Below, one piece after another: positions 1-64,000 of a DNA stretch of 64,000 nt. The DNA is taken from contig NZ_CP094656.1 in assembly GCF_030643805.1 (NCBI RefSeq), forward strand, positions 2,046,001-2,110,000, given 5' to 3'. A program made the position numbers and the translations under genes. The notes beneath the pieces are model-generated. The model was given only the letters and a program-made list of their open reading frames with translations, did not search any database and was not told the DNA's origin. The DNA comes from Alkalihalobacillus sp. AL-G. GTDB lineage: Bacteria > Bacillota > Bacilli > Bacillales > Fictibacillaceae. How positions within the stretch are numbered: the stretch's first letter is position 1; the number at the start of each line of letters is the position of its first letter.

Positions 1-960
1 GTATTGTTCTGCTTCATCCATCGGCATGCTGATCAGTAAACCACCCGACGTAACGGCATCACATAGGATCCACTGTTTGATTTCGTCTAGTTCACTGTAC
101 GCAACGCAATCTGAAATCCAACGATGATTCGCCTTCGTACCCCCAGGTACAACACCTTGTTCAGCAAGCTCCAAAGTGCCATCAAGGATTGGAACATTTG
201 AAAATTGAACATGAATGGATACGTCACTGCCTTTCGCAATTTCAGACGCATGCCCTAACAGTCCGAAACCTGTTACATCCGTGACTGCGTTCGGATGGAA
301 GTCCTCAAGTGACTCTGCAGCCGTTTTGTTGAGCTCTGCCATAACAGCTATCACCTTATCGTGCTGTTCTTCCGTTAGCTTCTCACCTTTGATCGCGGTT
401 GTTTGCACCCCGACCCCAATTGGTTTCGTAAGGACGAGTGCATCTCCAGGTTTAGCACCCACATTTTTATAAACGTTTTCAGGGTGGACCAAACCGGTAA
501 CAGATAACCCGAACTTCGGTTCTTGATCGTCGATCGAATGACCGCCAACGATAAGTGCTCCAGATTCCTTCACCTTATCTGCAGCGCCTTTTAAAATCTC
601 AGCGAGCATGTCAGGACCTAATGATTTAATCGGATAGCCAAGAATGTTCATCACTGTTTTTGGCTTGCCACCCATCGCATACACGTCGCTCAATGAATTT
701 GCAGCTGCAATTTGTCCGAACATATATGGATCATCAACAATCGGGGTGAAAAAGTCCACCGTTTGGATGATGGCAAGATCATCTGTGAGCTTATAGACTC
801 CTGCGTCATCTGATGTATCTAATCCAACAAGCAGGTTGGGATCATGTTCTCGTTCAGGTAATTGACGCAAAACTTGCGCCAGGTCTTCAGGACCGATTTT
901 ACAGCCTCAACCACCTTTTGAGGACAGTGTGGTAAGTCTTATCTTTTCTTCTTTTGACAT
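1..960 (-). CDS. selD: Selenophosphate synthase, selenocysteine-containing, 3' end beyond window
   Basis: Makes selenophosphate from selenide and ATP, the selenium donor for tRNA-Sec. The reading frame starts at ATG 958-960 behind an AGGAGGTG ribosome-binding site and has an in-frame TGA at codon 18 (907-909), in the context GG-U-GCK. That is exactly the catalytic Cys/Sec position of SelD (GxGCK motif). The frame continues open to the window edge (320 codons), so TGA must be read as selenocysteine. SelD is normally about 345 residues, so only the last 25-30 are missing. It is divergent from the Rdx selenoprotein and selA. A standard ORF caller would miss or truncate it. Seen: frame, TGA and motif. 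Known: several bacterial SelD proteins carry Sec here. Confidence 0.93.
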
Positions 961-1096
961 TTTGAAGCACCTCCTAATGGTAGTATAAACATTTTTTTTG
1001 CGATATGAGAAATAATATACTACAATGAACCTAAATTCAGAAAACTTTTTTAATAAACGAACAATGATTTGTACTAGGGAAGGGAGTTATTTTCAA

Positions 1097-1333
1097 ATGA
1101 GCTACAAAGTTTCAGTAGAATTTTGCATGCAGTGAAACTATGCTCCTAAAGCCGCGAGTTTCGCGGAGGAACTATTTGATCGTTTCCGATCAGATGTAAC
1201 GACACTTGAGTTGATTCCAAGTTCAGGCGGTGCATTTGAAGTAACCGTAAATGGACAAAAGATTTATTCGAAGCTGGAAGCAGGCGAGTTTCCGGATTTC
1301 GAAAAGCTGTTTAACGAAATGGAACAAAGGTAA
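1097..1333 (+). CDS. SelW/Rdx-family selenoprotein (CxxU)
   Basis: A 78-residue Rdx (SelW/SelT-like) thioredoxin-fold selenoprotein. ATG 1097 follows an AAGGGAG ribosome-binding site. Codon 13 is TGA (1133-1135), giving a CMQU redox motif at residues 10-13 after a short first beta strand, as in SelW. The C-terminal part (GGAFEV..NG..IYSKLEAGEFPDF) is the typical family signature. Without UGA readthrough the product would be 12 residues. A strong hairpin just downstream of the UGA is a good bacterial SECIS candidate. It lies between selD and selA. The role is probably thiol redox; the substrate is unknown. Confidence 0.92.
1144..1170 (+). promoter_or_regulatory. Candidate bacterial SECIS element
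   Basis: Within the coding sequence, starting 8 nt after the UGA. TCCT (1144-1147) pairs with AGGA (1167-1170), enclosing a perfect 6-bp stem CCGCGA/TCGCGG (1152-1157, 1161-1166) with a GTT loop. The apical loop lies about 22 nt past the UGA, within the usual bacterial spacing. The SelB-binding role is inferred. Confidence 0.7.
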
Positions 1334-1347
1334 CCGTTAGTGATTTG

Positions 1348-1396
1348 GGGATGATTCAAAATGGGGGCTGAGTGTCTCTGGAATTTGAATCATCCC
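1348..1396 (+). terminator. Long hairpin between the Rdx selenoprotein gene and selA
   Basis: Perfect 13-bp inverted repeat: 1348-1360 (GGGATGATTCAAA) with 1384-1396, followed by TTTC. It may be a terminator or a processing hairpin. It overlaps the upstream extension of the selA frame, which supports the downstream selA start at 1441. Confidence 0.6.
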
Positions 1397-1440
1397 TTTC
1401 GTTCGCATTACCGGAAGACCTTACAGGAGGTCGATTTCAC

Positions 1441-2838
1441 GTGAAGAATTTATTGCAGGTGCTCCCAGCCGTACATACGATACAAGCAGATGAACGGTTT
1501 ACAGAGATTGTTAAGAACAGTTCGTTTTCAATAGAGGGTGCTACGAAAATCGTTCAGGAACAAATCGATCAGATTCGGTCGCAAATGTTAGAGGATCGAT
1601 GGGATGGCCCATTTACAAAGAAATTAATTACTGATGACTTGCTTGTAAAACTTGAAACTGAACTCATTTCACAGCAAACATCTCTTCGACCTATGATCAA
1701 TGCAACAGGTGTTATTTTACATACGAATCTTGGCAGGGCAAGACTTAGTGAGCGTGCGGTCCAACAGATGATAAGCGTCGCAAGGCATTATTCAAATTTG
1801 GAGTACGATATTGAAAAAGGTGGAAGGGGATCAAGGCATTCACTCGTGGAAGGCTTGCTTTGTGAAATAACAAGTGCCGAGGCTGCAATGGTCGTCAACA
1901 ATAATGCTGCGGCTGTTTTTCTGACGTTACGCTCACTTGCCCGTGAAAAAAGTGTCATCGTCTCACGAGGGGAGCTTGTTGAAATTGGAGGCTCGTTTCG
2001 GGTTTCATCAATCATGGAAGAGAGCGGTGCCGTTTTAAAAGAAATAGGTACAACAAACAAGACGCATCTTCGTGATTATGAACAAGCAATCGATGAAACA
2101 ACTTCCATGATCATGAAGGTCCATACGAGTAATTTTAAAGTGATCGGATTTGCTGAAAGTGTGCCAACCGTTGAACTTGTTAACCTTGCAGACCAACACG
2201 ACAACATTTTAACCTATGAGGATCTTGGAAGTGGTGCTCTTTACGACTTGAAAAGTAAAGGAATCGGCAGTGAACCTCTTGTGAAAGATGTCATTGAGTC
2301 TGGTATTGACGTCGTTACATTTAGTGGGGATAAGCTTTTAGGCGGTCCACAGGCAGGTATTATTGCTGGAAAGGCGAGCATCATTGAACAATTGAAAAAG
2401 CATCAGCTTGCTAGAGCCCTAAGGGTAGATAAATTCACCCTCGCTGCACTAGAAGCGACCCTTTTGGCCTATAAATATGATCAGATCGAAGAAATACCAA
2501 CTTTACGGGATATATTGTCCCCATTAGAAGAAATTCAAAAGAGGGCTGAACAATTTTTTGAACAAGTCAGCCTGTTTGATGATTTCCGTTTCACGATACA
2601 AGATGGCACATCACGCATCGGTGGTGGCACTATGCCGGAAGTTGAACTGCCAACGTCAGTCGTTTCTGTTAGGCACAATGAGAAATCAACGGAAGAGCTG
2701 AATCGGTGTTTCCGTGAATCCAATCCACCAATCATCGGTCGAATAAAGGGCGATGAGCTGTTATTGGATTTTCGAACGATAACAAAGGAAGAACAGGTTG
2801 AAATGGTACAGATGATCAAAGTATTTAATAAAGAATAA
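1441..2838 (+). CDS. selA: L-seryl-tRNA(Sec) selenium transferase
   Basis: A PLP enzyme that converts Ser-tRNA(Sec) to Sec-tRNA(Sec) using selenophosphate. I place the start at GTG 1441, with AGGAGG at 1425-1430, rather than at the in-frame GTG 1372, which lies inside a hairpin. This gives 465 residues, the usual SelA length. The N-terminal region has the LRPMINATGVILHTNLGR motif. The PLP lysine is Lys298 in SGDKLLGGPQAG. It completes the selD-Rdx-selA locus. selB and the tRNA-Sec gene, normally partners, are not in the window. Confidence 0.95.
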   Translation: MKNLLQVLPAVHTIQADERFTEIVKNSSFSIEGATKIVQEQIDQIRSQMLEDRWDGPFTKKLITDDLLVKLETELISQQTSLRPMINATGVILHTNLGRARLSERAVQQMISVARHYSNLEYDIEKGGRGSRHSLVEGLLCEITSAEAAMVVNNNAAAVFLTLRSLAREKSVIVSRGELVEIGGSFRVSSIMEESGAVLKEIGTTNKTHLRDYEQAIDETTSMIMKVHTSNFKVIGFAESVPTVELVNLADQHDNILTYEDLGSGALYDLKSKGIGSEPLVKDVIESGIDVVTFSGDKLLGGPQAGIIAGKASIIEQLKKHQLARALRVDKFTLAALEATLLAYKYDQIEEIPTLRDILSPLEEIQKRAEQFFEQVSLFDDFRFTIQDGTSRIGGGTMPEVELPTSVVSVRHNEKSTEELNRCFRESNPPIIGRIKGDELLLDFRTITKEEQVEMVQMIKVFNKE

Positions 2839-2864
2839 GGAGGGATGCTCTACAGCCTCCCTCC
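2839..2864. terminator. Hairpin between convergent selA and sspP
   Basis: GGAGGG (2839-2844) pairs with CCCTCC (2859-2864). The hairpin overlaps the sspP stop codon. The T-run is weak on both sides, so termination is only likely. Confidence 0.4.
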
Positions 2865-2990
2865 GTGATTTTGTCGTGTATGATTTCTGTTTTTTACTTT
2901 TTTTGAGCCGTCAAGTGGTTCGGGTTGACCAGGATTATTTCCCTTTGGTGCATTTTTGCGTTGGTCTTTATAGGTATTACGTTCTGCCAT
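2850..2990 (-). CDS. sspP: Small acid-soluble spore protein P
   Basis: A 46-residue basic, Lys/Asn-rich peptide with the SspP core [20 protein letters not shown] followed by VKNRNHTRQ, which I recognise from Bacillus SspP. It starts at ATG 2988-2990 behind an AAAGGAGGATG site on the minus strand. Expected to be made in the forespore as a minor SASP. Its position near sspO and aconitase matches B. subtilis gene order. Confidence 0.9.
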
Positions 2991-3160
2991 GAAGTCCATC
3001 CTCCTTTTGGTTTATTATGCAAAAGAGCAGGGTAGTATATACATTGATAGAGGATGTTCTTGAACCCTTCCAATAAGGATGTTTTCAGCGAGTTTCAGGA
3101 ATAATTACACCTGTCCCGTTTCATATTAACAAGAGATTCAAATTTTGAGGAGGGATTGTG

Positions 3161-3424
3161 ATGCCGTATCACAAGGATAAGCAGCAAGCATTTCAAGCTG
3201 CTCAGCAAGGCTACGAACAAGCAATACAGGCCAGAGATACAGCTGTTGAAAATTCAGTAGACTACGACTATGCCGCAAAACAGCATCAATTTCAACAGGA
3301 AATGAATGAAGCCCTTCAACAAATTGAAAATGCGTTAGAGGTTGCCAGTGAACATCAACAACTACAGTTACGGCAATATCAAGAGGAGTTATTTAAACTC
3401 AACCAACAGTATGACGAAACGTGA
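3161..3424 (+). CDS. Uncharacterised Gln-rich helical protein
   Basis: An 87-residue protein starting at ATG 3161, six bases after GAGGAGGG; a GTG immediately upstream is less well spaced. It is very rich in Gln, Glu and Ala with heptad-like spacing, so it is probably entirely helical, perhaps a coiled coil. It has no signal peptide or cysteines. It sits between two spore-protein genes transcribed the other way and has its own terminator. It faintly resembles small Bacillus DUF2524-type proteins, but I do not assign a family. Confidence 0.75.
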   Translation: MPYHKDKQQAFQAAQQGYEQAIQARDTAVENSVDYDYAAKQHQFQQEMNEALQQIENALEVASEHQQLQLRQYQEELFKLNQQYDET

Positions 3425-3478
3425 ATCATCCAAAGGAACTATACAATAAAAAAGCACGTCAATAGTAGCTCATTTGTT

Positions 3479-3508
3479 GGAGGTGCCTCTTATAGGCCAC
3501 CTCCTTTT
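3479..3508 (+). terminator. Rho-independent terminator
   Basis: GGAGGTG (3479-3485) pairs with CACCTCC (3498-3504), followed by TTTT. It ends the transcript of the 3161-3424 gene. Confidence 0.75.
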
Positions 3509-3516
3509 CCATGTGA

Positions 3517-3666
3517 TTATTGGTTTTTCTTTCTTTTTTTATTATTTTGTTTTTCCGTTTCTGTCAATGGATCATTTGCAAATTCATGATCAAATTGTGA
3601 TGTTTGTTGAACCGCTTGACGATCCGAAAGATTGGATGATTGTGGAGACTTTTTCGTTTTAGCCAT
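3517..3666 (-). CDS. sspO: Small acid-soluble spore protein O
   Basis: A 49-residue protein starting at ATG 3664-3666 with AGGAGGTGA upstream on the minus strand. The C-terminal LTETEKQNNKKRKKNQ matches the conserved tail of SspO (CotK). The N-terminal half is Gln/Ser-rich and less conserved. A minor SASP expected in the spore core. Its place between sspP and the aconitase gene is the B. subtilis arrangement. Confidence 0.85.
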   Translation of the reverse strand: MAKTKKSPQSSNLSDRQAVQQTSQFDHEFANDPLTETEKQNNKKRKKNQ

Positions 3667-3728
3667 AGTGATGGTCACCTCCTGTGGATAGTTTTAGCGC
3701 CTTGTTGCGATCTATACACAAAAGGGGA

Positions 3729-3934
3729 AGTCAAAAAGGCATTCGAATGATAAACGGGGAATTTCTTTGTTACTCGGTTTATCCGGTCCTCACGTATTAA
3801 CACCATACGCTCCGGTCCTTAAAACGGTCGTGCCTTGGGCTCACACGATGTGAGTCAGTTCGATGTTGTTACAGGACGTAACGTATTTAGTCGAACTTCT
3901 TTTAAGAAAATCTGATTCGTCTGTTTTTTGAACA
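3729..3934. repeat. Family A MITE-like repeat, copy 1 (near full length)
   Basis: A non-coding element with a left terminus GTCAAAAAGG and a right terminus TTTTTTGAAC. It contains two blocks shared with other copies: a left block (AAACGG..ATTTCTT..TACTCGG..TCCGGTCCTCACGTATTA) and a right block (CACACGATGTGA.TCAGTTCGA..GTTGTTA.AGGACGTAACGTATTTAGTCGAACTTC). It has no transposase. A left-end fragment of another copy follows at about 3945-3975. Confidence 0.8.
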
Positions 3935-4073
3935 AATATTTAAAGAAGTCAAAAAGGCATCCGATAAGGAGAACTTATTAACTTTAATAACATTATTGGA
4001 ATTTACTTATGTGTTGTTGTATTCTACAATAGTATTAGGAAGGGTAAAACATTTTTTTGCATCAATAGCGGAT

Positions 4074-4216
4074 GTTCAAAAAGTCCGGTAAAAATTGCTG
4101 TCGAATTTCTTCGTTGCTCGGTCTCTACGGTCCTGACGTATATACACAATACGCTCTGGTCCTCGAGACATTTCGCGCCTCGAATTTCTTGGCTCTTTTT
4201 GTCCTCTTTTTTGAAC
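4074..4216. repeat. Family A repeat, copy 2
   Basis: Begins GTTCAAAAAG and ends TTTTTTGAAC. It shares the left block (ATTTCTTCGTT.CTCGG, then GGTCCTGACGTAT) and GGTCCT..CGTGCCTCG-like central sequence with the other copies, but lacks the right block. It fills the region immediately before aconitase and creates a spurious N-terminal extension of that reading frame. Confidence 0.75.
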
Positions 4217-4287
4217 TGACACTAAAGTTTAAGTTTCGACAGTCTTTAAACTGTCATGTATCATGGATAGGAGAGGGAGGTTTTGGC

Positions 4288-6990
4288 ATGTCAACAAACG
4301 ATGTATTTCATGCTAGAAAAACGTTTGAAACAAGTGGAAAAACGTATCATTATTATGATTTGAAAGCATTAGAGAATGCTGGAGTAGGAAACGTATCTCG
4401 TTTACCTTATTCCATTCGAATCCTGCTTGAATCTGTTTTGCGTCAATACGACGGAAAAGTGATTGACAAAGAACATATTGAAAATTTAGCAAAATGGGGA
4501 ACAAAAGACGTCAAAGAAATTGATGTTCCGTTCAAACCATCCCGTGTCATTTTACAGGACTTTACTGGAGTACCTGCAGTAGTTGACCTTGCATCACTTA
4601 GAAAAGCAATGGCAGATATGGGTGGATCACCTGATAAAATCAATCCTGAAATCCCGGTTGATCTTGTTATTGACCACTCTGTACAAGTAGACAGAGCGGG
4701 TACGGAAGATTCATTGAAGTTCAATATGAAACGTGAATTTGAACGTAACCTTGAGCGTTATAAGTTCTTGCGTTGGGCTCAAACTTCATTTGATAACTAT
4801 CGTGCAGTTCCTCCTGCAACAGGAATCGTCCACCAAGTAAACCTTGAATACCTAGCTTCAGTAGTTGCTTCGAATGAGCAGGACGGCGATCTCGTCGCAT
4901 TCCCTGACTCATTGGTCGGAACAGATTCCCATACGACAATGATCAATGGGATCGGTGTTCTCGGATGGGGTGTTGGTGGTATCGAAGCAGAAGCCGGAAT
5001 GCTCGGCCAACCATCTTACTTCCCAGTTCCAGAAGTGATCGGTGTAAAGCTTACGGGTGAAATGCCAAATGGAACAACCGCAACAGACTTGGCTTTAAAA
5101 GTAACACAAGTCTTGCGTCAGCAGAATGTTGTTGGGAAGTTCGTTGAATTCTTTGGCCCAGGACTTCAGGATATGACACTTGCGGACCGTGCGACCATTT
5201 CTAACATGGCTCCAGAATACGGCGCAACGTGTGGATTCTTCCCAGTAGATGAAGAAACACTCAACTATATGAGTCTTACTGGACGTTCTCCAGAGCAAAT
5301 TGAGCTTGTAGAGAAATATACAAAAGCCAACGGAATGTTCTACACACCTGGTACAGAAGATCCTGAGTTTACTGACGTTGTAGAACTGAATCTTTCTGAA
5401 ATCGAACCGAACCTTGCAGGACCTAAGCGTCCACAAGACTTGATTCCACTTTCAGAAATGAAGGATGCATTCAACCGTGCACTTGTAGCTCCAGCTGGAC
5501 ACAGTGGTTTCGGTTTGACTAAAAAGGATATTGAAAAGTCCATTGAGGTCAAACACCCTAACGGAAAAGTTTCTAATATGACAACAGGTGACCTAGCAAT
5601 TGCCGCAATCACAAGCTGTACAAATACATCGAACCCAAGTGTTATGTTAGGTGCAGGTCTAATTGCGAAAAAAGCAGTCGAAAAGGGCCTTGAAGTTCCT
5701 GAGTATGTAAAAACAAGCTTGGCACCGGGATCTAAGGTTGTAACGGGCTACCTTGAAGATGCTGGACTCATGCCTTATATGGAAAAGTTAGGATTTAACC
5801 TTGTCGGATATGGCTGTACGACTTGTATCGGTAACTCCGGACCATTAGCAGATGAAATTGAAGAAGCGATCGCAGAAAATGATCTCACAGTTTCATCAGT
5901 GCTTTCCGGTAACCGGAACTTTGAAGGACGTATCCATCCACTTGTAAAAGCAAACTACTTGGCTTCACCGCCTCTTGTTGTAGCGTACGCTTTAGCTGGA
6001 ACTGTCGATATCGATCTTCAAAACGATTCGTTCGGTAAAGACAAGGACGGAAACGAAGTCTACTTCAAAGACCTATGGCCGACTACAGATGAAATCAAAG
6101 AAATAATGAAGAATTCTGTTAAGCCTGAGCTCTTCAAGAAAGAATATGAGCGAGTGTTTGATGACAACAAAGAATGGAATGAGCTAGACACAACAGAAGA
6201 AGAGCTTTACAGCTGGGATGATGATTCTACTTACATTCAGAATCCTCCATTTTTCCAAGGTCTTTCTCGTGAACCAGGTACAGTAAAACCGCTTAAAGAC
6301 CTAAGAGTTGTCGGTAAGTTCGCTGATTCTGTAACAACAGACCACATTTCTCCTGCAGGTGCGATTGCGAAAGATAGTCCTGCTGGAAAATATCTGATGG
6401 ACAACGGAGTAAAACCTTCTGAGTTCAACTCATACGGCTCTCGGCGTGGCAACCATGAAGTAATGATGCGCGGTACGTTCGCGAACATCCGTATCCGTAA
6501 CCAGATTGCACCAGGTACAGAAGGCGGATGGACAACATACTGGCCGACTAAAGAAGTGATGTACATGTATGATGCATGCATGAAGTATCAAGAAAATGGT
6601 ACTGGACTCGCGGTTCTTGCCGGTAAAGATTATGGAATGGGAAGCTCACGTGACTGGGCTGCTAAAGGTACAAACTTACTTGGTATCGAAACAGTCATTG
6701 CTGAAAGTTTCGAACGTATCCACCGTAGTAACCTTGTGCTGATGGGTGTTCTTCCACTTCAATTTAAAGAGGGAGAAAACGCTGAGGTATTAGGACTTAC
6801 AGGTAAGGAATCAATCGCAGTTGAGCTCGATGAAACTGTCAAACCTCGTCAAACGTTGAACGTAACGGCAACAGATGAAGAGGGTAACAAGAAAGAATTT
6901 GAAGTAATTGCTCGTTTCGATAGTGAAGTTGAAATCGATTACTACCGTCATGGTGGAATCCTTCAAATGGTTCTGCGTAACAAACTATAA
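4288..6990 (+). CDS. citB: Aconitate hydratase
   Basis: Interconverts citrate and isocitrate through aconitate in the TCA cycle. Family members can also bind mRNA as the apo-protein when iron is short. The start is ATG 4288 behind GAGAGGGAGG, giving 900 residues, the normal length for the IRP1/AcnA type. The frame is open upstream to 4072, but that part is repeat sequence. The three cluster cysteines are visible in SCTNTSNP and [12 protein letters not shown]. The C-terminal swivel domain has [13 protein letters not shown] and [12 protein letters not shown]. It is followed by a clear terminator. Confidence 0.98.
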
Positions 6991-7000
6991 TTGTTAAAAT

Positions 7001-7032
7001 AGAGGTTGGCTCATTGGGGTCAACCTCTTTTT
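7001..7032 (+). terminator. Terminator of citB
   Basis: AGAGGTTG (7001-7008) pairs with CAACCTCT (7021-7028), followed by TTTT. Confidence 0.9.
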
Positions 7033-7054
7033 ACATACGAAAGAGGTTAGTTGA

Positions 7055-7744
7055 TTGAAATTCACTTTTACTCGAATCCTTCAATTGTCCATTACGATCT
7101 TATTGCTTGCAGGTTGTTCAACAAGTGAGTCTGACGTAACATATAAGGTAACAGAAGTTATTGACGGTGATACATTTAAGATTCAATATAACGATCGAGA
7201 AGAAACGATCCGATTGCTGTTAGTCGATACACCTGAAACCGTCCATCCACAAAAACCAGTGCAGCCATTTGGGAAAGAAGCGAGTAACTGGATGAAACAA
7301 GAGTTATCAGGAGAACGAGTTGAACTCGAGCTCGATGTATCTGAACGTGGTAAATATGGAAGGATTCTTGCTTACGTATACAATGAAGAGGGTGAAATGA
7401 TCAATGAACTTTTGTTAGAAAAAGGTCTGGCAAGAGTCGCATATATCTACCCTCCGAACACGAAATATGTAGACCGATTCCAAGAAATCCAAGAGGAAGC
7501 ACAACTTAATGAGCGAGGCATTTGGAGCATCGAGAATTATGTGACTGAAGACGGGTTTACGAGTGATTCAAGACCAGAGGTACAACCGAATTCCGATTGC
7601 AGCATTAAAGGGAATATTAATTCTGACGACGAAAAAATTTACCATATGCCAGATGGGGCTTATTATGACGTCACAAAACCCGAGCTAATGTTTTGTACTG
7701 AATCTGAAGCACAACAATCAGGCTTCCGTCCCTCCAAGCGTTAA
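7055..7744 (+). CDS. Thermonuclease-family (SNase) lipoprotein
   Basis: A 229-residue secreted nuclease starting at TTG 7055 behind GAAAGAGG. The N-terminus is a lipoprotein signal ending in LLLAGC, so Cys21 should be lipidated. The SNase domain follows at about 30-165 with VTEVIDGDTFKI, RLLLVDTPE, ERGKYGRILAYVY and the EGLARV..YPPN region; these supply the Asp, Arg and Glu active-site residues of staphylococcal nuclease. A short C-terminal domain with two Cys (DCSIKGNI...LMFC) resembles an excalibur-like calcium-binding tail. It probably degrades nucleic acids at the cell surface. Confidence 0.9.
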   Translation: MKFTFTRILQLSITILLLAGCSTSESDVTYKVTEVIDGDTFKIQYNDREETIRLLLVDTPETVHPQKPVQPFGKEASNWMKQELSGERVELELDVSERGKYGRILAYVYNEEGEMINELLLEKGLARVAYIYPPNTKYVDRFQEIQEEAQLNERGIWSIENYVTEDGFTSDSRPEVQPNSDCSIKGNINSDDEKIYHMPDGAYYDVTKPELMFCTESEAQQSGFRPSKR

Positions 7745-7857
7745 CCTAAAAATCTACAACGTTTCACTCTGTGTTAAAACTTTCTGATAATTTGAATAAA
7801 AAGGAAAAAATAGGGGTATAACAGAGATATTGAGATGTTGTAGAAGGAGGTACTTGG

Positions 7858-7983
7858 ATGAAGTCGAAAAAACGAACGTTTAAAGAGCTCGTATCAGAAA
7901 ATAAACAGGAACTGCTGAAAGATCAACAAGCGATGGAACGATTAGAGATCCGCTTAGAAAATCGCCATTTGAAAAATAGCTGA
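7858..7983 (+). CDS. FbpB-family small basic protein
   Basis: A 41-residue basic peptide starting at ATG 7858, after AAGGAGG. The pattern KKRTFKELVSENKQELLKD followed by ..ME.LE.RLE.RHL is the FbpB family (PF13040). In B. subtilis, FbpB is Fur-regulated and is thought to help the small RNA FsrA repress iron-rich proteins. Its position one gene after aconitase, an iron-sulfur enzyme, fits that link. No Fur box was identified by eye. Confidence 0.8.
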   Translation: MKSKKRTFKELVSENKQELLKDQQAMERLEIRLENRHLKNS

Positions 7984-8000
7984 ACAAATGCGGTTTAAAT

Positions 8001-8048
8001 AAGAGTCATACACCTCAAATGCCTTCGAGGGTGTATACTCTTATTTTT
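8001..8048 (+). terminator. Terminator of the fbpB-like gene
   Basis: AAGAGTCATACACC (8001-8014) pairs with GGTGTATACTCTT (8030-8042), followed by ATTTTTT. A strong stem of about 13 bp. Confidence 0.9.
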
Positions 8049-8075
8049 TATTGTTGTACTTTTTAAGCAGCAGGA

Positions 8076-8620
8076 CTCATTCTCCTAATTACTGTAAAAT
8101 CCATGTCCAATTACGCTCTATTCGGCGTTCATTCTCCTAATTACTGTAAAATCCATCCAATTACGCTCTATTCGGCGTTCATTCTCCTAATTACTGTAAA
8201 AGACATGTCCGATTATGTTCTATCCGGCGTGCATCCTCCTAATTACTGTAAAATCCATGTCCAATTACGCTCTATTCGGCGTGCATCCTCCTAATTACTG
8301 TAAAATCCATGTCCGATTATGTTCTATTCGGCGTTCATTCTCCTAATTACTGTAAAAGCCATGTCCGATTACGCTTTATTCGGCGTTCATTCTCCTAATT
8401 ACTGTAAAAGCCATGTCCGATTATGTTCTATTCGGCGTTCATGCTCCTAATTACTGTAAAAGCCATGTCCAATTACGCTTTATTCGGTGCGTTTTCTCCT
8501 AATAATTGCAAATACCATGCCAGATTATCCTCTTTTCGTGACTGTATCTCTTATCAATTGTTAATTACGGGCAAGATTAAGTTCTATTCGTGACCGCATA
8601 TCCCAGTATCTGTTAATTCC
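8076..8620. repeat. Tandem array of 52-bp repeats, 10-11 units
   Basis: The motif CTCCTAATTACTG recurs at 8082, 8134, 8184, 8236, 8288, 8340, 8392, 8444 and 8496, with degenerate units at about 8548 and 8600. The period is exactly 52 bp except for one 50-bp unit. Each unit also has CCATGTCCRATTAYG and CTATTCGGCGT. There are no spacers, so it is not a CRISPR. A short open frame through it (8103-8294) is just the repeat being translated. It lies between fbpB-like and sspN. Confidence 0.95.
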
Positions 8621-8759
8621 GAGCATGATTACTCACCATCACTCTTAATTATGTGAGCCATTGCGACAATCCTTTGTACCCTAAACCCCGAAATCAGCTT
8701 CTCTTTCGTAAAAAAGTCACGAGTAGGGAATAATACAGGTTGAAGGGAGGTCGATTGTT

Positions 8760-8900
8760 TTGAGTAATCCAAAACGTCATCCTGAACATTTCGTTCCGAA
8801 TCACCTCGGTACACAACCACGTGTAGGTGGTGGGAACAAAGGGAAACAAATGAGTATGAAATCAAACGAACAACCACAATATATCCCACCAAAAGGGTAA
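8760..8900 (+). CDS. sspN: Small acid-soluble spore protein N
   Basis: A 46-residue peptide starting at TTG 8760 behind GAAGGGAGG. The sequence SNPKRHPEHFVPNHLGTQ, then GGNKGKQM and a terminal PPKG, matches SspN. It is expected in the forespore. In B. subtilis sspN is cotranscribed with tlp downstream; no tlp is visible here, and a terminator follows directly. Confidence 0.88.
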   Translation: MSNPKRHPEHFVPNHLGTQPRVGGGNKGKQMSMKSNEQPQYIPPKG

Positions 8901-8907
8901 TTGAAAT

Positions 8908-8936
8908 GGCTGGCTGCATATATGGCCAGCCTTCTA
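8908..8936 (+). terminator. Terminator of sspN
   Basis: GGCTGGC (8908-8914) pairs with GCCAGCC (8925-8931), followed by TTCTATATT. Confidence 0.7.
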
Positions 8937-9051
8937 TATTACCGTTTCCTGTATCTACCATGCTCTGAATGAGACAAAATCTGTGAAAAGCCGACGTGAA
9001 TCTAATCTTCCTTACGAATGTTTTATGATGTAGTGGGAGGAGTGAGCAATT

Positions 9052-9579
9052 ATGACAATACAGGCTAAGATTCAGCCTTTAGACATATCAAGGAGCAAGG
9101 ACACGATGGACCCGTTTTACCGACAGCTTGAAATTTATATGCAAGGATTAGGTCACCTTGTTTCGTTTAAAGAAGAGTTGAACTGGGAAACACCAATTGC
9201 GACCATTGAATTAGGCGATTCAGAAACCTTACATAACTTTAAAAAACGAACAGCAAAAAACGATGGTGTTTTGTTGTTATATGCAAAGCTTACGAAAGGG
9301 ACCGTCTATCAGCATGTAATTCTTCACCCCAATGACAGTGGGATTTATCTCCCATTTCGATTCGATGAACCCTTTTATATGAAAATCGGTCAGAAAAAAA
9401 CATGGATCGGGTCCGCAGTACGATTGCAGGAAGAACTAGGCTGGCTGGAAATTGCGATGAGTGTAGAGGAAGATGATGAGATTGTCTCGTATTGGAAGAG
9501 GTTGCGGGATGCTTGTAGATCGTGTGTTGATAATGTGACACCAATGATTTTAGAGGAAGTTCAAAACGTGTCCGAATGA
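9052..9579 (+). CDS. Uncharacterised 175-residue protein
   Basis: Starts at ATG 9052 behind GGGAGGAG. It appears to be a soluble alpha/beta protein without signal peptide or membrane segments. It has a DGVLLLYAKL strand, a GIYLPFRFDEPFYM stretch and an acidic C-terminus. I recognise no family or catalytic motif. It lies just before the tandem-AAA gene and in the same direction, but a hairpin with a T-run separates the two, so a functional link is only a guess. Confidence 0.7.
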   Translation: MTIQAKIQPLDISRSKDTMDPFYRQLEIYMQGLGHLVSFKEELNWETPIATIELGDSETLHNFKKRTAKNDGVLLLYAKLTKGTVYQHVILHPNDSGIYLPFRFDEPFYMKIGQKKTWIGSAVRLQEELGWLEIAMSVEEDDEIVSYWKRLRDACRSCVDNVTPMILEEVQNVSE

Positions 9580-9611
9580 TCATTTGAGAAAGTAAAACGT
9601 TATGATTTAGG

Positions 9612-9705
9612 GATGATTCACTAGGTATACCTTTCCACAGCATGGATTTCATGTTTAAAACGGTGGAGGTTGAGCCTATGTTGATTCATCCTTTTTTTCG
9701 ATCGT
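9612..9705 (+). terminator. Large hairpin with T-run
   Basis: GGATGA near 9613 pairs with TCATCC ending near 9692, followed by TTTTTTT. An inner CCTTTCCAC/GTGGAGG pairing strengthens it. Likely terminator for the 9052-9579 gene. Confidence 0.5.
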
Positions 9706-9782
9706 AAACAGATCAGAAGAGAAGGTAGATGCCTGTATGATATAATAATGCCGATTGTAAATGCAGGTGGTGTAGTCCAAAT

Positions 9783-12125
9783 ATGCAAACGAATATGAAT
9801 GAACTAAATAAAATAATTAACGTTATCCGAAATTATCGTGATGCAGACATTGTGGATCAGTATGGTGAAATAGATATGCTGAAACAACTGCAACACGTTG
9901 AAAAACTCTGTCAAAACTTAACGTCTAGTCAGCAGAAAGAAAAGCTTTCTCAACTTAAGGCTCAAATAAATGCATTACTCGTTAAAGTTAGGTATCAACG
10001 CGTCGGAACAGTGGATTCGGTTATGAAAAAACGATTGAAACGTGCAATTTCCATTGATCCGAATGATCCACTTGTCAACGAAACAGTGAGTGAGCTTTAT
10101 TTGTTTGAACTACATGAGTGGTTAAAGCCACTGAGTTTTCCGAGGATTCGTGAAACCGATAATGTTGCTTCCAAGCGAAGAGCGGCTGAGAATTTAATCC
10201 ATCTATCGGAAAAGGTACTTGAAGATGAATATTGGTTGAAACGGAGGATCAACGAGGGAGCTCGCGCCGCTGAGTTGGTTGGTGAAAAGGATACAATCGA
10301 GCGATACAGTACTATTTCTGAACAAGGGCAAGAGTTAATTGATACATTTACACGGTTACACGATGCCGCAGAAGAATATCAATCATCATTATCAGGCTCT
10401 TTTCATCCTTCGGCCCTACAAACTGAAATAAAACAACTGATAAAAACGGTCGAACAAATGCAATCCGATTGGGATTTTTACAATTCTTCAGAGGAACAAC
10501 AAAGTAGTTCTGCTTTAAGTATGCTGAATGAAATGATTGGAATGGATGAAGTAAAGGCTCGTGTCCATAAACTGTATCGGTTTCTTTTATTTCAGAAAGA
10601 ACGGGAGCGTAAAGGCTTTTTAATGAAAGACGAACCGAGCCTGAACATGATTTTAACGGGAAATCCGGGGACAGGAAAAACTACGATCGCCCGGTTACTA
10701 GCAAGTATATACCATGAGCTTGGCATTTTACCGCGTGCCGATGTTGTAGAAATTGACCGTTCTCACCTAGTGGGTGCCTATGTAGGCCAGACGGAGGAAA
10801 ATACAATCAAAATGATTGAAAAAGCGCTTGGCGGTGTATTATTCATCGATGAAGCATACAGCCTAAAGCGAGAAGGAGCGTCTGGCAACGATTATGGTCA
10901 GACAGCGATCGATACACTCGTTTCTGCTATGACAAGTGGTGAGTATGCTGGGAAGTTCGCTGTTATTTTAGCAGGATACCCAGAGGAAATGAACCAATTT
11001 TTATGGTCAAACCCTGGGCTGAAGAGTCGGTTCCCAGAAAGTAATCACATTTTTTTGCCTGATTATTCAATTGATGAATTGCTTTCAATTGGTGAAAAGG
11101 TTGCGTACGAGAATGATTACACGTTTACAAATGAGGCTTTAAAGCAAATGCATCGAATGATTGAAAATAGCCGTGTTGATGAAACGTTCGGAAATGCACG
11201 TACCGTTCGGAACCTTGTTTTAGATGTGATTTTTCAAAAAGGTGCAAGTGTTTCTTCAAAAGAGAACTTAACGATGCATGATTTTACCGTTATTGAAAAA
11301 GAAGATATTCCTGATTTGGATACGAAGCTTGATGTGGATCCGGATGAAGAACTTCATAAACTGGTCGGGCTTGATGAAATTAAACGGGATATGCAAGCTT
11401 TAAGTTCGTTCGTTGAAGTCCAACGAAAACGACAGGATGCGGATTTGCCAACTGTTCCAATCCAGCTGCATTCTGTGTTCGCAGGAAACCCTGGTACAGG
11501 AAAAACGACTGTGGCCTCCATTTATGCAAGGTTATTGAGGAAAAAAGGATTTCTGAAACGGGGGCACCTTGTAATAGCAGGGAGGTCGGATCTCGTTGCT
11601 GGTTACTCCGGTCAAACGGCACTTAAAACCCGTAAAAAAATAAGGGAATCACTTGGCGGCGTGTTGTTTATCGATGAAGCCTATTCTTTGTTTTCCGGAC
11701 AAGCTCAGGATTTTGGTAAGGAAGCGATCAACACACTCGTTGAGGAAATGACCAAGCATAATGAAAACCTTGTTGTTGTATTAGCAGGGTACCCAGAAGA
11801 AATGAACCAGTTAATTAGCAGTAATCCAGGGCTTGCTTCTCGTTTTAAAAAATACTTTTTCTTTGAGGATTACACGGTTGATGAGTTGATCCAAATAATG
11901 AAGGGGTATTCGGATACGTACGAGTATACATGGGAGGAAGGCATCACTTCTCATTTGCGTCGCCAACTATTCAATCCATCAAGCAATGGCCGTTTTGCCA
12001 CAGACCTTATAGATCGTGCGATTCAACAACAAGCCTTCCGAATTACGAATGAGAATATGCTAGAAAACGATGACACATTAACCTTATTAAAAAAAGAGGA
12101 CTTCGACACAGCACTTAAACAGTAA
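9783..12125 (+). CDS. Tandem-AAA ATPase of the CbxX/SpoVK type
   Basis: A 780-residue protein with an N-terminal helical region of about 260 residues and two complete CbxX/CfqX-type AAA+ modules. The first has GNPGTGKTT near residue 293 and VLFIDEAYSL; the second has GNPGTGKTT near 567 and VLFIDEAYSL. Both carry the typical AGYPEEMNQ and NPGL.SRF segments. SpoVK of B. subtilis has a single AAA module in about 320 residues, and EccA of type VII secretion has TPR repeats plus one. The duplicated module is therefore notable. It interrupts the conserved sspN-yneP gene order. Probably a remodelling ATPase; the client is unknown. Confidence 0.9.
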   Translation: MQTNMNELNKIINVIRNYRDADIVDQYGEIDMLKQLQHVEKLCQNLTSSQQKEKLSQLKAQINALLVKVRYQRVGTVDSVMKKRLKRAISIDPNDPLVNETVSELYLFELHEWLKPLSFPRIRETDNVASKRRAAENLIHLSEKVLEDEYWLKRRINEGARAAELVGEKDTIERYSTISEQGQELIDTFTRLHDAAEEYQSSLSGSFHPSALQTEIKQLIKTVEQMQSDWDFYNSSEEQQSSSALSMLNEMIGMDEVKARVHKLYRFLLFQKERERKGFLMKDEPSLNMILTGNPGTGKTTIARLLASIYHELGILPRADVVEIDRSHLVGAYVGQTEENTIKMIEKALGGVLFIDEAYSLKREGASGNDYGQTAIDTLVSAMTSGEYAGKFAVILAGYPEEMNQFLWSNPGLKSRFPESNHIFLPDYSIDELLSIGEKVAYENDYTFTNEALKQMHRMIENSRVDETFGNARTVRNLVLDVIFQKGASVSSKENLTMHDFTVIEKEDIPDLDTKLDVDPDEELHKLVGLDEIKRDMQALSSFVEVQRKRQDADLPTVPIQLHSVFAGNPGTGKTTVASIYARLLRKKGFLKRGHLVIAGRSDLVAGYSGQTALKTRKKIRESLGGVLFIDEAYSLFSGQAQDFGKEAINTLVEEMTKHNENLVVVLAGYPEEMNQLISSNPGLASRFKKYFFFEDYTVDELIQIMKGYSDTYEYTWEEGITSHLRRQLFNPSSNGRFATDLIDRAIQQQAFRITNENMLENDDTLTLLKKEDFDTALKQ

Positions 12126-12141
12126 AATTAAGGGGGGCACT

Positions 12142-12573
12142 ATGTTTAAATCGAAGACGATGATTGATGTACGTTATGCAGAAACCGATCAGATGGGAGT
12201 TGTTCACCACGCTACTTATTTAATTTGGTTTGAGGTTGGCCGGACTCAATTTATAAAAGATCTAGGATTCAGTTATGCAAAGCTTGAATCAGAAGGGATA
12301 TTATCACCTGTAACAGATATAACGATATCGTATAAAAAGCCTTTCAGATATGGACAGCAGGCTGAAGTCCATACCTGGCTCGAAGACTATACTGGCATTC
12401 GTGCGATATATGGTTATGGCATTTATGATGGTGAGGGAGAACTTTGTATTAAAGGGACATCGACTCACACATGTGTCGACAAGGAATCATTTAAACCGAT
12501 CATGATGAAGAAGCGGCTACCTGAATGGCATATGGCCTATTCAGAAGTGGTAGAGGAAAAAGGGCGTAGTTAA
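12142..12573 (+). CDS. yneP: Acyl-CoA thioesterase of the YbgC/4HBT family
   Basis: A 143-residue hot-dog fold thioesterase starting at ATG 12142 with AGGGGGG. The signature RYAETDQMGVVHHATYLIWFE holds the catalytic Asp of 4HBT enzymes. Homologous to YneP of B. subtilis. It is translationally coupled to yneQ: its stop ends one base before the yneQ ATG. The natural acyl-CoA substrate cannot be told. Confidence 0.9.
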   Translation: MFKSKTMIDVRYAETDQMGVVHHATYLIWFEVGRTQFIKDLGFSYAKLESEGILSPVTDITISYKKPFRYGQQAEVHTWLEDYTGIRAIYGYGIYDGEGELCIKGTSTHTCVDKESFKPIMMKKRLPEWHMAYSEVVEEKGRS

Positions 12574-12574
12574 A

Positions 12575-12877
12575 ATGGCATTTGGGATTACAAGAGATGA
12601 ACTCATAAAATGGAAGGAAAATGTAAAGAAGAATGAAGTTTCCTTCCTGACCCACTTTTGGATTGATGAGCGTTTTCCGACATGCAATACTGTAACGAAG
12701 GCTGGCTGTTGCGATTTAGAAAAGCTGAAGAAGTGGGGAAAACAGTACGGTCTCCACGACCAATGGATTGACGACCGTTCAGGCTACCCCCATTTTGATT
12801 TGTTTGGAGACCGTCAGCTTTCAATTTTAAAAAAAGAAGACCAGTGGGACCAAATTAAACGATTCAAGCTTGATTGA
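12575..12877 (+). CDS. yneQ: Conserved hypothetical protein YneQ
   Basis: A 100-residue protein starting at ATG 12575, one base after the yneP stop. It has a Cys pair in the TKAGCCDLEKLKKW segment and many charged residues, with no membrane segment. It is assigned by neighbourhood (yneP-yneQ-yneR order as in B. subtilis) and size. Function unknown. Confidence 0.8.
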   Translation: MAFGITRDELIKWKENVKKNEVSFLTHFWIDERFPTCNTVTKAGCCDLEKLKKWGKQYGLHDQWIDDRSGYPHFDLFGDRQLSILKKEDQWDQIKRFKLD

Positions 12878-12977
12878 AGAGGTTAAACTACAAGCACCGA
12901 AAAGTCCTTTCTATCGTATAAGAGGCAACTAAGGTGACAGACAGTGAGGCTTTTAGATCTACCTTTTGGTCTTCCCT

Positions 12978-13283
12978 TTAGGTCGAGGCCAAGTTTTTTT
13001 TATAGTCGAAGGTTATCTCTTCGTATTTTCGTTGATATTTTACTGTTAGATCATGTCCATCCAAATACCAAAGGTCCTTTTCTTCAACAAAAAATGTAAT
13101 TCCATCTACGTTGGTCGACAGGCCTGATTCCATCGGCAATTCTTTTGACACACCAAGAGAATACCCAGTTTGGACTGTGCTGCAACCACCAACTCTAGCA
13201 AAAAATCGTATGAAATCTCCTTGGTCCAAACCCATTTCTTTTTTAAACCATTGTACGGCTGGTTTTGTAATTGACAATTCCAT
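12978..13283 (-). CDS. yneR: HesB/IscA-like protein YneR
   Basis: A 101-residue HesB-like domain protein starting at ATG 13281-13283, six bases after AGGAGGG. The frame extends further upstream without a good site. FARVGGCSTVQTGYSLG is the HesB-like core with a single Cys rather than the three conserved Cys of IscA or SufA, so iron-sulfur transfer as in IscA is doubtful. It is convergent with yneQ, which keeps the B. subtilis gene set together. Confidence 0.85.
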   Translation of the reverse strand: MELSITKPAVQWFKKEMGLDQGDFIRFFARVGGCSTVQTGYSLGVSKELPMESGLSTNVDGITFFVEEKDLWYLDGHDLTVKYQRKYEEITFDYKKNLAST

Positions 13284-13488
13284 GTACGTCCCTCCTGTTA
13301 GAATCGAATAAGTCGGGTAATGTGTTTTACCAACAGTATCAACTGATTCATCCCTTTGCAACTAATCTGCAGGCCAGAAGCTCATACTACAGAAGAAATC
13401 ATGGTATAGTAGTAATATAAATGGAAGTCCATTGGATATTTTAAATCTATATTAAAAATTATACTTTCCATAATTGGGGAGATTCAAC

Positions 13489-14373
13489 ATGAAAAATAAA
13501 ACGAGTATACTGCTAGCTCTTCTCCTTGTTTTTATTACGATCGGTGTATTTCTAGTAGTGGATAGCCCAGAGCAATCAACACCTGTAACGGGACCGATAA
13601 TTAATGCTCCTGCACCAGATAAGGAACCTGAAGAAAAAAAGAAAAAGGATAAGGAGCAGGAGAAACCGCAAGAGGAAACCAAAGCGGATAAGAAGGAAAA
13701 AGTGGATGAGCAACCTGTGCCAGAAACGATTATCGAGGACATACATGTTATCGGACTTGGTGATTCGTTAACAAAAGGTTCAGGTGATAAAACAGATAAA
13801 GGCTACATCCAGCCGGTTTCTCAATACATTCGAGAAAGCACCAATGAGGAAGTAAGTTTGAAAAACTTCGGGATCCATGGTTATCCAAGTAATAAGCTTG
13901 TTAAAAAGATGCAAGATGAAGAAGTACAAAAGCATATTGAAGAAGCTGATTATGTCTTCGTTACAATCGGTGGAAATGACATACTCGACATTGTTGAATA
14001 CAATTTTTTTAGCTTGAACATGGACGTGTTTGACGCAGGATTGGAACGCTATCGAAAAAATTTGTTTGTGATCATTCAGTCGATCCGTTCTCAAAACCCG
14101 GATGCTGAAATCTATTTGGTCGGGATTTTCAATCCATTCCATAATTTTTTTCAGGATATCGATGAGGTCGATCATGTCATTGAAGAATGGAACAATACGA
14201 TAGAATTAGTTGCTGAACTGAACGGTAACACGACTTATATTCCAGTCCAAGACCTTTTTATCGGTGAGGATAGCAAAGACTTGTTTTCATCCGATAAGCT
14301 GCATCCCAATCATCAAGGGTATTTAAAAATGGCAGAGCGAATAGAAGAATATATCGCCCTACCAGTAGATTGA
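13489..14373 (+). CDS. Membrane-anchored GDSL/SGNH esterase
   Basis: 294 residues starting at ATG 13489 behind GGGGAG. The N-terminus is a signal anchor (about 4-24), then a Pro/Glu/Lys-rich linker to about residue 85, then an SGNH hydrolase domain. Block I is GLGDSLTKG (nucleophile Ser), block III GGND, and block V DKLHPNHQGY (catalytic Asp and His). Probably an extracytoplasmic esterase or lipase. LipC-like spore germination lipases are relatives, but the specificity is not readable. Confidence 0.9.
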   Translation: MKNKTSILLALLLVFITIGVFLVVDSPEQSTPVTGPIINAPAPDKEPEEKKKKDKEQEKPQEETKADKKEKVDEQPVPETIIEDIHVIGLGDSLTKGSGDKTDKGYIQPVSQYIRESTNEEVSLKNFGIHGYPSNKLVKKMQDEEVQKHIEEADYVFVTIGGNDILDIVEYNFFSLNMDVFDAGLERYRKNLFVIIQSIRSQNPDAEIYLVGIFNPFHNFFQDIDEVDHVIEEWNNTIELVAELNGNTTYIPVQDLFIGEDSKDLFSSDKLHPNHQGYLKMAERIEEYIALPVD

Positions 14374-14395
14374 CCGTTCAATAACAGCGTACACC

Positions 14396-15805
14396 CTATA
14401 AAACAAACGTGATGGCACCGTACAAGATGCTTGAGATTCCAACAGCAATAAGCGCAGCTTTCAGTTTAAACCGTGCGTACTCCATTACCTGTAGGTTAAG
14501 GATCCGACTGATTGTATTTGTGTCATCGCTTAACGGGGATGCGAACGAGCCGAAAGTCCCGCTTGCAAAGACAGCTCCAATCACGAGGGGCAGTGAAACA
14601 TCCGCGAGCGCTGCCATCGATATACCTAAGGGCATCAAAATCCCCCATGTTCCCCATGCCGATCCGATAAAATACGCAACAGCAGAGCCAAATAAAAACA
14701 GGATCGGTGGAACGAACAATGGTGGTATCCAGCCTGCGTGTTCGGTAATGAACGTTGAAAATCCGAGATCCTCTGTGACCGAAGCAAGTCCCCAAATAAT
14801 TGATAAAAGCAGAATAACGGCCATCAGGTTGTTGCCGCCAAACACAAAGCTATCAATCATCATCTTTAATTCGAATCGTTGGAAGAGAAAAAAAACAAAC
14901 GTCAAAAAGGTTGTGATTAATAAAGCAATGACCATTGCATCCAACACATTTGCTTTAATAAAGGCTTTAAACAATCCGAACCCCTTTTGATGCCCGTCCC
15001 ACCACGTAAGAACAAGTGTCAGGGCAATAACCAGAAACAGAGGTATGAGCAAGTTGAATGGTTTTGATGGCAAATCCAATGATACAGCGGGGTCACAGTT
15101 GTGCCAATCGTCATCCTCTTCTTCTTTTTTTGGGGATTCTTGTTTCTGGTCCCCATCGGATGAACGGTGGAAGAAGCTTAAATAAAGACCGACAAGGAAA
15201 ATCACAATTGCAAAAAAATTGAATGGGATGCTTTGAATAAAGAGGCTGTATGGATCCCCTTCGATTTTTTGATTATGAAGTCCAAGCTCAATTACAGACA
15301 CCATATAGCCCACAAATGCGGTTGCGATTGGAATGAGCACAATTATCGGAGTCGTCGTCGTTTCGATTACAAAAGCAAGTTCTTTTTTTGTCATGTTCAC
15401 TCGTTTCAACAAGGCCCGCATAATCGGCCCAATCGTAACAAAACGGAAGCTAGGGGCGCTGAATGTTCCGATTGTCGAAACATATGTAAGCAATATCGCT
15501 TCCTTTTTCGTATCAACACGCTCAGAGGCTGCTTCTACAAATCCTTTAATACCGCCAGCGACTTTAATCATACCAACAAGACCTGAAAATACATATAGAA
15601 ATACGATGATCTTTATATTATTCTTATCTACAAGAGCTGTTACGAGATAAGTCAGCATCGTCTCGACGCCGCCAATGAGTGACGGGTTGATTATATACGA
15701 TCCAACGATCAATCCGATAAAGATACCTGGAAGTACTTGTTTCGTAAAAATCGCAATTGGTATGACTACAAGAAAGGGAACTAGTGAGAGCCAGTCTGCA
15801 TCCAT
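14396..15805 (-). CDS. NhaC-family Na+/H+ antiporter
   Basis: A 469-residue polytopic membrane protein starting at ATG 15803-15805 behind AAAGGGTGAT. About 11-12 hydrophobic segments are visible, with a charged loop (EEEDDDW) near the middle. The N-terminus VPFLVVIPIAIFTKQVLPGIFIGLIVGS and the segments SAWGTWGILMPLG and SPLSDDTNTISR are typical of the NhaC/ion transporter superfamily. It probably exports sodium in exchange for protons; amino acid exchange is possible in relatives. It is convergent with the esterase gene. Confidence 0.88.
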   Translation of the reverse strand: MDADWLSLVPFLVVIPIAIFTKQVLPGIFIGLIVGSYIINPSLIGGVETMLTYLVTALVDKNNIKIIVFLYVFSGLVGMIKVAGGIKGFVEAASERVDTKKEAILLTYVSTIGTFSAPSFRFVTIGPIMRALLKRVNMTKKELAFVIETTTTPIIVLIPIATAFVGYMVSVIELGLHNQKIEGDPYSLFIQSIPFNFFAIVIFLVGLYLSFFHRSSDGDQKQESPKKEEEDDDWHNCDPAVSLDLPSKPFNLLIPLFLVIALTLVLTWWDGHQKGFGLFKAFIKANVLDAMVIALLITTFLTFVFFLFQRFELKMMIDSFVFGGNNLMAVILLLSIIWGLASVTEDLGFSTFITEHAGWIPPLFVPPILFLFGSAVAYFIGSAWGTWGILMPLGISMAALADVSLPLVIGAVFASGTFGSFASPLSDDTNTISRILNLQVMEYARFKLKAALIAVGISSILYGAITFVL

Positions 15806-15826
15806 TTTTATCACCCTTTAGAGGAA

Positions 15827-15992
15827 GTTCAAAAAGGAACCGAATAATAAACGGCGTATTTCTTCGTTACTCGGTTTTTTCGGTCCTGACGTATTAACTA
15901 CATATGTTTCGGTCCTTAAAACTGTCGTGCCTCGAACTATTTGTTTCTTATCCGTCTTTTTTGAAAAGTTCAATAAGGAACCGTTTTTGAAC
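15827..15992. repeat. Family A repeat, copy 3
   Basis: Begins GTTCAAAAAGG and ends GTTTTTGAAC. It has the left block (AAACGG..TATTTCTTCGTTACTCGG, then CGGTCCTGACGTATTAAC) and GGTCCTTAAAAC.GTCGTGCC, but lacks most of the right block. A second internal terminus (TTTTTTGAAAAGTTCA) occurs at about 15957-15972. It lies between divergent nhaC and dat. Confidence 0.8.
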
Positions 15993-16068
15993 ATACGATG
16001 GTAGTAATATCTTTCATTAGGGTGCGAATAGTGTTGAATAATATACTGTGAAAAACGGAGGGGTTAAC

Positions 16069-16917
16069 ATGATTTTATTGCAGGACGGATTGTTTCATCG
16101 CTCAGAAGTACATATTGATATAGAGGACCGTGGATATCAGTTCGGGGACGGGGTATATGAAGTGATCCGAGTCTATAACGGACAGTTTTTCGGGATGGCT
16201 GAACATATGGAACGGCTTGAAAGAAGTGCGCGTGAAATTCAGCTGCAACTTCCTTATCCGACTGACCTTTTACAGGAACGCTTAAATGATTTGATCAACG
16301 CAACAAAATTGAAAGACGGTCAAGTTTATTTGCAGGTTACTCGTGGTGTCTTTGAGCGAATGCATCATTTTCCAGTCAATCCGAAATCAACACTTGTTGC
16401 ATATACTAAAGAAACTGGCCGCCCGCTCGATAAAATAAACCAAGGAATATCAGCAATCACGACAGAAGACATCCGGTGGCTTCGTTGCGACATTAAAAGC
16501 TTGAACCTGCTCGGGAATGTCCTTTGCAAACAACGAGCAAAGGAAGCCAACTGTGATGAGGCGATTTTATTGAGAGGCAACACAGTCACAGAAGGAAGCT
16601 CTACGAATGTGTTCATTGTCAAGGATCGAACCCTCTATACACACCCTGCGAACAACTATATACTGAATGGGATAACGCGTAACGTAATCATCGAGATTGC
16701 CAAAACACAGCAGTTGGCCGTAAAAGAAGAATCGTTTGATAAGGTGGCGCTTATGAGTGCTGATGAAGTGATGGTGACAAGTACAACAATGGAGATCACA
16801 CCAGTAACGACCATTGATGACCTTCAAATCGGTTCGGGAAGCCCTGGCCCAATCACGAAACAGATTCAAGTGAAATTTGATGAAAAGGTTGAAAAATTAC
16901 TGACAGCTGCGAATTGA
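16069..16917 (+). CDS. dat: D-amino-acid transaminase
   Basis: A PLP class IV aminotransferase of 282 residues, the length of Bacillus Dat. It starts at ATG 16069 behind GGAGGGG. It makes D-glutamate from D-alanine and 2-oxoglutarate for peptidoglycan. Visible motifs are DRGYQFGDGVYEVIR near the N-terminus, the DIKSLNLL segment carrying the PLP lysine, and EGSSTNVFIV. Branched-chain aminotransferases share the fold, but length and N-terminal motif favour Dat. Confidence 0.93.
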   Translation: MILLQDGLFHRSEVHIDIEDRGYQFGDGVYEVIRVYNGQFFGMAEHMERLERSAREIQLQLPYPTDLLQERLNDLINATKLKDGQVYLQVTRGVFERMHHFPVNPKSTLVAYTKETGRPLDKINQGISAITTEDIRWLRCDIKSLNLLGNVLCKQRAKEANCDEAILLRGNTVTEGSSTNVFIVKDRTLYTHPANNYILNGITRNVIIEIAKTQQLAVKEESFDKVALMSADEVMVTSTTMEITPVTTIDDLQIGSGSPGPITKQIQVKFDEKVEKLLTAAN

Positions 16918-17271
16918 ATCCTTGCATTTCGATAGCGTCCGTGATATTGTAGTGTTCGACACATTAAACCGGTAGCTCGTATTTAAAACATACCGAGTCA
17001 GGCATTTCCGGAATACGGAAATGCCTTTTTTAATGATGAAATGCTATGGAAAAAATTGCATCTATAGATTCTTTCCACGCTGTTGTGACAAGGAATGTTC
17101 AAAAACAACAGATTAAATTCAAATGCTTTTGTCTTAGACCGTTTGAACATTTAAAATGCGGGGAAAATATAATTGTGAATACAAAGTGTATTGAGCTGAT
17201 ACAAATTCAATGAGACGTTTCATTTAGATGCAAAAAGAATCATGGCGATACCAAAAAAGGAGTTAACAGAT
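16918..17271. other. 354-bp intergenic region, dat to RNA helicase
   Basis: Contains one terminator near its left end and otherwise a long leader for the helicase gene. TGTTCAAAAAC at about 17098 and GTTTGAACA at about 17142 resemble family A termini facing each other 35 bp apart, so this could be a decayed copy. No gene seen. Confidence 0.5.
17001..17031 (+). terminator. Terminator downstream of dat
   Basis: GGCATTTCC (17001-17009) pairs with GGAAATGCC (17017-17025), followed by TTTTTT. Confidence 0.9.
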
Positions 17272-18747
17272 TTGACAACATTTAAGGATTTAGGTATTCA
17301 AACAAGAACATTAAAGGCAATCAGCGAAATGGGATTCGAGGAACCAACGCCAATCCAAAAGGATGCGATACCAGCCGCATTAGAAGGAAAAGACTTGATT
17401 GGTCAAGCGCAAACAGGTACAGGTAAGACTGCCGCTTTTGGAATTCCGATGATCGAAAACATCGATAAAGAATCCGGGAAAATTCAGGCACTCATCGTAA
17501 CGCCGACACGTGAACTTGCTATCCAGGTAGCAGAAGAAATGAACAGGATCGGACACCATAAACGAATCCGTACATTACCTATTTACGGAGGACAACAGAT
17601 CCACCTTCAGATTAAGGCTTTGAAAAAACGACCGGAAATTCTGGTCGGTACACCAGGTCGTCTACTCGATCACTTAAAAAGGAAAACCATTCGACTCAAT
17701 GACTTGAAAACAGTTGTTCTCGATGAAGCAGATGAAATGTTGAACATGGGATTCATTGATGATATCAAAGAAATTCTCGGACAGATCCCATCTGAACACC
17801 AAACCATGCTTTTCTCTGCAACAATGCCACGTGCAATCAAGAGCTTAGCTGATCAATTCATGAAACAAGAACGTGTCATTGTTCAGGTTAAAGCTAGTGA
17901 AATGACGGTTCAAAAAATCGATCAACGCTACATTAAAATGCATGAAAAAGAAAAATTTGATGTATTATGCCGTCTGCTCGATATTCAGGCACCGGAATTG
18001 GCGATTGTGTTTGGACGTACAAAGAAGCGTGTTGACGAAGTCGCAGATGCACTGATCAAACGTGGTTATTCTGCTGACGGAATCCATGGCGATCTGACAC
18101 AGCAGAAACGGGATCGTGTCATGAAAAAATTCAAGGCGGGTAGAATCGATATTCTCGTCGCAACGGATGTAGCAGCCCGCGGTATCGATATTTCTGGTGT
18201 ATCCCATGTTTACAACTTCGATATACCACAGGATCCAGAAAGCTATGTTCACAGAATCGGTCGTACAGGACGTGCAGGGAAGTCCGGAATGGCACTCACG
18301 TTTATGACAGCAAGAGAATTCGATCACCTTAAAACGATTGAAAAAATCACTAAACGCCGCATGGAAAAAATGGAAGTACCGAGTTCTAATGAAGCACTTG
18401 AAGGTCAACAACGCGTTGCAGCGGATCAACTGACTGAAAGTGTGCATTCAGATGATTTGACTTCGTATCATTCTGTTGCGGATGAACTTTTAAATAATCA
18501 TGATGCGCGCGATTTGGTTGCGGCAGCATTAAAGAATATGACGAAAGAAACGGATAAAACACCTGTAGAGATCACATCCCTGAAGCCGCTTGATACGAAG
18601 CGGAAGTCGAATAACCGACGCCAAGGCGGTCCTCAACGTGGTAAACAAGGTCAGGGTCAAGGCAGACCCTATAATCGTTCAAATAACCGCTCTAACAATA
18701 ATAAAAACAAACGATCACATCGATCATATCGTCAACGAGTTAAATAA
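17272..18747 (+). CDS. cshA: DEAD-box RNA helicase, CshA type
   Basis: An ATP-dependent RNA helicase, probably in the RNA degradosome and ribosome biogenesis. I choose TTG 17272 because AAAAAGGAG sits 9-10 bases upstream and the protein then begins like CshA. ATG 17242 is in frame but has no ribosome-binding site. 491 residues. Motifs in order: PTPIQKDA (Q), AQTGTGKT (Walker A), [25 protein letters not shown]. The C-terminal tail of about 60 residues is Arg/Gln/Asn-rich and basic, as in CshA RNA-binding tails. Confidence 0.93.
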
Positions 18748-18793
18748 GTCGGATTGAACATTAAATGATTTTTATCCGCGCAGGAGGATAGAA

Positions 18794-19345
18794 ATGACAT
18801 CGGAGAACGAACAACAAGAGCAACTAATTTATAACTTTGAAGCGAAGGATGGCTCAGCGGTCACCCTTCGCCCTGCTATGGAAAAAGACGCTTACGATAT
18901 TATTACATTCGCTCAATCCATTGTTATGAGCGGATCTTTTATTCAAAAGGAACAAACCAAAACTCCTGAGCAAGAGATAAGGTTTATTCAAGAAATGAAA
19001 AAACAGGGACATATGTATACGGCAGTAGAAGTTGAAGGAAAGGTATTGGGAATCGCAAGAATCATCCGTGGCGACCTTTCCATGAAACGGCATACAGGTG
19101 TATTCAGAACGTGGTTGACCGACGATGCTCAAGGGAAAGGTATCGGCAAAAAAATTATGGAATACACCCTGGAGTGGGCAAAGAGAGAAGGACTTCATAA
19201 AATTTGCTTAACCGTCTTTTCTGGAAACCCAAATGCTCAAAAGCTATATGAACGTTATGGTTTTGTCGTTGAGGGGACTCAGAAGGATCAGTTATTGATC
19301 GGCGATACGTTTCAGGACGAAATCTATATGGCATATTTCTTTTAA
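18794..19345 (+). CDS. GNAT-family N-acetyltransferase
   Basis: 183 residues starting at ATG 18794 behind CAGGAGGAT. The GNAT core is clear: a beta strand with RTWL, the acetyl-CoA loop QGKGIGKKIM, and the C-terminal NPNAQKLYERYGF segment. It resembles RimI/YhhY-like acetyltransferases; the acceptor is unknown. Monocistronic, with its own terminator. Confidence 0.88.
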   Translation: MTSENEQQEQLIYNFEAKDGSAVTLRPAMEKDAYDIITFAQSIVMSGSFIQKEQTKTPEQEIRFIQEMKKQGHMYTAVEVEGKVLGIARIIRGDLSMKRHTGVFRTWLTDDAQGKGIGKKIMEYTLEWAKREGLHKICLTVFSGNPNAQKLYERYGFVVEGTQKDQLLIGDTFQDEIYMAYFF

Positions 19346-19361
19346 TGTTCTAAGCTAAAGT

Positions 19362-19405
19362 GGGTTGGATTACTCCATAATATGGAGATGATCCAACCCC
19401 TTTTT
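19362..19405 (+). terminator. Terminator of the GNAT gene
   Basis: GGGTTGGAT (19362-19370) pairs with ATCCAACCC (19391-19399) with an inner CAT/ATG pairing, followed by CTTTTT. Confidence 0.9.
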
Positions 19406-19464
19406 GGTTGCATGTGATGTCGATGTCAAGGCGACACCAACCGATTTCTTTAAAAAAACTCACC

Positions 19465-21069
19465 CTATTCTCTGATCTTTTCCTCTGTATCAGGTATGAC
19501 TCCAACGCGGTCTCCCATTTCATCGCGTTCAAGTAAGTCACGTACATAGCGTTTTTCCTCTTTCGTAATTTCATCAGAGATGAGATGATGTCGTTCCAAA
19601 TCATCCAGAGCCTCGTGTTCAGCATAGAGCGCCTCTTGAATTGCCCGGTCAGTTGTTGCTTTACGAAGGGAAGGTTCTTTGTTGTATAGTCCTTCGAGGG
19701 CTTCATTCAATTCTTCTAATTCATCTTCATATTGTTTTCTTAAGTGTTGAAAAACGATTGGGGAAAGGGTACCTTTTTCTGTCATTTTCTCTAATTGTTT
19801 TCTTCCGGAGTGGTACCTATAAATCCGTGATATGATTCGATCATATTGAAGCTGTTCATTCCGAATTGATTTTTCTCCGAGAAAACCAACGAGCGGTTTG
19901 ATCGTTAACCCTTGAACGATGAGAGAAAAGAATACAACTCCGAAGGCAAGCATTAAGATCTCTTCACGAAACGGAAAATTGATCGGCAAGCTTAATGCGA
20001 GGGCAAGCGATAAAGAGCCCTTTAGACCACCCCAATTAAAAATATGCTTCCACCTTGAGGGCAGTGAAGAAATTAAGCCTACCGAGGTATAAACAGCAAT
20101 GCTTCTTGCAACAAGAACGATCAAAATTGCTGTGAAAATCTGTACCCAGTTGACTGAGCCGATTATTTTTGTGATTTCAAGGCCGACGAGCAAGAACACC
20201 AGAGAGTTTGCGACAAGTGATGCGACATCCCAAAAGGTACGTATACTTAAGGTCGTCGTCGGACTCATTCCGATTTGACGACCATAATTTCCAAATATCA
20301 ACCCTGCGATAACGACTGCGATCACTCCAGAAACGTGGAAGGCTTCGGCAACAAAAAATGACCCGTAAAATAATAGCATTGAAAAAACAATCTCTAACGG
20401 ATAATCATCATAAAGGGATGTCAGCCGGGAAAAGAAATACCCGAATGCGCCGCCGACCAGTAGTCCACCGATAACCACTTTAAGGAATTCAGTTAGAGCA
20501 ATCGTGATACCAGCAGCACCAGCTTCGATTATCAAACCATATTGATATGCAGCAATGGAAAACAACACCACAGCTAATCCATCATTGATCAAGCTTTCGC
20601 CTTCCATAATGACTGAGAGTCTTTGATTGACTCCCATCGTCTTAAAAATTGACAAAACACTGATCGGGTCAGTCGGTGCCATGAGTGCAGCAAAAACGAG
20701 AGCAGCCTGGATTGACAGCCCAAGAAATACAGCCGTCATCCAACCAGCTGTAACAAAGGTAATTACTGTTCCAAGGGCAGCAAGAAGAAGGATCGGGACT
20801 TTGTTCTCTCGCAAATGGGCATACGGCAGGTTAAGGGTTGCTTCACCAAGAAGGGTTGGAAGAAAAATAGAAATGATAGCAAAGCGAAATATTTCATCCT
20901 CTGCAAAAAAGGATTTCAGCTCATTTAAGCCTTCATAGGGTAAAATACCGATGATCGCCCCAACAATAACAAGTGCAATCGGGTAAGGTTTTTTCAGCTT
21001 TTTAGCGACAGCAGTTATTCCTGCTGCAATTGCAAGCAATAGCAATACGAGTTCAAACTGAGTTTCCAT
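19465..21069 (-). CDS. CPA1-family Na+(K+)/H+ antiporter
   Basis: 534 residues starting at ATG 21067-21069, six bases after GAGGAG; an upstream in-frame ATG is not preceded by a site. About 12 membrane segments cover residues 5-410. The signature FAALMAPTDPISVLSIF contains the Asp pair region of CPA1/NhaP exchangers, and EGESLINDGLAVVLF follows. A cytosolic, strongly charged helical tail of about 120 residues may be regulatory. Likely pH or sodium homeostasis, alongside the NhaC-type antiporter upstream. Confidence 0.9.
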   Translation of the reverse strand: METQFELVLLLLAIAAGITAVAKKLKKPYPIALVIVGAIIGILPYEGLNELKSFFAEDEIFRFAIISIFLPTLLGEATLNLPYAHLRENKVPILLLAALGTVITFVTAGWMTAVFLGLSIQAALVFAALMAPTDPISVLSIFKTMGVNQRLSVIMEGESLINDGLAVVLFSIAAYQYGLIIEAGAAGITIALTEFLKVVIGGLLVGGAFGYFFSRLTSLYDDYPLEIVFSMLLFYGSFFVAEAFHVSGVIAVVIAGLIFGNYGRQIGMSPTTTLSIRTFWDVASLVANSLVFLLVGLEITKIIGSVNWVQIFTAILIVLVARSIAVYTSVGLISSLPSRWKHIFNWGGLKGSLSLALALSLPINFPFREEILMLAFGVVFFSLIVQGLTIKPLVGFLGEKSIRNEQLQYDRIISRIYRYHSGRKQLEKMTEKGTLSPIVFQHLRKQYEDELEELNEALEGLYNKEPSLRKATTDRAIQEALYAEHEALDDLERHHLISDEITKEEKRYVRDLLERDEMGDRVGVIPDTEEKIRE

Positions 21070-21261
21070 AACCGTCTCCTCTCTACTAGAAACATCTTTA
21101 GCTCGGTAATACAACGCCTTGCACGAAAGTACGTTTTTCTATCCACATTTTGCCCAGTAACAACGAACACATACAATCACGGAGCATTTGGACAAAGTTC
21201 CGCACAGATGCTGTGAAATATGATAAAGTAAAAGCAAAACGTAAAAATCAGGTGTGATCGT

Positions 21262-24200
21262 ATGGTAATGACAAAGACGACAAACGAACAAGACCAATGG
21301 ATCCATCGCTTTTATCAAATGTATAGTTTCTTGCGGAAACAGGATAAAGGCGAACCGGCATCTTTCAAAATAACTGAACTTGCCCAAAAAGCGTACAAAG
21401 ATGAATTGACCATCGCGTTTTGCGGTCATTTTTCTGCTGGAAAATCCAGTATGATCAATGCATTGATGGATGAAGAACTCCTTCCGACTTCACCTATTCC
21501 AACGAGTGCGAACGTTGTAACGATCAAAAATGGTGAACCGATCGTTCGATTGACGGACCACAGCGGAAATGTACAAACGTTAGCAGGGGAGCTTGATCTC
21601 GACACAATTAAACAAGCTTCGAAAAATGGCGCAGATATTCAATCGATTGAGATTCATAAACTACATCCATACTTAGTAAATTCGACAGTCATCATGGATA
21701 CTCCTGGAATCGATTCAGTAGATGATGCCCACAAGGTTTCAACCGAATCGATGCTCCATTTAGCAGACGTAGTCGTGTACGTAATGGATTACAACCACGT
21801 ACAATCAGAATTGAATTTCAATTTTACGAAAAAAATGCAAGACGCTGGAAAAAAACTGATTCTTGTCATCAATCAAATCGACAAACACGTTGATGATGAG
21901 CTCTCCTTTTCTTCCTTTCGCAGGTCAACGATAAATGGGTTTAAGCAATGGGGTGTATATCCTGTTGATTTCTACTTTACCTCAATTCGCGACCGGACAA
22001 ACCCGGACAATGAAATGGGTCAGTTACAGACAAAGCTTTTAAATATTAAACAACATAAGCATGATTTTATTGAACGAACGCTCACTCAAATGTCTGAGCA
22101 TCTATTGGAAACGTATCTATCCACTGCATACCCCACCATTGAAAAGCAGCAATCGCAAGTGGGTGGATTTGACGTGCTATCAATTGAATTGGAAAAAGTG
22201 GTTGAAGAGAAAAACAATCTTTCCTCCTTAATCGAACAAGCTGAAGAGGAATTTCTAAAAGCATTAAGCAAAGGAATCGCAAACGCCCGTATCATTCCAT
22301 ATGACGTACGTCAATTAGGTATGCATGTATTGGAGTCATTAGAGCGGAACTTTAAAACAGGTCTATTATTTGCCAAGAAAAAAACCGATGACGAACGGAA
22401 AGTGCGCATGGACCGGTACTTACAGGCGATTACTAAAAACGCCTCGACGGAGCTGATGTGGCAGGTGAAGGAGGAATTGTTCAAGCTTCTGAAGCAACTT
22501 GGACTAACGGAGCCCGAACTGGAAGAGCGGATTCATAAAATCACTTTTTCGTTCACGTCTGAAGACGTCCTTGCGTTAAGACAGCATGGTGCGACCTTTA
22601 ATGAGGCATACATTTTACAATTCAATCGAGACGTTGAAGATTCAATCAAGCGGAACTATCGTAAAATCGCTTTGGAGATCGTAGAAGCCATTAAGGAACG
22701 ATTCTTGGAAAAGCAGCAGCCCAAACAAAACCTGTTAGATGAACGAATCCGAAACATTGAGATTGAGAAAGAGGAACTAGATCGAGCTGCTCAAGCGGTA
22801 GCAGACTATAAAACCGATCAAGCGCATCTAATGAAATGCCTTCAAGCAAAAGGAACGGTTGAAGAGATTGAGGGAGCAAAACGTTGGTGTGAGCAAGTAG
22901 CGGATCAGAGTCCACAAATCGAAACGACGATTGCCTCAAAATTGGTCCAAAAAAATGAAAGTACGAATCCACCGTTGGAATCTACGGAACAGGTTCATTC
23001 GAGTACGATGAACGAAATCGATCCAACTACAATAGCAAACCGATTAGAAAAAGCGGCTGAATCCCTTTCGCCATGGCGTTCGATGGATGATCTCATTTCG
23101 AGGATGCGTCAACATGCGGCGAAAATGAAGAGCAGGGAGTTTACGGTTGCGTTATTTGGAGCGTTCAGTGCTGGTAAATCATCCTTTGCGAATGCGTGGA
23201 TGAAAAATGACGTTCTGCCGGTATCTCCTAACCCGACAACTGCAACGATAAACAAGATTATGCCTGTTACCGATGAAAATGAACATGGTAAAGTGAAAAT
23301 CAAACTGAAAACAGCCGATCGGTTACTTGAAGAAATTCAACATGCATTAAAGCGTTTTGGGATTATTTGTGACACACTTGATGAAGCGGTAAAGGGGATT
23401 TCAAAAATCGTAACCGACAGACCTGAACCGCATCATAGCTTTTTATTGGCAGTACAAATAGGATATGACGCAATGCGAGAGTACCTCGGGAGCGTCCAAA
23501 TTCTTGATCACACGAGCTTTACAGAATTTGTTTCCCTTGAAGAGAGGGCTTGTTTTACGGAGTCCGTCGAGCTTTATTATGATTGTGAGCTTACCCGGCA
23601 AGGCATTACGTTCGTTGATACTCCAGGGGCAGATTCGATCAATGCGAGACATACCTCGGTCGCCTTTGATTACATTAAAAACGCGGATGCAATTGTGTTC
23701 GTCACGTACTACAATCATGCATTCTCGAAAGCGGACAGGGATTTCTTATTACAGCTAGGACGAGTGAAAGATACGTTTTCGATGGATAAAATGTATTTTG
23801 TCATTAATGCTGCTGACCTTGCAACAGATGCTGCTGAACGTGCGGATGTCGTGAAGTACGTTGAATCACAGCTTGTTGAATATGGAATCCGTCACCCAAG
23901 GATGTCTGCTGTTTCTAGTAAACAGGCACTCATTGAACGGAAGGAAAATAAGACGAGCGGTTCCTCACAATTTGATACATTCGAGCAATCCTTTCAAACG
24001 AATACAATCCAAGAGCGGGATTCGATTGCTCAACAGCAGGCCGCACAATTGCTGAAAACAGGCTTAGACCGAGTCGATGAGTGGATCGTCCGGGCACAAA
24101 CCGATGAAAAACAACGTGAGCAGGAAATCGAAAAATTGAGATCTGAAAAGGATACGATTGTTCGCGAAATTCGTTCCTTCTCGTTTGCATCGTTTGAGCA

Positions 24201-24894
24201 AGCGATTCAGCAAGAAGCTGAAGAACTATTACATTATGTTGTACAAAGGTTAATGCTCACAATTAATGATGAATTTAAAATGGCGTTTAATCCATCTGTT
24301 ATAACAAAGGATATGAAGCGGGAGCAGCTCACACTTTGTCTGGATGAATTGCTTACCAGGATGGCATTTCAGCTGGATCAAGAGCTTCGTGCAACATCAC
24401 TAAGATTGGAACGCTTTGTCAACGTACAACGTCAGCGCTTTTTTGAATCGGTTGCAGAGTTTACGTCTGAAAAAGCGAGTAGGGTCCGTCTCCTGGCACC
24501 AGATGATGCGAAGCTTTCCACTCCAGACATCTCATCGGAATGGCCAAACGATGCTGTGATTGTTCTTCAACCGGCATTGAAAGGCTTTAAAAGCCCGAAA
24601 CATTTTTTTGAGAACACCGGGAAGGATGAAGTACGAGAAAGCCTAATCGAACAATTTAGACCAATGCTCGAAGCTAGTATAGAGTCCTACACGGAGAAAT
24701 TTTCAAAACACTATTTACATGCATTGAATGAGGAAGAATCAAAGTTACGGCAAGCGTTTGAAACGACGGTTGAACAATACTATCAAGGAGTTCTTGAAGC
24801 ATTTACATCCGACCAGCTTGAGGATTTAGATGAGACAAAAGTAATATTGAATGAACTGGTTGCTGAACAAGAAGGTGTAATCAGTGAATCGTAA
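21262..24894 (+). CDS. dynA: Dynamin-like GTPase with two GTPase modules
   Basis: 1210 residues, matching DynA (YpbR) of B. subtilis, which arose by fusion of two dynamin units and tethers or fuses membranes. The first module has GHFSAGKSS near residue 54, DTPGID and NQID; the second has GAFSAGKSS near residue 633, DTPGAD and NAAD. Long helical stalk regions follow each. DynA acts at the cytosolic face of the membrane and is linked to phage and membrane-stress protection. It overlaps the next small gene by 11 bp. Confidence 0.95.
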   Translation: MVMTKTTNEQDQWIHRFYQMYSFLRKQDKGEPASFKITELAQKAYKDELTIAFCGHFSAGKSSMINALMDEELLPTSPIPTSANVVTIKNGEPIVRLTDHSGNVQTLAGELDLDTIKQASKNGADIQSIEIHKLHPYLVNSTVIMDTPGIDSVDDAHKVSTESMLHLADVVVYVMDYNHVQSELNFNFTKKMQDAGKKLILVINQIDKHVDDELSFSSFRRSTINGFKQWGVYPVDFYFTSIRDRTNPDNEMGQLQTKLLNIKQHKHDFIERTLTQMSEHLLETYLSTAYPTIEKQQSQVGGFDVLSIELEKVVEEKNNLSSLIEQAEEEFLKALSKGIANARIIPYDVRQLGMHVLESLERNFKTGLLFAKKKTDDERKVRMDRYLQAITKNASTELMWQVKEELFKLLKQLGLTEPELEERIHKITFSFTSEDVLALRQHGATFNEAYILQFNRDVEDSIKRNYRKIALEIVEAIKERFLEKQQPKQNLLDERIRNIEIEKEELDRAAQAVADYKTDQAHLMKCLQAKGTVEEIEGAKRWCEQVADQSPQIETTIASKLVQKNESTNPPLESTEQVHSSTMNEIDPTTIANRLEKAAESLSPWRSMDDLISRMRQHAAKMKSREFTVALFGAFSAGKSSFANAWMKNDVLPVSPNPTTATINKIMPVTDENEHGKVKIKLKTADRLLEEIQHALKRFGIICDTLDEAVKGISKIVTDRPEPHHSFLLAVQIGYDAMREYLGSVQILDHTSFTEFVSLEERACFTESVELYYDCELTRQGITFVDTPGADSINARHTSVAFDYIKNADAIVFVTYYNHAFSKADRDFLLQLGRVKDTFSMDKMYFVINAADLATDAAERADVVKYVESQLVEYGIRHPRMSAVSSKQALIERKENKTSGSSQFDTFEQSFQTNTIQERDSIAQQQAAQLLKTGLDRVDEWIVRAQTDEKQREQEIEKLRSEKDTIVREIRSFSFASFEQAIQQEAEELLHYVVQRLMLTINDEFKMAFNPSVITKDMKREQLTLCLDELLTRMAFQLDQELRATSLRLERFVNVQRQRFFESVAEFTSEKASRVRLLAPDDAKLSTPDISSEWPNDAVIVLQPALKGFKSPKHFFENTGKDEVRESLIEQFRPMLEASIESYTEKFSKHYLHALNEEESKLRQAFETTVEQYYQGVLEAFTSDQLEDLDETKVILNELVAEQEGVISES

Positions 24895-25060
24895 TCGATT
24901 CCATTGCTGTGCTAGCTGTATTCATTTTAGAACCGATCGCAGTAATAAGCCGATTGAATACCGATGTTCCCGGCTCGGTTACGAAACGAAGCCCCATTAC
25001 AAATTCGATTGTTGGAGCCCCAAGGAGCAAGTGAGAAAATTGATGGAAAAGCAACAATAG
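24884..25060 (+). CDS. Small Cys/His-rich protein overlapping dynA
   Basis: 58 residues from GTG 24884, overlapping the dynA stop region in another frame. The sequence HCCASC followed by CSRLGYETKPHYKFDCW suggests a zinc- or metal-binding finger. The frame runs cleanly to TAG 25058-25060, and the next gene follows 30 bases later. It probably lies in one transcript with dynA and ypbS. The family is not recognised with certainty. The start rests on the overlap and the lack of alternatives. Confidence 0.7.
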   Translation: MNRNRFHCCASCIHFRTDRSNKPIEYRCSRLGYETKPHYKFDCWSPKEQVRKLMEKQQ

Positions 25061-25090
25061 AATAGATCGAACTATTGAGGAGGGATTTTT

Positions 25091-25351
25091 TTGTCTGTTC
25101 ATATCGACATAAGCAAGCATAGTCAAGACCAACATCAGCGTATTCGCACGTTTTTAGAGCTTGATTCGAAACGTGAATACTGGATCGAAACCGCGTTAAA
25201 TGAATGTAAGGATGGTAAGCCGTTCGGTGAATCAGTACAGAAAATTAATGATGTAACGAAGGAAATGAATGAGATCTCTCGAAAGGGGATTGTCCCACTG
25301 CGTGAAAATGTAACGGTTGAAATGATAGTAGAGTATTGTAATCGTAAATAA
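25091..25351 (+). CDS. ypbS: DUF2533-type protein YpbS
   Basis: 86 residues starting at TTG 25091, seven bases after GAGGAGGG. The sequence ISKHSQDQHQRIRTFLELDSKRE matches YpbS of B. subtilis, and the adjacency to dynA (ypbR) is conserved. Charged, mostly helical, cytosolic. Function unknown. Confidence 0.85.
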   Translation: MSVHIDISKHSQDQHQRIRTFLELDSKREYWIETALNECKDGKPFGESVQKINDVTKEMNEISRKGIVPLRENVTVEMIVEYCNRK

Positions 25352-25379
25352 TCAATCGGAACTAGAATTCAATTTTCTT

Positions 25380-25419
25380 GAAAGGCTGCCGGAACGTATC
25401 CGCGGCCTTTCAATTTTTT
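25380..25419 (+). terminator. Terminator of the dynA-ypbS transcript
   Basis: GAAAGGC (25380-25386) pairs with GCCTTTC (25405-25411), followed by AATTTTTT. Confidence 0.8.
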
Positions 25420-25569
25420 AAATGGTAAAATGGCGTACCAACTAATGCAAAAATTTGAGGAAGAGTGATTTTGTGTCCACGAAATGCTGCATTAATATTT
25501 TTTGACTCCGGTTTTTCCATTCACGGTTACCATCCTCAATCAACCAGTTTACGCCTGCTATCCTGATAA

Positions 25570-26727
25570 TCATGTTTTTTTTGCGATAAAGCGCTCGAGT
25601 CGATCAAGCCCTTCTTTTAATTGGTCCATTTTATATGCATATGAAATACGGATATAGTCATCTCCATAACTAGAAAAGGCGATTCCGGGCACGACTGCAA
25701 GCCTTTCTTCGTCAAGTAATGCTGTCGCAAAGCCCCAAGAGTCCATCTCATATTGTTTTATCGACGGAAACAGATAGAAGGCTCCTGTTGGTTCTGACGT
25801 CTCAAGCCCCATCCTTTGAAGTCGATCATACGCATAGTGTAACCGTTCCTTGTACGTATCGCGCATTGGTGCGGCATCATTTATCCCATTTGTAAGCGCC
25901 TCGAGAGCTGCCCGCTGAGTGATCGATGAAACACACGTCACATTGTATTGGTGGACCTTCAGCATATGCTGTGCAATGGATTGATCTGCACACACAAATC
26001 CGATTCTCCAACCGGTCATTGAATGTGATTTTGACAACCCGTTAATGACGATCGTTTTTTCTTTCATTTTCTCAAAAGTTGCGATTGATTTGTGTGGTTC
26101 GCCATACGTCAGCTCACTGTAAATCTCATCGGACAATATAAACACGTTTTTATCCATTAGTAGAGCAGCGATATCTGTTAGGTCCTCTTGAGAAAGCGAT
26201 ACGCCAGTCGGATTTGAAGGATAAGGCAGAATCACGCATTTTGTCTTAGAGGTTAAATGCTGTTCGATCAATTTAGCAGTCAGCTTGAAATCAGTGGATC
26301 TCGTGTCGACATGTACCGGTGTTGCACCGCACAACCGGATTACAGGCTCATATCCAGGATAAACCGGTCCAGGCAGAATGACCTCATCACCTTCAGTAAG
26401 GATCGTACGTAGCGAAATATCAATCGCTTCACTTGCCCCTGTCGTCGCGATAATCTCAGATTCCGCAACATATTGTAAGTTGTATTTTTTTTGTACAAAG
26501 CTGGAAATCGCTCGGCGGAGTTCAATGAAACCTGCATTATGGGTGTAGGTCGTAAAATTATCATCAATTGCCGTTTTTGCGGCTGATTTAACATGATCGG
26601 GAGTCGGAAAATCAGGCAGGCCAAGTGTTAACGAAATGGCATCTGGATAGTTCGCAACCCGATTGAAAAATTGTCGGATTCCCGATATTTGAATTTCTTT
26701 TACGCGAGGATTAAGGTATTGTTCCAC
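25570..26727 (-). CDS. patA: Class I aminotransferase, PatA-like
   Basis: A 385-residue PLP aminotransferase starting at GTG 26725-26727 behind AAGGAG. Visible: LGLPDFPTPDHV near the N-terminus, TTGASEAID, PYPSNPTGV, SDEIYSELTY, and NGLSKSHSMTGWRIG with the PLP lysine. Closest in character to B. subtilis PatA, the N-acetyl-LL-diaminopimelate aminotransferase of lysine and peptidoglycan precursor synthesis. Other class I aminotransferases are possible. Confidence 0.85.
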   Translation of the reverse strand: MEQYLNPRVKEIQISGIRQFFNRVANYPDAISLTLGLPDFPTPDHVKSAAKTAIDDNFTTYTHNAGFIELRRAISSFVQKKYNLQYVAESEIIATTGASEAIDISLRTILTEGDEVILPGPVYPGYEPVIRLCGATPVHVDTRSTDFKLTAKLIEQHLTSKTKCVILPYPSNPTGVSLSQEDLTDIAALLMDKNVFILSDEIYSELTYGEPHKSIATFEKMKEKTIVINGLSKSHSMTGWRIGFVCADQSIAQHMLKVHQYNVTCVSSITQRAALEALTNGINDAAPMRDTYKERLHYAYDRLQRMGLETSEPTGAFYLFPSIKQYEMDSWGFATALLDEERLAVVPGIAFSSYGDDYIRISYAYKMDQLKEGLDRLERFIAKKT

Positions 26728-26857
26728 TATAGGTTCGCTCCTTGAAAGAATCTAATTTGAAGTGTAGCGTTTAAAACGCTGTCCGTCAACGAACAACTAT
26801 TCTTTTGGGCAGTGGTTTTGTACAATAATAGTAACATTGAAAAGGCAGGTGTATTCA

Positions 26858-27682
26858 TTGAAAAATTTTGTATCCGTAAAATGGTTGAAGAACCGATTAG
26901 ATGATGGAAATGTTGTACCGGTTGATTGTCGTTTTGATTTACAGGATCCGGACAAAGGGTACCGCGAATATAAAGAGTCGCACATTCCGGGAGCAGTGTA
27001 TGCAGACCTAGAAAAGGATCTATCAGGCGAGGTTCGCGAACACGGGGGTCGCCACCCGTTGCCAGACTTAGATACGTTTGTACGATTTCTCGGATCGCTC
27101 GGCATCGACGGTACAAAAACAGTTGTCGTTTATGATGCGCAAAATAGTGCAATGGCAGCAAGGTTATGGTGGATGCTGAACTATCTTGGACACGAAAAGG
27201 TTTATGTACTCGATGGAGGCTATCCCGAATGGCTGAAGCGAGATTTTCCGGTAACAGAGGAAATTCCTGTTGTGGACGAGGTGGTTTTTGAGCCTGCCAT
27301 TCAAAAGGAACTGGCTGCTGATATTACAGAGGTCCAGTCCAAAACAAAAAATCATCCAAACACATTACTTATTGATGCAAGGGGAGAAGAGCGCTACCTC
27401 GGACGGACAGAACCAATCGATAAAAAGGCTGGACACATCCCGTCGGCGGTCAATCACTTTTTTATGGAAAATTTGAACCAAGGAAAATGGAAATCACAGG
27501 TTGAATTGAAGGAACGCTTTCAACACTATCAAGATAAAGAAATCATCAATTATTGTGGGTCAGGAGTTACTGCATGCGTCAACGTACTCGCACTCGACGA
27601 AATCGGGAAAAAGAGTAGGCTTTATGTTGGAAGCTGGAGTGATTGGTCCTCCTATGATGACAATGAAGTTGAAACAGAGTAA
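26858..27682 (+). CDS. Sulfurtransferase with two rhodanese domains
   Basis: 274 residues from TTG 26858, six bases after AGGCAGGTG; TTG 26837 is in frame but has no site. Two rhodanese domains: the N-terminal one (VDCRFDL..YKESHIPGA..VVVYD) is inactive-like, and the C-terminal one has the active-site loop NYCGSGVTA with the persulfide Cys. The CGSGVTA loop is typical of thiosulfate or 3-mercaptopyruvate sulfurtransferases. It is divergent from patA. Confidence 0.9.
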   Translation: MKNFVSVKWLKNRLDDGNVVPVDCRFDLQDPDKGYREYKESHIPGAVYADLEKDLSGEVREHGGRHPLPDLDTFVRFLGSLGIDGTKTVVVYDAQNSAMAARLWWMLNYLGHEKVYVLDGGYPEWLKRDFPVTEEIPVVDEVVFEPAIQKELAADITEVQSKTKNHPNTLLIDARGEERYLGRTEPIDKKAGHIPSAVNHFFMENLNQGKWKSQVELKERFQHYQDKEIINYCGSGVTACVNVLALDEIGKKSRLYVGSWSDWSSYDDNEVETE

Positions 27683-27936
27683 CCATAAATGACTTATGTA
27701 AACTGATAAAATAAAATTTCACGTACCGTACTGTAAATAAGTAAAATTCCAGCTAGGTTTATAAAAGTATTTTACTGTTTCCCGATAAATCGATGTTGGT
27801 GTTTCACTAACGGTCGTTGAAATCACAGCATTCTAGGAAAATGCAGCGTAAATCATTGTCATTCAGGTGAATCCGTTGTAAACTCTATAAGGCATTAAAT
27901 TGAAATCATATGTCAAAGATAAAGGAGAGACCCGGA

Positions 27937-28548
27937 TTGACTTGGGATGTATTGAATATAATTGGTACAATAGCATTTGCGATAAGTGGTGCAATCATCG
28001 CTATGGAAGAGGATTATGACATTTTAGGTGTTTTCATCCTTGGACTGGCAACGGCGTTCGGTGGTGGTCTTATCCGAAATATATTAATTGATTTACCTGT
28101 TTCACAGGTTTGGCAGCAAGACGAGCTCATAAAAATCGTTTTGATCGTGATGACTGTCATTTTTTTCCTTCCAGATGGTTGGATTCAATTTTCCAGACGG
28201 TGGTTGAACTTTTTCGATGCGATTGGATTATCGACGTTCGCCATTCAAGGCGCCTTGTATGCGACAGATATGGAGCTTCCTCTCATCGCGATTGTGGTTG
28301 CTGCAGTCATGACCGGATCCGGTGGTGGAGTGGTTCGTGATTTGCTTGCAGGTCGAAAACCGACTGTGCTCAGATATGACATCTATGCAGTCTGGGCGAT
28401 GATCGCTGGAGTTGTCATCGGAACAGGAATTGTTGACCAACCTTGGGAGCTCTACACGCTAGGGGCAGTAATCGTCATTTTACGAATGTGTTCAGCGATA
28501 TATAATTGGAAGCTGCCGCACCGGATTCTACAAGACTACAGATCGTAG
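27937..28548 (+). CDS. yvgT: TRIC-type (UPF0126) membrane cation channel
   Basis: 203 residues starting at TTG 27937 eight bases after AAAGGAGA; ATG 27910 lies before that site and is rejected. Seven hydrophobic segments with an internal repeat: AFGGGLIRN in the first half and GSGGGVVRD in the second, the glycine-rich kinks of prokaryotic TRIC channels. Probable potassium or other monovalent cation channel; relatives have also been proposed as glycine transporters. Confidence 0.88.
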   Translation: MTWDVLNIIGTIAFAISGAIIAMEEDYDILGVFILGLATAFGGGLIRNILIDLPVSQVWQQDELIKIVLIVMTVIFFLPDGWIQFSRRWLNFFDAIGLSTFAIQGALYATDMELPLIAIVVAAVMTGSGGGVVRDLLAGRKPTVLRYDIYAVWAMIAGVVIGTGIVDQPWELYTLGAVIVILRMCSAIYNWKLPHRILQDYRS

Positions 28549-28572
28549 TTTTAAAATAAATAAAATAGAATT

Positions 28573-28620
28573 GAGGCCGACTCTAATCGTGTTTTCACAT
28601 AAGTCGGCCTCTCTTTTTTT
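28573..28620 (+). terminator. Terminator of the TRIC gene
   Basis: GAGGCCGACT (28573-28582) pairs with AGTCGGCCTC (28602-28611), followed by TCTTTTTTTT. Confidence 0.92.
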
Positions 28621-28708
28621 TATCAAAATCATTCTTGTGCAGGAAAAAGACTTCGATATATGGAATGGTATCTCTACATAAAATGATATAAAAGGGGTCG
28701 TTGACGAA

Positions 28709-29569
28709 ATGAAGGACACAAGCCAAATTAGTGAAAATCGCGTAATTAGTGGTGGCGATTTTACGATGAAAATCCGCCTTGATTATTTCAGTGAGCGGCT
28801 AAAAGTGGAAGATTATCGTGGAAATGTCAACTCGATTCACAAACAAATCCAACGAATCTCGAATGAGCACTCGTTCGCAAAAGTAATCGTGAAATCACGC
28901 CAAGAAGACTGGATGACCTTCCTTTCATTTGGTTACCAGTTAGAAGCCCTCTTTCAACGCTATTTCAATGGGAATGATGCTTACGGAATGGCGATGTTTT
29001 TGGATAATAGCCGTAGAACGAGTGATTACTGGATTAATGAAGATAAGACATTGACCCAGATTCAAGAACTGTCCCGCACCTTGGACGTTCCGAACACACC
29101 GAATTATACGATTCGAAAAGCGGTTATCGCAGACGCAGTGCATTTAGCGGAATTATACCGAGCCGTTTTTGAAATCTATCCGACTCCCATGAACGATCCT
29201 TCTTACATACAAAAGCTGATTGAAGGCGATTCCATTTTTTACGTAGCGGAATTTGAAGGGGGAATTGTCAGTGCTGCCTCTGCAGATATCAATGCTACCT
29301 ATCATAATGCGGAGTTGACGGATTGTGCAACCTTACAAGACCACCGGAAAAATGGACTTATGAAAGTCCTGATCATGAAGCTTGAGGCGGAATTAAAAGA
29401 CAGACATATCTTTTGTGTGTATTCGATTGCACGTGCCTTGTCGTTCGGAATGAATGCCGTGTTCCATCAACGACATTACACATACACAGGACGCTTTACG
29501 AAAAACTGCAACATTTTTAATAAGTTAGAAGATATGAATCTATGGGTCTGTGATTTGTCCCGTAGGTAG
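28709..29569 (+). CDS. ablB: Beta-lysine N6-acetyltransferase
   Basis: 286 residues starting at ATG 28709 behind AAAGGGG. The C-terminal half is a GNAT domain with LQDHRKNGLMKVLI as the acetyl-CoA loop; the N-terminal half matches YodP/AblB. AblB acetylates beta-lysine made by KamA to N-epsilon-acetyl-beta-lysine, a compatible solute. It is read with the sigma-54 activator (65-bp gap), not from the sigma-54 promoter of kamA. The osmolyte role is from the family; the link to kamA is from context. Confidence 0.87.
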   Translation: MKDTSQISENRVISGGDFTMKIRLDYFSERLKVEDYRGNVNSIHKQIQRISNEHSFAKVIVKSRQEDWMTFLSFGYQLEALFQRYFNGNDAYGMAMFLDNSRRTSDYWINEDKTLTQIQELSRTLDVPNTPNYTIRKAVIADAVHLAELYRAVFEIYPTPMNDPSYIQKLIEGDSIFYVAEFEGGIVSAASADINATYHNAELTDCATLQDHRKNGLMKVLIMKLEAELKDRHIFCVYSIARALSFGMNAVFHQRHYTYTGRFTKNCNIFNKLEDMNLWVCDLSRR

Positions 29570-29634
29570 ATGGGATGCCGAAAAATCAGCATGTGAGTGA
29601 CAAGAAATGGGCAGCTAGGTGAGGAGGAAGTAGA

Positions 29635-31050
29635 ATGCTACTAGATGTGACCAATACAAAGGAAATGCTACAAGCAATCTTAAGTTCAATTGATGAAGGA
29701 ATTCACGTCATTAATGCGGAAGGTACGACTGTTTTTTACAACGAAATCGCTGCTCGCCATGATGGGGTTGTCGTTAACGATGTGCTTGCTAAACATTTGC
29801 TCGATGTGTTTCCGACCTTTTCGAAAGAAACAAGCACTCTGCTAAAGGTCATCGAAACAGGGGAACCGATCTACAACCAGCATCAACGATACCCGAATGT
29901 AAGAGGTCAGCTGATTGAAACGGTGAATACGACATTACCGATTTTAGTGGACGGGAAAGTGATAGGTGCGGTAGAAATCGCTAAAAATTTCACAAAAATA
30001 CAGCAACTATCCTGGAAGCTCATTGATCTTGAAGCGAGAGTAAATGAAACCCATTTACAGGAGAAACGTTCTCCTTCTGAAAATAGTGCGAGTTATCGTT
30101 TGACAGATATTGTTACAGTTAATGATGAATTCGCCAGTATAAAAGAAAAGGCATTAAAGTCAGCTGAATCTTCGTCACCCATTCTTATTTACGGGGAAAC
30201 CGGTACAGGTAAAGAATTGATGGTGCAGGGAATTCACAATGCATCAGAGCGTAGGAAACGATCCTTCATCGCTCAAAACTGTGCCGCTATTCCATCCTCA
30301 TTGTTAGAAAGCATCTTATTTGGTACTGCAAAAGGAAGTTATACAGGTGCGATCGAACGACCGGGTTTATTTGAGTTAGCAGATGGTGGAACACTGTTTT
30401 TAGATGAGCTCAATTCGATGCCGCTTGATACGCAGGCGAAAATCCTCAGGGTACTGCAAAATGGAAAAATCCGTAGAGTCGGGAGTACTTCAGAAAGAAC
30501 CGTAGATGTCCGTATAATTGTAGCGATGAACGAAGACCCGAATTGGTGCATGAATCAACAGACTCTTCGCAAGGATCTTTACTATCGCTTGAATGTCATT
30601 TACTTTAAAATTCCTCCATTACGAGAGCGGAAGGAAGACTTGCCTCTTTTAATCGATCATTTTGTACAGCGCTACAACTTTAAGCTCGGAAAATTGGTCA
30701 CACACGTTGCCAAGGACGTAAAAAGGGTGTTTTACGAATACAATTGGCCCGGAAATGTAAGAGAACTCGAGCACGCGATCGAATCAGCATTAAATCTGAT
30801 TGAAGGTAACACGTTGACGATTGAACACTTACCGCTCCATCTACTCGAAGCAACAAATCAGATTGGGGTTGAAACGATTATCCCAGCCTTGAGAGACGTA
30901 GTTTCAAGTACAGAGAAGAAATGGATCCGAAAGGCGATGCAAGCAACCGATGGAAATATCCAACGCGCCGCAAAGCTATTGAAAATACCAAGGCAAACAT
31001 TACAATATAAGCTTTCAAAGCTAGATCAAAACTTCACTGCCGAAAATTAG
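29635..31050 (+). CDS. Sigma-54-dependent activator, RocR/BkdR-like
   Basis: 471 residues from ATG 29635 behind GAGGAGG. Domains: PAS sensor (about 5-125), AAA+ sigma-54 activation domain (about 150-390), C-terminal Fis-type helix-turn-helix (IQRAAKLLKIPRQTLQYKL). Walker A is GETGTGKE. The sigma-54 contact loop reads GSYTGA instead of GAFTGA, a tolerated change. Walker B is GTLFLDELN. No receiver domain, so a ligand probably binds the PAS. Its gene ends 175 bp before kamA, and a near-perfect -24/-12 promoter lies between, so it very likely activates the lysine operon. Confidence 0.93.
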   Translation: MLLDVTNTKEMLQAILSSIDEGIHVINAEGTTVFYNEIAARHDGVVVNDVLAKHLLDVFPTFSKETSTLLKVIETGEPIYNQHQRYPNVRGQLIETVNTTLPILVDGKVIGAVEIAKNFTKIQQLSWKLIDLEARVNETHLQEKRSPSENSASYRLTDIVTVNDEFASIKEKALKSAESSSPILIYGETGTGKELMVQGIHNASERRKRSFIAQNCAAIPSSLLESILFGTAKGSYTGAIERPGLFELADGGTLFLDELNSMPLDTQAKILRVLQNGKIRRVGSTSERTVDVRIIVAMNEDPNWCMNQQTLRKDLYYRLNVIYFKIPPLRERKEDLPLLIDHFVQRYNFKLGKLVTHVAKDVKRVFYEYNWPGNVRELEHAIESALNLIEGNTLTIEHLPLHLLEATNQIGVETIIPALRDVVSSTEKKWIRKAMQATDGNIQRAAKLLKIPRQTLQYKLSKLDQNFTAEN

Positions 31051-31061
31051 GCAGTGTTTTT
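31035..31061 (+). terminator. Terminator of the sigma-54 activator gene
   Basis: CACTGCC (31035-31041) pairs with GGCAGTG (31050-31056), followed by TTTTT. It overlaps the stop codon and separates the regulator from the kamA operon. Confidence 0.88.
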
Positions 31062-31085
31062 GAATAATTAAAAATCACACTAACC

Positions 31086-31097
31086 TATTGTTCAATA
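31086..31097. promoter_or_regulatory. Possible upstream activator site
   Basis: TATTG-TT-CAATA inverted repeat 76 bp upstream of the -24 element, a usual distance for a sigma-54 activator. Only one copy was seen and the assignment is speculative. Confidence 0.35.
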
Positions 31098-31172
31098 AAA
31101 ATAGTCAATCACCCTTTATATCCCCCCATTCATATAGTGAACTAGCAACTGATTTTTCTGAATAGTGGAAAT

Positions 31173-31188
31173 TGGCACAAAACTTGCA
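31173..31188 (+). promoter_or_regulatory. Sigma-54 (SigL) -24/-12 promoter of the kamA operon
   Basis: TGGCAC (31173-31178), 5-bp spacer, TTGCA (31184-31188): a full match to TGGCAC-N5-TTGCW. It lies 37 bp before the kamA start and downstream of a sigma-54 activator gene. Confidence 0.93.
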
Positions 31189-31225
31189 TGTTAATTGGGT
31201 GAGACTAATAAATGGGGGGAATAAC

Positions 31226-32620
31226 ATGCTGCAATCTATTTACAAACCGAAGCGGCACTGGAAAGACATTGAACTTTGGAAAGACGTGACCGAAGAGCAA
31301 TGGAACGATTGGCTCTGGCAGCTGACAAACACGATCCGGACCGTTGATGATTTGAAAAAGGTAATTAATTTGACCCCAGATGAAGAAGAGGGTGTGCGAA
31401 TTTCAACAAAGACAATCCCATTGAACATCACACCATATTATGCATCTCTAATGAATCCAGATGATCCTCGTTGTCCTGTTCGGATGCAGTCAGTTCCGAT
31501 CTCAGCGGAAATCAACAAAACAAAGTACGACTTAGAAGATCCTTTACATGAGGATGAAGATTCTCCTGTACCTGGCCTTACGCACCGTTACCCTGATCGC
31601 GTCCTGTTCCTCGTTACGAATCAATGCTCGATGTATTGCCGGTACTGTACGAGACGTCGTTTTTCTGGTCAAATCGGTATGGGTGTCCCGAAAAAACAAC
31701 TCGATGCCGCGATCAATTACATCGCCAATACACCAGAAGTTCGCGATGTATTGCTATCCGGTGGGGACGGTCTATTGATCAATGACAACATTGTTGAATA
31801 CGTTTTGAAAAACTTACGAGCAATTCCACACGTTGAAATCATCAGGATTGGCACTCGAGCTCCAGTCGTATTCCCGCAGCGGATCACTGAGAACCTTTGC
31901 AACATTCTAAAGAAATACCATCCCGTATGGTTGAATACACATTTTAATACATCGATTGAAATTACAGAGGAAGCTAAGAAGGCGTGTGAAATGCTTGCTG
32001 ATGCAGGTGTTCCGCTTGGAAACCAATCGGTTATCCTTGCAGGAATCAACGACAGCGCGCATATAATGAAAAAACTAATGCATGACCTCGTCAAAATCCG
32101 TGTTCGTCCGTATTATATTTACCAATGTGATTTATCGGAAGGCATCGGACATTTCCGCGCACCGGTATCGAAAGGATTAGAAATCATCGAAGCGCTTCGC
32201 GGCCACACGAGTGGGTACGCGGTTCCGACTTTTGTCTGTGATGCACCTGGCGGCGGAGGGAAAATTTCCTTACAGCCGAACTACATGATTTCTCAAAGTG
32301 CTGACAAGGTCGTTCTCCGGAACTTTGAAGGGGTGATCACAACCTATCCAGAACCGCAGGAATACGTTCCAGGTCGAGCAGATGCCTATTTTGATGAAGT
32401 GTATGAAATAACTGAAAAACCGAAAACAATTGGGGTCGCTGGTCTTATGAATGATGAAGCATTCAACCTTGTGCCCGAAGGACTTCAGCGTCTGAATCGT
32501 CGTAAAACTTATGAGAGTGATCCGGAACACAGCTCATTAAAAGACAAACGGTCGAAACGTGATGAAATGGTTGAACGCAAATGGCAAGCCGAACAGAAGA
32601 AGATGACTGCCGGAGATTAA
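31226..32620 (+). CDS. kamA: Lysine 2,3-aminomutase
   Basis: A radical SAM and PLP enzyme turning L-lysine into L-beta-lysine. ATG 31226 after GGGGGGA gives 464 residues; the upstream in-frame sequence covers the promoter and is not coding. The radical SAM cluster is CSMYCRYC, followed by LLSGGDGLL. The C-terminal region VPTFVCDAPGGGGKI holds the PLP-lysine region of KamA. First gene of a sigma-54 operon kamA-yokU-aminotransferase-CoA transferase-deacylase, equivalent to B. subtilis kamA-yodPQRST but rearranged and with a different promoter class. Confidence 0.96.
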   Translation: MLQSIYKPKRHWKDIELWKDVTEEQWNDWLWQLTNTIRTVDDLKKVINLTPDEEEGVRISTKTIPLNITPYYASLMNPDDPRCPVRMQSVPISAEINKTKYDLEDPLHEDEDSPVPGLTHRYPDRVLFLVTNQCSMYCRYCTRRRFSGQIGMGVPKKQLDAAINYIANTPEVRDVLLSGGDGLLINDNIVEYVLKNLRAIPHVEIIRIGTRAPVVFPQRITENLCNILKKYHPVWLNTHFNTSIEITEEAKKACEMLADAGVPLGNQSVILAGINDSAHIMKKLMHDLVKIRVRPYYIYQCDLSEGIGHFRAPVSKGLEIIEALRGHTSGYAVPTFVCDAPGGGGKISLQPNYMISQSADKVVLRNFEGVITTYPEPQEYVPGRADAYFDEVYEITEKPKTIGVAGLMNDEAFNLVPEGLQRLNRRKTYESDPEHSSLKDKRSKRDEMVERKWQAEQKKMTAGD

Positions 32621-32631
32621 GGAGTGATTGA

Positions 32632-32904
32632 ATGGAGTGTATGTGGTGTGATTCAACTCATGCGAAAGAGTCTGCAAAAACCTGTTACTGGGAACTTCCA
32701 GATGGCACAAGGGCGATCGAAATTACAGAGATGCCATCGGTTGCTTGTCCGGATTGCGGAATGGAATATCAAGTAGAATCATTGATTGAGGAAATTGAAG
32801 ACCAATTGATGCTTATCAATACAAAGCTTCTGCCGAATTCAATACCATTTTCAGAATTAATGGCACAACCACGTCTTTTACAAAGAAATTATTTCAAATT
32901 CTAG
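32632..32904 (+). CDS. yokU: YokU-family zinc-ribbon protein
   Basis: 90 residues from ATG 32632 behind AAGGAGTG. Two CxxC motifs (MECMWCDS and ACPDCGMEY) form a zinc ribbon, as in YokU. It is encoded between kamA and the aminotransferase. Relatives accompany kamA in many bacilli, suggesting an accessory role in lysine aminomutase function, not demonstrated here. Confidence 0.82.
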   Translation: MECMWCDSTHAKESAKTCYWELPDGTRAIEITEMPSVACPDCGMEYQVESLIEEIEDQLMLINTKLLPNSIPFSELMAQPRLLQRNYFKF

Positions 32905-32916
32905 CATGTGGTACGG

Positions 32917-32949
32917 GTCTGACTGGCATCTTGCTGATCAGTCAGATCC
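32917..32949 (+). promoter_or_regulatory. Intra-operon hairpin
   Basis: TCTGACTG pairs with CAGTCAGA across a 13-nt loop, between yokU and the aminotransferase. There is no T-run. It argues against the in-frame ATG 32906 as the start of the next gene and may affect mRNA processing or stability. Confidence 0.5.
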
Positions 32950-32977
32950 GAATTACAGAAAAGAGGTGTCATTCGCC

Positions 32978-34348
32978 ATGGCCAACCACTCACATCTAAT
33001 AAAACCTCTAGTTGGTGCACAATATCCAGAAGTTGCTTACGGGAAAGGAATCTTTTTATACGATACAGAAGGGAACCGATATTTGGATGGAGCATCCGGT
33101 GCAGTCACAGCTAATATTGGGCATGGTGTTACCGAAATCATTGAGGCGATGAAGGAGCAGGCTGAAAAAATCTCATTCGTTTATCGCTCGCAGTTTACGA
33201 ACCGACCTGCAGAAGAGTTAGCCGACAAACTTTCACAAATCGCCCCAGGTGATTTGAATTATGTGTTTTTTGTGAATAGTGGGTCCGAGGCGATGGAAAC
33301 GGCACTGAAAATTGCGGTTCAATATTGGCAAGAGAAAGGGCGGAAAGAAAAAGATCGTGTCATTTCTCGTTGGACCAGTTATCACGGTATTACGCTAGGT
33401 GCATTATCGATGTCTGGTCATGTCCTGCGACGAAATCGGTTTTCATCCCTGCTTGCCGACTATCCAGTCGTCTCACCTCCTTACTGCTACCAATGTCCAT
33501 TTTATGACACGTATCCAACGTGCGGCATGAAGTGTGCGAATGAATTGGAGACGGCTATCCAGCGTATCGGTTCTGATAAGGTAGCTGCATTCGTATTTGA
33601 ACCGGTTATTGGTGCAGCCGGCGGCGCAATCGTCCCGCCTGAACCGTATTTTGCTAGAGTAAAAGAAATTTGCGATCACTATGATGTCCTCTTGATTGCA
33701 GATGAAGTGATGACTGGCTTTGGTAGAACAGGGAAAACATTTGCGATGGAACACTGGGGAGTCGTACCTGACATTATGGCACTTGGTAAAGGGTTAAGTG
33801 CAGGGTATACACCAATTGGAGCAACTATGGTCTCAGAGCGTATTATCGAAACGATTGAAAGCGGATCAAAGGTAATCATGAGCGGACATACGTTGAGTGG
33901 CAATCCGCAATCGGCAGCCGTCTGTCTAGCTGTTCTAAAGTATATGGAAGCGAATAAAGTGATTGATATTGGAGCCTTCAACTCGGCAATCCTAGAGCAA
34001 GAACTTCGTCAATTGCAAAACAAATATCCGCTTATCGGGGATCTGCGAGGACTTGGAATGATGTGGGGCTTAGAATTCATCAGCAATCCAGATACGAAGG
34101 AATGCTTCCCAATCCAAACGTTTGTGACGGAGCGAATAATTAAGCGCTGTTTTGAAAAAGGCTTGATCGTTTATCCGGCTGTCGGTGGGATTAATGGGAC
34201 TTCCGGTGATTCTGTCATTATCGCACCGCCGCTTACAATAAACCAAGAAGAGATTCGCCAGCTTACCACGATACTTGAAGAAGCAATAACAGAAATCAGC
34301 TTAGAGCTTGATCAGGAAGGACTATTGAATCACCGCTCGATCAGTTAG
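32978..34348 (+). CDS. yodT: Class III aminotransferase, YodT-like
   Basis: 456 residues from ATG 32978, nine bases after AAGAGGTG; ATG 32906 is in frame but precedes a hairpin. Class III motifs: LDGASGAVTANIGHG near the N-terminus, FVNSGSEAMETALK, and ADEVMTGFGRTGK, with the PLP lysine in MALGKGLSAGY. Homologous to YodT of the B. subtilis lysine-beta-lysine operon. It probably transaminates a beta-lysine-derived intermediate; the exact substrate is inferred from context. Confidence 0.9.
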   Translation: MANHSHLIKPLVGAQYPEVAYGKGIFLYDTEGNRYLDGASGAVTANIGHGVTEIIEAMKEQAEKISFVYRSQFTNRPAEELADKLSQIAPGDLNYVFFVNSGSEAMETALKIAVQYWQEKGRKEKDRVISRWTSYHGITLGALSMSGHVLRRNRFSSLLADYPVVSPPYCYQCPFYDTYPTCGMKCANELETAIQRIGSDKVAAFVFEPVIGAAGGAIVPPEPYFARVKEICDHYDVLLIADEVMTGFGRTGKTFAMEHWGVVPDIMALGKGLSAGYTPIGATMVSERIIETIESGSKVIMSGHTLSGNPQSAAVCLAVLKYMEANKVIDIGAFNSAILEQELRQLQNKYPLIGDLRGLGMMWGLEFISNPDTKECFPIQTFVTERIIKRCFEKGLIVYPAVGGINGTSGDSVIIAPPLTINQEEIRQLTTILEEAITEISLELDQEGLLNHRSIS

Positions 34349-34420
34349 ACGTGAAATTAACCCTAAAAATCCGTTTTGTGGTACTTAAAAAATAGGTTTA
34401 TATCGTGCAAAACTTGAAGA

Positions 34421-34560
34421 ATACATGTCTAATTTCCAAAATACATGCCTAACTCGGAAAATACAAGTCCAACTTCCGAAATACAAGTCCAACTTCAGAA
34501 ATACATGTCCAATTCGAAAAATACATGTCTAACTAACAGGAATACACATCCGTTAAAAAA
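34421..34560. repeat. Tandem array of 20-bp repeats inside the lysine operon
   Basis: ATACATGTCYAACTTCCRAA-like units begin at 34421, 34441, 34461, 34481, 34501, 34521 and 34542: seven copies at 20-bp spacing with one 21-bp step. The array fills most of the 230-bp gap between the aminotransferase and CoA-transferase genes. It could be an operator array or simple tandem duplication. It has no coding sense. Confidence 0.9.
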
Positions 34561-34578
34561 AGAAAGGGGGGCTGTGCA

Positions 34579-35313
34579 TTGAAGCATGACATCCCTGATA
34601 AGCTAGTAGGTTACGAGCAACTAACCGATCATTTTAAAGATGGAATGACGCTCATGTGCGGTGGCTTTGGTGGTGTAGGTGCACCACCTGGGCTTATCAA
34701 TTTCATATTGGACCTCGGTACGAAAGACATCAATCTCATTTCTAATGATGTCGGATTTCCTTGGATTGGTCCTGGGAAGTTAATCACTGAAAAACGTGTC
34801 AAGTTACTGATTGCTTCACACATAGGGTCAAATCCCGAAGCAGGTAAGCAGATGCATAATGACGAGCTGGAAGTTTTGTTTTATCCGCAAGGTACGCTTG
34901 CAGAAAAGATTCGAGCCGGAGGAATGGGGCTTGGAGGTATTCTTGTCGATGTAGGATTCGGGACCCTCGTTGAAAAAGGAAAACAGCAGGTGACGGTTGA
35001 CGATCGACCATACATGATTGAGCCTGCCCTAACCGCAGATGTGTCGATTGTGTTTGCTAAGGAAGCGGATCGCTATGGCAATCTTACCTTTGATAAAAGT
35101 GCTAGGAATACGAATCCGCACGTAGCAACTGCTGGAGATATTACCATTGTTGAAGCAGAACGAATCGTGGAAATCGGTGAGATCGATCCTGAATGTATTG
35201 TTACACCGGGCGTGTATGTGGATTATGTTGTACCGAGTAAAGGGGTGGACTGGAAATGGGTTTGGGAGCTGAAACGCGAAGGCGGATTGCCAAACGCGCT
35301 GCACAAGAAATAA
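34579..35313 (+). CDS. yodS: CoA-transferase subunit A
   Basis: 244 residues from TTG 34579 behind AAAGGGGGG. Family I CoA-transferase alpha subunit: GMTLMCGGFGGVGAPPGLI near the N-terminus and AFVFAKEAD-like segment near the C-terminus. With subunit B it forms an acetoacetate/3-oxoacid-type transferase, here likely moving CoA to an intermediate of beta-lysine breakdown, as YodS/YodR in B. subtilis. It overlaps subunit B by 58 bp. Confidence 0.9.
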   Translation: MKHDIPDKLVGYEQLTDHFKDGMTLMCGGFGGVGAPPGLINFILDLGTKDINLISNDVGFPWIGPGKLITEKRVKLLIASHIGSNPEAGKQMHNDELEVLFYPQGTLAEKIRAGGMGLGGILVDVGFGTLVEKGKQQVTVDDRPYMIEPALTADVSIVFAKEADRYGNLTFDKSARNTNPHVATAGDITIVEAERIVEIGEIDPECIVTPGVYVDYVVPSKGVDWKWVWELKREGGLPNALHKK

Positions 35314-35918
35314 CGAAGGGAATGGTCGTCAACCTCGGGATCGGAATTCCGACGCTTGTCAGTGATTATATTCAACCAGAATTAGGGGTCATGCTGCATA
35401 CTGAAAATGGGATCTTAGGGATGGGGGGCTCACCGGCATCAGGAACAGAGGACGGCCACCTTTCCAATGCAGGTGGTTACCCGGTGACATTGATACAAGG
35501 TGCATCCTATTTTGATAGTGCCACCGCCTTTGGAATCATCCGCAAGGGCTACCTCGATTTGACGATATTAGGTGCATTGGAGGTCAGTCAACAAGGCGAT
35601 ATCGCAAACTGGATCGTTCCTGGGAAACGAGTACCAGGCATGGGTGGTGCAATCGACCTCGCCCAGAAAGCTAAAAAAGTTATCATATTGATGAACCATC
35701 AGAACAAGGATGGAGGATCCAAAATTGTTCATCGCTGCCGACTTCCATTAACGGTCCAAAAAGGTGCAAATATGATTATCACGGAAATGGCGGTATTTCA
35801 AGTGAATGAAGAAGGACTCGAGCTTATTGAGATCATGCAACCGTATACGTTAGAAGAAGTAGAAAGGGCGACTGAAGCAACGTTTTATGTGAGTACTCAG
35901 CTCACGATCAATTCGTGA
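35256..35918 (+). CDS. yodR: CoA-transferase subunit B
   Basis: 220 residues. ATG 35256, preceded by GGGTGG, overlaps subunit A by 58 bp, long but consistent with the family N-terminus (RIAKRAAQEI..G..VNLGIGIPTLV). The catalytic glutamate is in TENGILGMG. It ends in a terminator-like hairpin that includes its stop codon. Confidence 0.9.
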   Translation: MGLGAETRRRIAKRAAQEITKGMVVNLGIGIPTLVSDYIQPELGVMLHTENGILGMGGSPASGTEDGHLSNAGGYPVTLIQGASYFDSATAFGIIRKGYLDLTILGALEVSQQGDIANWIVPGKRVPGMGGAIDLAQKAKKVIILMNHQNKDGGSKIVHRCRLPLTVQKGANMIITEMAVFQVNEEGLELIEIMQPYTLEEVERATEATFYVSTQLTINS

Positions 35919-35926
35919 GCTTTTTT
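35900..35926 (+). terminator. Hairpin with T-run at the end of subunit B
   Basis: GCTCACG (35900-35906) pairs with CGTGAGC (35914-35920), followed by TTTTTT. It may only partly stop transcription, since the deacylase of the same pathway follows 30 bp later. Confidence 0.75.
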
Positions 35927-35955
35927 GATACATATAACAGGAGGGGGGCGTTTTG

Positions 35956-37209
35956 ATGCGAGTACAAATAAAGGAATGGCTGGAGGAACATCGTGAAGAA
36001 GCCGTCTCATTTTTACAAAAGCTTGTTCAAGAAGGTAGCGTACAAGGTAACGAAGAAGGGGTACAACGGTTGGTTCGAGATCGATTGACCGATATAAATC
36101 TTGAAGTCGATTTCTGGATTCCTGATGATGACGCCTTTTTAAACCATCCCTATTTTTGTGCAACACGGAAGGACTTTTCGAAAAGCCCGAACGTCGTTGG
36201 AAAATGGACAGGAACCGGTGGTGGAAAATCCCTTGTTTTAAATGGTCATGTCGACGTAGTGCCTTCAGGGGATCCGAATCAGTGGGACCACGATCCATTC
36301 AGCGGACAGGTTCAAGACGGAAAAATGTATGGTCGCGGCGTTACAGATATGAAGGGCGGTAATGTCTCACTTCTCTTAGCACTCCAATGTTTAAAAGATA
36401 TGGGTGTTTCATTAAAAGGGGATGTCTTGTTTCATAGTGTAATAGAAGAGGAAAGCGGTGGGGCGGGCACACTTGCGGCCATACTCCGCGGATACACGGC
36501 TGATGCTGCCCTCATACCTGAACCTACCAATATGAAAATATTCCCGGCACAACAAGGGTCGAGGTGGTTCCGAATCACAGTGCCCGGAAGATCGGCCCAT
36601 GGTGGCACACGCTATGAGGGAGTCAGTTCAATCGAAAAGTCGATGCTAATCATCCAGCAAATCCAACAGCTTGAAAAGGTCCGAAATGCACGGGTGAAGA
36701 GTCCACTTTATGAAAAAACACCTATTCCACTGCCGATTAATATTGGATCGATAAACGGAGGGAGCTGGCCATCATCAGTTCCGGATGTAGTGACAATTGA
36801 AGGACGAGTCGGAGTCGGACCCGATGAAACCTTAGAAGCGGTAACGGAAGAATTCGAACAAGCTCTACATGATATTGATGATGAATGGCTGAACATTCAC
36901 CCGGTAAAAATCGAATGGTTCGGAGCACAATGGCTCCCGGGATCCATCGATGTCGAGCATGAACTGATGGGTATTTTACAAAGTCGATTTAAAGAAGTCG
37001 TTGGACGTGAGCCAGAAATTGAAGCATCCCCTTGGGGTACAGATGGCGGACTACTCACTCAGGTCGGCAACACACCCTCGATCGTGATCGGACCAGGAGT
37101 GACTTCTGTTGCACACTACCCGAACGAGTACATTGAACTAGATAAAATTTTCGAAGCAGCTGAACTTTTCACACTCGTAATCTATGACTGGTGTGGGGCA
37201 GAAAGCTAA
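35956..37209 (+). CDS. yodQ: M20-family deacylase, YodQ-like
   Basis: 417 residues from ATG 35956 behind GAGGGGGG. M20 metallopeptidase (ArgE/DapE type): NGHVDVVP (metal His, Asp), GRGVTDMKGG (bridging Asp), EEESGG (catalytic Glu), and a dimerisation domain in the middle. YodQ is proposed to remove an acyl group in the beta-lysine pathway. Last gene of the lysine operon, followed by a terminator. Confidence 0.9.
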   Translation: MRVQIKEWLEEHREEAVSFLQKLVQEGSVQGNEEGVQRLVRDRLTDINLEVDFWIPDDDAFLNHPYFCATRKDFSKSPNVVGKWTGTGGGKSLVLNGHVDVVPSGDPNQWDHDPFSGQVQDGKMYGRGVTDMKGGNVSLLLALQCLKDMGVSLKGDVLFHSVIEEESGGAGTLAAILRGYTADAALIPEPTNMKIFPAQQGSRWFRITVPGRSAHGGTRYEGVSSIEKSMLIIQQIQQLEKVRNARVKSPLYEKTPIPLPINIGSINGGSWPSSVPDVVTIEGRVGVGPDETLEAVTEEFEQALHDIDDEWLNIHPVKIEWFGAQWLPGSIDVEHELMGILQSRFKEVVGREPEIEASPWGTDGGLLTQVGNTPSIVIGPGVTSVAHYPNEYIELDKIFEAAELFTLVIYDWCGAES

Positions 37210-37268
37210 CCAAATGGAAAAACAATTCCAAAAATCCCGAACAAACATTGCAACATAGCCGAACCAGG

Positions 37269-37305
37269 ACTACTCAGGATTGATGAATCTTGAGTAGTTT
37301 TCTTG
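37269..37305 (+). terminator. Terminator of the lysine operon
   Basis: ACTACTCAGGAT (37269-37280) pairs with ATCTTGAGTAGT (37287-37298), followed by TTTTCTTG. Confidence 0.8.
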
Positions 37306-37371
37306 ATTTTTCTACTTATAAAATCTCCCATATTATTGAACTTATGGTAGGATTATAGCAAGGGGGTAAGC

Positions 37372-38874
37372 ATGAAACAGAAAAAACAGACAGTAAGAGC
37401 ACTTGTTATCATCCTAGTAGTTATCGGTTTTTTTTACATAAGCGAACGTTTTCATGAAAAAGAACAAACATCTCTAGCAGTCAATGAAGAAGTCTTTCAG
37501 GTTGCGGATTCACTTGATGAAATGCGAGAGTTGCAGCTTAGCAACATGGATCGTTATCAAGCGGATCAGTTGAGACGCGTTTATCGTTACAATCTGATCA
37601 ATGAATTTGAAAATATTGAAATTCCAGTGATGGAGCTTAACCGTGATCTGAAAATACATGAATCCTGGAACGATATGTTCAGCTTTTATCTTCTATATAG
37701 TGTAAACATTTTACCAGGCGATGATAAACCGGATTCAATCCCATCCCTGAACTTTAAAGGGTTTACATTACATAATGATAGTGAGGAATCGATCAGACTT
37801 GATATCGATCACCTCCTCCACGGTCAAAACGGATTTTCTAAGCTAAGTAAAGGGGTCGTCTACAACGGGAGATTATATCGTTCGTTGTGGATCCATCCGA
37901 GGGTTAATGAAATTACATTCGAAAAGCTTTTTGAGTGGACTGATGTAAAAGAACCTACCTTTTCAAATATGAATAAAGTGTTTCAACAAGTTGAGAAAAT
38001 TTCCTTTAATAATGTAATGCTAGTTGATTCTTCAAAGAGTGAGACACAAATCAAAGAGATCTCATTAAAAATGAATTTCACGAGCGGTAAAGATCCAATC
38101 GCAAAGATTCCTGTCAACAAGACGATCGAATATGGCGATTCCCAATCAATTCATTTTACTGAACTTATTGTTGGGTTAAGGTATAGACGACTCTATTTCG
38201 AAGCTTCAGAAGAGAAGTTGATGCAGCTTTATTCAAATATCAATGGGATGTCTCGAGATTATATGGTTCAGCAAGATGAGAATGGAAAGACATTCATACA
38301 TTTACCTGAAAACTTGAATAAACCAACAGATGAATATGTCCTAAAACTTAAAAATACTGTTGTACACAGCGATAAAGAATTACTTACAACGATTACATCT
38401 AAAGAGCTAGAAGCATTTAAAACAAAGCTCGCAGAAGCTCAAATCACTGCCAAGCACGAAATTGATAGAGAAATAGGAACTGTGGATCAACAAACGTATT
38501 TACTTCATCAAATCAAAACTAACGCTCATGGTTCAGAAGGAGTGACGTTGGGGTTTGAATTGAAAGTGGAGTGGCCTCAACAGCAGGTTCATCTAATGGA
38601 TTTACGTTTTCAAGACTATACAGGTTACCAAAAGCACAATGAAGATCATATAAAGATACGAAACTATTATCCATATAGTTTTATTGAAGTTTCGGATCAC
38701 AATGGGAAGCCGATTGAAATCATTGATAGGTACCAATATGACAATACATCTTTTTTTGGCTTGGAAAAAGAAGTATTCAAAGACTTAAGAGAAATCAACA
38801 TCCGTCTTTTCCATCTCCCGAAACGACTATCATTCAGTGAAAATGAAATTACAATCACGTTGCCAGAAAACTAA
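37372..38874 (+). CDS. Membrane-anchored protein of an unrecognised family, paralogue 1
   Basis: 500 residues from ATG 37372 after AAGGGGG. One N-terminal membrane segment (about 8-24) ending in ISERFHEKE, then an outside region of about 475 residues rich in beta-type sequence without cysteines. Features shared with the next two genes: an F.V.DS..E segment at about 40-50, a W...F...YS.NILP.DD.P.SIP block, and a C-terminal RLF.LPK..SFSENEI..TLPE strand pair. No catalytic motif or known domain recognised. Confidence 0.85.
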   Translation: MKQKKQTVRALVIILVVIGFFYISERFHEKEQTSLAVNEEVFQVADSLDEMRELQLSNMDRYQADQLRRVYRYNLINEFENIEIPVMELNRDLKIHESWNDMFSFYLLYSVNILPGDDKPDSIPSLNFKGFTLHNDSEESIRLDIDHLLHGQNGFSKLSKGVVYNGRLYRSLWIHPRVNEITFEKLFEWTDVKEPTFSNMNKVFQQVEKISFNNVMLVDSSKSETQIKEISLKMNFTSGKDPIAKIPVNKTIEYGDSQSIHFTELIVGLRYRRLYFEASEEKLMQLYSNINGMSRDYMVQQDENGKTFIHLPENLNKPTDEYVLKLKNTVVHSDKELLTTITSKELEAFKTKLAEAQITAKHEIDREIGTVDQQTYLLHQIKTNAHGSEGVTLGFELKVEWPQQQVHLMDLRFQDYTGYQKHNEDHIKIRNYYPYSFIEVSDHNGKPIEIIDRYQYDNTSFFGLEKEVFKDLREINIRLFHLPKRLSFSENEITITLPEN

Positions 38875-38927
38875 CATTTGAAAAGTAATGAATTCGGTCA
38901 TAGAGCTATCCAAAGGGGTCGTTATAT

Positions 38928-40436
38928 TTGAAGAATAACAATGCGGTAAAAGCAATTTTCGCACTCGTCATTGTCGTCGTCTTTTTCCTGATCAGTGAAA
39001 ACTTCCAAGAAAAAGAACGAGCATCATTAGCAGTTGATTCTGAAAAATTCAATGTCGTTGATACTAAAGAAGAACTTGAAGAAAAGCTAATGAGGGGTGT
39101 TCCTTTTTACAACCCAGAAGATTTGAAAATGATCAAAAAATATAAGCTGATGACAGAATTAGAAGATATGGTCGTACCAGTATTAGAAGAAAACAGGACC
39201 ATTCGGCTTGAAAAGGTATGGGAGGAGAACTTCGGATTTATTGTCACCTACAGCTTGAACCTTCTACCGGAGGACAAAGGTCCAGAATCCATTCCGTATT
39301 TAACGATGGACAGGATTTCGCTGAAAGCTGAAGGCAAAGATCCGCTCGAACTTGGAATTGAAATGCGTTCCGATTCTGAATATGAGTGGGTTAATAGAGG
39401 AATTGTCTTTGAAGATCGGATATATCGGACGATTTGGGTTGAAACGAATGGTAACGGACAGATTTTTGAAACGTTAAACAAGTGGGTTGAAGAGGATGAA
39501 GCACTGAAATCTATGGATGACGCCATCCATACCATCGATCAAGTTAGCTTTGAAGATATTGAGCTCGTCCATATAGGTGAGAATAGTTCCAGAAAAAAAA
39601 CACAAATCCAAAACCTCACATTCAATATGCAGTTAGGGAAAAGCAACCAAGTACTCCAATCAATAAAGTTAAATAAAACCGTAGACTTGGGGAATGGCAT
39701 CCAAGTCTTGTATAAACGATTGGATATGCGGCTAAGACATAGTCAAATGTATTTAGAATTCGTAAATCAACATCCACCGTTTTCTGAAATTACTTTTAAA
39801 ATGAATGATTATGAACATGGAGGTGGTTTTGGAACGGATGAGGATGGTGAGGTTAGTTTATATTTACCCAATATGCATGAATTACTAGGCAATGAATTTG
39901 ATTTGCAATTAATCAGTGGAATCGTTCCCGCAAATAACGAAGTAAAGTTTACAATCACGAAAAAAGATCTTGATGGATTCAAGACATTAATCGAAAAGGA
40001 TGAATCAAATACATTGCAGATTGATCGTCCTGTAGGAAAACACGGAGAGAATGAATTTTTCCTAAGCAGTTTAGTAAGACAACCGTACGATTCAATTGGA
40101 TTTGAGTTAGGAATCAGAAGTGAAGCCTCACATCAAAGGATATGGTTCAGGGATTATGCTCGTCATCAAGAGGAATTAGAAGGTATTCCAGAGGAACACC
40201 GTGAACATTATTTAGACTCACCATTTATTGAAGTAACGGATGATAATGGGGATCCATTGATGGTAACGGAAAATCACGGGTCATCATCTACAAGTTCGAT
40301 GATGACACAATACCATGGTTATAATGAAGAGCAGTTTCTCCAAGCGGAAGAAATTCATGTTAGGCTGTTCAATATTCCAGATCAAATATCCTTTTCGGAA
40401 AATAAAATCCATATCAAACTTCCAGCTATTGATTAA
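38928..40436 (+). CDS. Membrane-anchored protein of an unrecognised family, paralogue 2
   Basis: 502 residues from TTG 38928 behind AAAGGGG. Same plan as its neighbours: a membrane segment at about 8-24 followed by ISENFQEKERASLAVD, the YSLNLLPEDKGPESIPYL block near residue 105, and the C-terminal RLFNIPDQISFSENKI motif. 53 bp separate it from paralogue 1, so the two are probably cotranscribed. Confidence 0.85.
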   Translation: MKNNNAVKAIFALVIVVVFFLISENFQEKERASLAVDSEKFNVVDTKEELEEKLMRGVPFYNPEDLKMIKKYKLMTELEDMVVPVLEENRTIRLEKVWEENFGFIVTYSLNLLPEDKGPESIPYLTMDRISLKAEGKDPLELGIEMRSDSEYEWVNRGIVFEDRIYRTIWVETNGNGQIFETLNKWVEEDEALKSMDDAIHTIDQVSFEDIELVHIGENSSRKKTQIQNLTFNMQLGKSNQVLQSIKLNKTVDLGNGIQVLYKRLDMRLRHSQMYLEFVNQHPPFSEITFKMNDYEHGGGFGTDEDGEVSLYLPNMHELLGNEFDLQLISGIVPANNEVKFTITKKDLDGFKTLIEKDESNTLQIDRPVGKHGENEFFLSSLVRQPYDSIGFELGIRSEASHQRIWFRDYARHQEELEGIPEEHREHYLDSPFIEVTDDNGDPLMVTENHGSSSTSSMMTQYHGYNEEQFLQAEEIHVRLFNIPDQISFSENKIHIKLPAID

Positions 40437-40475
40437 GGCACCGATTTTGGTGTCTTTATCCTTTTTAGAAGGGAT

Positions 40476-41999
40476 GTGTTCCTGGTCAATCGAAAAATCA
40501 TTAAATATTCAACTGTACCGATTATCCTTGCAGCATTCTTTTTGATCAGTGAATTTGTCCAGCAAAAAGAAATCACGACGTTTGATGTTGATGAAGAAGT
40601 TTTTAAATTGGTGGATAGTCAAGCAGAATTACAGAAGTTTATACCAGTTACATCAATTAGCGGTATCCCGAACTATTATAACTTAGTGCAGGCGTATCAA
40701 TTATATACGTCATACGATGATCAGACATTCCAAGTTCCAGGCACTCGAAGGACATTAAAAATTAATCAAATATGGAATTACGGTTCGGATATTTTCATTC
40801 ATTACAGTATGAACATGCTGCCGCGTGATGACGACCCTGAGACAATGCCATACGTATTTTTTAAAGAAATGACCCTTCATAACGGGAACGAAAAACTGCA
40901 AATGAATATCCAAGATCCAGATCCTCTTCAATATCACCATTGGCAAAATGATGGAGTTGTATTCGAGCGAAATATACACCGGATTCTCCATGTAAAACCT
41001 AAAATGAATCAGAAGATCTATAGTACTTTGTTGGAATGGTCTGGTGGCGAAACCAACCCACATTTGATGGAGCGGGCAGGTATAACGGAAGTAGAGCGAC
41101 TAACAATAGAAAATGTACAGTTGATCACATTAAAAGAAGATGAACTTCAAGAAAAGAAGGAAATCACATCGATTACTTTGCCTGTCTCTTTTATTAATCG
41201 GTCAACTGCATTGGAAAAAATACCACTTGATCAAGTCATCCAAACTAATGAAACGTATACACTTACTCTTAAAAGATATGAAATGAGTTTTATTGATGAC
41301 AGACTGTATTTCCAAGTGTCTCCTTCAATTCCTGAAGGTTCTGAACTCTTTTTTATCAGGGATGGTGTCATATATAATCAAACACGTGTTCAAATGAACA
41401 AAAATGGTGAGACATTTATCAATATTTATCCACCTCATAGAAAAGAAAAACAAATCGAAATGGAAATGCAAAGCTTCGAAATCCTAGATAGAAATCAATT
41501 GGAATTCACGATTACGGAACAGGATTTAGCAGCATATAGGTCACTTGTACAAAAAAGTGGGAAATCCGTATCCTATTCGGTTGATCGGAACATCGGGAAA
41601 GTGAATCACATTTCTTTTGACCTAATGAACCTCAGGGGGAATATTTCAAACTCTGATGATGCCAATTTTACTTTCGAACTGATGTTCACAGCGAAAGGAG
41701 ATCTGGACACACATTTTCGATTTGATGGATATTTTCAAGGGGAGAATTCGAGAGATCCTTCAACACATAAATACCCGGTAATCGAAGTTTATAATGAAAA
41801 AGGGGAGCGGCTTCAAATTGATACGAGGGCAGGCTATAAGAATGTGGATGGTAAGGTGGTCCAGGTTTTCGACGTGAAAAATGAAGCTATTCAAAATGCA
41901 AATGAACTGAAGGTGAAGCTTTATAACATACCAAAGATCTTGCCATTCAAGAAAAACAAAATAAAATTCACACAGCCTACGTTAAAAACAAGCTATTAA
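40476..41999 (+). CDS. Membrane-anchored protein of an unrecognised family, paralogue 3
   Basis: Up to 507 residues. GTG 40476 lies only one base after AAGGGA; a CTG at 40482 is better spaced, so the start is uncertain by two codons. The membrane segment ends in ISEFVQQKE. The YSMNMLPRDDDPETMPYVFFKEMTLHN block and the C-terminal KLYNIPKILPFKKNKI match the other paralogues. Most diverged of the three. Followed by a terminator. Confidence 0.83.
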   Translation: MFLVNRKIIKYSTVPIILAAFFLISEFVQQKEITTFDVDEEVFKLVDSQAELQKFIPVTSISGIPNYYNLVQAYQLYTSYDDQTFQVPGTRRTLKINQIWNYGSDIFIHYSMNMLPRDDDPETMPYVFFKEMTLHNGNEKLQMNIQDPDPLQYHHWQNDGVVFERNIHRILHVKPKMNQKIYSTLLEWSGGETNPHLMERAGITEVERLTIENVQLITLKEDELQEKKEITSITLPVSFINRSTALEKIPLDQVIQTNETYTLTLKRYEMSFIDDRLYFQVSPSIPEGSELFFIRDGVIYNQTRVQMNKNGETFINIYPPHRKEKQIEMEMQSFEILDRNQLEFTITEQDLAAYRSLVQKSGKSVSYSVDRNIGKVNHISFDLMNLRGNISNSDDANFTFELMFTAKGDLDTHFRFDGYFQGENSRDPSTHKYPVIEVYNEKGERLQIDTRAGYKNVDGKVVQVFDVKNEAIQNANELKVKLYNIPKILPFKKNKIKFTQPTLKTSY

Positions 42000-42004
42000 A
42001 AATC

Positions 42005-42032
42005 AAAAGCACCTGTTTAGGGGTGCTTTTTT
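42005..42032 (+). terminator. Terminator of the three-paralogue cluster
   Basis: AAAAGCACC (42005-42013) pairs with GGTGCTTTT (42022-42030) and continues as T's. Confidence 0.88.
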
Positions 42033-42292
42033 CATGATAAAAACGGATTCTTCGAGGCCCCAGCCCGTGCTGTAAACATCTCTTCATTTTCAATCAAACC
42101 ACATGCCCCGCACTGTACACGATAATGAGATCCCTTATATGGAATGTGAAAAGCGTCCAAATTTTCGCTCGTATACTCCTGGACAACTTCTCCTGTTTCA
42201 GGATCCATCTTGATCGATTTCGGAATTTGTTCAATCATATTGAATCGTGTACGGTTCGTTTTGCAGTTCGGACATAAATACGGTCCACTCAT
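42032..42292 (-). CDS. Zinc-ribbon hypothetical protein
   Basis: 86 residues starting at ATG 42290-42292, six bases after AGGAGGTG; the in-frame GTG three codons earlier overlaps that site. Two CxxC pairs (CPNCKTNRT and CGACGLIE) form a zinc ribbon around an insert of about 45 residues. I do not recognise the family. It is convergent with the paralogue cluster. Confidence 0.75.
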
Positions 42293-42390
42293 ATAGAACA
42301 CCTCCTGTTCGATAGCCTTTCCAAAAAAGGATGAATTATGAATTTACATTTGTACATATTAAAAAGAGAACAGATGAAGGAGGCAGAATT

Positions 42391-42522
42391 ATGGGAAGAC
42401 AAAAGAAGGGAAATGCAAACGCACAGCGCAACAACAACGCAAAAAAAATGCAAAAACGCTCTGAAAAAGCTCACATGGCCAGTTACGCTGAGGCTGAACA
42501 GAAGAAAATGGAGAGCGAGTAA
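42391..42522 (+). CDS. Small basic Asn/Lys/Gln-rich peptide
   Basis: 43 residues from ATG 42391, seven bases after AAGGAGG. Composition (RQKKGNANAQRNNN...) recalls small spore proteins, but no SASP family is matched. It has its own terminator about 70 bp downstream. Likely expressed; function unknown. Confidence 0.65.
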   Translation: MGRQKKGNANAQRNNNAKKMQKRSEKAHMASYAEAEQKKMESE

Positions 42523-42589
42523 GAAGAATATAAAAAATATAATTAATATGAGCATTTATAAAACGAGATCAACACAAAGAACGAACAAA

Positions 42590-42623
42590 AGAGCTGCCCT
42601 GTAAAGGGTTAGCTCTATTTTTT
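42590..42623 (+). terminator. Terminator of the 43-residue peptide gene
   Basis: GAGCT..CCCT (42591-42600) pairs with AGGG..AGCTC (42605-42615), followed by TATTTTTTT. Confidence 0.82.
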
Positions 42624-42632
42624 TATTGTGTT

Positions 42633-42648
42633 GTTCGTTGGAAAGAAC
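42633..42648. promoter_or_regulatory. SinR-like operator 1
   Basis: GTTCGTTGGAAAGAAC, a 16-bp inverted repeat of GTTCKTT half-sites. B. subtilis SinR recognises GTTCTYT-type half-sites. Confidence 0.65.
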
Positions 42649-42707
42649 TATTGAAAAAGTTGAAATACTAAGAAAACAAGAGAATACAGGAGATAAATAT
42701 AATTAAA

Positions 42708-42723
42708 GTTCTAAATATAGAAC
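42708..42723. promoter_or_regulatory. SinR-like operator 2
   Basis: GTTCTAAATATAGAAC, a perfect 16-bp inverted repeat 75 bp after operator 1. Single half-sites (GAAC about 42729, GTTCGTT 42751-42757) follow. Confidence 0.65.
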
Positions 42724-42786
42724 AATACGAACGAATTTAGCGGTTTAATCGTTCGTTATTAAGGTATATACTCACAAATGTAAGGT

Positions 42787-42802
42787 GTTCGTTAAAAAGA
42801 AC
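42787..42802. promoter_or_regulatory. SinR-like operator 3
   Basis: GTTCGTTAAAAAGAAC, 79 bp after operator 2 and 80 bp before tapA. Another half-site GAAC is at 42811. A TATACT element at 42767-42772 could be the -10, which the operators would bracket. Confidence 0.65.
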
Positions 42803-42881
42803 GATACATAGAACACAAACGTACGATCACAAAATGTCACATCCAGAAAGGGTGAGTCCAATAAGAAAAGGACGGTTGACT

Positions 42882-43766
42882 ATGAAACGAAAACGACGAA
42901 TAAAGTTGTTCACTAATTTAAAAGGGATTTTGTCATTATATCTAATCTTAGTGACAATCGTCTATCTATCTTCACCAACTATTGCAAGATTTAATGATGT
43001 GGAAAATTTAAAACACCACTTAGGTGTAGCAAATGAATTTCCAGTCGTTTGGGATAAAAGTTCACTACAGTTTATTGGATCAGGAGGAGATTGCAGAGAG
43101 ATTTTTGCAAACGTAAAAAATGGTAATGGCTCTGGTGCAATGGATGGACCGGTTAAATATGAAGTTTATTGGATAGAAACTGGAAATGCAAAGAATGGTA
43201 CATTGGTTGATTGGGGTTGGATTGATCCACTAGGAGCAGGTGAAGAAATAAAACTTACTTTTACCCCTGAACTATCAGGTAACTACAAGTTCAAAGCATT
43301 CCAGCGGGATGGTCATCCAGGAGAAGGAGTCCTTTGGAGTAATGGACCAGAAGGGATAGTTTGTGAAATAACTAACAGCAATGAGGAAATTACAAATTTA
43401 GATGACAATAACAATGAAAAAATAGAGGACAAAAAAAGTCCTGAAATAGCACCTGATGAGAATACGGACCAACAAAGTAATGAGAATGTACAACAGGAAT
43501 CGTCTGATACAGATGCTGAAGAAGAAGGTTCGACTGAGACCAATAGTGATCAAGCTTCAACCACTGAAGAAACTAACAACGGAAGTAGCACTTCGGAAGA
43601 GTCAGACACAACTGAATCTAACGAACCGAGTAATGATACAAATGAAACAAATCAACCAAAAACTAGTAAGGGTCAAGATAACACTACTACAAGTACACAA
43701 CAAAGTGGCGATAAATTGAGCAGTGAAAAATCAAATACTACACAAACTGGTGGTGACTTAAATTGA
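42882..43766 (+). CDS. tapA: Amyloid fibre anchoring/assembly protein TapA
   Basis: 294 residues from ATG 42882 (AAAGGACGG upstream); ATG 42834 in frame has no site. N-terminal signal segment (about 8-30), then a globular region with two Cys (GGDCREIF and GIVCEI) containing the TapA/YqxM pattern. From about residue 170 a low-complexity tail rich in Ser, Thr, Glu and Asn follows. TapA nucleates or anchors TasA fibres in the biofilm matrix. First gene of tapA-sipW-tasA. It overlaps sipW by 4 bp. Confidence 0.88.
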   Translation: MKRKRRIKLFTNLKGILSLYLILVTIVYLSSPTIARFNDVENLKHHLGVANEFPVVWDKSSLQFIGSGGDCREIFANVKNGNGSGAMDGPVKYEVYWIETGNAKNGTLVDWGWIDPLGAGEEIKLTFTPELSGNYKFKAFQRDGHPGEGVLWSNGPEGIVCEITNSNEEITNLDDNNNEKIEDKKSPEIAPDENTDQQSNENVQQESSDTDAEEEGSTETNSDQASTTEETNNGSSTSEESDTTESNEPSNDTNETNQPKTSKGQDNTTTSTQQSGDKLSSEKSNTTQTGGDLN

Positions 43767-44335
43767 AAGTTAAAGTAATGAAAATTATTAGCAGCTTAAC
43801 AACTGTGCTTTTGTTTCTAACCTTTGTGCTTATGGCTTTTGTAGTCATATCTTCTAAGGCTTCAGGAGGAGAACCGAACTTTTTCGGCTACCAGTTAAAA
43901 ACTGTATTATCCGGATCAATGGAACCGACTTTTTCTACTGGCTCTATCATAGCAGTTAAACCAATCAATAATATTTCAACAATTAATAAAGGCGATGTCA
44001 TCACTTTTATGAAAGACCAAACAAACATTGTAACCCATAGAATTATAGATGTTAGGGGTTCCAATCAATCATTACAGTACATTACTAAAGGCGATAATAA
44101 CGAAGATCCTGATAATGAACCTGTACTGGCAGATAATGTGATTGGGGAATACACGGGTTTTACAATTCCTTTTTTAGGATACTTGATGAACTTCGCAAAT
44201 TCAAAAATTGGTAGTGCATTATTACTGATTGTTCCTGGAATTGTACTGCTAATATACTCTGGACTCTCGATTTGGAGAGCTTTAAGAGAGATTGATGATA
44301 CAAAGGGGAAACAGTCGACTGAAGTAAATAGTTGA
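43763..44335 (+). CDS. sipW: Signal peptidase I, ER type (SipW)
   Basis: 190 residues from TTG 43763, overlapping the tapA stop. Membrane segments at both ends. The Ser-His dyad of the archaeal/ER type is seen in SGSMEPTF (Ser about 52) and VTHRII (His about 92), with no catalytic Lys. SipW processes TapA and TasA and is needed for matrix assembly. Confidence 0.94.
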   Translation: MKVKVMKIISSLTTVLLFLTFVLMAFVVISSKASGGEPNFFGYQLKTVLSGSMEPTFSTGSIIAVKPINNISTINKGDVITFMKDQTNIVTHRIIDVRGSNQSLQYITKGDNNEDPDNEPVLADNVIGEYTGFTIPFLGYLMNFANSKIGSALLLIVPGIVLLIYSGLSIWRALREIDDTKGKQSTEVNS

Positions 44336-44368
44336 ATCTCTGCATAGTAACCCGCTATGCAGATTCAA
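44332..44368 (+). promoter_or_regulatory. Hairpin between sipW and tasA
   Basis: TTGAATC..TGCATAG (44332-44347) pairs with CTATGCA.GATTCAA (44355-44368) with a short bulge and no T-run. It could be an attenuator or a stabilising 5' structure that lets tasA mRNA accumulate above tapA-sipW. Confidence 0.55.
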
Positions 44369-44415
44369 AATAAAAATTTTACATACCCAAAAGGGTAAGA
44401 AAGAGGAGGAACAAA

Positions 44416-45201
44416 ATGAGTATTAAAAAGAAATTAGGTTTGGGCGTAGCAACAGCGGCATTAGGATTGTCACTAGTGGGTGGAGGAACATGGGCAGCAT
44501 TCAATGATGTAGAAAACCTTGAAAACTCGTTCGCTGCAGGAACATTGGATCTTGATCTTGCAAAGGAACCAGATTTTGATACGACCTTTAATCTTAGCAA
44601 CCTTAAACCAGGAGACAGCATGACTCGTCAGTTTAGGTTAAATAACACAGGTTCACTTGCTATTAAAGAAGTATGGTTAGATATGATCCAATCAGGTTTT
44701 ACAAATGGTACCAATGAATTCGTGGGTGATCATAAACAACCAGATAATAATGCACTACAGTTTTTAGACCAGTTTAAAGTAGAAATTCTTCGAACAGGCG
44801 TTGAAGCAGGTAGTCCTGGAGATCATTATATTATCAATGGAACTGAGGGCATTACATTAAAAGATATCGTTACTGGATCCTTTACTAAATCTGGAGTTAC
44901 TGATACTGCTGGTCGTATTAACCTTGCACCAACAAATTCTACACAACCAGAATATACTGGAATCCCAGCTAACCCAACTGATTATGAAATCGTAGAAATT
45001 AAATTATCATTCATCGATGACCCTGCAAAAGTCCTTGATAAGTCATCTGCAGCATATGGCGAGTTTAAGCAAAACAAATACCAAGGCGATTCTATCAATC
45101 TTACATTCCAGATGGAAGCGACTCAATGGCAAGGAGTTCACTCTACTAGCGGAGACTACACTAAAGAAGAAAACAGAACCGCGGATCCTCAAGATCAGTA
45201 A
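44416..45201 (+). CDS. tasA: TasA/CalY-family matrix fibre protein
   Basis: 261 residues from ATG 44416 behind GAGGAGG. Signal peptide of the SipW type ending near GGGTWAAFND, then the camelysin/TasA domain (LDLDLAKEPDF..FNLSNLKPGDSMTRQFRLNNTGSL). TasA forms the main protein fibres of Bacillus biofilms. Expected to be under SinR control through the tapA promoter. Confidence 0.94.
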   Translation: MSIKKKLGLGVATAALGLSLVGGGTWAAFNDVENLENSFAAGTLDLDLAKEPDFDTTFNLSNLKPGDSMTRQFRLNNTGSLAIKEVWLDMIQSGFTNGTNEFVGDHKQPDNNALQFLDQFKVEILRTGVEAGSPGDHYIINGTEGITLKDIVTGSFTKSGVTDTAGRINLAPTNSTQPEYTGIPANPTDYEIVEIKLSFIDDPAKVLDKSSAAYGEFKQNKYQGDSINLTFQMEATQWQGVHSTSGDYTKEENRTADPQDQ

Positions 45202-45215
45202 TAAAAGATTTTAAT

Positions 45216-45243
45216 AAAAGGTGGGTATATCACCCACCTTTTT
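45216..45243 (+). terminator. Terminator of tapA-sipW-tasA
   Basis: AAGGTGGGT (about 45218-45226) pairs with ACCCACCTT (45232-45240), followed by TTTT. Confidence 0.9.
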
Positions 45244-45287
45244 CTTTAAAACTTTCCTCAAGTCAGGTAGAACTGTGAGGTCAAATA

Positions 45288-45926
45288 ATGAAACTAAAGA
45301 AAATGTGGATTGTTCTTTATAGTTTACTAGCTCTAACACTAGTTATCTTTTCTCCTATTGGCAGTACTGGAGCGGATGAAAGCTCACCAGTAATAGATAT
45401 TGCTGCTTCTCCCTCTGGAGTATTATTTGATGTCAGTAACATTAAACCTGGTGATGTGATGAACCGAAAGGTGTCCATCCAAAACAAAGGAAATAAAGAT
45501 TTTACTTATACGACAAAAGCTGATTTCAAATCAGGCTCTGACCTTCTGTACAATCAACTTGAACTCCATATCCAGGATGAAAATGGATCTTTATATGATG
45601 GTAAACTTAGTGAGTTCAAAGGGTTTGATCCTAGGTCTCTTGCTCAAAAGACACAAGAAGATATAACATTCTCTGTTGAGTTTCCATGGGAATCAGGGAA
45701 TGAGTTTCAAGGTCTTGCAACCAAATTCACGATTGAGTTTAGTGCTGAAGGAGTTATTCCCCCTGGTAATGGTGAACCTCCAACTAATGATGGAGATCTT
45801 CCAAAGACCGGCGAATCAAATCCTGTCTGGTACTATCTATCAGGAATAATGTTAGCGGGACTTGGCCTAGGAGTACTTCGAAAGAGTCTAAAAGGTGATC
45901 GACCTAGTATTCGGATAAAAAGGTAG
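45288..45926 (+). CDS. TasA-like protein with LPKTG wall anchor
   Basis: 212 residues from ATG 45288. Signal peptide, then a TasA/camelysin-like region (GVLFDVSNIKPGDVMNRKVSIQNKGNKDF), a Pro/Gly/Asn linker, LPKTG at 171-175, a membrane segment and a basic tail. This is a classic sortase substrate. Directly followed by a sortase gene (6-bp gap), so the pair should covalently attach a TasA-like subunit to peptidoglycan. Whether it joins TasA fibres is inference. Confidence 0.9.
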   Translation: MKLKKMWIVLYSLLALTLVIFSPIGSTGADESSPVIDIAASPSGVLFDVSNIKPGDVMNRKVSIQNKGNKDFTYTTKADFKSGSDLLYNQLELHIQDENGSLYDGKLSEFKGFDPRSLAQKTQEDITFSVEFPWESGNEFQGLATKFTIEFSAEGVIPPGNGEPPTNDGDLPKTGESNPVWYYLSGIMLAGLGLGVLRKSLKGDRPSIRIKR

Positions 45927-45932
45927 ATTCTG

Positions 45933-46541
45933 ATGAGAATATTACTAGCATTAGTCATCATATTCATTGGTATAGGTGTTGCGTCTTTTCCTTATTTGAA
46001 AGCTCAATATAGTCTTCACCAACAAGATCAGTTACTGGAGCAGTGGAAAAATACAAATTCGGATAAGGCAAAACAAAGTTATACATCTCTTACAAAGGTA
46101 TTCGCTTCTGATGATAGTAAAGAACAGGCTCCTTCAACAGGAGAGCTTTTAGGGTCAATTAAGATACCAGAGATTGATCTTGAAATGCCGATTCTTGAGG
46201 GAGCTACAATAGAAAATATGAAAAAGGCAGCAGGACATCTTGAAGGAACGGCACCACTTGGAGAAGAGGGTAATGCTGCAATCGCAGCCCATCGTAGCTA
46301 TACATATGGAAAAGATTTTAATCGACTTGATGAAATAGACGTAGGTGATGAAATAAGCATAACAACAAATGTTGCAACATATACCTATACTGTCTTCAAT
46401 ACGATGATCGTACTTCCTGATGACACGTCAGTCCTTAAATCTAGTCCCGATAAAAGTATCATGACGCTAATTACTTGTGAGCCGATTAAAGACCCTACCC
46501 ATCGTCTTATTGTCCAAGCCAGCTTGAAAAAATCTAAATAG
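45933..46541 (+). CDS. Class D sortase
   Basis: 202 residues from ATG 45933. N-terminal membrane anchor, then the sortase barrel with catalytic His about 119 (AAHRSY), Cys about 181 (LITCEP) and Arg in HRLIV. Short linker features and the TLITCEPIKDPTHR motif point to class D. Its likely substrate is the LPKTG protein encoded immediately upstream. Confidence 0.93.
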   Translation: MRILLALVIIFIGIGVASFPYLKAQYSLHQQDQLLEQWKNTNSDKAKQSYTSLTKVFASDDSKEQAPSTGELLGSIKIPEIDLEMPILEGATIENMKKAAGHLEGTAPLGEEGNAAIAAHRSYTYGKDFNRLDEIDVGDEISITTNVATYTYTVFNTMIVLPDDTSVLKSSPDKSIMTLITCEPIKDPTHRLIVQASLKKSK

Positions 46542-46553
46542 TGGGTGATACCA

Positions 46554-46805
46554 ATGATACGTAGGTTAAATGGTGACTACATATCGTATATTAGAAATCG
46601 GAAAATTTGCTTAACTTATCTTTATGAGGATATCGGAGAACTAAGTATTAATAATAAAGTCATCGCCAAGTGTCCCTATTCGTATACAAAAGCTGCAATC
46701 GAGAGAATTGAAAATAAGATGCGTGCCCAAAAAGTGTATGTACCCGACGATGAAATTTTATTCAGAGAATTAAAGGTAGGTACATTGATCAACTTCACGG
46801 TCTAA
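46554..46805 (+). CDS. Uncharacterised 83-residue protein
   Basis: Starts at ATG 46554 (a GTG at 46545 overlaps the ribosome-binding region), 12 bp after the sortase gene, so probably cotranscribed with it. Small alpha/beta protein with one Cys, no signal or membrane segment. Family not recognised. Confidence 0.65.
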   Translation: MIRRLNGDYISYIRNRKICLTYLYEDIGELSINNKVIAKCPYSYTKAAIERIENKMRAQKVYVPDDEILFRELKVGTLINFTV

Positions 46806-46845
46806 AGATTAATATTTCTTTTTCCAAGTGAAAGGGGAAGGAACG

Positions 46846-47151
46846 GTGAATTTAGGAGATATGATTCGACAATTAAGGATGCAGCAAAGATTGTCCATTA
46901 TAGAATTAGCAAAACGAACCCATGTATCAGAAGCATACATCTTAAATATAGAGTCTGGTAAAATAACGAATCCATCTTTTTTTAACATGTTGAAAATTGC
47001 ACGGGAACTGAATCTGGATGTTTACGAGTTAGAAGATTTATATATCGATCCTGATTGGATATCACTCATGGAAGAGGCTCGGGGAATAGGGTTATCTTCT
47101 ATAGAAGTCCGGCAATTCCTTCAGGCACATATGGCAGAATTAACAAAATAA
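46846..47151 (+). CDS. SlrR/SinR-like regulator
   Basis: 101 residues from GTG 46846 behind AAGGGGAAGG. An N-terminal Xre helix-turn-helix (IRQLRMQQRLSIIELAKRTHVSEAYILNIE) is followed by a SinI/SinR-type dimerisation helix pair (DPDWISLMEEARGIGLSSIEVRQFL). The latter resembles SinI as much as SinR, so it could both bind DNA and titrate SinR, as SlrR does. It is convergent with sinR and downstream of the sortase genes. Confidence 0.82.
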   Translation: MNLGDMIRQLRMQQRLSIIELAKRTHVSEAYILNIESGKITNPSFFNMLKIARELNLDVYELEDLYIDPDWISLMEEARGIGLSSIEVRQFLQAHMAELTK

Positions 47152-47195
47152 AAAGCACCGCGAACAGAGAACTGTTGGCAGTGCTTTAATTATTT
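47151..47195. terminator. Bidirectional terminator between the SlrR-like gene and sinR
   Basis: AAAGCAC (47151-47157) pairs with GTGCTTT (47180-47186), with an inner AACAG/CTGTT stem. Confidence 0.75.
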
Positions 47196-47518
47196 TCTTG
47201 TTCTTTCTTCCATTTATTATATTCCAGAAAGTTTTTGAATTCATCCTTGGACACACCAGACTGCATCGCTTCTTGAACCAGATCAAGCCAATCCTCATCG
47301 AGATCATCCGCCTCACTATCAACCAAGTCATGCAAGAGGTTATCTACGGATATATCTAAAACGTTCGATACTTTTTCTAAAAACTGAATTGAGGGGTTTG
47401 ATTGTAAGTTTCGTTCAATCGAACTTAAGTAGGACTTAGCGACTCCAGCTCGATCCGCAAGCTCTGATAGAGAAATTCCTTTTTCTTTTCTGTAGTGTTT
47501 AAGACGTTCCCCAATCAT
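47186..47518 (-). CDS. sinR: Master biofilm repressor SinR
   Basis: 110 residues from ATG 47516-47518, six bases after AAGGAG. The Xre HTH (MIGERLKHYRKEKGISLSELAD..GVAKSYLSSIERNLQSNPSI) matches SinR closely, and the C-terminal DEDWLDLVQEAMQSGVSKDEFKNFLEY is the dimerisation/SinI-binding domain. SinR represses matrix operons. It follows sinI on the same strand and also has its own promoter. Confidence 0.95.
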   Translation of the reverse strand: MIGERLKHYRKEKGISLSELADRAGVAKSYLSSIERNLQSNPSIQFLEKVSNVLDISVDNLLHDLVDSEADDLDEDWLDLVQEAMQSGVSKDEFKNFLEYNKWKKEQENN

Positions 47519-47559
47519 AATTGACTCCTTCAGGTTATATGACAATTCTCTTTAATGCT

Positions 47560-47568
47560 ATTATACCA
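47560..47568 (-). promoter_or_regulatory. Extended -10 promoter for sinR
   Basis: TGGTATAAT on the minus strand, about 42 bp upstream of the sinR start and between sinI and sinR. The -35 is poor. It would give constitutive SinR independent of the sinI promoter, as in B. subtilis. Confidence 0.6.
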
Positions 47569-47602
47569 TAAAAATTCTGAAAATAGGCTATGTAATGATG
47601 AA

Positions 47603-47749
47603 TTACACCTTTGGTTGTATAGCTTTTAGACTGAACTTTTGCTGGAAAAATGCTCTTACTTCAGTTTTCGTCATACCAGCCTGTTTTGCGACCTTCATAA
47701 GTTCGACCCATTCGTGATCTAACTTCACTTGTTTGAACTGTTTTTCCAT
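47603..47749 (-). CDS. sinI: SinR antagonist SinI
   Basis: 48 residues from ATG 47747-47749, preceded by AGGGGG about 6-9 bases upstream. The frame is open further upstream, but that part is riboswitch sequence. The core LDHEWVELMKVAKQAGMTKTEVRAFF matches the SinI helices that replace one SinR in the dimer. SinI therefore derepresses tapA-sipW-tasA. Its leader contains a cyclic-di-GMP aptamer. Confidence 0.93.
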   Translation of the reverse strand: MEKQFKQVKLDHEWVELMKVAKQAGMTKTEVRAFFQQKFSLKAIQPKV

Positions 47750-47787
47750 ACCAACGATTCCCCCTAAAAGTATCATGCCTCTTGGTA
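47749..47787 (-). promoter_or_regulatory. Predicted expression platform of the sinI riboswitch
   Basis: TACCAA (47782-47787, part of the aptamer P1 3' strand) can pair with TTGGTA (47749-47754), which runs into the sinI ATG and traps the AGGGGG site in the loop. Ligand-stabilised P1 would free the start. There is no T-run, so control should be translational and switched ON by ligand. Folding inferred by eye. Confidence 0.65.
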
Positions 47788-47868
47788 GCCCAGCCGTCCT
47801 AGTACAAAGACCGTAGATCTGTGACTTTGCGTCCCCGCCTTTCAACGAGTTTGCCTTTTACAAAAGGG
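47778..47868 (-). promoter_or_regulatory. Cyclic-di-GMP-I (GEMM-I) riboswitch upstream of sinI
   Basis: On the minus strand: GGCAAAC, then a helix CTCGTT/GGCGGG closed by a GAAA tetraloop, GGACGCAAAG, then the second arm ending CGGCTGGGCTACC. These are the invariant parts of GEMM-I. P1 is formed by CCCTTTTGTA (about 47859-47868) and TACCAAGAGG (47778-47787). The guanine at the position that reads the second ligand base is kept, so c-di-GMP rather than cGAMP. The sinI start lies 28 nt downstream. Confidence 0.93.
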
Positions 47869-48007
47869 GTTACCCCATCACCACATTATCAATTTTAGTA
47901 CTATCATCCTTAAATGTTTGTAAAATTGTGAAAAAAATTAGTTCTATTTTTGTCTAAATCTAGGTTAACCACGACTAAGTTCCTGTATATATGGAAAAAT
48001 AATCAAC

Positions 48008-48036
48008 TTTACAAACCGCACAAACCTCGATATAAT
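48008..48036 (+). promoter_or_regulatory. Sigma-A promoter of the 6S-like RNA
   Basis: TTTACA (48008-48013), 17-bp spacer, TATAAT (48031-48036). Transcription would start at about 48042, at the 5' end of the predicted terminal helix. Confidence 0.85.
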
Positions 48037-48041
48037 AAAAT

Positions 48042-48219
48042 TCCTGCATTGTTAGTGACACGTTTATGTCTTAAACCGATGACATGACAAAGGGAACCTT
48101 AAATTTCAGTCTAGACGTCAAGCCGCTCATTCGGATTGCGGAAGACGAACGGATTGATGCGGGTACCCACCTGCTAATGTGGGTTTATGAGTCATGAAGT
48201 GTCACGGCAAGTGCGGGAT
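48042..48219 (+). ncRNA. ssrS: Probable 6S RNA
   Basis: An approximately 178-nt RNA with no reading frame. Its ends pair in a long helix: TCCTGCATT (48042-48050) and GTGACAC (48055-48061) with GTGTCAC (48199-48205) and AAGTGCGGGA (48209-48218). Inside, AAACC pairs with GGTTT, then comes a large open region and an arm with CCGC/GCGG. A small ACCCAC/GTGGGT hairpin lies on the 3' side. A rod with closed terminal helix, central bubble and small 3' hairpin is the 6S RNA plan. 6S RNA binds sigma-A RNA polymerase. The identity is by fold and size, not by homology search. Confidence 0.65.
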
Positions 48220-48236
48220 ACATATAGGTTTTACTT

Positions 48237-48280
48237 GAGAGGCTGACACGGTGTAACACAACGAGTCGGTCTCTCTTTTC
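48237..48280 (+). terminator. Terminator of the 6S-like RNA
   Basis: GAGAGGCTGAC (48237-48247) pairs with GTCGGTCTCTC (48265-48275), followed by TTTT. Confidence 0.85.
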
Positions 48281-48333
48281 AATTTATGCTAAAATAAGTG
48301 TAGACTGATTTTTCGGGTAAAGGGGTAAAAAAA

Positions 48334-49209
48334 ATGGGAAACCGGTTATTATTGATTGATGGCTTTAACTTATTGAGTCGGTGTTATTTTGCGACAAGCT
48401 ATGGAAAAGAAAATCATGAATTACCAAAGAACAGTGCAGGACTTTACACGAACGCACTTCGAGTTAACATACAAAAATTGTGGAACCTCATTGAAAAATA
48501 TGAGCCGTCACATTTATTGGTCGCTTGGGATGTAAAACGGGAGGAAACGATTCGAAAGCAGCGGTTTCAGGATTATAAGGATACTCGAAATGAGCTACCC
48601 GAACCGTTGATCCAACAGTATAACACCTTAACGGAATTGTTCGATACCGTTGGTGTCACCCAAATGACATTAAGCCCGTATGAGGCGGATGACATTATCG
48701 GAACGCTGTCTCGCCGCTGGTCGGATGAAATGGATGGCGATTGTTATATTTATAGTAATGATCGTGATCTACTGCAACTGATCACAGGTAAAGTATCACA
48801 AATCATCGCGAAAAAGAAGGAAGAAAATGCCTACACGTTGAAGCACTTCAGTGATGAGTATGGAATCCACCCTTCTCAATGGATTGACGTAAAGGCGTTG
48901 CTTGGGGATAAAAGTGATAACATTCCAGGTATCCACGGTGTCGGGGAAAAGGCGGCGCTTCCGCTTATACAGCAATACGGAAATGTCGAAGCAATTTATG
49001 AAGAAGAGGAAATCGATCCACTCTTTAAACGGTACCGAAAAAAAATTGCAGAGGGCAGAGAAATGGCGTTTTTAAGTAAAGAGCTTGTCACCATTTACAC
49101 AGACATTCCAGTTCTGATGGAGTCCCCTTGGGATGGTTATTCATTACAGCTTGATCAAGAAAAGCTGAAGGAAGAACTAGAACGTCTCGAACTGAGGATT
49201 CGAATGTAA
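48334..49209 (+). CDS. ypcP: 5'-3' exonuclease YpcP
   Basis: 291 residues from ATG 48334 behind AAAGGGG. A stand-alone version of the DNA polymerase I 5' nuclease domain: LLIDGFNLLSRCYF with the first metal Asp, YEADDIIGTL, SNDRDLLQLI, and the helix-hairpin-helix LGDKSDNIPGIHGVGEKAA. Likely RNA primer or flap removal. Homologous to B. subtilis YpcP (Fen-type). Confidence 0.93.
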   Translation: MGNRLLLIDGFNLLSRCYFATSYGKENHELPKNSAGLYTNALRVNIQKLWNLIEKYEPSHLLVAWDVKREETIRKQRFQDYKDTRNELPEPLIQQYNTLTELFDTVGVTQMTLSPYEADDIIGTLSRRWSDEMDGDCYIYSNDRDLLQLITGKVSQIIAKKKEENAYTLKHFSDEYGIHPSQWIDVKALLGDKSDNIPGIHGVGEKAALPLIQQYGNVEAIYEEEEIDPLFKRYRKKIAEGREMAFLSKELVTIYTDIPVLMESPWDGYSLQLDQEKLKEELERLELRIRM

Positions 49210-49261
49210 CAATGATGCCGTATCAATAGATGTTTGTTGATGCGGTTTGTTATGTCACTAC

Positions 49262-49550
49262 TGGTGCGAACTGTCGGTTTGAAGAGTTTATGGTAATGGT
49301 TTGAAGCGAAAACCGGATCAAATGGTCGGTATGAAGAGTTCATGACGAGGTATAGCGCGGTAAACTGATGCAATTGTCCACTTGAAGGGCTTATGGAGAC
49401 AGTTTAGAGCAGAAATCGGAGTCAACTGTCCGCATGAAACGTCCATGTAGACAGTTTGTAGCGAAAAATTGATGCAACAGTCCGCTTGAATGGCCCATGT
49501 AGACATTTTACATAGGAAAAACGATTCAACAGTCCTCATGACCACGATTA
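49262..49550. repeat. Second tandem array of 52-bp repeats, 6 units
   Basis: Units begin at 49267, 49319, 49371, 49423, 49475 and 49527, an exact 52-bp period with degenerate sequence (CAACTGTCCGCTTGAA.., CCATGTAGACAGTTT.., GCGAAAAATTGATG). It fills the 370-bp gap between convergent ypcP and ypeP. Sequence differs from the 8076-8620 array, but the period is the same. Confidence 0.9.
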
Positions 49551-49578
49551 CCACGGGATAATCCCCATCTCCACGGAT

Positions 49579-49971
49579 TTAGCGATTCATCTGAATCGCT
49601 TTTCGGGCTAATTCATCTGCGTTTTTGTTTTGAGAGCTTGGGATCCATTTTATAAAAAAGAGGTCGAGCTCATCTTTCAAAAACAAGACTTGCTGTAAGA
49701 GAGGTTGGTATAGGTTTTTCTTAACGTATTCTTTTTCGACCGCCTGTTCTACCAACTGGGAATCCGTACGGAACGAAACGACCTTGTAGCCTTTTTCAAT
49801 GCAAATGGTCAGTCCATGGATCAATGCGAGATATTCGGCTTCATGGTTGGTCATGATACCGATCGGGACTGAATACGTTTCTGGTCCTGTAGAGAGGCCT
49901 TTTATAAAGATTCCGGCACCGGAAGGACCTGGGTTGCCTGAGCTTGCACCATCAATATAGATTTCAATCAA
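49579..49971 (-). CDS. ypeP: RNase HI-like protein YpeP
   Basis: 130 residues from TTG 49969-49971, behind AGGTGA. RNase H fold: IYIDGASSGNPGPSGAG (first Asp), the Glu in NHEAEYLAL, RTDSQLVEQ (Asp), and a final Asp in NADELARKA, so all four catalytic acids are kept. Assigned as YpeP by sequence type and by adjacency to ypcP. Confidence 0.9.
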   Translation of the reverse strand: MIEIYIDGASSGNPGPSGAGIFIKGLSTGPETYSVPIGIMTNHEAEYLALIHGLTICIEKGYKVVSFRTDSQLVEQAVEKEYVKKNLYQPLLQQVLFLKDELDLFFIKWIPSSQNKNADELARKAIQMNR

Positions 49972-50112
49972 TGCTTTTCACCTGCTTTGATAAGGTTGCT
50001 AACGATATTGTAGCACAGAAGACGTGAAAGTATTACGAAATGCGATAGCTGGAAACACCCACTTGTATGAATTAGAGTATTCGAATTTTTATATAAAGGG
50101 AGGTTCTCAAAC

Positions 50113-50646
50113 ATGAGACTATCTGACAAAAGAATCATCGCTTTTGTTGAGAATGATTTTGAAGATTTGGAAATGTGGTATCCTGTGTTGCGATTACGTG
50201 AAGAGGGTGCAACTGTTCATGTGGTCGGCGATCAAGAAAATAAGGAATACAAAGGTAAGTATGGTGTTCCTATTGTTTCAGACTATAGTTACCACGATGT
50301 TAATTACCTAGAGTACGACGCGGTGCTTGTTCCGGGTGGTTGGGCACCTGACAAACTCCGTCGAGACGCGAAAATCATCGAGATTGTCCAGTTTATGAAC
50401 GATCAGAAGCGGGTCATCGGTCAAATTTGCCACGCTGGTTGGGTCCTTATTTCGGCTGGGATTCTTCAGGGTAAAAAGGTTACAAGTACACCTGGGATTA
50501 AGGATGATATGATGAACGCGGGGGCTGAGTGGTCGGATGATTCGGTTGTTGTCGATGGCCACATCGTTTCAAGCAGACGCCCACCTGATTTACCTGATTA
50601 TTTAAAAGAACTGATCAACGTGATCGAGAATAACAATGGAAAATAA
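50113..50646 (+). CDS. DJ-1/PfpI-family protein
   Basis: 177 residues from ATG 50113 behind AGGGAGG. PfpI/DJ-1 fold with the nucleophile Cys in GQICHAGW and a conserved Glu region near DFEDLEMWYP. Similar to B. subtilis YfkM and YraA, general stress proteins linked to methylglyoxal or protein deglycation damage. The exact activity is not readable. Confidence 0.9.
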   Translation: MRLSDKRIIAFVENDFEDLEMWYPVLRLREEGATVHVVGDQENKEYKGKYGVPIVSDYSYHDVNYLEYDAVLVPGGWAPDKLRRDAKIIEIVQFMNDQKRVIGQICHAGWVLISAGILQGKKVTSTPGIKDDMMNAGAEWSDDSVVVDGHIVSSRRPPDLPDYLKELINVIENNNGK

Positions 50647-50891
50647 TTTAAACATGAAATTTTAAACAGGATTTTCATAAGAGGGGTCTAATCCTTGCTC
50701 TGAAGCTTGTTTTAATAGGAGCTGGTTTGACTCCCTCGTTTTTGTGTTTTTCCTGGGTAGAGGATAGACAGTTGCAGCATACATTGTTAAAAACGGATGT
50801 TTAAAGATAGAGTTTTAGCATTGCCGATTTCGCAATAAAATGAGAAATAAATGAGATACTATAGGAACAAGAAGAACCAGGAGTGAATGGT

Positions 50892-51086
50892 ATGGAGCGA
50901 AGGGTTGTGACAAAGGAAATCGAATGGACGTTGAACACGTATTGCCGGGAGTGTTTTGTCCGTGATGCGTTTAAAAAGGATTACGGAAAAAACTTTTCGC
51001 AGCGATTTTGTAATCGTGATTGCTCAATCGGACAACGTCTACAGAAACTTGGAGAATCACTTTCATCTAAACAAATGGAGAAATAA
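50892..51086 (+). CDS. Zinc-finger domain protein (zf-C2HCIx2C type)
   Basis: 64 residues from ATG 50892, eight bases after AGGAG. Conserved pattern YCRECFVRDAF..FC.RDCSIG with four cysteines, as in small Bacillus proteins such as YpeQ, which also neighbour ypeP. Function unknown; metal binding is likely. Confidence 0.8.
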   Translation: MERRVVTKEIEWTLNTYCRECFVRDAFKKDYGKNFSQRFCNRDCSIGQRLQKLGESLSSKQMEK

Positions 51087-51173
51087 TCGTTTCGCCCGTA
51101 ATACCCCCTGTATTTTCTGAATAATATGGTAAAATGAACTCATCAATACTTTTAAGGGTAGGGCGAAAGACAT

Positions 51174-51473
51174 ATGCATGTTCAATCGACTGGGGAGTAT
51201 ATTCAGTTTTTAAGTAGCAAAGGGATTCATATGACAGAAGAGGATATCGGTTTTATTTATTTTGGAAAAAAGTATACAGATTCAGCCGAGGAAGTGGTGA
51301 ATACTGCAATCGAAACAACGCTGAAGGTCCAGGTCAGCTTTGATGGCAGTTATTATGTAGCACTCCTTGAAGCGTTTAAAGAAGCTGGTGTGAAGGACAA
51401 TCACGGTGCCAAACGGTTTGTTCGCAACAGAATTGATTCAATCAACATACATACAAAGCACAGCATTTCTTAG
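51174..51473 (+). CDS. Conserved hypothetical protein
   Basis: 99 residues from ATG 51174. Soluble, helical, no cysteines. TEEDIGFIYFGKKYTDSAEEVVNTAI and AKRFVRNRIDS are the most distinctive stretches. It ends inside its own terminator hairpin. I do not recognise the family. It lies just before the HD hydrolase, which has its own ribosome-binding site. Confidence 0.75.
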   Translation: MHVQSTGEYIQFLSSKGIHMTEEDIGFIYFGKKYTDSAEEVVNTAIETTLKVQVSFDGSYYVALLEAFKEAGVKDNHGAKRFVRNRIDSINIHTKHSIS

Positions 51474-51487
51474 AGATGCTGTTTTTA
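51460..51487 (+). terminator. Terminator overlapping the stop of the 51174 gene
   Basis: ACAGCAT (51460-51466) pairs with ATGCTG (51476-51481), followed by TTTTT. Confidence 0.85.
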
Positions 51488-51600
51488 ACACGTTTAGAAA
51501 GTATCGAACATACTGTCTAAAGTATAAGGACAACTACTGCAAACGCGGTGCAAGGCTTGGCGTTTGCTATGTTTTTTTTATAAAATCGGAGGTCATTCAA

Positions 51601-52248
51601 GTGTCTAGAAAACAAGAAATCATCGAACAGATTAAAACTTTTGCTAAACAGAAGCTTAAAGGTGAGACGAGCGGGCATGATTGGTTCCATATTGAAAGGG
51701 TCCGAAAAATCGCAACCGATCTTTCGGAAAAAGAAGGCGCTGATTTGTTCATTTGCGAAGCAGCTGTCCTTCTTCATGATGTTATTGATGATAAACTCGT
51801 TAAGGATGAGGAGGCAGCTCTTCTCGAGGTGAAAAGATTGTTGTCGGAATTAAATGTAGAGGATGTAGAATCCGCTCATATCGTTGAGATCATAACGACG
51901 ATGTCCTTTAAGGGTGGTGGGAATCAGGAGATGCGAACGATTGAAGGAAAGGTTGTTCAGGATGCTGATCGACTGGATGCACTTGGTGCGATTGGGATTG
52001 CTCGAACCTTTATGTATGCGGGATCAAAGGGTCAACCGATGCATGAACCTGACCTTTCACCCCGTATGCATACAATGTCCAAGGAAGAATATCGAAGTGG
52101 TAAGAGTACGGCTATCAATCATTTTTATGAAAAATTGTTTCAACTTAAAGACCGGATCAATACGGAGGCTGGATTAAAAATCGCTGAAGAACGTCACCGT
52201 TACATGGAGACCTTCATTAATGCGTTTTTAGAGGAATGGAAAAAATAA
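51601..52248 (+). CDS. ypgQ: HD-domain phosphohydrolase YpgQ
   Basis: 215 residues from GTG 51601, seven bases after GGAGGT; the frame is open far upstream through the previous gene and its terminator. HD motifs: GHDWFHIERV (His), LLHDVIDDK (His-Asp) and QDADRLDALGAIG (Asp). Homologous to YpgQ, a metal-dependent nucleotide pyrophosphohydrolase. Confidence 0.92.
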   Translation: MSRKQEIIEQIKTFAKQKLKGETSGHDWFHIERVRKIATDLSEKEGADLFICEAAVLLHDVIDDKLVKDEEAALLEVKRLLSELNVEDVESAHIVEIITTMSFKGGGNQEMRTIEGKVVQDADRLDALGAIGIARTFMYAGSKGQPMHEPDLSPRMHTMSKEEYRSGKSTAINHFYEKLFQLKDRINTEAGLKIAEERHRYMETFINAFLEEWKK

Positions 52249-52312
52249 AATACACCCCCACCTTATGTTACATAAACTCACTGGCGGGGGCATCTCGTTT
52301 CTGCGTTAATTA

Positions 52313-52633
52313 TTATTCTGCAGGTCTCGGGCCAGCATCCATATTTGAACTGCTTTCTGTCATCATCGGCAGTACCGTTGCATCATCATGTACTCGAACC
52401 TGACACGATAAACGTAGTCCTTCCTGAATACCTTTTCGTGAGAAAGCTTCTTTTTCAATGTCTGTCAGATCACCAAAATCGCCTGCTACGACTTCCACTT
52501 TGCATGTCGTACACTTTGCTTTTCCACCACAGCGGTGGAGGATATCAATCCCGTTGTCTTCAAGGGCAAGTACGAGCTTTTTCCCTTGTTCCACTTCGAA
52601 TGTTCCATGATCAGGTACTGTCACTTTTGGCAT
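52313..52633 (-). CDS. [2Fe-2S] ferredoxin
   Basis: 106 residues from ATG 52631-52633 behind AAAGGAGG. Cluster ligands are in RCGGKAKCTTC and LSC, a plant-type ferredoxin fold. The C-terminal tail is variable. Electron carrier; redox partner not visible. It is convergent with ypgQ. Confidence 0.9.
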   Translation of the reverse strand: MPKVTVPDHGTFEVEQGKKLVLALEDNGIDILHRCGGKAKCTTCKVEVVAGDFGDLTDIEKEAFSRKGIQEGLRLSCQVRVHDDATVLPMMTESSSNMDAGPRPAE

Positions 52634-52767
52634 AATCCATCGTCCTCCTTTACAGGCTATCATAAATCAAGTTGCAAATCTGATAGTCTCAAAATCCTCT
52701 TCAGTATACTATAACACTTATTCGTTGGAGATATTATGAATGAGTTTGTTTCTGCAACTCAACAACG

Positions 52768-52884
52768 AGCGGTACTTGCACAAAAGTTACGAATTGTACC
52801 GAGGAAGCTTTCATCCCAGGATACTCTTGTAGACGCAGGTACACTTAAGCTAACCCTGAAAGATGCAGGTGCATGGGCTCTTGG
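52768..52884 (+). repeat. Family B repeat, copy 1
   Basis: About 115 bp with TACCGAGGAAGC..CATCC.AGGATA..CTTGTAGACGCAGGTACAC and a second GATGCAGGTGCA. The same sequence recurs inverted near 63630-63752. Non-coding, upstream of cvfB. Confidence 0.78.
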
Positions 52885-52958
52885 ATAATTATTGTACATC
52901 CTCTATAATGGGGTAGGATATATGTACAAAAGTATAAATTAAAGGGTGTATTGATGAC

Positions 52959-53822
52959 ATGAATTCGCTCAATCCTGGAACAACAGTTAATCTAATAGTA
53001 GAACGTAAGACGGAACTTGGTTACATATTGATGAACTCAAACCGTGAAGAGGTGTTTCTTCATAAATCGGAAGCCCCTGATGATATTCAGGAGAATCAAA
53101 AATTGAACGTATTTTTATACCAAGACCATCAAGGTAGGCTTGCCGCAACTGCGACGATGCCATTTATTGATATGAACAGTGTGGCATGGCTCGAGGTCGT
53201 TGGAGTCCAGCGCAAACTTGGTGTATTCGTTAACATCGGAATCAAAAAAGACGTTCTGCTTTCAAAGGATGATTTACCATATGATTGGGACAACTGGCCA
53301 AAAGAAGGGGATAAATTATATTGCGGTTTAAAACTGGATAAAAGAGGTCGCCTTTTTGCGGATTTAGCTACATATGAGGAGTTCGAAACGCTATCAGAAA
53401 CCGCTCCGGATACGATTCGAAATCAATATCTAGAAGGCTATGTGTATCGGTTTAATGAGGTTGGTGCCTTCATTCTTACAGATGACCGGTATATTGCTTT
53501 TCTTCATGAAGATGAAGCAGACAAAAAAGTGAGGCTGGGTCAACGTGTGCAAGTAAGGGTCACGTTTATTCGTGAGGATGGAAGGATCAATGTTTCTTTT
53601 AAAGCACCGAAAGAGATTGCCTATGAAGAGGACGCACAAAAACTACTCGACTATTTATCTGAGCATGATGGGTTTATGCCCTTTCATGACAAATCCTCAC
53701 CCGAAGAGATCAAGCAACAGTTTCAACTATCAAAAGCTGCATTCAAGCGGGCGCTCGGGAAGCTGATGAAGGATAAAAAAGTGGAGCAGACTGCGGATGG
53801 AACGAAATTAAAAGAACGATAA
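52959..53822 (+). CDS. cvfB: S1-like RNA-binding protein CvfB
   Basis: 287 residues from ATG 52959, behind AAAGGGTG. Consecutive S1-like OB domains (ERKTELGYILMN, VGVQRKLGVFVNIGI, VYRFNEVGAFILTDD) and a C-terminal winged-helix-like domain. Homologous to YitL/CvfB, which affects virulence and RNA stability in staphylococci. Confidence 0.92.
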   Translation: MNSLNPGTTVNLIVERKTELGYILMNSNREEVFLHKSEAPDDIQENQKLNVFLYQDHQGRLAATATMPFIDMNSVAWLEVVGVQRKLGVFVNIGIKKDVLLSKDDLPYDWDNWPKEGDKLYCGLKLDKRGRLFADLATYEEFETLSETAPDTIRNQYLEGYVYRFNEVGAFILTDDRYIAFLHEDEADKKVRLGQRVQVRVTFIREDGRINVSFKAPKEIAYEEDAQKLLDYLSEHDGFMPFHDKSSPEEIKQQFQLSKAAFKRALGKLMKDKKVEQTADGTKLKER

Positions 53823-53902
53823 GCATAGATGGTCATTTTTGCATGTGAAAGTGCTTTCATTTTTTACAGAGAATTGTTATCGTTGTAAAGGGAGCGTTAC
53901 GA

Positions 53903-54052
53903 ATGCGAACCAAACCGATCTGGCAAAAATGGTGGTTTTGGACAATCATCGTTGCTTTTCTATTGATTCAATTGCTTGTAACGAGCTTAAATGAAAAGCG
54001 CGATCCTGACCCGGAAATTTCGCCAACAGAGAACAATATACAAACACATTAA
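53903..54052 (+). CDS. Small single-pass membrane protein
   Basis: 49 residues from ATG 53903 behind AAAGGGAG. RTKPIWQKWWFW, then a hydrophobic segment (about 12-30) and an acidic tail. It sits 24 bp before fhs and could be cotranscribed. Function unknown. Confidence 0.65.
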   Translation: MRTKPIWQKWWFWTIIVAFLLIQLLVTSLNEKRDPDPEISPTENNIQTH

Positions 54053-54076
54053 TTCGGAGAGTGGAGGAACACGGAA

Positions 54077-55765
54077 ATGGCAGACAAAAAAACGTTCAAA
54101 TCAGACATCGAGATTGCCCAAGAGGCGAAACTAGTACCGATTCAAGAAATAGCAGAGCAATTGCATTTAAAAGAAGATGAGTTGGAGCCATATGGCCGTT
54201 ATAAAGCGAAAATCTCGCTTGATGTAATGGACCGGTTAAAAGAGAACGAGGACGGAAAGGTAGTGCTTGTCACGTCGATTAACCCGACACCAGCTGGAGA
54301 AGGAAAATCAACAGTTACGGTCGGACTTGGACAGGCTCTTAATAAAATTGGAAAAAAGGCAATCATCGCCTTGCGCGAACCATCACTTGGACCAAGCATG
54401 GGGATGAAAGGCGGAGCGGCAGGCGGCGGTTATTCACAAGTGATGCCAATGGAGGAAATCAACCTTCATTTCACTGGTGATCTCCATGCGATTACGACTG
54501 CAAACAATGCGCTTGCGGCGTTAATCGATAACCACATCCATCAAGGAAATGAACTCGACATCGATACAAGAAGAATCGTTTGGAAGCGGGTTGTTGATAT
54601 GAATGACCGCGCACTACGAAATGTCGTCGTCGGTCTCGGCGGTCCGGTGCAAGGTGTACCGCGTGAAGATGGATTTGATATTACAGTTGCATCTGAAATC
54701 ATGGCGATTTTCTGTTTAGCACGAAATATTCGTGATTTGAAGGAACGTCTTTCTAACATGGTCGTTGCCTATAATAAGGATAAAAAGCCTGTTACTGTAA
54801 AGGATCTTGGTGTGGAAGGCGCATTAACCTTATTATTGAAGGATGCACTCCAGCCTAATCTCGTTCAGACGTTAGAAAATACACCGGCATTGATTCACGG
54901 TGGCCCATTTGCAAACATTGCACACGGGTGTAATAGTGTCATTGCCACGAAAATGGCCACTAAGCTAGGAGATTATGTCGTTACGGAATCTGGTTTCGGT
55001 GCCGATCTTGGAGCAGAAAAGTTCCTTGACATTAAAGCACGCTATGGGGAAATTGATCCAAGCCTTGTCGTTGTGGTTGCAACGATTCGCGCGCTGAAAA
55101 TGCATGGAGGTGTTCCGAAAGATCAGCTGGGTACAAAAGATCTTGAAGCCCTTGAAAAAGGAATGGTCAATCTCCAGAAGCATATTGATACGGTCAAAGC
55201 GTTTGGATTACCATTTGTCGTCGCACTTAACCATTTTGTAAAAGATACCGATAGTGAAGTGGAATTCGTTAAGGAATGGTGTGCGAACCAAGGTGTCGAG
55301 GTTGCGGTTGCGAAGGTTTGGGAAGATGGCGGTAAAGGTGGAGAGGAACTCGCACAGAAAGTCGTGAACATGGTCGAGTCTTCAGAAAACAACTATAAGC
55401 CACTGTACGAGCTTGATAGTTCTATAGAAGAGAAAATCGATTCAATTGTTAAAACGGTTTACGGTGGAGCAGGGTTCGAACTATCTACTAAAGCGAAAAA
55501 GCAACTCAAAGAATTCAAAGCCAACGGATGGGGCGATCTACCAGTTTGTATGGCGAAAACGCAATATTCCCTTTCTGATGATCCGACGTTACTTGGACGT
55601 CCTGAAGGGTTTAAAGTTACAATTCGAGAATTCCGTGCTTCCATAGGAGCAGGATTCATCGTTGCATTGACTGGAAACGTGATGACGATGCCAGGTTTAC
55701 CGAAAAAACCAGCAGCATTGAATATGGACGTAACCGACGACGGGAAAGCAGTCGGACTGTTCTAA
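54077..55765 (+). CDS. fhs: Formate-tetrahydrofolate ligase
   Basis: 562 residues from ATG 54077 behind GTGGAGG. ATP-dependent formation of 10-formyl-tetrahydrofolate. P-loop [14 protein letters not shown], and [22 protein letters not shown] are diagnostic. Full family length. Supplies one-carbon units for purines and initiator fMet. Confidence 0.97.
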
Positions 55766-55784
55766 ACGATTTTTAGAGTATTGG

Positions 55785-55820
55785 GGTTGATTCAAAACAC
55801 TATTGGATCAGCCTCTTTTT
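55785..55820 (+). terminator. Terminator of fhs
   Basis: GGTTGAT pairs with ATCAGCC (55807-55813), followed by TCTTTTT. Confidence 0.7.
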
Positions 55821-55828
55821 AAGAGGTT

Positions 55829-55943
55829 GTTCAAAAACTCCGGAGGCTCACAAGATGTGAATCAGTTCAACGTTGTCACAGGGCGTGTGACGTAGTTAAT
55901 TGAACTTCAGAAATTGCGGCTCTTTTTATCCTACTTTTTGAAC
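55829..55943. repeat. Family A repeat, copy 4 (right block only)
   Basis: GTTCAAAAAC at the left and TTTTTGAAC at the right, preceded by AGAGGTT. Contains GGCTCACA.GATGTGAATCAGTTCAACGTTGT.ACAGGGCGTG..GTAGTTAATTGAACTTC, the right block, but not the left block. Lies between fhs and pncA. Confidence 0.8.
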
Positions 55944-55980
55944 ACTTTATTTAAATGAAATTTGGAGGGTGAGTAGTAGA

Positions 55981-56547
55981 ATGAAAGCTTTGATCGTAAT
56001 AGATTATACGAACGATTTTGTGGCAGACGATGGCCGTTTGACATGCGGAGAAGCAGGGCAATCGATTGAATCGAGAATTACAGAACTGACAGACTCATTT
56101 ATCTCAAACGATGATTATGTTGTTTTTGCGGTGGATGTTCATGACAAGGACGACACGTATCATCCGGAATACACATTATTTCCGCCGCATAATATTCGAG
56201 GAACTACTGGTCGGAAACAATTTGGTTCGTTGAATACGTGTTACCAGTCATCAAAAGAAAAAATATATTGGATGGATAAAACTAGATACAGTGCGTTTGC
56301 CGGAACGGATCTTGAATTGAAGCTACGAGAACGTGGAATCTCTGAGCTTCATCTTGTTGGTGTTTGTACCGATATCTGTGTACTTCATACTGCTGTGGAT
56401 GGGTATAACAAAGGGTTTAAGCTTGTCATTCATGAAGACGCCGTTCAAAGCTTTAATCCTGCTGGTCATGACTGGGCATTGGATCATTTTAATAATACGC
56501 TCGGGGCAAAGGTAGTGAAAGCGAACGAGGACCCTAATGACAGCTAA
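55981..56547 (+). CDS. pncA: Nicotinamidase / isochorismatase-family hydrolase
   Basis: 188 residues from ATG 55981, behind GGAGGGTGA. DYTNDF (catalytic Asp), DKTRYSAF (Lys) and GVCTDICVLHTA (nucleophile Cys) define the family; the length and motifs fit the nicotinamidase YueJ/PncA, which recycles nicotinamide to nicotinate. It overlaps the next gene by 11 bp. Confidence 0.9.
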   Translation: MKALIVIDYTNDFVADDGRLTCGEAGQSIESRITELTDSFISNDDYVVFAVDVHDKDDTYHPEYTLFPPHNIRGTTGRKQFGSLNTCYQSSKEKIYWMDKTRYSAFAGTDLELKLRERGISELHLVGVCTDICVLHTAVDGYNKGFKLVIHEDAVQSFNPAGHDWALDHFNNTLGAKVVKANEDPNDS

Positions 56548-56851
56548 CGATTTTGCGCACGTAAAAAAAGCGTTGGATGAAGCACTCTATGATTGGCAGC
56601 AAATGCAATTGACGAGCGGTGATGACGGGGCTGAATGGGCAGAACGGTTTGAACGTCATTTCTATGAGATGATTGATGAACTGAAGAAATGGTACGATAG
56701 CTTGGAAAAGAAACCTACTCAGTTCGAGGAGCTGGAATCGATGCCAGAGATCGAGGGGATTTCAATTACGTTACCTGGTCCCCTTCAACTGAACTTCTTG
56801 ACAGAGCTCGAAGATATTTTTGACGGATTCGAAAAGAAATCTTTTGATTAA
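56537..56851 (+). CDS. Uncharacterised protein coupled to pncA
   Basis: 104 residues from ATG 56537, overlapping the 3' end of pncA. Mostly helical and acidic, with several Trp residues; ends in a PLQLNFLTELEDIFDGF segment. No family recognised. The overlap implies translational coupling with pncA. Confidence 0.75.
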   Translation: MTANDFAHVKKALDEALYDWQQMQLTSGDDGAEWAERFERHFYEMIDELKKWYDSLEKKPTQFEELESMPEIEGISITLPGPLQLNFLTELEDIFDGFEKKSFD

Positions 56852-56858
56852 TAAGAAG

Positions 56859-56909
56859 GCACCTGACATACAACGAACTTGTTGTAGCCTGTCAGGTGTT
56901 TATTTTTTT
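56859..56909 (+). terminator. Terminator of pncA and the coupled gene
   Basis: CACCTGACA pairs with TGTCAGGTG (to 56898), with inner TACAAC/GTTGTA pairing, followed by TTTATTTTTTT. Confidence 0.9.
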
Positions 56910-56915
56910 GCACGT

Positions 56916-57000
56916 TAAGAAAGTATAAAAATACTTTCTTAAGTATAAGCGCAACTAGGGCGATCGCCTACGCTAAGGCTTGGCGCTAGCCAAGTTTTCT
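56916..57000. repeat. Family C structured repeat, copy 1
   Basis: AGAAAGTAT-AAAA-ATACTTTCT palindrome, then TATAAGCGCAACTA, GGCGATCGCC palindrome, and CTTGGCGCTAGCCAAG palindrome. Three hairpin-forming parts in 85 bp. No coding sense. Confidence 0.8.
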
Positions 57001-57072
57001 TTATTACTGCACCCATTTTTCACTGTTGAATAAACTATATCGATAAGGATAAACGCCCAGTTATTTTCATGA

Positions 57073-57156
57073 TAAGAAAGTAAAAATACTTTCTGAATTA
57101 TAAGCGTAACTATGGCGATCGCCTATGCTAAAGCAAAGCGCTTGCCAAGTTTCCTG
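57073..57156. repeat. Family C structured repeat, copy 2
   Basis: AGAAAGTA..TACTTTCT, TATAAGCGTAACTA, GGCGATCGCC and AAAGCGCTTGCCAAG in the same order as copy 1, about 155 bp downstream in the same direction. It ends just before the ribosome-binding site of the next gene. Confidence 0.8.
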
Positions 57157-57174
57157 TAGAAAAGAGGGAAAAGG

Positions 57175-57780
57175 ATGTATGATGTCATCAGTCCTGTCCA
57201 GGTCATTACGATAACAGTGGAAAAGCCCGGAACAAAGGTCAAATATCCTAAACTTGTATGTATGGATGATCGCGATGTAGGAATAAACATAAATAAACAA
57301 ATTCTTTTGCTCGTACAAAGACTCCGGGAAGAAGGTGATCAGCCTAATACTACTGTGTCTATCACCTATACGATAAAGGTGAATAAAAATGGCGTATTGA
57401 GCGTTATATTTTTACTCGATTATTATACAGCTGGTGCAGCCCATGGGATGCAGGTTCAGAAAGCGTTAACCTTTTCGACAATCAATGGTACATGTTTTCC
57501 GTTCCCTTCATTGTTTAGGATGAACAGCTATTATAAAACGAGATTATCACGATATGCTAAAGCGTATATTAAGTCGGAGAACATCACGTTGATTGAAGAA
57601 TATAAGGGCATTACCGATGAACAAGAGTATTATTTAACAAACGATACATTGGTTTTGTTTTACCAACTGTATGAATACACACCATATGCTTACGGTTTCC
57701 TTGAAATTCCTGTGCCGTTTGAGGTGGTTCAAACGCTTGTAGACAAAAAAAGTCCCATCGCACAATTGACGTCAAGATAA
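57175..57780 (+). CDS. DUF3298-like protein
   Basis: 201 residues from ATG 57175. No signal peptide. The segment DYYTAGAAHGMQVQKALTFSTINGTCFPFPSLF and the later FYQLYEYTPYAYGFLEIPVPFE are typical of DUF3298 domains found in PdaC and RsiV-like proteins, where they are usually extracellular. Here the domain appears alone and cytosolic, or the secretion signal is unrecognised. Confidence 0.75.
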   Translation: MYDVISPVQVITITVEKPGTKVKYPKLVCMDDRDVGININKQILLLVQRLREEGDQPNTTVSITYTIKVNKNGVLSVIFLLDYYTAGAAHGMQVQKALTFSTINGTCFPFPSLFRMNSYYKTRLSRYAKAYIKSENITLIEEYKGITDEQEYYLTNDTLVLFYQLYEYTPYAYGFLEIPVPFEVVQTLVDKKSPIAQLTSR

Positions 57781-57809
57781 TCATTCAGATCAACCCATTT
57801 GTGAAAACG

Positions 57810-57845
57810 GTCAGGCAGCAAAACCGATAACGGAGGCTGCCTGAA
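57810..57845 (+). terminator. Hairpin after the DUF3298 gene
   Basis: TCAGGCAGC (57811-57819) pairs with GCTGCCTGA (57836-57844). Poor T-run, so a weak terminator. Confidence 0.5.
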
Positions 57846-57939
57846 CTAGTGTTTCCTATAAGTCTTGTCTATGAGCGGAAATATCATAAAATATGTTACA
57901 ATGAAAGATAGCGATTTTACTCGGACCATTTTAAGGTGT

Positions 57940-57983
57940 GTTCAAAAAATCGATGAACTTCTTATATAGAACCCTTTTTGAAC
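57940..57983. repeat. Family A repeat, minimal copy 5
   Basis: GTTCAAAAAA, about 24 bp of unrelated sequence, then TTTTTGAAC, continuing AACCTC. Only the terminal inverted repeats remain; probably a deletion derivative. 25 bp before the SNF2 gene. Confidence 0.7.
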
Positions 57984-58008
57984 AACCTCGATACTAGGAG
58001 CATTATAC

Positions 58009-61000
58009 ATGATTACATACTATCACCTACAAATGACATTCATACCGTCTCTTGATGAAAAAGGGAAGTTTTTCATCTGGATGACACAACCAAATGGCGA
58101 ACCGATCAAAATGTCACAGACTCGTTTCCAATGGATTATCGGCGAAGCGGATCTAGCACATGTATTTACTGGTGAGACGGATGAGATGAAGACATTGATG
58201 ATGGAATGGAACGATGAGTTCTATGAAGTTGAAGGTGTCCTTGTCGATATGTGGCGGGTCTATTTATTCCTGCAGAACAAGGTTGCCAACACCGTATCAG
58301 GTGCTGTTCAGATCGGGGAAAGCTTTCTATATTGGGAGACCGTCGCGAGAAGCCTCGATTCATTAATACGTAATGGTCACTACTATCCTACGATGTATGC
58401 CATCTCAAAGGATAGTCGGCAATTCATTTATGCGCAATGGATGTTAAGTCGAAACGTTCTCGATGATGAAGGAAGTCTTTCTACGTGGTTGAAAACGGCA
58501 TCGCCACTCATTTTTGCTTTCGAACATCTTGCAACATCACCAATTCGTGAGTGGCAAAACCTGATGATCGATTTATGGACCGACCAAGTTATCAAATTAT
58601 TATTGAACTCAGAAGAAGAGCCACTTCCTTTTATCGATCAAACCGACACGACGCTTACAAAATTATGGCATAAAGCCCTTACCAAGAATCAGTCCGGTTT
58701 CTTTCATGTTGTGGAGGAAAAACAACAGGTTCAACAGCTGCATGTTTTGGTCAGAGAGATTCGAAAGTGGCACTCGCAAGTAAGTTCAGATTCATACAGA
58801 CCGCTTGAAAAAGGACTCATTCATTTTAAGCAACAGTTTATCCAATCTGGGATCAAGCCTGAACAGTTAGTCATTCATTGCAAGCCAGTATCAAGTACGA
58901 ATTTGATGCTATGGGATTTGGATGTTCAGCTTAAAGGATTGTTTGAGGGTCGGAATGTCTATTTACCTGTCAACGATTCTAAAATTATGCGTTCCCATAC
59001 GAAAAGGTGGGTTGAAGACAGGCTGGATTACATGATTCAAATGGATGATAACCTGTACCAAACAAGAAACCGAATCTTTAAAATCGGAACAACAGAGGTT
59101 CCTTTTTCGAGTTTACAATCGATGAAGATCAATGAAAAGCTACTGGCGTCAATGGATATCCAGCTCCTTTTTCCAGAAGGTTGGGATTTAAAGGAAATTA
59201 ATGAAGCGGAAGTCGATGTTTCCCTTTCAGTTTCCAATCAGGACCAAAATGGGATCGGGTTAGGCAGCATCCTTGAATTTGATTGGCGCATCGCAGTCGG
59301 CGAACTTTCATTAAGTGTATTGGAATTTAAACGGCTTGTTGAACAACAACAGTTTTTAATACAACAAGGACAAAAGTGGATTTCATTACCCGCGAGAAAG
59401 CTTGAAAAGATTTATGATGAATTGATCGCACTTGAACCGCTCGTGAAAAAAAGAAGTAATTTTTCCTCTCTTGTTGGTGTGAAGTCAACCCATGATGACT
59501 ACGAGAATGAAATCGATCTGCATATCGATCGAGAGACGAAGGATTATTTACAATCGTTTTTACAGCCTGTTCAAAAACAGTATGTCGTGCCGGAGAGCTT
59601 TACAGGAACGTTGAGGCCGTATCAGCAGAAAGGCTACGAATGGCTGCGGTCCTTGCGTGATAAACGGATTGGCGCATGCCTTGCGGATGATATGGGTCTA
59701 GGGAAAACGATACAAGCGATTGTGTATTTGTTGGATAGCGGTCAACAGGACGGTCCACATCTGATTGTGTGCCCGACATCTGTCCTCGGTAATTGGAAAA
59801 GTGAATTCGGACGGTTTGCTCCATCGTTGAACGTGTTGGTACATCATGGTATAGATCGTTTGAGGAATACCGATGATTTTAAAAAAGAGTGTAGTGAGCA
59901 GGACGTTATCATTACAAGCTACTCTCTTGTCGTAAAGGATCAAGAACTCTTCCAGTCGATCAACTGGAATTCAATTATATTGGATGAAGCACAAATGATT
60001 AAAAATCCAGCAACGAAACAGAGTAAAGCGGTTCGTGCGTTGAAAGCCACTCATCGGATAACGTTGACCGGAACACCGATGGAAAACAAGCTGGAGGAGC
60101 TCTGGTCCATTTCTGATTTCTTAAATCCAGGTTACCTCGGCTATCGGGCGTCATTTCAACAACAATTTATCCGTCCAATCGAAAAGAAGGGTGAGACCGA
60201 ACGAATCAACGTCTTAAAGCGACTCATTCAACCATTCCTGCTGCGAAGATCAAAAATGCAAACGTCGATCATCAACGATCTTCCTGAAAAATTTGAAGAG
60301 AAAGTTAGCTGTCCATTGACGAAGGAACAAGCATCACTCTATCAATCGGTTGTCGAGGAATTGAAAGAAAAGTTGTTTACAGCTACCGGAATGGAGCGTA
60401 GAGGACTAATTCTCGGCGGTATTACTCGATTGAAGCAAGTATGCAACCACCCATCCTTGCTGACGAGAGAACAACCGATCCTTACGCATTCAGGTAAAAT
60501 GCAACAAGCTAACCTGATTATCAACGAAAAGGTGGAAAAAGGGGAAAATGTTCTATTGTTTACCCAATACGTTAAGATGGGTAAGTTATTAAAAGGATTG
60601 TTGAAGGAAATTGATCCCGAAAGTACAATTTACTTTTTACACGGAGGTGTCCCTTCCCAAAAAAGGGAGGAGCTGTTGAAAAAGTTTAAAGAACCTCGCT
60701 CGAACAGGTGTATTTTTATTCTTTCGATCAAGGCAGGAGGGGTCGGCCTCAATTTGACAGAGGCGAACCATGTAATCCATCTTGACCGTTGGTGGAACCC
60801 TGCAGTCGAAAACCAAGCAACGGACCGTGCCTATCGAATCGGGCAACAACAAAATGTGCAAGTCTACAAAATGATTACAAAAGGAACGCTAGAAGAGGGA
60901 ATCGATCGGTTAATTGATCGTAAGTCACAGTTAACGTCCCAAATCGTTACGAATCAAAATCAATGGGTCACGGAACTAAGTGATTCTGAGTTTATTGAAC

Positions 61001-61032
61001 TGATTCAATTGCGGGAAAAGGTGTTGACGTAA
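58009..61032 (+). CDS. ywqA: SNF2/RapA-type helicase, YwqA-like
   Basis: 1007 residues from ATG 58009. N-terminal SNF2-associated region of about 500 residues, then a full SNF2 ATPase: DDMGLGKTIQAI (near 560), LDEAQMIKN, LTGTPMENKLEELW, then the C-terminal helicase lobe with LFTQYVKMGKLL, GGVGLNLTEANHVIHLDRWWNPAVENQATDRAYRIGQ. Double-stranded nucleic acid translocase, probably acting on protein-DNA or RNA polymerase complexes. Coupled by a one-base overlap to the SWIM gene. Confidence 0.94.
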   Translation: MITYYHLQMTFIPSLDEKGKFFIWMTQPNGEPIKMSQTRFQWIIGEADLAHVFTGETDEMKTLMMEWNDEFYEVEGVLVDMWRVYLFLQNKVANTVSGAVQIGESFLYWETVARSLDSLIRNGHYYPTMYAISKDSRQFIYAQWMLSRNVLDDEGSLSTWLKTASPLIFAFEHLATSPIREWQNLMIDLWTDQVIKLLLNSEEEPLPFIDQTDTTLTKLWHKALTKNQSGFFHVVEEKQQVQQLHVLVREIRKWHSQVSSDSYRPLEKGLIHFKQQFIQSGIKPEQLVIHCKPVSSTNLMLWDLDVQLKGLFEGRNVYLPVNDSKIMRSHTKRWVEDRLDYMIQMDDNLYQTRNRIFKIGTTEVPFSSLQSMKINEKLLASMDIQLLFPEGWDLKEINEAEVDVSLSVSNQDQNGIGLGSILEFDWRIAVGELSLSVLEFKRLVEQQQFLIQQGQKWISLPARKLEKIYDELIALEPLVKKRSNFSSLVGVKSTHDDYENEIDLHIDRETKDYLQSFLQPVQKQYVVPESFTGTLRPYQQKGYEWLRSLRDKRIGACLADDMGLGKTIQAIVYLLDSGQQDGPHLIVCPTSVLGNWKSEFGRFAPSLNVLVHHGIDRLRNTDDFKKECSEQDVIITSYSLVVKDQELFQSINWNSIILDEAQMIKNPATKQSKAVRALKATHRITLTGTPMENKLEELWSISDFLNPGYLGYRASFQQQFIRPIEKKGETERINVLKRLIQPFLLRRSKMQTSIINDLPEKFEEKVSCPLTKEQASLYQSVVEELKEKLFTATGMERRGLILGGITRLKQVCNHPSLLTREQPILTHSGKMQQANLIINEKVEKGENVLLFTQYVKMGKLLKGLLKEIDPESTIYFLHGGVPSQKREELLKKFKEPRSNRCIFILSIKAGGVGLNLTEANHVIHLDRWWNPAVENQATDRAYRIGQQQNVQVYKMITKGTLEEGIDRLIDRKSQLTSQIVTNQNQWVTELSDSEFIELIQLREKVLT

Positions 61033-61589
61033 TGTCCGATCCATTTAAAAAATTGAAGGGGCCAGTTCAAAGGTGGTTGAATCAATTTGCTGACCGTGTT
61101 GATTATAACCGTTTTACACGAGGATTGAAGCTATTTGATCAGAAGCGAATCCATTCATTCCAAATGTATCCGAATCATTTTGTGTGTAATATCCGTGGAA
61201 AACAGGACACGTATGAGGTGATCGGAACGTTCAGGATGGATGGAGGGTTACCCGCTCCTGATGAGTATACGGTTACTTGCAGCTGTCCGGATGACGCCTT
61301 CATTTGTAAGCATGCCGTTTGTGCGACGATTCATTTTATCTTGGTGCGTTCAGAAGGCTTAGATAGTCAAGTGGTTGAACAGAACAACGCTGCACGGACT
61401 GAACTGATCGAGGTTCCATTAATGAGGTTACGTGAAAAACTTGAAATTGCACCGAATAATACATTGCATGATCTGCCTAATGACTGCTCACACCAGTTGA
61501 TGGATACTGGTGCTGTTATACGTGAAATGCATAACACAATTTTAAGTGTTTTGGATGAAGTGGTTCATGGACGTCAAGGGAATGGATGA
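61032..61589 (+). CDS. SWIM zinc-finger protein
   Basis: 185 residues. Its ATG shares one base with the stop of the SNF2 gene. The SWIM motif CSCPDDAFICKHAVC (about 82-96) fits CxC-xn-CxH. SWIM proteins commonly pair with SNF2 helicases, as YwqA-YwqB in B. subtilis, but YwqB is much longer, so this is a short version. Likely DNA or protein binding. Confidence 0.88.
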   Translation: MSDPFKKLKGPVQRWLNQFADRVDYNRFTRGLKLFDQKRIHSFQMYPNHFVCNIRGKQDTYEVIGTFRMDGGLPAPDEYTVTCSCPDDAFICKHAVCATIHFILVRSEGLDSQVVEQNNAARTELIEVPLMRLREKLEIAPNNTLHDLPNDCSHQLMDTGAVIREMHNTILSVLDEVVHGRQGNG

Positions 61590-61612
61590 TGTCCTTTAAA
61601 AAGGGCATCATT
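61585..61612 (+). terminator. Hairpin after the SWIM gene
   Basis: TGATGTCCTTT pairs with AAGGGCATCA across AAA. No T-run, so termination is uncertain. It overlaps the stop codon. Confidence 0.5.
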
Positions 61613-61815
61613 CGCGGAATTGTTGCTGGTAATTAAAAAATACCTATTACTAGGTGTAATGGTAATGAATAAGTTTGCTTTAAGTGTGCCTGTTGGAGCA
61701 AAATGCTGGATATATCAGCTGCTAAAGCGGGTGTATAGTGCATTCAGAGGGAATTTCTGGACATGCTGGTCACTAATCCGCTCATGATCGATTTTTCGGA
61801 TTGCAAAGGTCATGA

Positions 61816-61850
61816 AAAAGGAAGAGACGAGTTTAGCTCGTTTCTTCCTG
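61816..61850 (-). terminator. Terminator of the 46-residue minus-strand gene
   Basis: On the minus strand GGAAGAAACGAG pairs with CTCGTCTCTTCC, followed by TTTTTC. Confidence 0.82.
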
Positions 61851-61874
61851 ATTTTATAGTGAAGAGTTGATTGA

Positions 61875-62015
61875 TTATGCAGTATAAGTATGAAAGGCTT
61901 GAGGTGTGAGTTCATAGTAGCTGCGATTGTAGGTGAATATCTGTTCACCTTGCTTAGCGATAATTCGATCCTCCGTAATCCGGATGACCTTTCCTTCAAT
62001 AGGGAGTTTTTTCAT
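61875..62015 (-). CDS. Small hypothetical protein, 46 residues
   Basis: ATG 62013-62015 on the minus strand follows AAAGGAGA by about seven bases, and the frame ends at TAA 61875-61877 before a strong terminator. Sequence begins KKLPIEGKVIRITEDRIIAKQG and looks like a short beta protein. Not recognised. Promoter, ribosome site and terminator layout supports a real gene. Confidence 0.65.
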   Translation of the reverse strand: MKKLPIEGKVIRITEDRIIAKQGEQIFTYNRSYYELTPQAFHTYTA

Positions 62016-62327
62016 AATATCGTCTCTCCTTTCGAATACTTGTCCTTTTTATCTTTCTTTATCTTATTATTACATAAATCGAGCGTCGAATTATCGGAAT
62101 TTTTAAAATACTTTTCTGCTTAAATCGACAAAATTATTAAAATTTTACTGTTGCAGACAGAAACTATATTAAAAATTCAAGAATACTGATTTGTTATTTG
62201 ATGAATCTTGTCGAGATGATGGGCGTTTACACCAACCATGTATGTATGATGCTCTATAGTTCAAACTGGTTACTGTCGTATGTTATAGTTTGAATAAAGT
62301 TGTATGTAGAAAGGGGTCTGATTGTGG
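62016..62327. other. Intergenic region with no visible gene
   Basis: 312 bp, AT-rich, between the small minus-strand gene and ypgR. It should hold divergent promoters, but no consensus promoter or structure was recognised by eye. Confidence 0.5.
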
Positions 62328-63473
62328 ATGAAACTTCGAGGAATCGAGCCAACTCCAAGTCCGAATACGATGAAGTTGATTGTAGATGAAACATTACCGA
62401 GCGGAAAAAATATGAACTTTAAAAACAATCAGCATGAAGAAGCACCGTCGCCTTTAAAGGAACTTCTAACCATTGAAGGAGTAAAGGGTCTTTATTACGT
62501 AGCGGATTTCATTGCACTTGAGCGAAATGCAAAATTTGATTGGAAAGTCATACTTCCACAGGCAAGAAGTATTTTCGGTGACAAGAGTGAGGTTGCAGGA
62601 GAAGCAACAGGAAATCAAGAGCAGGACGAAGATTTTGAAGAAGTGAAGGTTCAGATCCAGAAGTTCAGGGGAATCCCAATGCAAATCAAGCTGTTTAAAG
62701 GCGAAGAAGAGAAACGGATCGGTTTGCCCGACCGATTTATGAATATCGTTCTTGAAGCACAATCGGCATCTGATAACCTTGTAATGGAGCGTCAGTGGGT
62801 TGACCAAAGTCCAAGATACGGCGATATCGATGCCATCGGGTCTGAAGTGGCAGAGGAAATCAGTGCAGCCTACGACCAAAAACGTTTAGAACTTTTAAAA
62901 GATCTCGCATATGAACAAAACAAGCCAGAGTTTCAGGAAAGCAAGCGGAAGCCGTACAAGGTCACGCTTGAAATGCTTGACAACCCGGATTGGAAGGAAC
63001 GGTATGCAGCACTTGAGCAATTGGAGCCGTCTAAAGAGGATCTACCGGTTTTGCAAAAAGCGTTAGAGGATGAAAAGACATCGATTCGAAGGTTAGCAAC
63101 GGTATATCTCGGTATGATCGAGGATAAAAAAGTATTGCCTTACCTATCGAAAGCGTTGGTCGATAAATCAGTGACGGTTCGTCGGACAGCGGGTGACTGC
63201 ATGTCGGACTTAGGTTTTACCGAAGGAATTCCGATCATGATCAAAGCGTTGAAGGATCCGAATAAATTAGTTCGCTGGCGTGCTGCTATGTTCCTTTACG
63301 AAGTCGGTGATGATACTGCGATTCCATCGTTACGAGCGGCAAAGGATGACCCTGAATTTGAGGTTGCTATGCAGGTGAATATGGCACTTGAACGAATTGA
63401 AGGTGGAGAAGTAGCGAAGGGATCCGTTTGGAAGCAGATGACTGAAACCATTCAAGGCAATAAAATCGATTAA
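62328..63473 (+). CDS. ypgR: Virulence factor CvfC / YpgR, NifU-N and HEAT domains
   Basis: 381 residues. I choose ATG 62328 because the family begins MK..IEPTPSPNTMK; TTG 62322 is an alternative nearer to AAAGGGG. The N-terminal region is a scaffold Nfu/NifU N-terminal domain (IEPTPSPNTMKLIV..LLTIEGVKGLYYVADFIALERN); the C-terminal half has HEAT-like repeats (DWKERYAALEQL, SIRRLATVYLG, TVRRTAGDCM, LVRWRAAMFL). Homologous to YpgR/CvfC; biochemical function not established. Confidence 0.93.
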   Translation: MKLRGIEPTPSPNTMKLIVDETLPSGKNMNFKNNQHEEAPSPLKELLTIEGVKGLYYVADFIALERNAKFDWKVILPQARSIFGDKSEVAGEATGNQEQDEDFEEVKVQIQKFRGIPMQIKLFKGEEEKRIGLPDRFMNIVLEAQSASDNLVMERQWVDQSPRYGDIDAIGSEVAEEISAAYDQKRLELLKDLAYEQNKPEFQESKRKPYKVTLEMLDNPDWKERYAALEQLEPSKEDLPVLQKALEDEKTSIRRLATVYLGMIEDKKVLPYLSKALVDKSVTVRRTAGDCMSDLGFTEGIPIMIKALKDPNKLVRWRAAMFLYEVGDDTAIPSLRAAKDDPEFEVAMQVNMALERIEGGEVAKGSVWKQMTETIQGNKID

Positions 63474-63528
63474 TGTTCGTTGATGTTTTAGGAAGACAGT
63501 GATAGAGTAATTTTAGATAAAAGAGGTT

Positions 63529-63920
63529 GTTCAAAAAGTATCCAACTGATAAACGGTGAATTTCTACGATACTCGGTTTTCCGGTCCTCACGTATTATAA
63601 GGAAGTATTGATTTCATCGAAGTACATTCATTGTGCACCTGCGTCTAACTAGGTTGTTAACGTGTACCTGCGTCTACAAGCTTATCCTAGGATGGAGGCT
63701 TCCTCGGTACAACTCGTAGCTTATATGCAAGTTGTCTCTCGTCGCTATCGATGGAAGCTTCCTCGGTGCAAGGCAGCAAAGATGCGTTCAAGTGAGAGCC
63801 TTCCTCAAAACTGTTGTGCCTGGGGTTCACACGATGTGAATCAGTTCGACGTTGTTATAGGACGTAACGTATTTAGTCGCACTTCTTTTAAGGAATTTCT
63901 GAGTCGTCTACGTTTTGAAC
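63529..63920. repeat. Family A repeat, copy 6, interrupted by family B
   Basis: AGAGGTTGTTCAAAAAG at the left and CGTTTTGAAC at the right. The left block runs to ACGTATTA (about 63597); the right block resumes at TCCTCAAAACTGTTGTGCC (about 63802) and includes CACACGATGTGAATCAGTTCGACGTTG and TAACGTATTTAGTCGCACTTC. About 200 bp of other sequence, mainly family B, lies between. It ends 30 bp before brxA. Confidence 0.82.
63630..63775 (-). repeat. Family B repeat, copy 2, inserted in family A
   Basis: Inverted relative to the copy at 52768-52884. Read on the minus strand it has TGTACCGAGGAAGCC..CATCCTAGGATAAGCTTGTAGACGCAGGTACAC and GACGCAGGTGCAC. A partial extra CACCGAGGAAGCTTCCATCG unit extends it to about 63775. 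Confidence 0.78.
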
Positions 63921-63949
63921 ACATATTAAAATAAATGGAGGTATGATCC

Positions 63950-64000
63950 ATGTCAATGGCATATGAAGAATACATGAGACAGCTTGTCCAACCGATGCGT
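63950..64000 (+). CDS. brxA: Bacilliredoxin, 5' end only
   Basis: ATG 63950 follows TGGAGGTATGATCC. The first 17 residues, MSMAYEEYMRQLVQPMR, match the N-terminus of YphP/YqiW-type bacilliredoxins, which remove bacillithiol from proteins. The active-site CGC lies beyond the window, so BrxA and BrxB cannot be separated with certainty. Confidence 0.85.
   Translation, partial: MSMAYEEYMRQLVQPMR

What the first reader, a model, noticed from the sequence alone, without database searches (positions are those of the whole stretch)
47603..47868. A cyclic-di-GMP-I riboswitch directly controls sinI
The sinI leader carries all invariant parts of a GEMM-I aptamer. TACCAA in its P1 3' strand can instead pair with TTGGTA running into the sinI start codon, trapping the ribosome site. 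Ligand binding should therefore switch SinI translation ON. SinI inactivates SinR, so high c-di-GMP would release tapA-sipW-tasA. In B. subtilis, sinI is known as a Spo0A~P-controlled gene, and I know of no c-di-GMP riboswitch there. This would be a direct second-messenger input into the SinI/SinR switch.
Basis: partly seen in the sequence, partly recalled or inferred. Interest (0 to 1): 0.92.

Follow-up and report, generated by a model that had tools for sequence, protein, structure and literature searches.

The report
Cyclic-di-GMP riboswitch on biofilm gene sinI
The RNA in front of sinI, a gene that lifts the brake on biofilm matrix production, carries a sensor for the bacterial messenger cyclic-di-GMP; the same arrangement occurs before sinI genes in many bacillus relatives and probably switches SinI production on, although the model species Bacillus subtilis appears to lack it.

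Summary
Observation confirmed. A full-length c-di-GMP-I (GEMM-I) aptamer lies at 47865-47781 (-), 31 nt before the sinI start codon (RF01051 68.2 bits, cut-off 35). The arrangement recurs: in 27 of 31 family genomes with a SinI-domain match, 11 of 16 other such genomes in a class-wide draw, and 38 of 45 named loci.

Instead a strand of aptamer helix P1 is captured by the Shine-Dalgarno (SD) region, in 46 of 51 leaders; forming P1 exposes the SD in 44 of 51 and hides it in 3. No terminator-like site was found in the window's leader.

The association is in print once, as a putative riboswitch before sinI in Bacillus methanolicus (PMC4342826, passages). I found no study of breadth or mechanism in eight open-licence searches. 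Verdict: a real new member of a known kind; its breadth is the surprise, the B. subtilis control genome having no such aptamer.

The parts
47781..47865 (-). c-di-GMP-I (GEMM-I) riboswitch aptamer
   Evidence: RF01051 68.2 bits, cut-off 35; RF03167 61.9 bits, cut-off 59
47861..47867 (-). P1 5' strand CCUUUUG, which can form 7 pairs with CAAGAGG; its 5' end overlaps the anti-SD
   Evidence: computed pairing
47778..47784 (-). P1 3' strand CAAGAGG
   Evidence: computed pairing
47865..47869 (-). anti-SD CCCCU, predicted to pair with AGGGG of the SD when P1 is open
   Evidence: minimum-energy fold and pair probabilities
47766..47770 (-). pre-SD CUUUU, which copies part of the P1 5' strand and can capture the P1 3' strand (AAGAG) when P1 is open
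   Evidence: minimum-energy fold; the same kind of wiring in relatives
47760..47765 (-). Shine-Dalgarno sequence AGGGGG of sinI
   Evidence: sequence, 10 nt before the start codon
47603..47749 (-). sinI, anti-repressor SinI, 48 aa
   Evidence: PF08671 41.3 bits
47186..47518 (-). sinR, HTH repressor with SinI-type oligomerisation domain, 110 aa
   Evidence: PF01381 and PF08671
47885..47890 (-). -10-like GATAAT, candidate promoter element of sinI
   Evidence: inspection by eye beside relatives; not called by the promoter scan, whose one minus-strand site (47932-47903, TTCACA/GATGAT) is at chance level (2 found in all, 1.5 expected)
47951..47957 (-). Spo0A-box-like TTAGACA (1 mismatch); TTCGACA, a perfect match, stands at about the same distance in G002 and G003
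   Evidence: pattern scan; consensus recalled
42576..42802 (-). three SinR-box matches GTTCTTT (42576-42582, 42642-42648, 42796-42802) upstream of the putative tapA
   Evidence: pattern search; consensus from PMC3163267 (passages)
42834..45201 (+). putative tapA-sipW-tasA operon, the likely SinR target: 42834-43766, 43763-44335, 44416-45201
   Evidence: PF10502 below cut-off (21.2, 22.9) for the second, PF12389 for the third, no family for the first, which is named by position

Best explanation
The sinI leader is a translational ON riboswitch for cyclic-di-GMP. Without ligand, P1 of the aptamer is open and its strands are used elsewhere. The 5' strand region (CCCCU) pairs with the Shine-Dalgarno AGGGG, and the 3' strand (AAGAG) pairs with CUUUU just before it, so the ribosome site is shut. 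c-di-GMP binding at the three-way junction closes P1 (CCUUUUG:CAAGAGG), which removes both partners and frees the SD. SinI is made, binds SinR and lifts SinR repression of the matrix genes (tapA-sipW-tasA). A Spo0A-box-like site upstream suggests that sinI is also an AND gate: Spo0A~P for transcription, c-di-GMP for translation. Shown by computation: aptamer, gene identity, recurrence of the arrangement, mutual exclusion of P1 and SD access in most leaders. Inferred: ligand, ON direction, SinR target, AND gate.
For: Aptamer. Genes. Association: 27 of 31 family genomes with a SinI-domain match (leaders read); 38 of 45 named loci, including 19 of 19 sinI genes with sinR directly downstream and 19 of 26 others; 11 of 16 other genomes with a SinI-domain match in an even class-wide draw of 121. 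Ligand contacts (positions recalled): 20 is G in 50, 47 is A in 52 and 92 is C in 51 of 52 aligned rows, one sequence being there twice. Switching: a P1 strand is captured by the SD/pre-SD in 46 of 51 leaders; P1 on top of P2/P3 raises predicted SD access in 44 and lowers it in 3, mean 0.26 to 0.52; against the unconstrained ensemble it is up in 41, down in 6. Shuffled flanks and linkers give capture in 52% of 576 against 96% of 48 real leaders. Native partners pair better than partners swapped among 28 representatives: 0 of 20000 permutations reach the native value for the better of the two wirings, 6 for the 3' strand wiring. Window leader: SD access 0.14-0.22 free, 0.54-0.64 with P1, for four transcript starts. 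No terminator-like site in window 47560-48060. 5 GGDEF and 4 EAL matches in the genome. Three SinR boxes upstream of the putative tapA (Poisson P about 2e-4).
Against: No binding or expression data. The bound fold costs 8-11 kcal/mol in the secondary-structure model, which ignores ligand and tertiary contacts; for two of the four starts the AUG itself becomes less open with P1 (0.89 to 0.71, 0.87 to 0.71). The 5' strand:SD wiring alone is not better than swapped partners (2229 of 20000). Three of 51 leaders show lower SD access with P1 (L056, L060, L073), six when compared with the unconstrained ensemble. In 17 of the 51 leaders the P1 found has 4 pairs or fewer, in G002, G003 and L073 only 1 or 2. 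Shuffled leaders also show a rise in 57% (real 90%). Transcript starts are unknown; 25 nt upstream of the aptamer were simply included. The window's Spo0A box has one mismatch, and the three Fictibacillus leaders listed (G010, G012, G018) have no good one in place. Four family genomes with SinI have no GEMM-I, and 5 of 16 in the class draw lack the arrangement. The SinR-box test is not corrected for choosing that place.
Confidence: 0.75

Rival explanations
1. The riboswitch is an OFF switch: c-di-GMP lowers SinI, so high c-di-GMP would keep SinR active.
For: Some c-di-GMP-I riboswitches are OFF switches; one is named 'off' before mcpA in B. thuringiensis (PMC7793685 passage). L056, L060 and L073 show lower predicted SD access with P1.
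Against: Predicted SD access rises with P1 in 44 of 51 leaders and falls in 3; in 28 representatives it rises in 23 and falls in 3. CdgF overproduction is reported to raise sinI in B. thuringiensis (PMC7793685 passage), though that need not act through a leader.
Confidence: 0.11
2. The leader acts on transcription (termination, Rho or RNA stability) rather than on ribosome access.
For: Many c-di-GMP-I riboswitches act by terminators (general knowledge); hairpins exist in the linker.
Against: No terminator-like site in window 47560-48060 (other leaders were not scanned). Linkers to the chosen start codon are 15-35 nt and the predicted pairings involve the SD.
Confidence: 0.08
3. One reading: the P1 3' strand UACCAA pairs with UUGGUA at the start codon.
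For: The six complementary letters exist; in congener G002 the two segments read UACCC and GGGUA, which is compatible.
Against: Predicted probability about 0.02 or less in the window leader for each start tried; 26 of the 28 leaders show no such pairing stronger than -5 kcal/mol; UACC is fixed by the aptamer itself.
Confidence: 0.04
4. The aptamer is a variant with another ligand (c-di-GMP-I-GGC type or cGAMP type).
For: cmscan ranks RF03167 first by E-value for the window.
Against: RF01051 gives more bits (68.2 against 61.9). The window has G at recalled position 20 and A at recalled position 47, whereas the RF03167 consensus has G at that place (alignment).
Confidence: 0.05

Closest known systems
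c-di-GMP-I (GEMM-I) riboswitch, RF01051
   Same: Full-length match, key contact bases (positions recalled), three-helix aptamer, placed in a 5' leader.
   Different: Controls a protein anti-repressor of the biofilm switch; predicted expression platform is SD masking by P1 strands, wired in two ways in different genera.
Putative c-di-GMP riboswitch before sinI in Bacillus methanolicus MGA3 (PMC4342826; passages seen)
   Same: Same riboswitch kind before the same gene, found by comparing mapped 5'-UTRs with Rfam.
   Different: A table row and half a sentence in the passages seen; no mechanism, direction or distribution there. I could not compare the sequences.
B. subtilis sinI-sinR (PMC3163267; abstract and passages seen)
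   Same: SinI anti-repressor next to SinR; Spo0A-controlled sinI; SinR boxes at the matrix operon.
   Different: B. subtilis, one of the 14 control genomes, gives no c-di-GMP-I match, so its sinI has no such leader at this sensitivity.
c-di-GMP 'on' riboswitch before cbpA in Bacillus thuringiensis (PMC7423583 abstract; PMC7793685 passage)
   Same: c-di-GMP riboswitch promoting a surface-attachment gene in a bacillus.
   Different: Controls an adhesin directly, not a master-switch anti-repressor.

Membership tests
c-di-GMP-I riboswitch (RF01051) | Covariance-model score above the curated cut-off, full length | tested here: met
   68.2 bits, cut-off 35, model 1-87 of 87
c-di-GMP-I riboswitch (RF01051) | Ligand-contact bases G20, A47, C92 (positions recalled) | tested here: met
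   window has G, A, C; 50, 52 and 51 of 52 aligned rows, one sequence being there twice
c-di-GMP-I riboswitch (RF01051) | Binds c-di-GMP | not testable with these tools
   needs in-line probing
c-di-GMP-I-GGC variant (RF03167) | G instead of A at position 47 (meaning of the name inferred from recalled numbering) | tested here: not met
   the model consensus has G there, the window has A (alignment); A in 52 of 52 rows. The covariance score itself does pass (61.9, cut-off 59)
SinI anti-repressor (PF08671) | Short protein that is mainly a SinI domain, above cut-off | tested here: met
   41.3 bits, cut-off 31.4, residues 10-36 of 48
SinI anti-repressor (PF08671) | Binds and inactivates SinR | not testable with these tools
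   sinR lies directly downstream and bears the matching domain
Translational ON riboswitch | Aptamer closure and SD masking mutually exclusive, closure exposing the SD | tested here: inconclusive
   in silico only: 44 of 51 leaders up, 3 down against P2/P3 alone; 41 up, 6 down against the free ensemble; permutation test favours it; no expression data
Spo0A-controlled sinI promoter | Spo0A box upstream of the promoter | tested here: inconclusive
   one-mismatch TTAGACA in the window; perfect cores in 9 of the 38 leaders listed, none in the three Fictibacillus ones (no shuffle control); consensus recalled

The most novel reading that the evidence does not exclude
In many Bacilli that have it, the SinI/SinR biofilm switch is a two-signal AND gate: Spo0A~P makes the sinI message and c-di-GMP unlocks its translation through a GEMM-I leader whose SD-masking wiring has been rebuilt while the logic was kept. 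B. subtilis, from which the textbook circuit comes, is an exception without the c-di-GMP input.
Probability: 0.5. Interest if true: 0.75.

Novelty: new member of a known kind. Interest (0 to 1): 0.62.

Why it matters
A riboswitch on sinI in many genera would be a direct, testable link between c-di-GMP signalling and matrix production in bacilli. It would also mean that the B. subtilis circuit is not typical of its relatives. Simple reporter experiments in harmless laboratory bacteria can decide it.

Tried and rejected
RF03167 label: rejected in favour of RF01051. Terminator: none found in the window. The first swap test (10 and 12 leaders that I had picked partly by wiring, the window's leader counted with the 5' wiring although ranks its 3' strand capture higher) gave P 0.086 for the 5' and 0 of 20000 for the 3' wiring; it was replaced with 28 representatives that I chose by relatedness. 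Single-leader duplex energies against shuffles were weak (mean z about -1.5) because a C-rich stretch pairs with any SD. One search was a cruder version (28 leaders: up in 24). One search stopped on a faulty pattern. One search's sinR pattern was too strict and was replaced, which counts sinR only on the same strand close downstream and can miss it where the locus is short (L089).

Literature: eight searches over open-licence PMC papers only. Two of the lists were capped: 20 of 53 papers shown, 12 of 216. The only paper that I found placing a c-di-GMP riboswitch before the bacillus sinI is PMC4342826, of which I saw passages. Hits whose 'sinI' seemed to be another gene were set aside from titles and abstracts, PMC10240345 after passages. 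Papers of subscription journals, such as the original GEMM gene lists, were not searchable.

Rows dropped: L088 (aptamer present, no ATG/GTG/TTG start found), 13 duplicate leaders, L054 (same locus as G006), three leaders with P1 under 3 pairs, and for sixteen of 18 Fictibacillus-clade leaders and seven near relatives (51 to 28).

For these facts confidence went from 0.8 to 0.75 and the novel case from 0.6 to 0.5.

Full report
WHAT IS THERE. On the minus strand, 31 nt before the start codon of a 48-codon ORF (47749-47603), stands a full c-di-GMP-I aptamer, 47865-47781. RF01051 gives 68.2 bits against a cut-off of 35, and the genome scan finds 6 such aptamers in 4.16 Mb. RF03167 also passes (61.9, cut-off 59) and is ranked first by E-value in cmscan, but it scores fewer bits, and its consensus G at recalled position 47 is A here. 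The ORF is SinI (PF08671, 41.3 bits). The next gene, 47518-47186, is a SinR-type repressor, and another SinR-like gene lies at 46828-47151(+). The plus-strand genes nearby are a signal-peptidase-like protein (PF10502, 21.2 bits, below its cut-off of 22.9), a camelysin/TasA-family protein (PF12389), a second, weaker camelysin-type protein and a sortase. The first three genes of the cluster (42834-45201) are read as tapA-sipW-tasA, tapA by position only.

HOW COMMON. In the genus, 5 of 8 genomes have a SinI-domain match and these 5 have the aptamer before sinI. In the family, 31 of 34 genomes have a match and 27 of the 31 have the aptamer directly before a sinI; the other 4 (G027, G028, G029, G032) have no c-di-GMP-I match in the genome (the 27 leaders, and that of the window genome's second sinI, were read). 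An even draw of 121 genomes of the class gave 16 other genomes with SinI-domain matches. In 11 of them (G036, G044, G046, G053, G067, G073, G086, G094, G129, G145, G151; nine families other than the window's) an aptamer lies 44-91 nt before a SinI-domain match on the same strand; in 5 it does not (G047, G069, G081, G085, G101). I compared the tables by eye and did not read these genes; in G044 the match concerned lies in an open frame of 117 codons, which could be a SinR-like protein, while its sinI beside sinR has no aptamer. A search by SinI protein in named genomes gave 45 loci. Rfam finds the aptamer directly before the matched sinI in 38, including Thalassobacillus, Virgibacillus, Oceanobacillus, Ornithinibacillus, Aquisalibacillus, Rossellomorea, Evansella, Domibacillus, Mesobacillus and Neobacillus. 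A 39th locus, L065, has it before a second sinI. Where sinR is directly downstream it is 19 of 19; otherwise 19 of 26. No weak aptamer match up to E 1 was found before the matched sinI of the seven named exceptions or in the four family loci without one; the exceptions of the class draw were not looked at further. None of 14 control genomes, B. subtilis among them, has a c-di-GMP-I match.

HOW IT PROBABLY WORKS. I extracted 28 leaders and 37; without duplicates 51 remain. In the unliganded ensemble one of the two P1 strands is captured by the SD or the sequence just before it in 46 of 51. Two wirings occur. In one, seen in Fictibacillus and others, the P1 5' strand and the C-rich stretch before it act as anti-SD (UCCUUCAGA with UCUGGAGGGA). 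In the other, seen in Mesobacillus, Neobacillus, Oceanobacillus sojae and the window genome's second sinI, the P1 3' strand and the bases after it form a hairpin with the pre-SD (CCUAAAAUA with UAUUUUAGG). The window's leader uses both: CCCCU with AGGGG, and AAGAG with CUUUU. Enforcing P1 on top of P2/P3 raises predicted SD access in 44 of 51 leaders, lowers it in 3, and moves the mean from 0.26 to 0.52; against the unconstrained ensemble it is up in 41 and down in 6. In 17 of the 51 the P1 found has 4 pairs or fewer. With flanks and linkers shuffled, capture falls from 96% to 52%, the share with a rise from 90% to 57% and the mean rise from 0.27 to 0.14 (48 leaders, 576 shuffles). Among 28 representatives chosen by relatedness, native partners beat swapped ones: for the 3' strand wiring 6 of 20000 permutations reach the native mean, for the better of two wirings none; the 5' strand wiring alone is not significant, 2229 of 20000. 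In these 28, SD access rises with P1 in 23 and falls in 3. For the window's leader, SD access goes from 0.14-0.22 to 0.54-0.64 for four possible transcript starts, at a model cost of 8-11 kcal/mol that ligand binding and tertiary contacts must pay; the AUG opens in two of the starts and closes somewhat in the other two. On balance this favours an ON switch acting on translation; no terminator-like site lies in window 47560-48060.

UACCAA:UUGGUA is present as letters but has a predicted probability of about 0.02, lower still with the two shortest starts, and 26 of 28 leaders show no such pairing stronger than -5 kcal/mol. UACC itself is part of the aptamer.

UPSTREAM AND DOWNSTREAM. Perfect matches to the recalled Spo0A box core (TTCGACA or TGTCGAA) occur within 150 nt upstream of the aptamer in 9 of the 38 leaders listed, among them two congeners where they stand 92 and 94 nt upstream; the window has TTAGACA at the same place. 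The three Fictibacillus leaders listed have no such box in place, and no shuffle control was run. So the evidence for kept Spo0A control covers some genera only. Downstream, three SinR-box matches (GTTCTYT, consensus from PMC3163267 passages) lie within 260 nt before the putative tapA, while the window as a whole holds no more than chance (26 found, 26.3 expected). The genome has 5 GGDEF and 4 EAL matches, so it can probably make and break c-di-GMP.

WHAT IS KNOWN. PMC4342826 (passages seen) lists a putative c-di-GMP riboswitch before sinI in B. methanolicus, found by comparing mapped 5'-UTRs with Rfam. PMC7793685 (passages) reports that sinI and spo0A rise at high c-di-GMP in B. thuringiensis, and names an 'on' c-di-GMP riboswitch before cbpA and an 'off' one before mcpA. 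I found no paper on the breadth, wiring or direction of the sinI leader in eight searches of open-licence papers, of which searches listed only part of their hits.

VERDICT. Real, recurrent in many genera, functionally plausible; association already noted once. The surprise is the breadth and that the model organism is an exception.

Noticed in passing
L015 996-1136 (-), G000:C1:532022-532248 (-): A second sinI in the same genome, with no sinR beside it in the 2.5 kb read, also has a c-di-GMP-I aptamer directly upstream, with the other wiring (P1 3' strand to pre-SD hairpin).
   Followed up: partly
L078 and L089 leaders: Two sinI aptamers (Oceanobacillus halophilus, Bacillus sp. EB600) have A at the recalled position 20, the base that in GEMM-I variants goes with cGAMP recognition (recalled); the ligand may differ there.
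   Followed up: no
L049 and L050 (G000:C1:630054-630140 + and 3731502-3731606 -): Other c-di-GMP-I aptamers of the genome lie upstream of genes that look like a Tad-type pilus cluster (prepilin-peptidase-like and TadE-like proteins after a first uncharacterised ORF) and a long YD-repeat protein (by reading translations, no family search).
   Followed up: no
window 3840-3906, 55847-55915, 63826-63892 (all -): Three copies of the Bacillaceae-1 RNA (RF01690) in one 64-kb window.
   Followed up: no
window 48038-48223 (+): A 6S RNA gene divergent from the sinI leader; also beside sinI in L052 and L054.
   Followed up: no
window 45288-46541 (+): After tasA come a second camelysin-like protein with an LPKTG motif near its end and a sortase, so protein anchoring may be part of the same cluster.
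   Followed up: no
G067 C6 and C12; G053 C5; G151 C12 and C17: Some genomes have two or three SinI-domain genes, each with its own c-di-GMP-I aptamer upstream.
   Followed up: partly
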